From Bacteroidota bacterium (GTDB lineage Bacteria; Bacteroidota; Bacteroidia; NS11-12g; UBA955): a DNA stretch of 37,077 nucleotides. Of the stretch, positions 1-37,077 are shown piece by piece. Under the pieces are notes generated by a model that saw only the letters and a program-made list of their open reading frames with translations, made no database searches and was not told where the DNA came from. Positions within the stretch are counted from its first letter, which is position 1, and every line of letters starts with the position of its first letter. The translations under genes were made by a program, and so were the position numbers. The stretch spans positions 1 to 37,077 of the forward strand of contig JABMMZ010000069.1 of assembly GCA_013205405.1 (NCBI GenBank), read 5' to 3'.

Positions 1-378
1 ATTGATTACAAAAGTTTTGAATGCATAGCTTATTTGATTAAAATTAATTGTTTTTATAACATCATTTTCCAAATAAGGCATCTGCATTTTATCAAAGAAA
101 TTAATATGGTTTAACCTGCCAAAATTAGCTAAAAAATGCACACTTTTATCTATACTGCATCCACTTGTTTGCGCTTTGCTTTCATCTACAATAAGTATAA
201 TTATTCTTTTATATTTTATTAAAAATGTTGCATTTAGTTTTATATCGTGGGCAGTCCAAATTCTGCAAAATTCTTTTAACCCATTTTCTAGTAAATTAAA
301 TTCGTTGTCTGATAAAATTCTATCGCTTTGATATATCCAAACTTTTGATTCTAGAGAAAAACTTTCTAATATATTCAT
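1..378 (-). CDS. Conserved Bacteroidota hypothetical protein (partial, runs off left edge)
   Basis: The frame is open from an ATG at 376-378 to the window edge, about 126 codons, so the C-terminus is missing. The start reads MNILESFSLESKVWIYQSDR, and a later conserved block reads SGCSIDKSVHF. From memory of the family, this is a roughly 150-residue cytoplasmic protein found across Bacteroidota and often mislabelled 'ABC transporter ATPase'. It has no Walker motifs here, so that label should not be used. Function is unknown. Its ATG overlaps the TGA of the upstream coiled-coil gene (ATGA), which indicates translational coupling in a pheT operon. Confidence 0.75.
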   Translation of the reverse strand, partial: MNILESFSLESKVWIYQSDRILSDNEFNLLENGLKEFCRIWTAHDIKLNATFLIKYKRIIILIVDESKAQTSGCSIDKSVHFLANFGRLNHINFFDKMQMPYLENDVIKTINFNQISYAFKTFVIN

Positions 379-677
379 TTTGAAATTATGGCTATAACTT
401 TATCAACCTCCCTTATCATTTCATTCAACTTGTGCTTCAACTCACGTCTTTTATTTGGCTCTAACCCTTCGCTTGTAATTACACCTTCTACAATCTCTTG
501 TATTTTTAATTTTTTTTCCAATTCATTAATAGAACTATTCTGAATATTTACCAATTGATTTAAGCGTTGAATCTCTTTCGATATTTTTTTATTTTCTTTA
601 CTAAATACCTCATTTTGAGATTTCAAAACCTCTACTTTTTTCTTTATTTTTACTAATCTTTGTACAATAACATCCAT
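375..677 (-). CDS. Small coiled-coil protein downstream of pheT
   Basis: A 100-residue, highly charged protein with no signal peptide or membrane segment. Residues about 10-60 are rich in Lys/Glu/Gln with heptad-like spacing of Leu/Ile/Val, as in a coiled coil. The C-terminus (KLNEMIREVDKVIAIISK) matches the conserved end of a Bacteroidota-only family that sits directly after pheT and is often followed by zapA, so a structural or cell-division-related role is possible but unproven. Its ATG (675-677) overlaps the pheT stop by one base (TAATG), and its own stop overlaps the next start. All three genes are therefore probably translated from one message. Confidence 0.8.
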   Translation of the reverse strand: MDVIVQRLVKIKKKVEVLKSQNEVFSKENKKISKEIQRLNQLVNIQNSSINELEKKLKIQEIVEGVITSEGLEPNKRRELKHKLNEMIREVDKVIAIISK

Positions 678-2056
678 TATTTTCTAATAACCGCATTTAA
701 CTGATTTTCAAATTGTTCCATTAATTTACTCATTATTGAATCTATTTCTTTGTCAGTCATTGTTTTTTCTTGGTCATATAAATTAAAACTAACACTTACT
801 GATTTTTGGTTTTGCTCCAATGGCTTGCCTTCATAAACATCAAAAACATTGATATCAATAAGCTTTGAACTGCCATATTGTTTAGCAATTTTTTCAATCA
901 TATTGAAACTTTTATTTTTATCTAACACCAAACTTAAATCTCTTTTTACCATAGGAAACTTAGGTAAAGGCTGCAATTCGAAAATATTTTTTTTAGTTTG
1001 TTTTATTAATTTTTGCCAATCAATTACCGCAAAATAAACAGCATCCTTAATGTCAAATATTTCAAGTTCTTGGCGCTCAACTTCTTTTATTTCTGTCAAT
1101 TTTTCATCTACATTAAAAACTTTACATAGTCTATTTACCACCGATTTTAAAAAGTAGTAATCTGCTGGCATTTTTTTCAACTCCCAACTTTCTTTTGTTT
1201 GATAACCAGAGGAAAACAATACCAATTGTTCTTGTTCTTTAAATCCTCCATTTTCGGTTGTTTGATATACTTTACCAAATTCAAAAAAAATTGTGTTTTC
1301 AATTCGTCTGTTTTTATTGTACGCTATTTCATTCAAACCACTGTATAGCATAGTTTGACGCATTACATTCATTTCTATACTTAAAGGATTAGAAATATAA
1401 ACCAACCTTTCTTTATCTTCATAATATTTATCGGCATCTAATGAGTTGGTCATAATTTCTGAAAAACCAATTCCATTGAGCAGTTTAGAGGCATTTAATT
1501 CATACTTTCTATCATTCAAAGTATTATTATAATTTAAAGCTGTTTTTAAATTTTTATTTAAAGGTATATTTTCAAATCCATGTATACGAATTAACTCTTC
1601 TATCACATCTATTTCTCGTGTAACATCACCTTTAAAATAAGGCACTTTTAGTGACCATTTGTGGTCTTCAAAACTTTCAATTACGATTCCCAAACCCTTC
1701 AAAATTTGCTCAACCTTTTCTTTTGAAATCTTTATTCCACATACCTTTTCAATAGTCTCTTCTCTTAATATTACCTCAAAAGGTTTTAAAATATTGGGAT
1801 AATTATCATAAATTATTGACCCTACTTGAGCATCTGCATATTTAATTAATAATTCTGTTGCTAAATGAATTGCCAAAATTGTATTTTCAGGATTTACCCC
1901 TCTTTCAAATCTAAAACTAGCATCGCTATTTATGGCATGTTGCTTTGCTCCTTTTCTTACTATATCAGGACTAAATAATGCTGATTCTAAAAAAAGACTT
2001 TTAGTACTTTCTGAAACACCACTTTCCTTACCTCCATATACACCAGCTAAACACAA
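677..2056 (-). CDS. pheT: Phenylalanyl-tRNA synthetase beta subunit, C-terminal part
   Basis: This is the second half of PheT, the beta subunit of the (alpha-beta)2 enzyme that charges tRNA-Phe. Its frame is the same as that of the first half (2111-3010) and is separated from it only by an in-frame TAA at 2111-2113. The reading frame resumes right after that TAA (KEYKLAGLELVIADSNQ, then VLCLAGVYGG), so the true coding content extends to 2110. The coordinates given begin at the first possible start codon, a TTG at 2054-2056. Visible parts are the end of the B3/B4 editing region (FRFERGVNPENT), the B5 and core domains, and a C-terminal ferredoxin-fold anticodon-binding domain (LPKFPMVKRDLSLVLD) ending AVIRK. 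A new start at the TTG would drop about 18 conserved residues. Confidence 0.9.
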   Translation of the reverse strand: MCLAGVYGGKESGVSESTKSLFLESALFSPDIVRKGAKQHAINSDASFRFERGVNPENTILAIHLATELLIKYADAQVGSIIYDNYPNILKPFEVILREETIEKVCGIKISKEKVEQILKGLGIVIESFEDHKWSLKVPYFKGDVTREIDVIEELIRIHGFENIPLNKNLKTALNYNNTLNDRKYELNASKLLNGIGFSEIMTNSLDADKYYEDKERLVYISNPLSIEMNVMRQTMLYSGLNEIAYNKNRRIENTIFFEFGKVYQTTENGGFKEQEQLVLFSSGYQTKESWELKKMPADYYFLKSVVNRLCKVFNVDEKLTEIKEVERQELEIFDIKDAVYFAVIDWQKLIKQTKKNIFELQPLPKFPMVKRDLSLVLDKNKSFNMIEKIAKQYGSSKLIDINVFDVYEGKPLEQNQKSVSVSFNLYDQEKTMTDKEIDSIMSKLMEQFENQLNAVIRK

Positions 2057-2110
2057 AACTTGATTACTATCTGCTATTACTAATTCTAAGCCAGCTAACT
2101 TGTATTCTTT

Positions 2111-3010
2111 TTAATCTAAAGCTTTAAAAACCTCTCCGGCTTTAGCCTTTCTAATAAATATCTCACTGTTAGCAATAGTATTTAAATCGAAAGCATGCAA
2201 TGGCTGACCAATACTATGTAAAACATAATTCGTAATGTCAACCACATTATTTATTGGATTTAAGCCAATAGATTTCAATCTATTTTGAATCCAATCGGGA
2301 CTTGGCTTTACATTAATTGAGTTTAAAACAATTCCACTATATCTTAAACAATCTGAACTATTTTCAACACTAATTTTTAAATTATTAATACTAATTTTTT
2401 CTAATTCACGCGTTTCAATTTTCTTTAATGGTAAATTTAAAACGGTGGCCAATTCGCGCGCTACACCATAATGAGAGGCAGCATCTCCCCTATTAGCCGT
2501 CAATCCAATTTCAAATACGATATCACTTGTTACATTAAAGAAATCTTTGCCTAATGTTCCTATTTTCGTATTTTCAGGCAATACCATTATACCATCATGA
2601 CTTGTTCCTATCCCTATTTCATCCTCCGCACATATCATTCCTTCGCTTGCTTCGCCTCTTATTTTTGCCTTTTGTATTACAAATGATTCGCCAACAAGCG
2701 GAAAAATAGAAGTTCCTACAGCGGCAACAATTACCTTTTGCCCGGCAGCTACATTGGGCGCCCCACATACGATTGAAAGCAACTCTGCTGTACCAATATC
2801 TACTTTTGTTAAACTTAATTTATCGGCATTAGGATGTTTTTGACATTCTGTAACTAAACCAACAACAAATCCTCTCAGACCACCTTTTATTGAGTCGACT
2901 GCCTCGTAATGCTCTACTTCCAAACCTGTAGCTGTTAAAATTTTCTCTATTGCTTCAGCCGATTGAGTTATATCCACATATTCATTTAACCAATTTAATG
3001 AAATTTTCAT
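2111..3010 (-). CDS. pheT: Phenylalanyl-tRNA synthetase beta subunit, N-terminal part (ends at in-frame TAA)
   Basis: 299 residues, starting MKISLNWLNEYVDI, the canonical PheT N-terminus. An EMAP/OB-fold tRNA-binding region lies at about residues 40-150 (HPNADKLSLTKVDIG, VCGAPNV), followed by the start of the B3/B4 domain (LTANRGDAASHYGVARELA; GQPLHAFDL). Translation stops at TAA 2111-2113 after FKALD, where PheT proteins normally continue LDG and on to the CIAGVFGG block. Spacing from LD to that block is 20 residues counting the stop, as in intact PheT. This is therefore a nonsense codon replacing one residue, not a deletion or frameshift. pheT is normally essential and single-copy. The two fragments plus the 18 intervening codons give about 778 codons, close to the usual 800. 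Confidence 0.9.
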   Translation of the reverse strand: MKISLNWLNEYVDITQSAEAIEKILTATGLEVEHYEAVDSIKGGLRGFVVGLVTECQKHPNADKLSLTKVDIGTAELLSIVCGAPNVAAGQKVIVAAVGTSIFPLVGESFVIQKAKIRGEASEGMICAEDEIGIGTSHDGIMVLPENTKIGTLGKDFFNVTSDIVFEIGLTANRGDAASHYGVARELATVLNLPLKKIETRELEKISINNLKISVENSSDCLRYSGIVLNSINVKPSPDWIQNRLKSIGLNPINNVVDITNYVLHSIGQPLHAFDLNTIANSEIFIRKAKAGEVFKALD

Positions 3011-3018
3011 TTGCGTGC

Positions 3019-3050
3019 GAAGATAAAGCCATTTTTGCCAATCGCAAAAA
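3019..3050 (-). promoter_or_regulatory. Predicted Bacteroidota-type promoter of pheT
   Basis: On the minus strand a TTTTG (-33-like, 3046-3050) and TATCTTCG (-7-like, 3019-3026, one mismatch to TAnnTTTG) are 19 bases apart. The pheT ATG (3008-3010) begins 8 bases after the -7 box, so the leader would be almost absent. Confidence 0.5.
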
Positions 3051-3108
3051 TGATTAGCATGTAATACAATAAAATTCTAAATTTTTAGTTTAATAATAAA
3101 GAGTTTTC

Positions 3109-3699
3109 ATGTATTTTCACACACTAGTTTTTAATTTTATGAATATTATAACTGCATTCAAAAGAAACAATATTGTACATAAACTAAATTTATGTTTACT
3201 TATTTTGATATCACTTGCAGCCACTAATGCAAGCCTTTTGCTTTGGAAAGATAATTATGTATTAACTAAAAATGATTTTAAAGGGAAAATTGAAAAAAAT
3301 TCTAAATTTCAGGCCAATACAAGTACTTCAATAAAAATAAGAATAAGCATTGACGACACAGTAAAAACAACTGTTATGGCTTATTTCGATAAACAAAAAT
3401 CATGGATTAAGCCTGAAACACCAGACAAAGTTCTTGAACATGAGAGATTGCATTTTGCAATAACAGAAATATATGCAAGAGAAATTAGAAGCAAAATTAA
3501 CGAAATAAAAGTCAACAACAATGAACCAAAAACACAAAAGATACAAATAACTTATGCTTATCAAAATTTAGTTAAAAAAATGGCTGAAGAACAAGCACTT
3601 TACGATTTAGAAACACAGCACTCTATAAATGAAGTCAAACAGTTAAGATGGAAAAACAAAATCAATAAACGTCTTTTTAGTTTAATAAATTCAAAATAA
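3109..3699 (+). CDS. DUF922-like putative secreted zinc peptidase
   Basis: 196 residues. A second ATG at 3139 gives a cleaner signal peptide (basic start, then LNLCLLILISLAATNA), so the real start may be 3139. The mature part contains LEHERLHFAITEIYARE, an HExxH motif in the context typical of DUF922 proteins, which are predicted secreted metallopeptidases. A Trp-Lys-Asp segment (LLLWKDNYVLTKNDF) near the N-terminus also fits that family, where a W-x-D-F element precedes the domain. Activity is inferred only from the motif. It is a single gene, divergent from pheT and upstream of an unrelated membrane protein. Confidence 0.65.
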   Translation: MYFHTLVFNFMNIITAFKRNNIVHKLNLCLLILISLAATNASLLLWKDNYVLTKNDFKGKIEKNSKFQANTSTSIKIRISIDDTVKTTVMAYFDKQKSWIKPETPDKVLEHERLHFAITEIYAREIRSKINEIKVNNNEPKTQKIQITYAYQNLVKKMAEEQALYDLETQHSINEVKQLRWKNKINKRLFSLINSK

Positions 3700-3787
3700 T
3701 ATTTGTGTGCTAAAGAAGATATTTACAATATAAAAACTACTTATTTTTTATCATTTAATAACAGTATTAGTTTTTACAAAAAAGAAA

Positions 3788-3795
3788 TACCTTTG
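3788..3795 (+). promoter_or_regulatory. -7 box TACCTTTG before membrane-protein gene
   Basis: A perfect TAnnTTTG match ends 7 bases before the ATG at 3803. No convincing -33 TTTG is seen at the usual spacing. The expected leader is essentially nil. Confidence 0.5.
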
Positions 3796-3802
3796 CAATT
3801 GA

Positions 3803-4231
3803 ATGGAACAATTTTTTATTATTGATAGAGTTAAGGCAGAAGCCCCTGTTATGGCAACTTTTGGCGTATTTAGTATTTTTTTCAGTTTATTGCTTTATCC
3901 TTACCTTTTGTGGTGGGCTTTTCTTGTTTTCCCTTTCATGGCTTTCATTTATTTGATACTTAGCAAAAGTAAACTGGGATTTTTTAACCGCCAATGCTTT
4001 TTGCATTTAAATAATGAAGGTATTCGATACTCTTTTCACTTGTACCAAAAACCTGTTTTTATTGCATGGCATTTAATAGAAAGAGTGAATTATCAGTTGT
4101 ATGAAATAAACTTAAAAATAAGTGAAAGTGGTTTACTTGTAAGTATACCAATAGGCTATTTAAAGACAGAAAGCGACTTTGAAAAAATTAGAATAATAAT
4201 TGACGAAAAGACGTCAAAAATTATTCTATAA
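3803..4231 (+). CDS. Small membrane protein with two N-terminal transmembrane helices
   Basis: 142 residues. Two adjacent hydrophobic segments lie at about residues 17-36 and 37-54, separated by little more than a turn. They are followed by a soluble tail that alternates short beta-like stretches (LHLNNEGIRYSF, PVFIAWHLIERVNY, GLLVSIPIGYL). That layout resembles small inner-membrane proteins with a PH-like domain on the cytosolic side, but I cannot assign a family with certainty. The 3' end overlaps the convergent T9SS gene by 11 bases. The start is set by the ATG just after a -7 box. Function unknown. Confidence 0.6.
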   Translation: MEQFFIIDRVKAEAPVMATFGVFSIFFSLLLYPYLLWWAFLVFPFMAFIYLILSKSKLGFFNRQCFLHLNNEGIRYSFHLYQKPVFIAWHLIERVNYQLYEINLKISESGLLVSIPIGYLKTESDFEKIRIIIDEKTSKIIL

Positions 4232-4913
4232 TAAGTTTATGTTTTATAGTTTCTATTCCATTAGAATATGAAACTAAATATACTCCTGAAGCCAAATTAC
4301 TTGAATTTATCAAACTACCAGAAAGATAATTTGTTTGCGACACAAGTTTGCCTTCTAACGTGTATAAACTTAATATACCAGAATTAATGCTTTCTGAACT
4401 AAGCGCAAAGGTAGAAGAAGCTGGATTAGGAAAAATAATTAAATTGGTTTTTGATAAAATACTTACGTTACTATTCAAACACCATGCTCTGCTCTTTATT
4501 TCAATGCTCGTAATAGTTAAAGGATTAGATTTTCTATAAAACTGAACAGTCATTTTACCATTGCCACAAACATTGACTGGGTAAAAATGAAAAGACAAAT
4601 TACCACTGTCTTTGGCCTTTAGAATAAATTCAGCGGTATTAACAGTAGCCTGCCAACATTGGTTAATATCGCAAACAGCTGAAGTCCATACTCCAGATTG
4701 TAAAACATTTACAGTTCTTACCCATATGATCGTATCTGGTGAATTTCTAGTATTTCTAATCATGGTGTGAGCAGACAAATCGATATAATCATTGGCATCA
4801 ACACCTGAAAAACCATTGGCTTTTAGTGAATCATCATCCAATGTAATTTGAGCATTTACTTGAAAAATTGAACAAGCAAAACAAAACAATATAAGTATAA
4901 ATTTATTTAACAT
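4221..4913 (-). CDS. Secreted protein with type IX secretion C-terminal sorting domain
   Basis: 230 residues. The signal peptide is MLNKFILILFCFACSIFQVNA, with cleavage before QITL. The body (about 22-155) is a probable beta-sandwich with four cysteines and no recognised catalytic motif. The last 72 or so residues are a type A sorting domain: IIFPNPASSTFAL, then LYTLEGKLV, and SGVYLVSYSNG near the end with a final KHKLIIE. Such proteins cross the outer membrane through the Por/T9SS machinery and are cut behind the sorting domain, so this gene implies a T9SS elsewhere in the genome. The cargo function is unknown. Confidence 0.8.
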   Translation of the reverse strand: MLNKFILILFCFACSIFQVNAQITLDDDSLKANGFSGVDANDYIDLSAHTMIRNTRNSPDTIIWVRTVNVLQSGVWTSAVCDINQCWQATVNTAEFILKAKDSGNLSFHFYPVNVCGNGKMTVQFYRKSNPLTITSIEIKSRAWCLNSNVSILSKTNLIIFPNPASSTFALSSESINSGILSLYTLEGKLVSQTNYLSGSLINSSNLASGVYLVSYSNGIETIKHKLIIE

Positions 4914-4918
4914 AAATG

Positions 4919-4926
4919 CAAATTTA
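4919..4926 (-). promoter_or_regulatory. -7 box TAAATTTG of the T9SS cargo gene
   Basis: A perfect TAnnTTTG match on the minus strand ends 5 bases before the ATG (4911-4913), which suggests a leaderless or nearly leaderless message. Confidence 0.45.
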
Positions 4927-4961
4927 AAATATTAATTTTTTATTTCCTAAAAGTAAATTAT

Positions 4962-5831
4962 TTACAATTTTATTTTAAAACTGATATCTAAACTTTTTAC
5001 AGAGTGTGTAAGCATTCCTAAAGAAATAAAATTGACCCCTGTAACAGCATATTCAAGAATATTTTTCATTGTAATCCCACCAGATGATTCCGTTTCACAT
5101 TTATTGTCAATTAAAATAACTGCTTCTAAAGTTTTTTCAGGTGTGAAATTATCTAACATTATGCGTTTGATTGGCAATTGAGTTAAAGCTAATTTTACTT
5201 CCTCTATACTTCTTGTTTCTATTTCTATTGGCAATGATAAATTATTATCTAATAAATATTGTTTAGCTTTAGTTATTGCTGGCACTATACCTCCTGCTAC
5301 ATCCACATGGTTGTCTTTCAACATTATCATATCATACAAACCAATGCGATGATTGAATCCTCCTCCTACAGTAACTGCCCATTTTTCAAGTATTCTTAAA
5401 TTAGGGGTAGTTTTTCGGGTATCTAAGATTCTGGCTTTTGTGTTTTTTATTAAAGAAACTACTTGATGGGTAATAGAGGCAATACCGCTTAATCGTTGCA
5501 TAATATTAAGCAATAGCCTTTCACTTTTCAATAAGGCTTGCGCATTTCCTTCCACTTCAAATCCTATATCACCAAATTTAACAACATCACCATCCTTCAT
5601 TATTTTTGTAATATTGCATGTTGGGTCATTTAATTTAAGAACGGTATAGGCAATAGATAAGCCTGCTGCAATGCCATTATCCTTAAAAATTAATTTAGCT
5701 ACAGCGCGTTTATTTTTATCTATGCAGGAAAGTGAAGAGTGATCTCCATTGCCCACATCTTCAATAAGTGCTTGCTGAATAATAGTCAAAACCTCTTCTG
5801 ACTGACTGATATCTATCATATTATTTTGCAT
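4962..5831 (-). CDS. nadC: Nicotinate-nucleotide pyrophosphorylase (quinolinate phosphoribosyltransferase)
   Basis: 289 residues, full length for the family. NadC converts quinolinate plus PRPP to nicotinate mononucleotide, CO2 and PPi in de novo NAD synthesis, in the cytoplasm. Diagnostic segments are ALIEDVGNGDHSS at the N-terminus, ERLLLNIMQRLSGIAS, the active-site stretch ILDTRKTTPNLRILEKWAV, GGGFNHRIGLYD and MLKDNHV, IEIETRSIEEV, and the phosphate-binding end MLDNFTPE / ESSGGIT / ISLGMLTHS. nadA and nadB are not in this window. The nearest gene upstream is a DUF4783 protein, a pairing I recall from other Bacteroidota genomes, but a terminator lies between them here. Confidence 0.95.
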   Translation of the reverse strand: MQNNMIDISQSEEVLTIIQQALIEDVGNGDHSSLSCIDKNKRAVAKLIFKDNGIAAGLSIAYTVLKLNDPTCNITKIMKDGDVVKFGDIGFEVEGNAQALLKSERLLLNIMQRLSGIASITHQVVSLIKNTKARILDTRKTTPNLRILEKWAVTVGGGFNHRIGLYDMIMLKDNHVDVAGGIVPAITKAKQYLLDNNLSLPIEIETRSIEEVKLALTQLPIKRIMLDNFTPEKTLEAVILIDNKCETESSGGITMKNILEYAVTGVNFISLGMLTHSVKSLDISFKIKL

Positions 5832-5863
5832 AAAAAAAGTGCTACAAATGTAAGCAGCACTTT
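5832..5863 (-). terminator. Rho-independent terminator after the DUF4783 gene
   Basis: The 8-bp stem arms (5836-5843 and 5856-5863, AAAGTGCT/AGCACTTT) enclose a 12-base loop. Read on the minus strand, the hairpin runs into a T-tract (A-run 5832-5838 on the plus strand). The loop contains the nadC -7 box. Confidence 0.7.
5845..5852 (-). promoter_or_regulatory. -7 box TACATTTG of nadC, inside the terminator loop
   Basis: A perfect TAnnTTTG match on the minus strand, 13 bases before the nadC ATG (5829-5831). It lies in the loop of the terminator of the upstream gene, so nadC transcription probably starts in or next to that terminator's T-tract. Confidence 0.55.
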
Positions 5864-5889
5864 CTTATTTTAATATTTAAATTGTGTGT

Positions 5890-6261
5890 TTATTGTATTT
5901 TTAACTCATTAATTATAAATCCACCACCAGAAACATTGGCAACAATTGAAACTCTGAATTGACCGTTTTTTGTAACTAACTCATAAACAAGCATTACACT
6001 AGTAGAACCTGAAGACTCATGCGTTAATGTACATTTGGAAGGCACATTGGCCTTTAAAAAATTATCTAAAACTAATTTAGCTTGTTCTTTGGTATAAACA
6101 CCAGATACATTGGGCATAGTTAATTCAATACTTGAGTTGAACATCTCAGAAAGTTCAGAAGGATTAGCATTTTGCAATGCATTGCTTACTTTTTCTGGGT
6201 TACCTGAATAAACGTTAAGTGATGAAAATGATAACAGAGCAATAAAAAATAATTTTATCAT
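5890..6261 (-). CDS. DUF4783 family exported protein
   Basis: 124 residues from the ATG at 6259-6261. An in-frame start 21 bases earlier (6282) would only lengthen the region before the signal peptide. The signal peptide is MIKLFFIALLSFSSLNVYSG. The remainder (NALQNANPSELSEMFNSSIELTMP, then YTKEQAKLVLDNFL) matches the DUF4783 pattern, an NTF2-like cystatin fold of about 100 residues in Bacteroidota envelope proteins. The function is unknown. The gene lies upstream of nadC on the same strand but is followed by its own terminator, so the two are probably separate transcripts. Confidence 0.7.
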   Translation of the reverse strand: MIKLFFIALLSFSSLNVYSGNPEKVSNALQNANPSELSEMFNSSIELTMPNVSGVYTKEQAKLVLDNFLKANVPSKCTLTHESSGSTSVMLVYELVTKNGQFRVSIVANVSGGGFIINELKIQ

Positions 6262-6302
6262 GTTAACTATTATGGAGCACAAATCGTGCCAAAATAAGTA
6301 AA

Positions 6303-7319
6303 TTATTTTTTCTCCCAGTAATTTTTTGAATATAACAATTCTTTAAATGCTTTTGCTTTATCTGCAATCTCTGTACTTTCTATCTGCAAGTTCATTAAAT
6401 CATCAAAAGTAGCTTTTTCTTTTGAAACATAAATAACCCCAAAAGGTCTGGGAAATTCTTCTTCATCAAAAAATTGAGTTAAAATAAATGCTTTAGTTTT
6501 ATCGCCTTCATCATGAACAAATAAATCATTGATAGAAACATCTTCAGTTGCCACCAATTTGGGTTTCAATCCATCAAGTATAATCCCTTTTCTTCCTTCA
6601 TCAAACAATAAAGGTTGATTATTTTCAAGAAATAAAGCGGTCAAAGGTTTTTGACTTTTATCGGTAAAAACTTCAAAAGCACCATCATTAAAAACATTGC
6701 AATTTTGATAAATTTCTACCAAACTAGTTCCTTTGTGATAGTATGCTCTTCTATACATTTCTTGCTGATGTTTGGCATCTCTATCCATTGTGCGAGCTAT
6801 AAAAGTAGCATTTGCACCCAGGGACAATGCCAAAGGATTAAAAGGACTATCCACCGAACCAATTGGTGACGACTTGGTAATTTTACCAATTTCACTTGTT
6901 GGCGAAAACTGACCTTTTGTTAAACCATATATTTGATTATTGAACAACAAAATATTCATATCAGGATTTCTTCTTAAGGTATGAATAAAATGATTACCAC
7001 CAATACTTAAACTATCGCCATCGCCTGTTATTACCCAAACACTTAATTTTGGTCGTGTTAATTTTAGTCCAGTAGCAACACTTGCTGCTCTGCCATGAAT
7101 GGAGTGTAAGCCATAAGTATCCATGTAGTATGGAAATCGAGATGAACATCCTATACCAGATATAAAAACAAATTCATTTTTAGATCTGCCTAGTTCTGGC
7201 AATATTTTTTGCACGCTATTTAAAATAGCATAATCACCGCATCCAGGACACCATCTTACCTCTTGATCTGTCTCTAAATCTTTGGCTGTGAATAGTTGTA
7301 TGTTATTTTCTAAATGCAT
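6303..7319 (-). CDS. korB: 2-oxoacid:ferredoxin oxidoreductase beta subunit (2-oxoglutarate synthase type)
   Basis: 338 residues. The beta subunit binds thiamine diphosphate and a [4Fe-4S] cluster. It works with KorA to interconvert 2-oxoacid plus CoA with acyl-CoA, CO2 and reduced ferredoxin. Visible features are RWCPGCGDY with Cys24 and Cys27, Cys58 in GIGCSSR, and the TPP motif GDGDSLSIGGNH (about 99-110) followed by NNQIYGLTKGQ. There is no fused ferredoxin domain, so an external ferredoxin is the electron partner. Its ATG overlaps the korA stop by one base, which points to coupled translation. 2-Oxoglutarate is the likely substrate from the family, but pyruvate or branched 2-oxoacids cannot be excluded. 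Confidence 0.9.
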   Translation of the reverse strand: MHLENNIQLFTAKDLETDQEVRWCPGCGDYAILNSVQKILPELGRSKNEFVFISGIGCSSRFPYYMDTYGLHSIHGRAASVATGLKLTRPKLSVWVITGDGDSLSIGGNHFIHTLRRNPDMNILLFNNQIYGLTKGQFSPTSEIGKITKSSPIGSVDSPFNPLALSLGANATFIARTMDRDAKHQQEMYRRAYYHKGTSLVEIYQNCNVFNDGAFEVFTDKSQKPLTALFLENNQPLLFDEGRKGIILDGLKPKLVATEDVSINDLFVHDEGDKTKAFILTQFFDEEEFPRPFGVIYVSKEKATFDDLMNLQIESTEIADKAKAFKELLYSKNYWEKK

Positions 7320-9163
7320 TATAAGGCTTGTTTAATGGCTTCTTTAATTTCTATAATTTGAAAAGGTTGGCCTTGAATTTTATTAATTCCTTTAGCATCT
7401 TTTAAGTGATTTGCTCTTATTAAATTTATTAATTGACCATTATTTAATTCAGCCACTAGTATTTTATCAAAAGGTTGAATAAGTTCTCCAATATTTTTAG
7501 GTAAAGGATTTATATATTTTATATGAATTTGAGCAACATCAATCCCTTCATTTTGCAACTCAGATACAGCCTGAGTAATGGCTCCATAAGTACTCCCCCA
7601 CCCAATAATTAATATTTTACTAGTTTCATTTCCATTTTCAAATGTTTGCAATGGCAATGTATTGGCCACCATGGCTACTTTTTCAGCCCTAATCTTCACC
7701 ATCAATTCATGATTTAATGGATCATAACTAATATTTCCTGTTATATTTTCTTTTTCTAAGCCCCCAATTCTATGCTCCAAGCCTACGCTGCCTGGTATTG
7801 CAATACTTCTTACTAAATTTTCATCTCTTAAATAAGGTTGGTACTTAGCATTAGCGATGTTGCTAGAAATATATTTTGGTAAAATAGGAGGCATTGTTTC
7901 TAAGTCTTGTATCAACCATGGCTCAGCTCCATTTGCTATATATCCATCACTTAAAAACATTACCGGAACGGTATGTTCTAGCGCAATTTTAACAGCCAAA
8001 TAGGCCATTTCGTAACAATTACTTGGCGAGCAAGCTGCTATAACTACAATAGGACATTCACCATTGCGGCCATAAAGCGCTTGTAATAAATCTGCTTGCT
8101 CTGTTTTAGTAGGCAAACCAGTAGAAGGACCTCCTCTTTGAATATTGCAAATTACCAATGGCAATTCTAACATTGTAGCAAGACCAATTGCTTCTGTTTT
8201 TAAGGCTATACCTGGCCCAGAACTAGTAGTAACGCCAATACTGCCGCCATAAGACGCACCGATAGCTGCGCAAACACCTGCTATTTCATCTTCTGCTTGA
8301 AATGAATAAACATTGTATCCTTTATGTTTACTTAATTCGTGTAAAATATCTGAAGCGGGAGTAATTGGATAGGTCCCTAAAAATAAGGGTAAATTTGCGC
8401 GAATGCTCGCTCCAAGCAGACCAAAAGCAGTTGCTTGGTTCCCATTAATACTTCTATATAAACCTTTGGTTGTATCTGCTGCTTTAACTAAATATTTTTC
8501 TAAAAAAATTTCGGTGGTTTCTCCATAATAATAGCCAGCTTTTAATGCAGCTATATTAGCATTTGCAATAACTTCATTTTTTTTAAATTGTCTTGTTAAA
8601 AAGGCAATTGTATTGTCTATACCTCTGTTATACAACCAGTAAACTAAGCCTAAAACATACATGTTTTTGCATCGTTCAGCATCTTTATTGCCAAGTGCAA
8701 ACGGTTTAACCGCCAATTTGGTCAATTTTGTTAACTCAATCTGAAAAACTTTGAATGCATCTAAGCTGCCGTTAATTAATGGATTTTCTGACTCTTCTAT
8801 TTTCGCTAATCTTAAATTTTTAGAATCAAATCCTTCTGAATTAACAATTAAGATACCACCGGGCTTTAATTGCTTTATATTGGTTTTTAAAGCGGCTGCA
8901 TTTAAAGCCACCAAAACATCATATTTATCTCCAGGTGTTAATACAGGTTGACTGCTAAAATGTAATTGAAACCCAGACACTCCTGGAATAGTGCCAATTG
9001 GTGCTCTTATTTCTGCTGGAAAATCTGGAAATGTTGAAATATCATTGCCAAATAAGGCATTAGTTTCAGCTAGCTGATTACCAGTTAATTGAACCCCATC
9101 TCCACTATCACCTGCAAATTTAATAACTACATTTTCTAGCTCTATAATTGAATGTGTACTCAA
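7319..9163 (-). CDS. korA: 2-oxoacid:ferredoxin oxidoreductase alpha subunit (fused gamma-alpha)
   Basis: 614 residues. The N-terminal about 190 are the gamma (CoA-binding) domain, with IKFAGDSGDGVQLTGNQLA and FPDFPAEIRAPIGT. The rest is the alpha pyrimidine-binding region, with GTYPITPASDILHELSKH, FQAEDEIAGVCAAIGASYGG and TSSGPGIALKTEAIGLA, then the transketolase C-terminal domain. This is the standard gamma-alpha fusion of Bacteroidota KorA. No in-frame ATG is near the N-terminus. The start that fits is a TTG (9161-9163), 11 bases after a perfect -7 box. It forms a two-gene operon with korB. Confidence 0.9.
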   Translation of the reverse strand: MSTHSIIELENVVIKFAGDSGDGVQLTGNQLAETNALFGNDISTFPDFPAEIRAPIGTIPGVSGFQLHFSSQPVLTPGDKYDVLVALNAAALKTNIKQLKPGGILIVNSEGFDSKNLRLAKIEESENPLINGSLDAFKVFQIELTKLTKLAVKPFALGNKDAERCKNMYVLGLVYWLYNRGIDNTIAFLTRQFKKNEVIANANIAALKAGYYYGETTEIFLEKYLVKAADTTKGLYRSINGNQATAFGLLGASIRANLPLFLGTYPITPASDILHELSKHKGYNVYSFQAEDEIAGVCAAIGASYGGSIGVTTSSGPGIALKTEAIGLATMLELPLVICNIQRGGPSTGLPTKTEQADLLQALYGRNGECPIVVIAACSPSNCYEMAYLAVKIALEHTVPVMFLSDGYIANGAEPWLIQDLETMPPILPKYISSNIANAKYQPYLRDENLVRSIAIPGSVGLEHRIGGLEKENITGNISYDPLNHELMVKIRAEKVAMVANTLPLQTFENGNETSKILIIGWGSTYGAITQAVSELQNEGIDVAQIHIKYINPLPKNIGELIQPFDKILVAELNNGQLINLIRANHLKDAKGINKIQGQPFQIIEIKEAIKQAL

Positions 9164-9174
9164 AATTAAAAATG

Positions 9175-9182
9175 CAAAGGTA
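9175..9182 (-). promoter_or_regulatory. -7 box TACCTTTG of korAB
   Basis: A perfect TAnnTTTG match on the minus strand, 11 bases upstream of the TTG start of korA. It supports both the short leader and the choice of TTG as start. Confidence 0.5.
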
Positions 9183-9247
9183 AGTTAAATTGATCTATCA
9201 AAGTAAATGACAAATTACATTTACTCCAAGCTAAATTCTGTTGAAAT

Positions 9248-10591
9248 TTACAAACTTAAACTAGCTGAATTATTTGTATTTATGCCAATACAATAGTATT
9301 GAAACCCTAATGTTTTCATTTCTTGTACATCATAAATATTTCTGCCATCAAAAATCACTTTATTTTTCAACAATGATGCTACATCTTCGAAGTTAGGCGA
9401 GCGAAACTCCGGCCATTCTGTAATTATTAAAAGAGCGTCTGCTCCATTTAAAGCATCAAATTCATCTTTGGCATATGTGATAGTTTCTCCAAGCGTATGC
9501 TTGGCTTCTGACATAGCCACAGGATCGTATGCTACAACATTTCCACCTGCTTTTAATATTTTATCAATAATAACCAAACTAGGTGCTTCTCGCATATCAT
9601 CTGTTTTGGGTTTGAAAGATAAACCCCAAATTGCAAATGTTTTTCCAGTCAAATTATTTCCGAAGTGCGAGATAAGTTTATTAAACAAAACTGATTTTTG
9701 AGCTTCATTTACACTTTCTACAGCTTCTAAAATTTGCATATTATACCCATTTTCTGCGGCTGTTTTTATTAGCGCTTTTACATCTTTTGGAAAACAACTG
9801 CCCCCATAACCTATTCCTGGATATATAAATTTATTTCCTATTCTGACATCGCTACCAATACCTCTGCGCACCATATTTACATCAGCCCCCATTATTTCAC
9901 ACAAATTAGCGATATCATTCATAAAACTAATTTTTGTAGCCAACATACTATTGGCTGCATACTTAGTCATTTCTGCACTTGGCAAATCCATAAAAATAAT
10001 TGGATGTCCATTGAGTACAAATGGCTTATACAATTTACGCATTATTTCTTCAGCTTTTTCACTTTCTATACCTACTACAATTCTATCAGGCTTTAAGAAA
10101 TCATCTATGGCAGCTCCTTCCTTTAAAAATTCAGGATTACTAGCCACATCAAAATCAAAGTTAACTCCTCGCTTATCTAAGACAGATTGAACTGCATTTT
10201 TTATCTTTAAAGCGGTACCGACAGGAACAGTACTTTTGGTTACTACTACACCATAGCTATTCATATTCTCTCCTATTTCTCTAGCTACTGCTAATACATA
10301 TTGCAAATCTGCACTACCATCTTCGCCAGGAGGAGTTCCTACTGCTATAAAGGCCACATCAGCATCTTTAATGCTTTCAGCTAGACTTGTTGAAAAAGAC
10401 AACCTTCCCTTTTCAACATTTTTCAATACCATTTCTTCCAAACCAGGCTCATAAATCGGCAAAATTCCTTTTTTAAGATTTTCTATCTTTTTTACATCAA
10501 TATCAATACAAACTACATTGATACCTACCTCGGCAAAACAAGTGCCTGTAACTAAACCTACATAACCTGTTCCAACTACTGCTATTTTCAT
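9248..10591 (-). CDS. ugd: UDP-glucose 6-dehydrogenase
   Basis: 447 residues, typical for the family. It oxidises UDP-glucose to UDP-glucuronate with two NAD+ for surface polysaccharide synthesis. The N-terminal Rossmann motif is VVGTGYVGLVTGTCFAE. VTKSTVPVGT and NPEFLKEGAAIDDF form the substrate pocket. The catalytic cysteine is in GYGGSCFPKDVKAL (about residue 260), and the C-terminal domain has WGLSFKPKTDDMREAPS. A closely related GDP-mannose or UDP-GlcNAc dehydrogenase is possible, but the motif set fits Ugd best. Its ATG directly abuts the stop of the upstream aminotransferase gene (no gap), so the two are co-transcribed. Confidence 0.9.
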   Translation of the reverse strand: MKIAVVGTGYVGLVTGTCFAEVGINVVCIDIDVKKIENLKKGILPIYEPGLEEMVLKNVEKGRLSFSTSLAESIKDADVAFIAVGTPPGEDGSADLQYVLAVAREIGENMNSYGVVVTKSTVPVGTALKIKNAVQSVLDKRGVNFDFDVASNPEFLKEGAAIDDFLKPDRIVVGIESEKAEEIMRKLYKPFVLNGHPIIFMDLPSAEMTKYAANSMLATKISFMNDIANLCEIMGADVNMVRRGIGSDVRIGNKFIYPGIGYGGSCFPKDVKALIKTAAENGYNMQILEAVESVNEAQKSVLFNKLISHFGNNLTGKTFAIWGLSFKPKTDDMREAPSLVIIDKILKAGGNVVAYDPVAMSEAKHTLGETITYAKDEFDALNGADALLIITEWPEFRSPNFEDVASLLKNKVIFDGRNIYDVQEMKTLGFQYYCIGINTNNSASLSL

Positions 10592-11710
10592 TTATGATTT
10601 AAAATAATTTAAAACGTTTTGTATTATATATTCAATTTGATTTTCGTCCATATCAGTGCCTATTGGCAAACTTATTACATTCTGACACAATAATTCAGAA
10701 ATAGGCAAACTTATATCTTGCTTATAGGCATTCTGTTGATGCAATGGCAGAGGATAGTATACCATTGTTGGAATACCCTTTTCTTGCATCACTTTTCTAA
10801 AATCATCTATATTTACATTGCATGTTTGAAGTGTATATTGATGGTATACATGCGTAGTATTAAATGCCACAAAAGGCGTTTTTAAATGCGAGTGATTTTC
10901 AAATGCTTTATTATAATGCTCTGCCACTGCTTTTCTTTCTTCAATAAAACTGTCTAAATATTTTAATTTTACAGTAAGCAAAGCTGCCTGAATAGTATCC
11001 AAACGACTATTTACTCCTACTATATCGTGAATATATTTCACTTTTTGACCATGATTAGCTATCATTTTTATTTTTTCAGCTAATATATCATCATTCGTTA
11101 CTATGGCACCACCATCGCCAAAACAACCTAAATTTTTAGAAGGAAAAAATGAAGTTGTACTGATATGACCAATGGTTCCTGTTTTAAAAATACTGCCATT
11201 GCTAAAGGTATACTCACCTCCAATAGATTGGGCATTGTCTTCTATCACATACAAACTATGTTTTTCGGCAATTGCCATTATCGCTTCCATATCTGCTGTT
11301 TGCCCGTATAGGTGAACAGTTGCTATTACTTTGGTATTGGGTGTAATGTATTTTTCGATAGCATTTGTATCTATGTTAAATGTTTGCGGATTGACATCTA
11401 CAAATACCGGTTTTAATTTTAACAAATGACATACTTCTGCTAAGGCAATATATGAAAAACCGGGAGTAATAATTTCTGAACCTTCAGGTAAATCTAAAGC
11501 CATAAAGGCTATTTGCAGAGCGTCAGTGCCATTCGCACAGGGTATCACATGTTTTACATTTAAATATGAGGCTAATGCATTCGCAAAAGTTTTTACTTGT
11601 GTCCCATTTATAAAATTGGCCTTTGTTAACACTTCAGCTATTGCAGGATCAATTTCAGATTTGAGACGTTGATATTGGCTAGCCAAATCAACCATTTGTA
11701 TAGGCTTCAT
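10592..11710 (-). CDS. DegT/DnrJ/EryC1/StrS family PLP-dependent sugar aminotransferase
   Basis: 372 residues from the ATG at 11708-11710 (MKPIQMVDLASQYQRL). An upstream in-frame start at 11740 overlaps the promoter box and is unlikely. Family signals are ANGTDALQIAF, DVNPQTFNID, TVHLYGQTADMEAI, VIEDNAQSIGGEY, and the PLP lysine in SFFPSKNLGCFGDGGAI. The C-terminal substrate region reads HVYHQYTLQ and MVYYPLPLHQQ. The pattern is like WbpE/WlbC-type enzymes that aminate 3-keto UDP-sugars. Together with ugd this suggests a UDP-amino-uronate step for a capsule or O-antigen, though the 3-oxidase and acetyltransferase partners are not in this window. Confidence 0.85.
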   Translation of the reverse strand: MKPIQMVDLASQYQRLKSEIDPAIAEVLTKANFINGTQVKTFANALASYLNVKHVIPCANGTDALQIAFMALDLPEGSEIITPGFSYIALAEVCHLLKLKPVFVDVNPQTFNIDTNAIEKYITPNTKVIATVHLYGQTADMEAIMAIAEKHSLYVIEDNAQSIGGEYTFSNGSIFKTGTIGHISTTSFFPSKNLGCFGDGGAIVTNDDILAEKIKMIANHGQKVKYIHDIVGVNSRLDTIQAALLTVKLKYLDSFIEERKAVAEHYNKAFENHSHLKTPFVAFNTTHVYHQYTLQTCNVNIDDFRKVMQEKGIPTMVYYPLPLHQQNAYKQDISLPISELLCQNVISLPIGTDMDENQIEYIIQNVLNYFKS

Positions 11711-11737
11711 TCTTATTTCAGTATTCAAAATAGCGAA

Positions 11738-11745
11738 CAAAGATA
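11738..11745 (-). promoter_or_regulatory. -7 box TATCTTTG of the aminotransferase-ugd operon
   Basis: A perfect TAnnTTTG on the minus strand, 27 bases before the ATG at 11710. No clear -33 element is seen at 19-21 bases. Confidence 0.45.
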
Positions 11746-11808
11746 ATTAAGAATAAAGAATAAAAATAATTGCAATAAATAAATCGAATTATTAAGCTCC
11801 TTATTTGA

Positions 11809-12819
11809 TCAATTTAAAACTACTATAATTTCTCTTTTAGACCCATTTTTGTATTCTAAAACCGCAATATGAGTACCTGCAACACCGGTTTCTTTTTTGG
11901 TTAAAAGAATACGCTTTAATTGGCTATGTGGCAAAGATGGCTCAAGAATCGCTAAAAGTGTTTTCTTTTCAATAGGCGACAGTACTTTTGCAACCAAAAC
12001 TTCCACTACAGGCTCTTCATTATCCTTGTTAATTAAGGTAAGGGTGTAATTGTTGTTTCCTAAATTCAACAACATATTTTCCTTAATTCCGGCATTTTCT
12101 TTTTGAATAACTGCCAATATAGAATCTAATTTTTTTTCGGGTCGCATCTCTAAAGTCAAATTATTTTCGCATGTCATAAACAACATATTGTTGCGAACAT
12201 AAAACGAAGCTTTTCCTTTTAAAGATTCACTTAGTCTATTTTCTATATCTGCCTTAAATGAATCGCAAGCCATTTTTGTACTTATTAAATTTCCAAATTG
12301 TACATACCCGTTTTCAATATTAGTATTGCCTGCAAAAGTATTACAGCCATTAAATCCATTAACCTTATTACTTGCAATATCGAAAGAAATATTAGCTTTT
12401 GTTTTTCTTATCAATTGTATTTTAGCAAATTGATTCAAATTGATAATATTCCATTTATTATTTAAAAGTATTCGTTTATCTGTAATTAAAGTATTCGCTT
12501 TAGAAACTAGACGCACGAAACTCCATTTATACAAAGGACCATTTGCCTCTGTATATTTTAATTTTTCTTCATTTACTTCAATCACATACTCATTGCCTTG
12601 TTCGTATGCAAAGCCTTCTATATCATAGGAAAAATTAATCCAATTACTATCTTTGTGAAGTTTGTATTTGTAGCACGATGTAGTATAATCAGCCACCTTA
12701 CAGCCTATTTTAGCATCTGCTATTATCCATGTTTTAATTACACTTTCTTGCGCACACAAACCAGAATAAACAAATAGTGTAAATACTAAAACGCGTTTTT
12801 TAATTTTATTGAAATCCAT
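11809..12819 (-). CDS. Exported DUF4377 plus META (HslJ-like) domain protein
   Basis: 336 residues. The signal peptide is about residues 1-22 (VLVFTLFVYSGLCAQ). Residues about 35-85 fit DUF4377: cysteines in IGCKVADYTTSCYKY, then NWINFSYDIEGFAYEQGNEYVIEV. Residues about 120-210 are a META domain: KWNIINL, then VNGFNGCNTFAGNTNI and TKMACDSF, with FYVRNNMLFMTC. META domains occur in HslJ, linked to heat and novobiocin stress, but the biochemical role is unknown. The C-terminal about 100 residues are not recognised and look like an added beta-rich domain. It stands alone between the sugar-nucleotide operon and the DUF2130 gene. Confidence 0.75.
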   Translation of the reverse strand: MDFNKIKKRVLVFTLFVYSGLCAQESVIKTWIIADAKIGCKVADYTTSCYKYKLHKDSNWINFSYDIEGFAYEQGNEYVIEVNEEKLKYTEANGPLYKWSFVRLVSKANTLITDKRILLNNKWNIINLNQFAKIQLIRKTKANISFDIASNKVNGFNGCNTFAGNTNIENGYVQFGNLISTKMACDSFKADIENRLSESLKGKASFYVRNNMLFMTCENNLTLEMRPEKKLDSILAVIQKENAGIKENMLLNLGNNNYTLTLINKDNEEPVVEVLVAKVLSPIEKKTLLAILEPSLPHSQLKRILLTKKETGVAGTHIAVLEYKNGSKREIIVVLN

Positions 12820-12904
12820 AATTGCAAATATTCGTAAAATTATTCAAATGTTGTACCACAAAAATAAAGAGTGAAAAAAATAAACTGAAAAATGACAAAT
12901 CTTT

Positions 12905-14152
12905 CTATTCTAGCAAATTTTCACTCCCCAACTCCAAACCCTTTACATCTGCCACTACACTGCCAGCTATCCCTCTAATACTGCCGTATAAGCCAGAAGT
13001 GTTTAATAACACTTTGGCTATTTGTTTTTCCCGCTCTTTCCAAAGTTTTTCCATGGAATTACGCTCTTGTTGAATACTATTACTCATACTTAAAAAGCCT
13101 TCATTAATTGCTTCTATGTAATGTTTAAATTCATTGCTAGTTAAAAAATTGTAAAGCATAGTCATTTTTTCACCCTTATTTTCTTGAGCTGCTTGTACAT
13201 CACAGATACTTATTAAAGATTGCCTTAACACATAAGCCAAACTTTTAGCATCATTATATTGGCATATATAAATACCATCTCTAAGTCCAAAACTACTCAT
13301 ATCCTTTGGCATAGTTTGCGTTACTATTACCCCAATATCTCCCCCACTTTGTCTAAAATCAGCTTTAAATTTATCTATCCATACTGGTTGAAACTCTTTA
13401 GTACGCTTGCTTTCCCATACTATTTTACCGCATTCTACCATTTGGTTATTTTTTACTATTTGTATAATATCGGCACCTCTTACCCCTTTGCCTACCTCGC
13501 TTATGTCATCGTAGAGAAAAGTTTGTTTTAACATTTCCTCTATAGCCAATTCTTGCACCTCACCATCACGCTGCATACTACCTTGCTCAACTTTGCGTTT
13601 CATTTCTTCTATCAATTTTACTTGCTCATCTATTTGTTTTTGAAAATCCTTTATTTTCAAATCATTTTTTTGCTCAGCCTCTTTCCCGATGCGTTCTTTC
13701 AGTTCATTTTCCTTTTCTAACAGCAATTTTTTAGTATTAAACTCATTTTCATCGGCCATTTGTTTCATTTTAGATTCCATTTCCATTTTTTCTATTTGGA
13801 GTTTTCTAAAATCTTTCAATTTAGCTTCTTGCTCATCATTTTGTTTTTTCAACGATTCTAACTTTTCTGTATTTTCTTGTTCTAATTTTCTTTTTAATTG
13901 CACTTCCAATTCCTTCCTTTTTTCAAAATTCTCCTTATCTTGATCTTCAAAAAATCTTTTGCGCTCAAGTTTTGCTTTTTCATCTCTCTCTAAATACTCA
14001 TCATCTTTCTTTTTTATTTCTAAAATAAATTTTTCATTAAACTCCTTTTTAAGTTTTTCTTGAATGTTTTTTTGAATATCTGCTGTTAAAGCAGTTTCTA
14101 TACTAAATTGATGTTGACACTTAGGGCAAGTAACGTTATTATTTTTTTCCAT
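12905..14152 (-). CDS. DUF2130 family coiled-coil protein
   Basis: 415 residues. The N-terminus reads TCPKCQHQF, one CxxC pair that may be half of a zinc site. Residues about 25-205 form a long coiled coil dominated by Lys/Glu. The C-terminal about 200 residues are the DUF2130 core, with IVWESKRTKEFQPVWIDKFKADFRQ followed by IGVIVTQTMPKDM. The E-x-K and spaced acidic residues there resemble a PD-(D/E)xK-type nuclease core. That resemblance is my inference and not an established activity. The length is usual for the family. No partner gene is visible. Confidence 0.75.
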   Translation of the reverse strand: MEKNNNVTCPKCQHQFSIETALTADIQKNIQEKLKKEFNEKFILEIKKKDDEYLERDEKAKLERKRFFEDQDKENFEKRKELEVQLKRKLEQENTEKLESLKKQNDEQEAKLKDFRKLQIEKMEMESKMKQMADENEFNTKKLLLEKENELKERIGKEAEQKNDLKIKDFQKQIDEQVKLIEEMKRKVEQGSMQRDGEVQELAIEEMLKQTFLYDDISEVGKGVRGADIIQIVKNNQMVECGKIVWESKRTKEFQPVWIDKFKADFRQSGGDIGVIVTQTMPKDMSSFGLRDGIYICQYNDAKSLAYVLRQSLISICDVQAAQENKGEKMTMLYNFLTSNEFKHYIEAINEGFLSMSNSIQQERNSMEKLWKEREKQIAKVLLNTSGLYGSIRGIAGSVVADVKGLELGSENLLE

Positions 14153-14251
14153 AAAAAGTAAGGATACGAATATAAATATATTTTAATGATTAAAATTTAA
14201 TGTGCAAAAAACAAGAATAAAACAGGAAAATTGTGCAAAATTTGTCATTAT

Positions 14252-14283
14252 TTTGGAATTTTAGCACAAAAACTATACTTTTG
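14252..14283 (+). promoter_or_regulatory. Predicted promoter of the yceD-rpmF-plsX-fabH-acc operon
   Basis: A TTTG -33 element (14252-14255) and a perfect TACTTTTG -7 box (14276-14283) are separated by 20 bases, the best Bacteroidota-type promoter in the window. The yceD ATG is 30 bases downstream of the -7 box. Confidence 0.65.
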
Positions 14284-14312
14284 CAGTCCGTTTTTAAATT
14301 TAGTGTTAAGTA

Positions 14313-14825
14313 ATGAATAATTTAAGACCATATGATGTAGATTTTGTGAAACTGAAAGAGGGCACACATCAATTTGATTTTGAAATAGATAACACTCTTT
14401 TTGAAGCTTTCCAAAGTTCTTTATCAACCGAAAAATTAGCGGTAAAACTGTTTTTTACAAAATCTACTAATATGTTTAATTTGCAATTTGATTTAAATGG
14501 CAAAGTAAATGTAGAATGTGACAGATGTTTAAATGCAATAAATTTACCTATAAGTAATATGCAGCTTTTAATAGTAAAAGTTACAGAATTTGCGCCAGAG
14601 AAAGAAGAAAATGATTTAATTTACATTTCTCCTTCTGATTACAAGTTAAATGTGGCACAACATATTTATGATGCTATATTATTAAGTATTCCTATTAAAA
14701 AGACTTGTGCAGATGCAAATGAAATTTGCGATACCAGTATTACAAATAAGATAACGGGAGAGATAGATGTGGAATTAGAAGTAGAACCAGGACAAGATAC
14801 AGATTATACAGACGAAGAAGACTAA
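14313..14825 (+). CDS. YceD/DUF177 family protein
   Basis: 170 residues. The conserved centre is NVECDRCLNAINLPI with a CxxC pair, as in DUF177 (YceD) proteins, which are linked to 23S rRNA accumulation in bacteria and plants. A further Cys pair sits near residues 130-137 (KKTCADANEICD), and the C-terminus is strongly acidic. It is the first gene of the conserved cluster with rpmF, plsX and fabH, which supports the call. The gap to rpmF is 39 bases. Confidence 0.85.
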   Translation: MNNLRPYDVDFVKLKEGTHQFDFEIDNTLFEAFQSSLSTEKLAVKLFFTKSTNMFNLQFDLNGKVNVECDRCLNAINLPISNMQLLIVKVTEFAPEKEENDLIYISPSDYKLNVAQHIYDAILLSIPIKKTCADANEICDTSITNKITGEIDVELEVEPGQDTDYTDEED

Positions 14826-14864
14826 GATAACATAGATTAAAACAAAAATAAATAAAGTAATAAT

Positions 14865-15050
14865 ATGCCTAATCCAAAGCGAAAAATTTCCAGAACCAGA
14901 AGAGATAAACGCAGAACTCATCACAATTTAGATACCAAACAATTTATTGCCGACCCTACAACAGGCGATATGTCTATTTACCACCGTGTAAACCTTGAAA
15001 CAGGCATGTACAGAGGTGTAAAGGTAATGAAGGGTCGTAACGAGCAATAA
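14865..15050 (+). CDS. rpmF: 50S ribosomal protein L32
   Basis: 61 residues. The N-terminus PNPKRKISRTRRDKRRTHHN is the hallmark of L32. The middle (FIADPTTGDMSIYHRVN) has no cysteines, so the CxxC...CxxC zinc ribbon seen in many bacteria is absent. The Bacteroidota variants I recall also depart from it. It ends KGRNEQ. It sits 5 bases upstream of plsX, the classical rpmF-plsX linkage that couples ribosome and lipid synthesis. Confidence 0.95.
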   Translation: MPNPKRKISRTRRDKRRTHHNLDTKQFIADPTTGDMSIYHRVNLETGMYRGVKVMKGRNEQ

Positions 15051-15055
15051 TTGCC

Positions 15056-15991
15056 ATGATACGCATTGGGATAGATGCAATGGGCGGTGATTTTGCTCCA
15101 TTAGAAGCTGTAAAAGGATGCATTACAGTCAGAACTGTGATGCCCGAAGTTTGCCCTGTATTATTTGGGCACAAAGATAAAATAAATGCTGTTTTTTCTG
15201 AATTAGGAGTCGATTCAAATCTTTTTGAAATTGTACACGCTGAAGAAGAAATAGAAATGAGCGAGCATGCCACCAAGGCTATTGCACATAAAAAGAATTC
15301 TAGTATAAATATTGCCTATCGTTATTTGGTAGAGCAACAAATAGATGCCTTTATTGGCGCTGGAAACACCGGAGCTATGTTAGTTGGCGCCATGTTTTCA
15401 GTTAAAGCTATTGATGGTGTTCAACGCCCTGTAATAACATCTATTATACCTAAATTAGCTGGAGGATTTGGTGTGTTAATAGATGTAGGCGCCAATGCAG
15501 ATTGCAAACCAGAGGTATTAAATCAATTCGGCATTCTTGGTTCTTTATATGCTCAGCATGTTTATTCTATTGACAATCCAAAAGTTGGATTATTAAGTAT
15601 AGGAGAGGAAAAAGAAAAAGGAAATTTATTAACCCAAGCAACCTATCCAATAATGGAATTAAATGACCGTATAAATTTTGTAGGTAATATTGAAGGTCGC
15701 GATTTATTTAATGATAAAGCCGATGTTATAGTTTGTGATGGTTTTACGGGTAATATTATACTAAAACTTTGCGAAAACTTTTATTATACCTTATCTAAAC
15801 TAGGCGTAGACAACGAATTTCTGAATAAATTTAATTTCAAAAAATATGGTGGATCAGCTGTATTAGGAGTAAACAAAGCTATAATTGTTGGCCATGGAAT
15901 TTCTAAGGAAGAAACCTTTGTAAGTATGTTTAAATTAGCCGCAGATGTAGTGAATTCAAAACTAATCGATAAAATAAAACAATCTTTTTAA
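15056..15991 (+). CDS. plsX: Phosphate acyltransferase PlsX
   Basis: 311 residues, complete. PlsX converts acyl-ACP and phosphate to acyl-phosphate, the donor for PlsY in phosphatidic acid synthesis, at the inner face of the membrane. Motifs are IGIDAMGGDFAPLEAVKG at the N-terminus, FIGAGNTGAMLVGAMF, GVLIDVGANADCKPE, LLSIGEEKEKGN, NIEGRDLF and VCDGFTGNIILKLCE. It lies in operon with rpmF (5 bases) and fabH (58 bases). Confidence 0.95.
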   Translation: MIRIGIDAMGGDFAPLEAVKGCITVRTVMPEVCPVLFGHKDKINAVFSELGVDSNLFEIVHAEEEIEMSEHATKAIAHKKNSSINIAYRYLVEQQIDAFIGAGNTGAMLVGAMFSVKAIDGVQRPVITSIIPKLAGGFGVLIDVGANADCKPEVLNQFGILGSLYAQHVYSIDNPKVGLLSIGEEKEKGNLLTQATYPIMELNDRINFVGNIEGRDLFNDKADVIVCDGFTGNIILKLCENFYYTLSKLGVDNEFLNKFNFKKYGGSAVLGVNKAIIVGHGISKEETFVSMFKLAADVVNSKLIDKIKQSF

Positions 15992-16049
15992 AACTATTTC
16001 GCATTTTTATTTTAGATTGCGAGGCTAATTGCCAAATTTTATACCATAA

Positions 16050-17048
16050 ATGAGCAAAATAACTGCAGCTATTACCGCCATAGGAGGATGCGTTCCCGAT
16101 ACTAAATTAACCAATTTTGACCTAGAGAAATTGGTAGACACCAATGATGAATGGATAACTTCTAGAAGAGGTATTAAAGAAAGAAGAATATTAAAAGAAC
16201 CAGGCAAAGCAACCTCCGATATGGCTGCTGCTGCTGTAAATGAACTTTTGAAAAAAAGGGGTATTGGAGCAGATGAGATAGATTTATTAATAGTAGCTAC
16301 CATTACTGGAGATTTAGTGTTTCCATCTTGTGCTAATATAGTATGTGATAAAATAGGCGCTAAAAATGCTTGGAGTTATGATATTGCGGCCGCTTGTAGC
16401 GGCTTTTTATTTGCTCTCGATACTGGTTCTAAATTTATTGAATGTGGTAAATACAAAAAAGTAGTTGTTTGCGGCTTCGATAAGATGAGTGCAATCATAG
16501 ATTATACTGATAGAAATACTTGTATTATTTTTGGTGATGGTGGGGGAGCCGTTTTACTAGAACCTAATACAGAAGGATATGGCATCCTTGATTCAATATT
16601 AAAATCGGATGGCAGTGGAAGAGAATTCTTACACCAAAAAGCTGGTGGCTCATTAAAACCAGCCACACACGAGACGATTGATGCTAGAGAGCATTATGTA
16701 TATCAAGAAGGAAAGACTGTATTTAAATACGCCACTACTAATATGGCCGATGTTTCTACGCAAATAATGGAGAGAAACCATTTAACTTCGAATGATGTTA
16801 ATTATCTATTGGCACATCAAGCTAACAAGCGTATTATTGATTACACAGCCGAGAAAATGAATTTACCTACCGAGAAAGTTTTAATGAATATAGAGCGATA
16901 TGGTAATACTACTAGTGGCACACTGCCTTTATTGTTTTGGGATTTTGAAAAATTATTTAAAAAAGGAGATAATTTAATTTTAGCCACTTTTGGTGGAGGA
17001 TTTACTTGGGGTAGTATCTACATCAAATGGGCCTACGATAGCAATTAA
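16050..17048 (+). CDS. fabH: 3-oxoacyl-ACP synthase III (KAS III)
   Basis: 332 residues. FabH condenses acetyl-CoA with malonyl-ACP to start fatty-acid synthesis. The catalytic triad is visible: Cys116 in DIAAACSGFLFALDTG, His in LLAHQANKRIID, and Asn in ERYGNTTSGTLPLLF. The N-terminus has DTNDEWITSRRGIKERR, typical of FabH, and GDGGGAVLLEPN is also conserved. It lies between plsX and accB, so initiation of fatty-acid synthesis and malonyl-CoA supply are in one transcript. A branched-chain primer preference is possible in this phylum but cannot be read from the sequence. Confidence 0.95.
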   Translation: MSKITAAITAIGGCVPDTKLTNFDLEKLVDTNDEWITSRRGIKERRILKEPGKATSDMAAAAVNELLKKRGIGADEIDLLIVATITGDLVFPSCANIVCDKIGAKNAWSYDIAAACSGFLFALDTGSKFIECGKYKKVVVCGFDKMSAIIDYTDRNTCIIFGDGGGAVLLEPNTEGYGILDSILKSDGSGREFLHQKAGGSLKPATHETIDAREHYVYQEGKTVFKYATTNMADVSTQIMERNHLTSNDVNYLLAHQANKRIIDYTAEKMNLPTEKVLMNIERYGNTTSGTLPLLFWDFEKLFKKGDNLILATFGGGFTWGSIYIKWAYDSN

Positions 17049-17100
17049 GAATGAATAATTAATAGTTAAGAATTATAATAAAGAAAACAACACATATAAT

Positions 17101-17574
17101 ATGAATATTAAAGAAATAGAAAACTTGATCAAGTTTGTATCTGCTCAAAAAAATGTTGGAGAAGTAGAAATTGAACAAAAAGATTTTAAATTAGTTATTA
17201 GGAAGCCTACTGCTCCTATAGCTGCTACAACTCAATACATACAAGCAGCTGCTCCTACAGCCATAGCTGCTGTTGCTTCAGCTACCCCGGCAGCAGCCCC
17301 AGTTGCAGAAAAAGCGGCACCAGTTGCAGACAATTTAATAACCATTAAATCGCCAATGATTGGCACTTTCTATCGTTCACCTAGCTCTGATAAACCATCA
17401 TTTGTAAATGTTGGTGATGAAATAAAAGCAGGCAAACCTGTATGTATTATTGAGGCCATGAAACTATTTAATGAAATAGAAAGTGAAGTGAGTGGAAAAA
17501 TTGTAAAAGTATTGGTAGATAATGCTACACCTGTGGAATATGATCAACCCTTATTCCTTGTAGAACCTAACTAA
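17101..17574 (+). CDS. accB: Biotin carboxyl carrier protein of acetyl-CoA carboxylase
   Basis: 157 residues. An N-terminal region (1-40) is followed by an Ala/Pro-rich linker (about 41-77) and a C-terminal biotinyl domain. The biotin site is [14 protein letters not shown] with Lys121. The usual EAMKLMNE has Met replaced by Phe, a tolerated change next to the lysine. It works with AccC, encoded 82 bases downstream, and with a carboxyltransferase (AccAD) located elsewhere. Confidence 0.95.
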
Positions 17575-17656
17575 ACTTAAACTCATTTTAGTTGATTCTC
17601 GTATTTTTCAAATTAATTTGAAATTGGAGTTAGCTTAAAATTGAAACATTCAAACT

Positions 17657-18997
17657 ATGTTTAAAAAGATATTAATAGCGAATAGAGGCGAAATAGCCTT
17701 AAGAATAATACGTACCTGCAAAGAAATGGGTATTAAAACAGTGGCTGTTTATAGCACTGCAGATAAAGAAAGTTTACACGTTCGTTTTGCAGATGAGGCC
17801 GTTTGTATTGGACCTGCGCCAAGTGCTCAATCTTACTTAAAAATTCCAAATATTATAGCTGCTGCTGAAATTACAAATGCAGATGCTATTCATCCAGGTT
17901 ATGGATTTTTAAGCGAAAATGCTAATTTTAGCCAAATATGTAAGGACCACGGCATAAAATTTATAGGCGCAACTGCTGAACAAATTAATGGCATGGGCGA
18001 TAAAAGTAATGCTAAAGATAGCATGAAAAAAGCAGGAGTTCCTACCATTCCTGGTAGTGAGGGATTGCTAGCAACATTTGACGAAGGCATTAAATTAGCT
18101 CAAACAATTGGCTACCCAGTTATCATTAAAGCCACTGCTGGTGGCGGTGGTAGAGGAATGCGTATTATTTGGAAAGACGAGGAATTTGAAAAAGCATGGG
18201 ATAGTGCCAAAACAGAAGCTGCTGCAGCATTTGGCAATGATGGTATGTATATGGAGAAATACATTGAAGAACCAAGACATATTGAAATTCAAATAGCAGG
18301 TGATCAATATGGAAAAGTTTGCCATTTGAGTGAAAGAGATTGCAGTATTCAACGTAGACACCAAAAACTAATAGAAGAAAGCCCTTCCCCATTTATGACT
18401 CCAGAATTAAGAAAACAAATGGGCGAAGCTGCTAAAAAAGCTGCTCAATATATTAATTATGAAGGTGTTGGAACGGTAGAGTTCTTAGTAGACAAACACC
18501 GTAATTTCTATTTCATGGAAATGAATACCCGTATACAGGTTGAACATCCTGTAACAGAAGAAGTCATCAATTATGATCTTGTAAAGGAACAAATAATGAT
18601 AGCTGCTGGCCAACCCATAAGTGGTAAAGATTACGAACCTATGAAACATGCCATTGAATGCAGAATAAACGCTGAAGATCCAGCACATAATTTCCGTCCT
18701 AGTCCGGGAAGAATTACTAATTTTCATATTCCCGGTGGCCACGGCATTCGTGTAGACACACATGCTTATGCTGGTTATTTAATTCCTTCTAATTATGACA
18801 GCATGATAGCTAAACTAATAGTAAGTGCACAAACACGCGAAGAATGTATTGTAAAAATGGAACGTGCTTTAGATGAATTTGTTATTGAAGGTGTTTTCAC
18901 CTCTATTCCTCTTCAACGCCAAATTATGAGTAACAAAAACTTTAGAGATGGCAATTTTACAACTGCATTTATGAACGATTTTGAATTTAAACCATAA
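17657..18997 (+). CDS. accC: Biotin carboxylase subunit of acetyl-CoA carboxylase
   Basis: 446 residues, full length. It carboxylates biotin on AccB using ATP and bicarbonate. Motifs are [20 protein letters not shown] at the start, [13 protein letters not shown], the ATP-grasp glycine loop [46 protein letters not shown], and ECRINAEDP. It is the last gene of the operon that starts at 14313. No plus-strand terminator is evident: the hairpin after it lacks a T-tract in this direction. Confidence 0.95.
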
Positions 18998-19009
18998 GTA
19001 ATTTTATTT

Positions 19010-19042
19010 AAAAAAAAGCCTTGTAAATATAATTTGCAAGGC
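19010..19042 (-). terminator. Terminator for the short pentapeptide-type gene
   Basis: The 11-bp stem has one G-T pair (arms 19018-19028 and 19032-19042) and a 3-base loop. Read on the minus strand it is followed by eight Ts (plus-strand A-run 19010-19017). On the plus strand it is followed by CTTGTTATG, so it serves accC poorly. Confidence 0.65.
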
Positions 19043-19076
19043 CTTGTTATGCAATTTTAAATTAATGAGATGTTTT

Positions 19077-19259
19077 TTAGTTTGACTTTGCAATATTACA
19101 AACAATAAATTCACAATCGGCAAAACTAATATTAATTAAATCGGTATTTTTAAAATTACAATTTATAAAAATGCAATGTTCATATTCTACTTTTGGCAAA
19201 GATATTTCAGTATAATTTTGTTTCTCATAAGTTTGTTTTTTAAAATATAAAGCCTGCAT
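19077..19259 (-). CDS. Short pentapeptide-repeat protein (probably truncated)
   Basis: 60 residues. Residues about 26-56 (CIFINCNFKNTDLINISFADCEF) show the five-residue periodicity of pentapeptide repeats, with C/N, F/L at the centre of each turn. Bacteroidota homologues that I know of start in the same way and run to about 190 residues. This one stops at CNIAKSN, and a terminator sits about 35 bases further on. It may be a remnant or a genuinely short version. It lies divergent from the DUF4139 gene. Function unknown. Confidence 0.45.
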   Translation of the reverse strand: MQALYFKKQTYEKQNYTEISLPKVEYEHCIFINCNFKNTDLINISFADCEFIVCNIAKSN

Positions 19260-19346
19260 TTAGTTTATAAAACTAATATTATTTTTCATTTGGCCATTTC
19301 CCTTTTTGCTACAAATGGTATAAAGCTAAAAATAATTTATACCAAT

Positions 19347-21032
19347 ATGAAATTTACAACCGTATTCGCCCTTTGTTTTAGTAGCATTATTAGTTTTGCT
19401 CAAAACACAAAAACAATTAAACCTAAACCAAATAAAGCAACCGTTTACTTAAGTGGTGCCGAAATAGCTTATTTAGAAAGCTTAACACTGCCAACAGGAA
19501 CTTCTGAGATTACTGTTGAGGGTGTATCTCCCTATTTAGATGAAACTAGTATTTCGGCTTATTTTAAAGGTGGGTTAGTTATAGACACTAAAAAAACATT
19601 GTACTATCCTGAACAGCCTAAAAAGAATAATAATATCCAAAAATATATCATTTTTATTGAGCGTATTACTGATTCATTAGAAGAAACAGGATACCTAATG
19701 AAAGACTGTAACAACAAGCTATCTGCTTTTGCCAGGGAAGAATCTTTGCTGCTCAACAATCGCTTAATAAAAGGCGAATTTGCCAAAGACTCATTAGGAT
19801 TATTAAAAGCTTCATTAGACTTGTTAAGAGCTAGACTAACAAATATAGATGAACAAGAACTTATATTAGAAAGAAAAGTAAATAAACTTTATAAAATTCA
19901 AACAGCCTTAAATCAACGTAAAACGTATTTTGAACTTTTGCAAAATGATAATTCTGATAATAATAGTATAAGTTTTAATCCTATTCATCAAATTATAGTT
20001 ACTATAGAAACCACACAAGCGGTAACAGGCAATTTATCTTTAAAATACTATGTTGGCAGTGCTGGCTGGATGCCCCAATATGATATTCAAGCTGTATCTG
20101 GAAAAGATAAAATTCAATTGGTTTATAGAGCGCAAGTATATCAAAATACAGGCCTAGATTGGAAAGATGTAGCCCTTACTTTATCTACAAGTAATCCTAC
20201 ATTGAGCAATACAAAACCTATTTTAAGTGAATGGAATTTATTTTTTGGTTACCCTAATAGCTATGTAAATGATATGTATAAAAATGCACCAGTTACTAAT
20301 TATAATAATTTGGGTAGGGCGCAAATGAATAAAAAGAGTTTAAAATTGGAAGATGCGGCAAAAGATGATGCCGAATTAAATGAAATACCAACTGTACCTT
20401 TATTTACTGTTAATGACAATTTTTTAAGAACAGAATATGAAATAAAAACAAAGTACTCTATTGCTTCAGATAATAAAGCCCATAATGTCATAATTAATAA
20501 TCTAGAAATTCCCGTTTCTTTGGCCTATTTAGCAGTTCCAAAATTAGATAAAGATGCTTTCTTGATGGGTAAAATAGTAGATTGGGAAGATTTAAACTTA
20601 ATTCCTGCAGCGGCTAAAATATACTTTGACGAATCGTATATAGGCACAACTACAATAGACCCCGTATCTACAAAAGATACGCTTTATATTAACCTTGGCA
20701 GAGATAAATCTATTATAGTAAAAAGACAAAACATAAAAGAAAAATGCAAAGAACAAACCTTGGGCGAATATAAAACAATAACTAAAACCATAGAAATAAC
20801 GGTTAGAAATACCAAAGGAATAGAGTTAGATTTTGAAATAGAAGATCAAATACCAATTACCACAGACCCCAATATTAAAATAACGCTAATAGACAGCGAT
20901 AATGCTACATATAACCCTGTAACTGGAAAACTAACTTGGCCTAAAAACATAAAACCAAAAGACACCAAAAAAGTAAGATTTACTTTTGAAGTTAAATATC
21001 CTAAAGATAAATTTATAAGCGGTCTATTATAA
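19347..21032 (+). CDS. DUF4139 domain (MuiA-like) exported protein
   Basis: 561 residues from the ATG at 19347, which gives the signal peptide MKFTTVFALCFSSIISFA with cleavage before QNTK. An in-frame start at 19290 adds 19 residues without a signal-like character. The N-terminal domain has KATVYLSGAEIAYLESLTLPTGTSEITVEG, the DUF4140/DUF4139 opening. A coiled coil lies at about 110-190. The C-terminal DUF4139 region includes YYVGSAGWMPQYDIQA, RAQVYQNTGLDWKDVALTLSTSNP and ITVRNTKG. The family includes the mucoidy inhibitor A homologues; the biochemical role is unknown. It is a single-gene transcript with a strong terminator. Confidence 0.8.
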   Translation: MKFTTVFALCFSSIISFAQNTKTIKPKPNKATVYLSGAEIAYLESLTLPTGTSEITVEGVSPYLDETSISAYFKGGLVIDTKKTLYYPEQPKKNNNIQKYIIFIERITDSLEETGYLMKDCNNKLSAFAREESLLLNNRLIKGEFAKDSLGLLKASLDLLRARLTNIDEQELILERKVNKLYKIQTALNQRKTYFELLQNDNSDNNSISFNPIHQIIVTIETTQAVTGNLSLKYYVGSAGWMPQYDIQAVSGKDKIQLVYRAQVYQNTGLDWKDVALTLSTSNPTLSNTKPILSEWNLFFGYPNSYVNDMYKNAPVTNYNNLGRAQMNKKSLKLEDAAKDDAELNEIPTVPLFTVNDNFLRTEYEIKTKYSIASDNKAHNVIINNLEIPVSLAYLAVPKLDKDAFLMGKIVDWEDLNLIPAAAKIYFDESYIGTTTIDPVSTKDTLYINLGRDKSIIVKRQNIKEKCKEQTLGEYKTITKTIEITVRNTKGIELDFEIEDQIPITTDPNIKITLIDSDNATYNPVTGKLTWPKNIKPKDTKKVRFTFEVKYPKDKFISGLL

Positions 21033-21044
21033 GAAAATTGAAAT

Positions 21045-21087
21045 AAAAAACGTCTTGAATTAACAATCATTCAAGACGTTTTTTTGT
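21045..21087. terminator. Bidirectional terminator after the DUF4139 gene
   Basis: A perfect 16-bp inverted repeat (21045-21060 / 21069-21084; core ACGTCTTGAAT) with an 8-base loop. It has A-rich left and T-rich right flanks, so it can act on both strands. It mainly ends the plus-strand gene, which stops at 21032. Confidence 0.8.
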
Positions 21088-21185
21088 TTTTTTATTTAAA
21101 ATAATCGTACTCCAAATTGATAGCCTATCCATGTTCAGAAAATTACACCAAAGATTGCTATATTTTAAAATACCCCTATGTTCTC

Positions 21186-22793
21186 TTAAAAACTTTTTGA
21201 TTGAATATTAATTAAATAGACATTTGAAGAAACGCTAAAGACACTTTCTGCATTTATTTCTATCATCTGTGGCTTTTGGGTTATTGTTAATGCTTGAATT
21301 TTATTATCAATAGAAACTTTAATACGCAACGCGAAGCCCTTAACTGCATTTTTAAAATAATAACTTACTTGCTTTTTGCCTTTTACAATTTTTGTTTTGT
21401 ATACCAATACTGGAATTTTAGTAGTATTTAAATATTGATAAAAAACAGGCGTCCAATCGTACTTCGTTTGTTGGTTAAAAAATAAAACAACTTCAGAATA
21501 AGAAATAGTTTGATGGTAATACGTTTTACTAAAATTTTTAATTGTAGCAAACCATAACGAATCATTATTTAAAACTGTGCGCATGGTGTGCAACATCCAT
21601 GTGCCTTTGTAATACATATCAGCATCCTCTTGTCCATGATAAAACACTCCTCGTGGCCCTTGAATAATACTTTTATTTTGAATCTTGGGCCGTTGTGAAA
21701 TTAAATACTCAACTGCTTTATCCTTACCATTGTAGTACTCCACATAAAGCGACTCACTATAGGTTGTAAAACTTTCATGAATCCACATATCCGCTGGGTC
21801 GAAAGCCGTAATACTATTACCAAACCACTCATGGCCACTTTCGTGAACAATGATAAAATCAAAACCAAAATTATTGTTCTTGTAATTATTTCCATAAGCT
21901 ATGCAACTTTGATGCTCCATGCCCCAAAAGGGTGTTTCTACTAATTTATAACCATCGTTGGCAAAAGGGTATTTGCCAAAAAAATGTTCAAATGCCAAAA
22001 GCATATATTTTACCTGTTTAAAATGCTCTTTAGCTTTATCTTTATTATAAGCCAATACGTAATAGTTCAAAGGCATTTTAGATTTATCTTGAACAAATTC
22101 ATAACTATCTTGTATTAACTCATATTTGCCAACATTGATGCTAATATCATAATTATTAATGGTATTTAATACTTGCCAATGAAATGTTTTATAGCCTTTA
22201 TCTGCATTTGTAACACCAATTAATTTACCATTGGAAACACCTGTTAAATTTTCGGGCACTGTAAGGTGCATGGTCATACTATCAGATTCGTCTGTCCAAT
22301 GATCTTTACAAGGCAACCAAATACTAGCACCAATACTTTCACACGCTAAGCCTACCCAATCGTTTTGTAAACTATCTTTAGACCATACAAAGCCCCCTTG
22401 CCATGGCGGCAACTTGGCTATTTGTGGATTGCCTTTGAAATATATTTTTAATTTATCTATTGAACTACTTTTTAGCATTTCATTAAACTTAATGATGATG
22501 GCATTATTATCTCGTTTAAATTCAATCTTTTTGTTTTTGTACAAAATACTATCCACCACCATCGTTTCTGCAAAATCTAATTGCAATATATTAAAATCAA
22601 AAACTGTCTTAAATGTAATGGTATTATTTCCGCTTATCATACGTTTATCGGGCTCCACTTTTACAGTAATATTGTAATGCAAAACATCAATGCACGAGCG
22701 CTTGGCATTCAGCTTTCCTAATTGCTTATTTTCTGGCTGACTAGCATTGGAAAACAATGGAAATAAAAACAATATCAAAAATCCTTTTTTCAT
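21186..22793 (-). CDS. M1 family aminopeptidase-like metallopeptidase
   Basis: 535 residues. The signal peptide is about 1-17 (GFLILFLFPLFSNAS). It has an N-terminal beta-domain, then the thermolysin-like domain with the exopeptidase motif variant GMEHQS (about 291-296, GxMEN position), the zinc motif HESGHEWFGN (His317, His321) and the distal Glu in WIHESFTTYSE (about 340). It is shorter than the roughly 850-residue PepN type and lacks the ARM-repeat C-terminal domain, like other exported Bacteroidota M1 proteins. A periplasmic or outer-membrane location is inferred. Divergent from the lipoprotein gene. Confidence 0.85.
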   Translation of the reverse strand: MKKGFLILFLFPLFSNASQPENKQLGKLNAKRSCIDVLHYNITVKVEPDKRMISGNNTITFKTVFDFNILQLDFAETMVVDSILYKNKKIEFKRDNNAIIIKFNEMLKSSSIDKLKIYFKGNPQIAKLPPWQGGFVWSKDSLQNDWVGLACESIGASIWLPCKDHWTDESDSMTMHLTVPENLTGVSNGKLIGVTNADKGYKTFHWQVLNTINNYDISINVGKYELIQDSYEFVQDKSKMPLNYYVLAYNKDKAKEHFKQVKYMLLAFEHFFGKYPFANDGYKLVETPFWGMEHQSCIAYGNNYKNNNFGFDFIIVHESGHEWFGNSITAFDPADMWIHESFTTYSESLYVEYYNGKDKAVEYLISQRPKIQNKSIIQGPRGVFYHGQEDADMYYKGTWMLHTMRTVLNNDSLWFATIKNFSKTYYHQTISYSEVVLFFNQQTKYDWTPVFYQYLNTTKIPVLVYKTKIVKGKKQVSYYFKNAVKGFALRIKVSIDNKIQALTITQKPQMIEINAESVFSVSSNVYLINIQSKSF

Positions 22794-22805
22794 TATTTAA
22801 AAATT

Positions 22806-22813
22806 CAAAAATA
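22806..22813 (-). promoter_or_regulatory. -7 box TATTTTTG of the M1 peptidase gene
   Basis: A perfect TAnnTTTG match on the minus strand, 12 bases before the ATG (22791-22793). It lies back-to-back with the promoter of the lipoprotein gene. Confidence 0.4.
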
Positions 22814-22820
22814 ACCATAC

Positions 22821-22851
22821 TTTGCTTACTTCTGAAATAATTCTATATTTG
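22821..22851 (+). promoter_or_regulatory. Predicted promoter of the lipoprotein gene
   Basis: A TTTG -33 element (22821-22824) and a TATATTTG -7 box (22844-22851) have a 19-base spacer, an exact fit to the Bacteroidota consensus. The ATG at 22870 is 18 bases further, which supports choosing it over the in-frame start at 22822, since that one lies inside the promoter. Confidence 0.6.
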
Positions 22852-22869
22852 CATTCTAATCATTTTAAA

Positions 22870-23493
22870 ATGTTACACAAAATCAACCAATCAAACCTCA
22901 TATTACTCACATTCACATTACTGATAATTCAAGTAGGAGCTTGTAAAAAAAAGACTACAGATGAACCAAACCCAACACCAATTGAAAGTGAGGGTAAATT
23001 TTTGCCTACCACGCTTGCTTCTTCATGGGTATATGACACTGGTATTGTAAAAACCAATGTAACCATTACCAATAATTATAAATCTGTATTTAGCAAACAA
23101 TACAATGAATATACTTCCTTATACAATGGCACCACCACCAAAGCCTATTATGCCTACAGTAAAAAAGAATATACGGTATTATATAGCCAATCTGGGTATG
23201 CCGACCAAGAGATTACTTACCTAAAAGAGAATCCAACTGTAGGGCAAAAATGGAGCGATACGGTAACTGTAGCCACCACGCCTAGCATCAACAATTATGA
23301 AGTTATTGCCACCAATACAACCGTAAATACAGGCACTCTAAATTTTACTGATGTGGTTCAAGTAAGACTTACTATTGGCGCTACTTATACTGTAGATGCT
23401 TATTATGTTAAAAATGTTGGTTTAGTAAAATATACTACAAATAGCAATGGTACTATTACTACTTCTGTTTTAAAAAGTTATTTGATAAAGTAA
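22870..23493 (+). CDS. Lipoprotein of unknown function
   Basis: 207 residues from the ATG at 22870. A lipoprotein signal peptide ends in IIQVGACKKK, with the lipobox cysteine followed by three lysines. The mature part is rich in Thr, Asn and Tyr and looks all-beta (SSWVYDTGIVKTNVTIT, then QKWSDTV and YEVIATNTTVNTG). No family recognised. The segments FLPTTLASSWVYDTG and VGLVKYTT resemble the repeats in other Bacteroidota surface lipoproteins of 200-250 residues. It has its own strong promoter. Confidence 0.65.
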   Translation: MLHKINQSNLILLTFTLLIIQVGACKKKTTDEPNPTPIESEGKFLPTTLASSWVYDTGIVKTNVTITNNYKSVFSKQYNEYTSLYNGTTTKAYYAYSKKEYTVLYSQSGYADQEITYLKENPTVGQKWSDTVTVATTPSINNYEVIATNTTVNTGTLNFTDVVQVRLTIGATYTVDAYYVKNVGLVKYTTNSNGTITTSVLKSYLIK

Positions 23494-23583
23494 TCTAAAC
23501 TTCTAAATCAATTACTTTTTATACTTAATAGTTAACACAAGTAATATGAAAATTTTAAGTAAGTTTATTTGATTCTGATTTAA

Positions 23584-23591
23584 TATATTTG
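23584..23591 (+). promoter_or_regulatory. -7 box TATATTTG before the unknown exported protein
   Basis: A perfect TAnnTTTG match, 13 bases before the ATG at 23605. The nearest TTTG upstream (23568-23571) is only 12 bases away, so the -33 element is unclear. Confidence 0.4.
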
Positions 23592-23604
23592 CCAAAAAAC
23601 TAAA

Positions 23605-25269
23605 ATGAAACTTTTAAACTTACTAATCCTTATTTCCATTATCTGTGGAGATATTTCCTCCTCAAAAGCAGTGAATAAGAGCATTCAAGTGAAAAAGCCA
23701 AAAGACAACGGACTTTCTATACAAATAGAAAATATTCGTAAAAGAGAATTAGGAAATTTTGGAAATATTATAGAAAACGAGGTAGTAGTAGGTTATTATA
23801 TGTTTAAAAAAAATGAAAATATTGGAGGTGGCAAAGCAACGTTTCAAATTGAAATTTTTGACGAGAATTTAAAAAGTAAAAAAACTTTCAAACTAGAAAA
23901 AGCTAAAAAAGCATTATTGGTTGAAATGTGTTATAATGGACAGGCTTTCTTAATTATAATGACCAATAAAAAAGGAATAGATTTAATTACCTATGACAAA
24001 GAAGGAAAAAAATTAGGTGAAAAAAATATTATTAAAGAAAGCCTCAGAATGCCTTCTTCATTGCAATCTGAGCAATCTGGAATTAGCACCACTATTTATC
24101 CAATAGGTGAAAATGGTTTTTACAGACAAAGTTTTGTAAAAAATAAAAAATTAGGTTTTACTGTAGAGGCTTTTTCTAATACTTTAAAACCTTATTGGAA
24201 GTATAATTCAGTTGACACTTCTAAAGAAATTGAAGCTGTAGATATACTTTATGCATCGAAGAATTATTTAGCACTTTTACATACGCACAAAAAGACCTTA
24301 TATACAAAGGAAATAAACAATGACTTCTTATTTCTAGATGGCTCAAATGGTAAAAAAATGTTCTCATTACCGATGAAAGAGATTTCAAATCTAAGTGTTC
24401 AAGGATGCTATGTAAACGAAGAAAAAAAAGAAGTAATATTAAATGGAGAATATTTTGCCAAAGGGGATAAAATATATTACTCTAAAAGTGAAGGATTATA
24501 TTTAATGAAACTTAACCTTAACGGGGAAGAATTGAAAATGGAAAAACTAAATTGGAAAAAGGATTTAGTTAGCCTAACCACCACTGATGTTGAAAAAGGT
24601 AAATCGAAAGAAAATATGCGCTTTTATATTCATAAAGTGTTTAATGATAGCTTGGGTAATACTTATATTATTGCAGAACAATATAAATATATCATTTCTG
24701 CTCTTGGAGTAGTCAGTAAACTGACCAGCATAGGCGATAGAAATTTGATCGATTTAAGACAAAATAAAAATCCGAGTGAGTTTTCCATAAAAATTTATAA
24801 TATTGTATGCTTAGTTCTCGATAAAGATTTTATAGTAAAAGAAGAAGTTGTTATTAAAAAGAAGTTCTCAGAATTTCATATTCCTGAATATGCAAGAAAT
24901 TACTCACCTACCGAGCTTGCTCACTATATCAAAGTTAACAATAACTTCGACTACCAATTTACGACCATAAATAAATCAAAAACAGAGTTTACAGCTTTTT
25001 ATATTGATTTAAATAGAATAGGAGAGGATAATGTTATAGGTACTATTTCATTATCTGGAGGGGTAGTTGAAAATAAAAGAACACCATTTACATTTAATAC
25101 CGAATTCAGTACTGCCAATTTTTTTTATTTAAATGAAAGAACACCATTTACATTTAATACCGAACTCAGTAACGTTATTTTAAAATCTGCTAAACAAGGC
25201 TATATTCTTATTGGTGAATTTTGGCCTATAAAGAAACAACTTAATTTAAGACTCGAAGCTATAAACTAA
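23605..25269 (+). CDS. Exported protein of unknown function with a 20-residue internal duplication
   Basis: 554 residues. The signal peptide is about 1-22 (LLNLLILISIICGDISSSKA). The body is Lys/Asn-rich with many beta-like stretches, such as YWKYNSVDTSKEIEAVDILYA, and could be a propeller-type fold, but no family is recognised. Near the C-terminus ERTPFTFNTE occurs twice, exactly 20 residues apart, because the DNA carries a 60-bp direct repeat (25077-25176). No T9SS sorting domain, lipobox or membrane segment is visible. Genes on both sides are unrelated and it is followed by its own terminator. Confidence 0.65.
   Translation: MKLLNLLILISIICGDISSSKAVNKSIQVKKPKDNGLSIQIENIRKRELGNFGNIIENEVVVGYYMFKKNENIGGGKATFQIEIFDENLKSKKTFKLEKAKKALLVEMCYNGQAFLIIMTNKKGIDLITYDKEGKKLGEKNIIKESLRMPSSLQSEQSGISTTIYPIGENGFYRQSFVKNKKLGFTVEAFSNTLKPYWKYNSVDTSKEIEAVDILYASKNYLALLHTHKKTLYTKEINNDFLFLDGSNGKKMFSLPMKEISNLSVQGCYVNEEKKEVILNGEYFAKGDKIYYSKSEGLYLMKLNLNGEELKMEKLNWKKDLVSLTTTDVEKGKSKENMRFYIHKVFNDSLGNTYIIAEQYKYIISALGVVSKLTSIGDRNLIDLRQNKNPSEFSIKIYNIVCLVLDKDFIVKEEVVIKKKFSEFHIPEYARNYSPTELAHYIKVNNNFDYQFTTINKSKTEFTAFYIDLNRIGEDNVIGTISLSGGVVENKRTPFTFNTEFSTANFFYLNERTPFTFNTELSNVILKSAKQGYILIGEFWPIKKQLNLRLEAIN
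25077..25176 (+). repeat. 60-bp-period direct repeat inside the unknown exported protein gene
   Basis: A block of about 37 bases starting at 25077 recurs at 25137, exactly 60 bases later, with only one or two differences. The rest of each 60-bp unit has diverged. It is in frame and adds 20 residues. Confidence 0.85.
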
Positions 25270-25303
25270 TAGATTAAATTTATTTTAAATTATAACCCAA
25301 AAT

Positions 25304-25341
25304 AAAAGGCTAACTTTATAAAGTTAGCCTTTTATTTTTCT
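25304..25341 (+). terminator. Rho-independent terminator
   Basis: The inverted repeat (25304-25317 and 25320-25333, core AAAAGGCTAACTTT) is followed by ATTTTTC. It ends the plus-strand gene that stops at 25269. The A-rich left flank could also give weak activity on the minus strand. Confidence 0.75.
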
Positions 25342-25358
25342 TATTAAAGTATGAATAC

Positions 25359-25387
25359 TTGGAATAGTAAAAAACGTTTTATATTTG
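25359..25387 (+). promoter_or_regulatory. Predicted promoter of the BASS transporter gene
   Basis: A TTG (25359-25361) and a TATATTTG -7 box (25380-25387) are separated by 18 bases, next to the terminator of the previous gene. The ATG at 25408 is 20 bases after the -7 box. Confidence 0.5.
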
Positions 25388-25407
25388 TTTCAAAATAAAA
25401 AACAAAT

Positions 25408-26307
25408 ATGGACCTAATAATACTTCAAACTGCAGCACCACAGGCCAATGCCATAACAACTATTTTTTTACCTTTAGCCCTAGGCATTATAATGCTAGGC
25501 TTAGGTTTAACACTTACACTTGCCGATTTTAAACGTGTAATTCTGTATCCTAAAGCTGTTTTTATTGGCTTGGTTTGTCAATTATTGATATTGCCTTTTA
25601 TCTGTTTTGGTATTGCTAAGTTTTTTCATTTACCTCCCGAGTTGGCAGTAGGTTTAATGCTATTAGCAGCCTCGCCCGGAGGACCAACAGCCAATTTATT
25701 TAGCCACTTAGCAAAAGGTGATGTTGCTTTAAACATAACACTTACAGCCGTAAACAGTCTCATATCATTAATTACATTGCCTTTTATAGTCAACTTTGCA
25801 ATTGATTATTTTATGGGCTCGGAAGAAACCATTACTATTCAATTTAAAAAAATAGTAGAAGTATTTCTTATTGTTTTGATACCTGTTTCTATTGGTATGT
25901 TATTAAAAAGTAAATCAGAAAGTTTATCTCAAAAGTTAGAAAAACCTATTAGAAGTATGTCTGCCTTATTTTTAGTTTTAATTATATTAGTAGCAGTAAT
26001 AAAAGAAAAAGAAAATGTAGTTACTTATTTTCAACAAGTAGGTATGGCAGCATTGGTGTTTAATTTATTAAGCATGGGCATTGGTTATTTTATACCACGT
26101 TTATTTAAAATTAATAAAACCCAATCTATTGCTATAGGCATGGAAATAGGCATACATAACGGTACAATGGCTATATTTATCGCACTCAATGTTTTGGCCA
26201 ATAGTACCATGAGTATTCCACCAGCTATTTATAGTTTAATGATGTTTTTTACTGCTGCATTGTTTGGATATTTAGTGAATATGAAAGGTAAAAAAAATAT
26301 TTTTTAG
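25408..26307 (+). CDS. Bile acid:sodium symporter (BASS) family transporter
   Basis: 299 residues, almost entirely hydrophobic with 9 or 10 transmembrane segments in the inner membrane. The signature is LLAASPGGPTANLFSHLAKG (about 88-107), followed by DVALNITLTAVNSLISLITLP, and a second-half repeat with GMEIGIHNGTMAIFIA, as in BASS sodium-coupled organic-anion carriers. Bacterial members carry pantoate, pyruvate or bile-acid-like anions, so the substrate cannot be assigned here. It may or may not relate to panC about 6 kb away. Monocistronic by its own promoter. Confidence 0.85.
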   Translation: MDLIILQTAAPQANAITTIFLPLALGIIMLGLGLTLTLADFKRVILYPKAVFIGLVCQLLILPFICFGIAKFFHLPPELAVGLMLLAASPGGPTANLFSHLAKGDVALNITLTAVNSLISLITLPFIVNFAIDYFMGSEETITIQFKKIVEVFLIVLIPVSIGMLLKSKSESLSQKLEKPIRSMSALFLVLIILVAVIKEKENVVTYFQQVGMAALVFNLLSMGIGYFIPRLFKINKTQSIAIGMEIGIHNGTMAIFIALNVLANSTMSIPPAIYSLMMFFTAALFGYLVNMKGKKNIF

Positions 26308-26497
26308 AAATTCATTTAAAAAGTTAATAATTAATAATAACAATTTTAATATACTAACCGATTTAAAAAGTATTGGTCACTTAGAGTTTCTCCTTTCAGG
26401 TAAGACCAAAAACGGTGAATTAGTCTAAAAATAGTATGATTGTACTATTGCAAAGATTAATATTAATTGTAATATTTGTAAAATAAAAAATGAAAAA

Positions 26498-27193
26498 ATG
26501 AAAATTTACTTATTGGTAATCTGCTTATGTTGTTTTCCAATAATAAAAGCACAAGAAAGCATTAGCACGCTTAATTTTTTACAATTGGGTGCTGTACCTA
26601 AAACCATAAATGAACGGGGCAATAATATTAGCACTTCTGGGCTAGCATTTAATATAACTAATTTTAACAAAAATAAATTTTTAAGAATGGATGCTACTTG
26701 GCTTGTAAGGTATTTATTCAATAGCCAAAAAGACACTGCGGTATTTAATGACACCAATAAAGTATATGGCTTAGATATGCCTGTTTTTACATTTACGGCA
26801 GGCCGTAATATTATCAAAGGCGATAAATTTAGCCTTGGTATTGGTTTAAATTTAGATTCACGTACATTTTTTAGTTCACCAACCCAAAAAGCTAAAAATA
26901 TAATTGATGCCTTTAATGTAGGATTTGTAATAGGCGCTAAAGTAAGAATAAAGGATTGGCTTACTTATAGCGGTATAGGTGGCTACGATTTTATGTTTAC
27001 AGATGCTACTGGCAATGCCATAAATGGAGGCCAAATACACATTCAAAACAATTTTTCATTTTTGCTTAAAGGAAAATTTGGCATCAATATTCAACCTGAT
27101 ATTAGTTTTAAATCTTTTGACACCAAAGCCTTTCAAAATGCCAAAATTGTGAATAAAAATTTCAAAGTGGGCTTGGCTTATGCTATTCAATAG
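26498..27193 (+). CDS. Probable outer-membrane beta-barrel protein
   Basis: 231 residues. The signal peptide is MKIYLLVICLCCFPIIKA, cut before QES. The mature region consists of alternating amphipathic strands with aromatic residues at the ends (FLRMDATWLVRYLF, FTFTAGRNI, FSLGIGLNLDSRTFF, FNVGFVIGAKVRI, FSFLLKGKFGI, FKVGLAYAIQ). This is the pattern of a small 8-10 strand barrel or OmpA-type porin without the peptidoglycan-binding domain. No specific family recognised. The 3' neighbour region is gene-poor. Confidence 0.65.
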   Translation: MKIYLLVICLCCFPIIKAQESISTLNFLQLGAVPKTINERGNNISTSGLAFNITNFNKNKFLRMDATWLVRYLFNSQKDTAVFNDTNKVYGLDMPVFTFTAGRNIIKGDKFSLGIGLNLDSRTFFSSPTQKAKNIIDAFNVGFVIGAKVRIKDWLTYSGIGGYDFMFTDATGNAINGGQIHIQNNFSFLLKGKFGINIQPDISFKSFDTKAFQNAKIVNKNFKVGLAYAIQ

Positions 27194-27219
27194 GGATATA
27201 GAGAATAGATGTTTCTTAA

Positions 27220-27372
27220 ATATACTTTCCTATTGTAGATGGCTTACTTATATTCGATAATTCAAATGGAAAACATGAAATAATTGCTCAAAAGACAATT
27301 AGTGAAGAATTAAATATAATAAATGAATTAACATTTAACCAATTAAAACAAGACTATACAAACAACAGTTGA
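27220..27372 (+). pseudogene. C-terminal remnant of a zeta-toxin-like kinase
   Basis: The frame opens after a TAA at 27217 and ends at TGA 27370-27372. It reads IYFPIVDGLLIFDNSNG, then KHEIIAQKTISEELNIINEL. This matches the last 50 or so residues of the Bacteroidota 'zeta toxin family' AAA proteins (recalled consensus IYLPIVDGALIFDNSEGKHELLAEK). No Walker A or earlier part is present, so about three quarters of the gene is lost. The full-length enzyme phosphorylates UDP-sugars or related targets in toxin-antitoxin modules; this fragment cannot. It is directly followed, in another frame, by the small partner gene. Confidence 0.6.
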
Positions 27373-27507
27373 AAAACAAAATGAACTCAAAGATAAAATT
27401 ATTGCTGGACTAGAAATATTGTACGAAAGACTTTTAGAATTTAAAAGAGAAAAAACTCCGAGCTAGTTATCATAAAAGATGGTAAAATTGTAAAGATAAA
27501 TCCATAA
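27347..27507 (+). pseudogene. Frameshifted small partner of the zeta-toxin-like gene
   Basis: The open frame at 27347 overlaps the 3' end of the toxin remnant by 26 bases. It reads VEKQNELKDKIIAGLEILYERLLEFKREK, given here in parts: KIIAGLEILYERLLEFKREK and, after a one-base shift, NSELVIIKDGKIVKINP. The two parts join if one A is added to the A6 run near 27452-27457. The product would be a roughly 54-residue protein of the type that accompanies Bacteroidota zeta-like toxins. No ATG is in the frame upstream. Either a decayed antitoxin or a homopolymer sequencing error; the missing toxin body favours decay. Confidence 0.5.
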
Positions 27508-27521
27508 AAATATTTAAAGCT

Positions 27522-27572
27522 AACGTTGGAGTTGTTTTAGCTTTCAGCTAAAGAAAATTGTTCTGCAACATT
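27522..27572. repeat. Imperfect palindrome between small gene remnants
   Basis: The left arm AACGTTGGAGTTGTTTTAGC (27522-27541) and right arm GCTAAAGAAAATTGTTCTGC plus AACATT (27547-27572) pair imperfectly around a 5-base loop. The inner TTTAGC/GCTAAA is perfect. No simple terminator T-tract follows. It lies between the remnants at 27507 and 27598, as a cassette-boundary element would, but integron attC core sites are not clearly present. Confidence 0.35.
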
Positions 27573-27597
27573 ATATAATATTTTAATTTATATAAAA

Positions 27598-27702
27598 ATG
27601 AGTTCAAATTTAGAGTTTGTTACCTTTGCTGGTGTAAACTAATCTCTTGGGAGAAAAGTCAAAACAATAAATACTTAGGCAAAAAAATCTTACCAAATAT
27701 AA
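27598..27702 (+). pseudogene. Possible small gene remnant with two in-frame stops
   Basis: The frame from ATG 27598 reads MSSNLEFVTFAGVN, stop (TAA 27640), SLGRKVKTINT, stop (TAG 27676), AKKSYQI, stop. The codon use in between looks coding, but the family is not recognised and the frame could be chance. Listed because both neighbours in this stretch are degraded small genes. Confidence 0.25.
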
Positions 27703-27712
27703 AACTAATTAA

Positions 27713-27913
27713 ATGTATAATAAACACCCCTATGGAAACAAACGATGGTAGCGAGAAAGATTGCCTTGGTTTATTGTTAATTGGGGTATAGCTAAAAAAG
27801 GAGAAGACTGCGAAAAAGTAAATGCAAAGCACCAATGGTACAATATCGATAATCTTAATAGTGGGTGCTATTTTAGTAAATTAACTAAATTTGGAAAGCT
27901 TTTAAAAAAATAA
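27713..27913 (+). pseudogene. Small conserved protein with an in-frame TAG at codon 13
   Basis: The frame reads MYNKHPYGNKRW, TAG (27749-27751), RERLPWFIVNWGIAKKGEDC, then EKVNAKHQWYNIDNLNSGCY and FSKLTKFGKLLKK, ending TAA 27911-27913 (66 codons before the stop). The second part matches a small conserved family I recall as LPWFL..W...KKG.DCEKV......WYN.DNENS.CY.C.V...G. The last family cysteine (CYxC) is Ser here, which adds to the picture of decay. Downstream of the TAG there is no ATG, so the product is either lost or needs readthrough. Confidence 0.55.
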
Positions 27914-27996
27914 AGCGAAAATTCACTTTTCCTAAAACTCAAAATAATTTGAACTAAATTCCATTATAATTTAATTTCATTTAGCTTCGCTGAACT

Positions 27997-28055
27997 TAAT
28001 TTCTCGATATCCCCACTTGCGGGACAGAAGCATTTTTTACTCGAAATGACAACCA
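27997..28055. repeat. Repeat-like intergenic element
   Basis: The stretch has ATTTCTCG (27999-28006) and CGAAATGAC (28042-28050) as outer pieces and a short TCCCCACTTGCGGGA hairpin between them. Read on the minus strand this is GTCATTTCGAG ... CGAGAAAT, the layout of an interspersed repeat I recall from Bacteroidota intergenic regions. Only one copy is in the window, so repeat status is inferred. Confidence 0.35.
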
Positions 28056-28101
28056 TACAAGAATTAATTCAATATTTCTCCCACTATTGCCAACTAATTT
28101 C

Positions 28102-28109
28102 TATTTTTG
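28102..28109 (+). promoter_or_regulatory. -7 box TATTTTTG of valS
   Basis: A perfect TAnnTTTG match that ends 6 bases before the valS ATG (28116). A transcript starting at the usual distance would begin at the start codon. Confidence 0.45.
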
Positions 28110-28115
28110 CACTTT

Positions 28116-30740
28116 ATGGAACTCGATAAGCATTATAATCCCCAATTAGTAGAAGACAAATGGTATAGTTACTGGCTGCAAAACAACCTATTCGACTCAA
28201 CACCTGATGAGCGCGAGCCTTATACCATCGTCATTCCACCACCTAATGTTACAGGGTTGCTGCACATGGGGCACATGCTAAATAATACCATACAAGATGT
28301 ACTCATACGTAAAGCGCGTATGGAAGGCAAAAACGCTTGCTGGGTGCCTGGTACCGACCACGCCAGCATTGCCACAGAAGCCAAAGTAGTAAAAATGTTG
28401 GCCGAACAAGGCATTAAAAAATCGGATATTAGCAGAGAAGAATTTCTAAAACACGCTTGGCATTGGAAAGAAAAATATGGCGGTATTATACTAGAACAAT
28501 TAAAAAAACTAGGCGCAAGTTGCGACTGGAAGCGCACACGTTTTACCATGGAGGAAGACCTCAGTAATTCGGTTATAGAAGTATTTATAAAATTGTACAA
28601 TGATGGTTTAATTTATCGTGGCACTAAAATAGTGAATTGGGACCCTGCAGGTAAAACCACTTTAAGCGATGAGGAAGTTATTTTTAAAGAAACCAATAGC
28701 AACTTGGTATATGTTATTTATCCTTTTACAGCAGCTACCATAGAAGCTACCCACACCACAGAAACAGGTTTAACGTTGGCTACCACGCGTCCTGAAACTA
28801 TGATGGGCGATGTGGCTATTTGCGTACACCCAGATGATGAACGGTATAAGCATTTAATTGGACAAACAGTGTTGGTACCCATTGTAAATCGAGAAGTGAA
28901 AATTATTGCTGATGATTATATAGACATTGAGTTTGGAACAGGTTGCCTAAAAGTAACGCCTGCCCACGATGAAAACGATTATAATATTGGCAAAAAACAC
29001 AATTTAGAAATAATTGATGTATTGACTGATGATGGTAAAATACATGAAAGAGCAGGAGTATATGCAGGCATGGATAGATTTGCTTGTAGAAAACAAATTA
29101 TAAAAGATTTAGAAGCACAAGGTTTAATTGCTAAAATAGAACCCCTTAAAAACACCGTTGGTCATAGCGAAAGAACAGATGCAGTAATTGAAAAAAAAAT
29201 ATCTACTCAGTGGTTTGTAGATATGCAGCAATTTATGAAACGCTATCCTGAATCATTAAGTTCTGTAATGAATGATGAGATCAAATTTCATCCTGCTAAG
29301 TTTAAAAATACTTACAAGCATTGGCTAGAAAATATTAAAGATTGGAACATTAGCCGACAATTATGGTGGGGACAACGCATACCCGCTTGGTTCGATGAAA
29401 ATGGAAAATTTGCTGTTGCTAAAACTGAAGAAGAAGCCTCTCAAATATTAAATGCAACAAGCACTTTAAAGCAAGACGAAGATGTTTTAGATACTTGGTT
29501 TAGCAGTTGGTTATGGCCTATGAGCGTATTTGATGGCTTTAAAGAAGGCGACAAAAAAGACTACGATTATTATTACCCTACCAACGATTTGGTAACAGGT
29601 CCTGATATTATCTTTTTTTGGGTAGCCCGAATGATAATGGCTGGTTATTGTTTTAATGGCAACAAACCTTTTAGCAATGTCTATTTTACAGGGATAGTGC
29701 GCGATAAACAAAGGCGCAAAATGAGTAAATCTTTAGGTAATAGTCCCGACCCTTTAGATTTAATTGCGAAATACGGTGCCGATGCTACCCGTATGGGATT
29801 ATTATTGAGCGCACCTGCTGGCAATGATATTTTGTATGATGAAACCTTGATAGAACAAGGCCGAAATTTTACCAGTAAAATATGGAACGCTTACCTTTTA
29901 ATCAATGGCTGGGAAGTAAACACTGACAGCTCTATTGAAGCTTCAATTATCCAATCCAATCAACTCGCCAATCAATGGTTTAATAGCAAATATCAAGAAA
30001 CAGTTAATACCATACATGAACTTTTCAAGGATTATAGATTAAGTGAAGCTTTAATGGCCACCTATAAATTAATTTGGGATGATTTCTGTTCGTGTTACTT
30101 AGAAATGGTAAAGCCTAACTATGGCTCGCCTATTAACGAAAGTACTTTAGCTGAAATTAAAATAAATTTTGAAAAAATACTATCGCTTTTACATCCCTTT
30201 ATGCCATTTATTACCGAAGAATTATACCATGCATTGCATGAAGGTAAGCCAGAAAAAGCCCTTGTTATAAGTGCTTTTCCAAAAGCAGAAAGTAAAGTTA
30301 TTGGTATAGATGATAAAGCCCTAACCATAATTTCAGAAATAAGAAATATTCGCAATAGCAAAGGCATTTCACCTAAAATAGCATTGAAATTAATTATAAA
30401 AACAGAAAATGCAGAAAGCTACAAAGCTTGGGAAAGTATTATCTGTAAAATGGTAAATGTATCTTCTATCCATTACAACATAGCTAAACCTTTACAATGT
30501 ATAAGCTCATTAGCTGGCACCGATGAATTATACATACCTTACGAAGAAGCTTTAAATGTAGAAGAAGACCTAAAGAAAAAAGCAGAGGAATTGGCTTATA
30601 TACAGGGATTCTTAAAAAGTGTAGATGCCAAACTGAATAATGAAAAATTTGTAGCTAATGCCAAACCCGAAGTAATAGCTAATGAGCGCCAAAAGAAGGC
30701 AGATGCTGAGGAGAAGATTAGGTTGTTGATGGGGTGTTAA
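28116..30740 (+). CDS. valS: Valyl-tRNA synthetase
   Basis: 874 residues from the ATG at 28116, which follows the -7 box; the in-frame TTG at 28107 is inside that box. ValS charges tRNA-Val and edits mischarged threonine. Visible class I signatures are PPPNVTGLLHMGHMLNNTIQ (HMGH at about 50-53) and RRKMSKSLGNSPDPLD (KMSKS). The CP1 editing domain has LATTRPETMMGDVAICVHP, followed by CLKVTPAHDENDY. An anticodon-binding alpha-helical domain (HPFMPFITEELYHAL) and a C-terminal coiled coil (about 805-870) complete the protein. The family's usual length is 870-950. The open reading frame is intact despite the damage around it. Confidence 0.97.
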   Translation: MELDKHYNPQLVEDKWYSYWLQNNLFDSTPDEREPYTIVIPPPNVTGLLHMGHMLNNTIQDVLIRKARMEGKNACWVPGTDHASIATEAKVVKMLAEQGIKKSDISREEFLKHAWHWKEKYGGIILEQLKKLGASCDWKRTRFTMEEDLSNSVIEVFIKLYNDGLIYRGTKIVNWDPAGKTTLSDEEVIFKETNSNLVYVIYPFTAATIEATHTTETGLTLATTRPETMMGDVAICVHPDDERYKHLIGQTVLVPIVNREVKIIADDYIDIEFGTGCLKVTPAHDENDYNIGKKHNLEIIDVLTDDGKIHERAGVYAGMDRFACRKQIIKDLEAQGLIAKIEPLKNTVGHSERTDAVIEKKISTQWFVDMQQFMKRYPESLSSVMNDEIKFHPAKFKNTYKHWLENIKDWNISRQLWWGQRIPAWFDENGKFAVAKTEEEASQILNATSTLKQDEDVLDTWFSSWLWPMSVFDGFKEGDKKDYDYYYPTNDLVTGPDIIFFWVARMIMAGYCFNGNKPFSNVYFTGIVRDKQRRKMSKSLGNSPDPLDLIAKYGADATRMGLLLSAPAGNDILYDETLIEQGRNFTSKIWNAYLLINGWEVNTDSSIEASIIQSNQLANQWFNSKYQETVNTIHELFKDYRLSEALMATYKLIWDDFCSCYLEMVKPNYGSPINESTLAEIKINFEKILSLLHPFMPFITEELYHALHEGKPEKALVISAFPKAESKVIGIDDKALTIISEIRNIRNSKGISPKIALKLIIKTENAESYKAWESIICKMVNVSSIHYNIAKPLQCISSLAGTDELYIPYEEALNVEEDLKKKAEELAYIQGFLKSVDAKLNNEKFVANAKPEVIANERQKKADAEEKIRLLMGC

Positions 30741-30753
30741 AAACTACTTTTTG

Positions 30754-31273
30754 ATGGCGCATTCCTTAAAATCTTTTATATCTCAAAACCGAAGTAAAAC
30801 ACATATAAAGGCTATTGCAAGTGAAGTTCTTGAAAACCCTCATTTAATTAAAGAGCTTATAAAACTAGTGGCAGATAAAGATACTTTTATTGCCAATAAA
30901 GAGACTTGGGCTATGAGTTATATCGTGGAAAAGGATTTAAAAATGGTATCACTTCATTTAACTCAATTATATAAATTGCTGTTTCAACAAAAAGTGATGG
31001 CATAAAACGCAATATTTTAAGAGTATGGCATTGGTTAGGCATTACTGAAAACTTACAATTTGATATCGCTGATTTTTGCTTAGTCCATTTTCTAAACCCG
31101 AATGAACCATTCCCATTAAAGCCTTTTTATTAATAGTGCATAATCTATTACCTGCTATTCCCGAGTTAAAAACAGAAATACTATTTGAAATAGAAAAACA
31201 AATGCCTAATGCCACGCCAGCTTTTATTTATAGAGCTAATAAATTTATACTAGAAGCTGAAAAAGTTAAATAA
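30754..31273 (+). pseudogene. HEAT-like adaptor protein gene broken by two -1 frameshifts
   Basis: Read in three frames, the region gives one continuous protein of about 173 residues. Frame 1 (from ATG 30754) is MAHSLKSFISQNRSKTHIKA to LYKLLFQQK. Frame 2 continues SDGIKRNILRVWHWLGI to HFLNPNEPFPLKPF. Frame 3 is LLIVHNLLPAIPELKTEI to ANKFILEAEKVK, TAA 31271-31273. Adding one A to the A5 run 30989-30993 and one T to the T5 run 31124-31128 restores the frame. The pattern matches a Bacteroidota helical-repeat hypothetical of about 170 residues (KRNTLRIL core). It starts 13 bases after valS ends. Both lesions lie in homopolymers, so sequencing error is possible. Confidence 0.65.
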
Positions 31274-31333
31274 GAGATATTAAAATAAAATTTTTACTTA
31301 AAGATTTCTTGCAGTTACTTTGTACTCTTTATT

Positions 31334-32173
31334 TTGGAAATTTTAAAAACAGAATTAGAACTAAATAATTGGGTTAAAAACCAACATGCCAATACCACAA
31401 AAATTGGATTTGTACCTACAATGGGTGCCTTACATGAAGGACATATTTACCTTGTTAAGCAGAGTGTCAAACAGGAGCTAGCCACTATTGTTTCAATATT
31501 TGTTAATCCGAAACAATTTAATAACGCTAGCGACTTAAATAAATACCCCATTACAATTGAAGCAGATATTAAATTATTAAAAAAATCTGGTTGCAATGCC
31601 TTATTTATTCCCACAATCGATATTATTTATCCTTCTTATTTTTTACCCATAAAACTAGATTTAGGCATTTTAGATAAGGTATTAGAGGGTCCCAAAAGAC
31701 CTGGCCACTTTAACGGTGTTGCACAAGTGGTATATAGATTATTTAAAATGGTAAATCCTGATAAAGCCTTTTTTGGATTAAAAGATTTTCAACAATGCAA
31801 GGTAATAAAGTTACTAGCTTCTCATTTCTTTACAAATATAAAAATAGAACTATGTCCAACTATTCGCCATAAAAGTGGCTTAGCTATGAGTTCTCGCAAT
31901 ATGCGTCTTTCTGATAATGGAAAAAAAAGAGCCTCATTAATCTATAAAACTTTAAATGTTATAAAAAATTTAAACAATGCCATAGAACCGAAGGATGCCA
32001 TTAAATATGGGAAACATTTATTAGCTGAAAACAATATTGAAGTTGAGTACCTAGAACTAGCAAATAGTAAAACATTAGACAGCTGGATAGTATGGCAACC
32101 TGAAAAACAAAATATACTACTTATTGCAGCATACATAGAAGGTGTTAGACTAATTGACAATATCCAATTTTAA
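31334..32173 (+). CDS. panC: Pantothenate synthetase
   Basis: 279 residues. PanC joins pantoate and beta-alanine with ATP in coenzyme A synthesis. Motifs are IGFVPTMGALHEGHIYLVKQ (pantoate-beta-alanine ligase start, HxGH), VSIFVNPKQFN, LEGPKRPGHFNGVAQVVYRLF, PDKAFFGLKDFQQ and AMSSRNMRLS (ATP site). The start fits TTG 31334: the N-terminus MEILKTELELNNWVKNQ matches the usual PanC start, and no ATG is in frame upstream. panD and panB are not next to it. It shares a likely transcript with the LUD gene 2 bases downstream. Confidence 0.92.
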   Translation: MEILKTELELNNWVKNQHANTTKIGFVPTMGALHEGHIYLVKQSVKQELATIVSIFVNPKQFNNASDLNKYPITIEADIKLLKKSGCNALFIPTIDIIYPSYFLPIKLDLGILDKVLEGPKRPGHFNGVAQVVYRLFKMVNPDKAFFGLKDFQQCKVIKLLASHFFTNIKIELCPTIRHKSGLAMSSRNMRLSDNGKKRASLIYKTLNVIKNLNNAIEPKDAIKYGKHLLAENNIEVEYLELANSKTLDSWIVWQPEKQNILLIAAYIEGVRLIDNIQF

Positions 32174-32175
32174 GT

Positions 32176-33198
32176 ATGAATTTTATAGAAAAACACCAAT
32201 TATACAAAAAGAAACTTTCAGCAACTTTAAATAAGATTGAGGATATAAATTTGGCTAAAAAACGTTTAAGTTATTTACGTTGGAAAGTTTCCGAAAATTT
32301 AGATAAATTATTATTTGAATTTGAAACTAATGTTAAAAAAACAGATGCCAATGTTTTATTTGCACCTACTATTGAAACCGCAATTGAACATCTTAACAAA
32401 CATCTTAAACCCTTTAGTAAAGTTAATTTTTTAGAACACAATGCTATTAAAAAGATGGTTGCAAATGGTAATATTGTGGTTCCTGAAAATAGTGAAAAAC
32501 CAGATGTAGTTATAGTAGGAGCTAAATTTTTAATGGCTAATACTGGCAATATATTTATTGCCTTAAATAATGTACAAGAGTATCAACAAATTATTAATGC
32601 TAAAAAAACTATTATTATTGCAGGAATTGATAGTATTCTAGCTTCTCAAATAGACCTCCCATTAGCCAAACAATTATACTCAACCTACGAAATAGGCGAA
32701 TTAATTTATCCTGCTGAAATATTAACAAGGCCAGGAAAACCTAGGGGCCTGCAAACAGAAATAGTTTTGATACTAATAGATAATGGCAGAAGTAAATTAT
32801 TAACCAATCCATTTCATAGACCATTATTTAATTTATTAAACTTTGATTTAGCTCCAGTATGCCCTATGCATCAAATAAGTGAAGAAATACCTTATTGGAA
32901 AAACATTGATTCTTTGAGCTATTTCTTAAACCCTTTTACAACAGATTTAGATGCCATTAAGCAACCTATTTTCGGCAATTATGGCTTTGAAATATTAAAT
33001 CAATATTTGCCTTATGATATAGATTTGAGTGAGCATGTAACAGAAGCTAGGTCATTTTCAAATCAGAATGAGAAAAAGAAAACCGTTTTTAATAGCTTTT
33101 TAGATACCGATAAATCTTCAATAGCCCTGAACGCCAAAAATTTTAGAGATAAAGAAAAATTCAAAAAATATGCAATGCATAATTTCTTTGGAAAATAA
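32176..33198 (+). CDS. LUD-domain protein related to LutB/LldF, lacking the Fe-S cysteines
   Basis: 340 residues, no signal peptide. Residues about 30-210 fit the LUD domain (YLRWKVSENLDKLLFEFETN, VVIVGAKFLMANTGNIFIAL, TIIIAGIDSI, TEIVLILIDNGRSKLL), as in the LutB-type subunit of lactate-utilisation complexes. In LutB this is followed by REALxCIRCGACxNVCP. Here the equivalent stretch is RPLFNLLNFDLAPVCPMHQ. Cys229 is the only cysteine in the whole protein, so no [4Fe-4S] clusters can be held. The C-terminal about 110 residues are unrelated to ferredoxin. The start codon is 2 bases after the panC stop, so it is coupled to panC. No lutA or lutC is seen. Confidence 0.7.
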   Translation: MNFIEKHQLYKKKLSATLNKIEDINLAKKRLSYLRWKVSENLDKLLFEFETNVKKTDANVLFAPTIETAIEHLNKHLKPFSKVNFLEHNAIKKMVANGNIVVPENSEKPDVVIVGAKFLMANTGNIFIALNNVQEYQQIINAKKTIIIAGIDSILASQIDLPLAKQLYSTYEIGELIYPAEILTRPGKPRGLQTEIVLILIDNGRSKLLTNPFHRPLFNLLNFDLAPVCPMHQISEEIPYWKNIDSLSYFLNPFTTDLDAIKQPIFGNYGFEILNQYLPYDIDLSEHVTEARSFSNQNEKKKTVFNSFLDTDKSSIALNAKNFRDKEKFKKYAMHNFFGK

Positions 33199-33200
33199 GA

Positions 33201-33655
33201 TTATTTAGGCTCTAATGTCACTGTATATGCAATAGAATCGGCAATATTCATAACCTGTCTTTTTAAACGAATTTTATTATGCCTAAGCTCTCTAATTTCC
33301 CAAACAGTATCATTACTGCTGCCTTTTGGATATATTACCAATCTCTCTTGATTTTTATAATCATCATCTTTTGCTAAAAAATTCCATTTAATATCTGTTT
33401 TAATAGCTCCTATACTACTAATCTTGTATAGGTATCATTGCCATCTGTATCAAACTTATCATCCTCACCTTCACCCGGCAAAAATTGATTAACACTATTG
33501 CCATAAGACGAAACTACTATCCATTCGCCAATTACCCTTTGCTTTCTTGTTCTAAAAGAAATAGCGGGGTCATCATTCCCTTTTTGGGTGCAACTTAAAA
33601 TAGATACACATAAATACAATGATAATATACCGCTTAATATTTTATTAAATTTCAT
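33201..33655 (-). pseudogene. Lipoprotein gene with a -1 frameshift (lipocalin-like)
   Basis: The first frame gives MKFNKILSGILSLYLCVSIL, then a lipobox SCTQKGND, and RKQRVIGEWIVVSSYGNSVN, ending at a TAG (33410-33412). The frame continues one base off with SSIGAIKTDIKWNFLAKDD, QERLVIYPKGSSNDTVWEIR, and LKRQVMNIADSIAYTVTLEP, to TAA 33201-33203. One base near 33412-33422 (an A missing in the TATACAAGATT stretch) joins both into a roughly 150-residue lipoprotein with a lipocalin-like GEW...WEI pattern. It is convergent with the LUD gene and downstream of hlyD. Damage may be real or an assembly error. Confidence 0.65.
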
Positions 33656-33697
33656 AATATATAAAAATACAAATAATTGACGCAGTGTTTTAAAAAA

Positions 33698-34978
33698 CTA
33701 TTCTTTTACTTCATACAATATTTCTTTAGCTACAATATCTACAGCCATTCCATCATTCAATTTATTATTTATGGCATCAAAAGGAGCAGAAACAACCTGT
33801 TCTCCCTCTTTTAGCCCTTCAATAACTTTAATATTTTTAGTGTCTTGAATGCCCGTTTTAACAACTCTTTTTATTACCTTACCATTACTAATTACAAACA
33901 CAATTTCTTCTTTTTCATCTACATTGTCTTTTTTCTCTTTCAATGTTACACTAGCTACAGGTATCGCCAATACTTGCTTTTCGGTTTTTGTGTAAATATG
34001 CACACTTGCGCTCATACCTGGTCTAAATGGAATTCTACCGCCATTATCAGCCATTACATCTTTGTAAGATTCCTCTAAAATTAAAACTTTTACTTCAAAT
34101 TTTGTCACTTGATCAGTACTTGTTGTGGTTGCATTGTTTTTTGCACTATTTGCTACTTGAGTAACTATTCCTTTAAATACTTTGCCTTGGTAAGCATCTA
34201 CTTCTATACCGGCTGTATCGCCTAATTTAATATGAACAATATCATTTTCGTTAACATCTACTCTTACTTCCATTCTTCTTAAATTTGAAATACGCATCAT
34301 TTCTGTTCCAGCCATTTGTGCTGTTCCAACTACTCTCTCCCCTTTTTTAGAATTTAAACCTGTTACAACACCATCAGCCGGTGAATAAACGCTCGTTCTT
34401 CCGTAATTTTTTCCGGCTTGTTGCACACTTGCTTCTACAGATTGGGTATTATAAAATGCTGCGTCTGCTTGTTTTTGTGCTGCTTCGTATTGGGCACTTG
34501 CCATATCGTATTGCGCTTCAGATGTGTTAAACTCTTGTTGACTAATTACCTTATCTTTATACAACTTACTTTGCATTTCAAAGTTTTTACTTTGCATCTC
34601 TGCATTTGCTTTACTACTTAAAAGTTGCGCTTTAATATTTTCAGATGATGCTTTAGCATTATTTAATCCTGCTTTGGCTTGGTCAAGCTGCGTTTGATAA
34701 ATATCAGGATTAATTTTAACCAATAATTGACCTTTTTTTACAGAGTCGCCTTCGTTTACCATTAAGTCTATTATCTCTCCAGATATATCAGAACTTATTT
34801 TAACTTCATTTTCAGGATATATAGTGCCACTAGCACTCACTTCCTCTTGTATATTTTGCAAGGATACTTTTTCAATTGCTACTTTTATTCCTTTAGATTT
34901 TCCACCCTTTAATTTTGAAAATACTAATAGTATAAGAACTAAAGCACTCAGAATGATTATTATTTTTTTGGTTGACAT
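33698..34978 (-). CDS. HlyD/MacA-type periplasmic adaptor subunit
   Basis: 426 residues. A membrane anchor at about 5-20 (IIIILSALVLILLVF) is followed by a lipoyl half (VSASGTIYPENEVKISSDIS), a coiled-coil hairpin of about 100 residues (AGLNNAKASSENIKAQL ... QYEAAQKQADAAF) and the second lipoyl half (SVYSPADGVVTGLNSKKGERV). Beta-barrel and membrane-proximal domains follow (VDVNENDIVHIKLGDTAG; AIPVASVTLKEKKD). This is the MacA/RND adaptor architecture. It couples an inner-membrane pump to the TolC-like channel encoded 17 bases upstream. No pump (MacB or RND) lies in the window, so its partner is elsewhere. Confidence 0.88.
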   Translation of the reverse strand: MSTKKIIIILSALVLILLVFSKLKGGKSKGIKVAIEKVSLQNIQEEVSASGTIYPENEVKISSDISGEIIDLMVNEGDSVKKGQLLVKINPDIYQTQLDQAKAGLNNAKASSENIKAQLLSSKANAEMQSKNFEMQSKLYKDKVISQQEFNTSEAQYDMASAQYEAAQKQADAAFYNTQSVEASVQQAGKNYGRTSVYSPADGVVTGLNSKKGERVVGTAQMAGTEMMRISNLRRMEVRVDVNENDIVHIKLGDTAGIEVDAYQGKVFKGIVTQVANSAKNNATTTSTDQVTKFEVKVLILEESYKDVMADNGGRIPFRPGMSASVHIYTKTEKQVLAIPVASVTLKEKKDNVDEKEEIVFVISNGKVIKRVVKTGIQDTKNIKVIEGLKEGEQVVSAPFDAINNKLNDGMAVDIVAKEILYEVKE

Positions 34979-34995
34979 TTGATATATTTTATAGT

Positions 34996-36417
34996 TTAAA
35001 GTTGAATTATATTTCCTTTATAATACTCTAATATTAAAGCTCTGAAAATTAATTCATATTTGGCTTGTAAGGCAGAAGATTTTGCCTGAGAGTAATTATT
35101 TTTCGCGTTTATAAAATCAAAAGAATTAGAAACGCCTGCATCAAATCTTTTTTGAATATACTCCAAACTGGTAGTTTGGGCTTCAACATTATTTTCGCTT
35201 GCATCAAATTTTACTTTAGCAGCATTAAAAGTATTTACTGCAATATTGATATCAGAAAGTAAAGTGTTTTTAGTTTTTGTAAAATTTAAATCAGTAATAG
35301 TTTGATTAATTTTTGCCTTTTGAATCTGATTTTGAGTTGTAAAACCATTAAATAAATTCCAACTTAAATTAATACCAGCACCTTGACCTAGATTGCTTTC
35401 AAGTTGTTTGCCGAATTTGATTGTTTTTAATTCTAAATCATAAATTGGCTTTAATACTACTTCATTAGATGTTTGTGTATACCCTATTGGACTTGTCCCT
35501 ATCAAGGAAGTATTTACCACTTCTTTTGCACTTTGCGAAAAAACGGTACTAACGCTGCCATACAAAGCGATAGAAGGAAAAAGATTACCATTGGCCATTT
35601 TTGTTTGCGCTTTTGCAGCCAATATTTGGGTTTCAGCGGCTTTTATTTGAGGTAAATTCTTAAGTGCTATTTCATATATTTCAAAAACATCCGCTTTTGT
35701 AAATTTTAATACTTCGTCTGAAATTAGTGGCACAATTATCTCCAAATCATTTTCAATTGGCAATTGCATCAAATTTTTCAAACTTAAAATAGAGGCATTT
35801 TTAGCACTTTCAGAGTTGATTAAATTTAATTTTTCGTTAGCTAACTGAGCCTTTAAACTTAATAAAATAGTTAAATCTGAAACACCCGCATCTACCATCT
35901 TTTGGGCTCTTTCTATTCGTTGTGTAGTATTTTGAATTTGAATATTATTAAAATTTATCGTTTCTATAGCTTGTATACATTGCAAAAATGAATTAGCTAT
36001 ACTCAAAGCAATTTGATTTTTCGTTACATCAATAGTATACTGAGATACTTTTTGTGTTTGTTTTTTCTGAACAATATTATTTTGATTTTGAAAACCATTA
36101 AACAAAGATAAACCAGCATTTAATCCAAAGTTATTTGAACGTATCGTTTGATTTACAAATGCATTTGTAAATCTATCTACTGTTCTACCAAATTGGTAAT
36201 TTTGACCTGCACTAGCCGATAAAGTAGGCAGCAAATTAGCCTTACTTTGTTTAACATCTAACACTGATGACTCATTATTTAGAAAACTTTGCTTGATATC
36301 TAAATTATTGTTCCAAGCATATTCTATGCATTGTTGTAAAGTATATTTTTTTACTTGGGCTTTGGATACATTATAAATAAAAAATGTAAATACTAATGTT
36401 GCGTATTTTATATTCAT
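34996..36417 (-). CDS. TolC family outer-membrane efflux channel
   Basis: 473 residues. The signal peptide is about 1-20 (YATLVFTFFIYNVSKA, then QVKK). The OEP domains repeat: QQCIEYAWNNNLDIKQSFLN and SLSIANSFLQCIQ in the first half, and EIYEIALKNLPQIKAAETQI, GINLSWNLFNGFTTQNQI, FDAGVSNSFDFINAKNNYSQAK in the second. Heptad-like helices form the periplasmic tunnel. It is the first gene of a two-gene operon with the HlyD adaptor, and a -7 box lies 20 bases before its ATG. Substrate unknown. Confidence 0.88.
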   Translation of the reverse strand: MNIKYATLVFTFFIYNVSKAQVKKYTLQQCIEYAWNNNLDIKQSFLNNESSVLDVKQSKANLLPTLSASAGQNYQFGRTVDRFTNAFVNQTIRSNNFGLNAGLSLFNGFQNQNNIVQKKQTQKVSQYTIDVTKNQIALSIANSFLQCIQAIETINFNNIQIQNTTQRIERAQKMVDAGVSDLTILLSLKAQLANEKLNLINSESAKNASILSLKNLMQLPIENDLEIIVPLISDEVLKFTKADVFEIYEIALKNLPQIKAAETQILAAKAQTKMANGNLFPSIALYGSVSTVFSQSAKEVVNTSLIGTSPIGYTQTSNEVVLKPIYDLELKTIKFGKQLESNLGQGAGINLSWNLFNGFTTQNQIQKAKINQTITDLNFTKTKNTLLSDINIAVNTFNAAKVKFDASENNVEAQTTSLEYIQKRFDAGVSNSFDFINAKNNYSQAKSSALQAKYELIFRALILEYYKGNIIQL

Positions 36418-36437
36418 AGATTAAAATTAAATATTTG

Positions 36438-36445
36438 CAAATCTA
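36438..36445 (-). promoter_or_regulatory. -7 box TAGATTTG of the tolC-hlyD operon
   Basis: A perfect TAnnTTTG on the minus strand, 20 bases before the ATG at 36415-36417. No convincing -33 element at 19-21 bases. Confidence 0.4.
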
Positions 36446-36542
36446 ACAACTTAAATTACAGTATATATTTATCTTCGATAAAAGCAAAGCTAACACGATA
36501 AAGATATATACTCGGCAAGAGTTTTAATATTTTTAAAAATTT

Positions 36543-36573
36543 TTTGGTTAAATAATTAAAAAAACTATCTTTG
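36543..36573 (+). promoter_or_regulatory. Predicted promoter of tRNA-Asp
   Basis: A TTTG -33 element (36543-36546) and a perfect TATCTTTG -7 box (36566-36573) have a 19-base spacer. The tRNA begins 17 bases after the -7 box. Confidence 0.6.
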
Positions 36574-36590
36574 CACTCCTTTAACCACAT

Positions 36591-36664
36591 GGTGTGGTAG
36601 TTCAGCTGGTTAGAATACTGCCCTGTCACGGCAGGGGTCGCGGGTTCGAGTCCCGTCCACACCG
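36591..36664 (+). tRNA. tRNA-Asp (anticodon GTC)
   Basis: The acceptor stem GGTGTGG pairs with CCACACC. The anticodon stem CTGCC/GGCAG holds the loop CTGTCAC with anticodon GTC. The T-arm loop is TTCGAGT. The discriminator is G at 36664. The 3' CCA is not encoded (the next bases are CAA). 74 bases. Confidence 0.95.
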
Positions 36665-36679
36665 CAAACATAAAATATA

Positions 36680-36714
36680 AACCCTTATAAATTAATTACT
36701 TATAAGGGTTTTTT
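36680..36714 (+). terminator. Rho-independent terminator after tRNA-Asp
   Basis: A perfect 11-bp stem (36680-36690 and 36700-36710, AACCCTTATAA/TTATAAGGGTT) with a 9-base loop, followed by TTTTATTT. Confidence 0.85.
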
Positions 36715-36758
36715 ATTTCTTTGGGACACTTTGGGGTACACTTTCAGAATTTTTTGGT

Positions 36759-37077
36759 TTATTTACCCATTAATAATTCCAAATCTTTAATTTGTTTTAT
36801 GGTTTCATTGTACGCACTATCATAAAAAGAAATATAAGGCATATATTTATGGTAGTTTTCCCTGTCCTTTGCAAATCTTATTGAATCACTTGTTCGTATT
36901 TCTTGATTAGAAGTTTTTTTGAGTTCGCCAAAATCCAATTCTGGTATATTATTATACTTTGCAACTAGTTCTGAACATAGGTCATTGGTTAAGGGTAACC
37001 TTGAGGGGGTTAAGAGGGGGTCTAACGCTCTTCTTCTATTATTCTCCCTCTTTAGACGGAGAAGCTCGAAGGGGTAG
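36759..37077 (-). CDS. Unidentified partial protein, start outside the window
   Basis: The frame is open from the right edge to TAA 36759-36761, about 105 codons, with no ATG before MPYISFYDS, so the start is probably beyond the window. The C-terminal part reads SELVAKYNNIPELDFGELKK, then DSIRFAKDRENYHKYMPYIS and YNETIKQIKDLELLMGK, a normal-looking charged helical protein with no recognised family. The N-terminal part (ELLRLKRENNRRRALDPLLT, PSRLPLTNDLC) is read through a GC-rich repeat-like sequence at 37003-37077 and may not be genuine protein. Orientation is towards the tRNA terminator. Confidence 0.45.
   Translation of the reverse strand, partial: YPFELLRLKRENNRRRALDPLLTPSRLPLTNDLCSELVAKYNNIPELDFGELKKTSNQEIRTSDSIRFAKDRENYHKYMPYISFYDSAYNETIKQIKDLELLMGK
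37003..37077. repeat. GC-rich repeat-like sequence at the right edge
   Basis: G-runs (TTGAGGGGGTTAAGAGGGGG) are followed by TTCTCC and GGAGAA, a 6-bp inverted repeat around CTCTTTAGAC, and then CTCGAAGGGG. The composition is unlike the AT-rich surroundings and resembles Bacteroidota interspersed palindromic elements that I recall. It is cut by the edge and only one copy is in the window. Confidence 0.4.

Follow-up and report, generated by a model that had tools for sequence, protein, structure and literature searches.

How can the gene of an essential tRNA synthetase be interrupted by a stop codon and look intact in every other respect? The question is raised by pheT in a 37,077-nucleotide stretch of Bacteroidota DNA (the window, C61:1-37077 of the draft genome G000), which, when read through its sole internal stop (codon 300 of 777), is translated as MKIS...FKALD-stop-KEYKLAGLELV...CLAGVYGG...VIRK. 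The features of the locus are collected in Table 1.

Table 1. Features of the interrupted pheT locus, in window coordinates.
Feature	Position	Strand	Description and evidence
pheT, phenylalanyl-tRNA synthetase beta subunit	677..3010	minus	777 codons through one internal TAA; TIGR00472, translation
In-frame TAA, codon 300 of pheT	2111..2113	minus	Translation; sense codon in 129/129 homologs
pheT 5' part, 299 aa from ATG	2114..3010	minus	tRNA_bind PF01588 and first half of B3/4, PF03483 positions 2-80
pheT 3' part, 477 codons	680..2110	minus	Second half of B3/4, B5, CLM core, FDX-ACB

A single gene with one nonsense codon

Translation of positions 3010-677 shows that the reading frame is identical before and after the TAA, and the Pfam B3_4 match is broken exactly at this codon, with profile positions 2-80 before it and 82-173 after it. 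Both results agree with the initial annotation, in which the two halves of pheT lie in one frame and are parted by the TAA alone, and the CLAGVYGG block does start 20 residues past the stop, as had been claimed. The domain set of a bacterial PheT is complete and in order (tRNA_bind, B3/4, B5, CLM, FDX-ACB; Pfam), and the TIGR00472 model (pheT_bact) scores 646 bits for the main stretch and 741.6 bits together with its frame neighbour (cut-off, 402.65). The window gene thus resembles bacterial PheT in domain order, length, and conserved residues, with pheS located elsewhere in the genome, but departs from it in that the TAA at codon 300 breaks what should be an uninterrupted reading frame. Because a 477-codon open frame carrying PheT domains is not expected by chance, pheT is one gene carrying one nonsense codon.

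The draft genome is 2.15 Mb in length, is divided into 123 contigs, is 83.8% complete, and is probably a metagenome bin (MAG); the TAA sits 2.1 kb from a contig end. The assembly holds this single pheT, with no second copy elsewhere of the kind that the initial annotation had envisaged. Its one copy of pheS is intact, and no internal stop was found in pheS, ileS, alaS, or valS of this genome. The closest congeners are only ∼60% identical to the window in PheT, and there is therefore no near relative for comparison.

Homologs at the stop position and constraint on PheT

No stop codon occurs at the column of codon 300 in any of 129 homologs, which carry Gly (59), Glu (35), Asp (17), Lys (10), Asn (4), or Gln (4) instead. 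The residue replaced by the stop had been described as of Gly/Asp type, a description that suits Gly and Asp themselves but is too narrow for the Glu, Lys, Asn, and Gln found in the remaining homologs. One substitution is enough to create the TAA, since 31 of the homologs carry a codon that differs from it at a single base (GAA in 22, AAA in 8, and CAA in 1). The ancestral codon is nevertheless uncertain, because the position is occupied in the closest congeners by GAT or GGT, both more than one substitution from TAA. A homopolymer indel had also been dismissed as a cause, on the grounds of the shared frame. The argument is sound for one indel on its own; a compensating pair around the A-run could produce the stop, although such an event is less likely.

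Of the near-invariant PheT sites, none of the 69 that precede the stop has changed, and among the 44 that follow it only one has (T362S); for both halves the distance and identity of PheT to outgroups fall within the range of the congeners. By these comparisons, PheT is under ordinary constraint on either side of the stop. The stop would then be recent, not real, or harmless, because a long-standing null allele would be expected to lose such constraint.

Other interrupted genes and the genetic code

We scanned 663 kb in 36 stretches of the draft genome, the window included (497 ORFs of at least 150 codons), using codon bias to find same-frame junctions flanked by coding sequence; when stops were planted in ORFs of at least 300 codons, the scan recovered ∼66% of them. 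In the 663 kb scanned, pheT was the only clear break of a conserved gene found. Other flagged junctions that were checked against Pfam proved to be gene boundaries (feoA/feoB, DUF3098/BacA, amidohydrolase/SpoU methylase, and an unassigned ORF/glycosyl hydrolase 1), and the rest were dismissed by eye as short frames apparently lying antisense to real genes. A fragment resembling an ECF sigma factor on contig 97 also has an in-frame TAA (L162:12212-12214, minus strand), together with a further stop at the expected beginning of the C-terminal region; with these two defects, the fragment looks like an ordinary decayed pseudogene.

A single such stop in the 663 kb implies ∼29 substitutions, or about 5×10−5 per base, in our judgement a plausible rate for a draft assembly.

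TAA is the main terminator of this genome, ending 211 of the 274 ORFs of at least 300 codons in the same 663 kb (TAG, 47; TGA, 16), and its class-I release factor looks like RF1. Frequent in-frame UAA in conserved genes, as a reassigned codon would bring, was not seen, pheT standing alone in the scanned sequence. With RF1 present and TAA in general use as a stop, we rejected reassignment of UAA, in line with the initial annotation, which had considered it unlikely because TAA ends intact genes throughout the window.

Only one class-I release factor was found in each of G000 and a second genome, G001, the latter ∼99% complete, whereas most congeners have two. Since both genomes retain long ORFs that terminate in TGA, RF2 is probably just missing from the two assemblies.

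Alternatives that take the stop as real

If the TAA is real and fixed, the 299-residue N-terminal part and a separately started C-terminal part might assemble as PheT. The enzyme can be split, as Mycoplasma pneumoniae is viable with PheT cut at the linker between B1 and B3 (residues 207/208; PMC12494982), an engineered arrangement that likewise consists of two reading frames parted by a stop. In an AlphaFold model, moreover, the TAA of the window gene maps to the turn of a beta-hairpin formed by strands 294-297 and 302-304, and a promoter-like match lies upstream (2241-2213, minus strand). Such matches, however, occur at chance level (1 found versus 1.3 expected), and the engineered second part had its own promoter and start codon and was separated at a tolerated linker, whereas the window gene is cut in the middle of the B3/4 domain (Pfam positions 80/82 of 174) and has neither. 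No start codon with an initiation signal at a domain boundary was found for its second part: the first candidate past the stop is a TTG at 2056, 18 codons on and inside a conserved block. With the stop interrupting B3/4 and no ATG until 219 codons after it, a working two-peptide PheT is disfavoured, and we consider it very improbable.

Readthrough of a real UAA, whether by a near-cognate tRNA, a suppressor tRNA, or a programmed signal, would account for the intact and constrained frame downstream, but we hold it to be just as improbable. UAA is the least leaky stop in E. coli, where its readthrough ranges from ∼9×10−4 to below 1×10−5 (PMC4989110); here it is the normal terminator and RF1 is present, and no further broken conserved gene was found in the scanned sample. 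Shuffled sequences fold as well as the RNA surrounding the stop (z = 0.44), so that the stimulatory structure expected downstream of a programmed readthrough site was not found. A suppressor tRNA may sit in the missing part of a genome that is 84% complete and yielded few tRNAs; none with a UUA anticodon was found among those recovered, a set that is clearly incomplete. The ∼16% of the genome that is missing also leaves room for a replacement phenylalanyl-tRNA synthetase, in which case pheT would be a pseudogene. Against this stand the single pheT and intact pheS, a PheT without relaxed constraint, and the count of same-genus genomes with a second full-length pheT, which is zero; we regard replacement as no likelier than the other two.

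A probable isolated change in a draft consensus

The explanation that we favour, with a probability of about 0.9, is that the TAA is an isolated change of one codon in the consensus sequence of this incomplete draft. It would stem either from a consensus or assembly error or from a real nonsense mutation present in some cells of the sampled population, and we consider the error roughly twice as likely as the real mutation. Most cells presumably carry a sense codon at position 300, and living cells of the species would make ordinary full-length PheT. Among the causes listed in the initial annotation (consensus error, population mutation, split protein, and readthrough or reassignment), our tests accordingly leave the first two in favour. 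The TAA most likely reflects an error at one codon or a rare mutation in the assembled sequence rather than a novel mode of decoding, and as it stands it serves as a warning about single stops in draft genomes. Were it real and fixed, it would mark a natural split synthetase or efficient UAA readthrough in an essential tRNA synthetase gene; a literature search for natural pheT nonsense alleles found nothing.

Internal stops in pheT of relatives

A counterpoint to this explanation comes from the order to which the genome belongs, in which an internal stop occurs in 3 of ∼90 pheT genes: that of the window and those of genomes G035 and G090. The three stops are in three different places and all belong to one family. 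Among the matches listed for the order, no internal stops occur in ileS (59 genomes), alaS (98), or valS (∼95), and 147 mostly high-quality genomes of the phylum contain no internal pheT stop. Fisher's test of pheT against ileS, alaS, and valS gives p∼0.02, or 0.07 once the window is dropped as the case that led to the search, and the three comparison genes are not a random sample. The excess is weak and unexplained, a hint at most, and gives only a faint indication of something specific to pheT; it nevertheless makes the window a pointer to a small excess of internal pheT stops in this family. One could suppose that the family tolerates nonsense codons in pheT, by readthrough or by two-peptide assembly, with the window as a fixed case and the other two genomes as further ones, but this wider proposal is also very unlikely.

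The pheT genes of G035 and G090, draft assemblies of related species, resemble that of the window in being intact apart from one internal stop, and differ from it in the position of the stop and in the use of TAG instead of TAA. In G035, which is 100% complete, the TAG (L184:2217-2219) is internal, near residue 595 when numbered as in the window, and the frame is intact on either side of it. In G090, the TAG (L183:1106-1108, also L215:2605-2607) lies near residue 230 in the same numbering, and the next ATG follows 93 codons past it.
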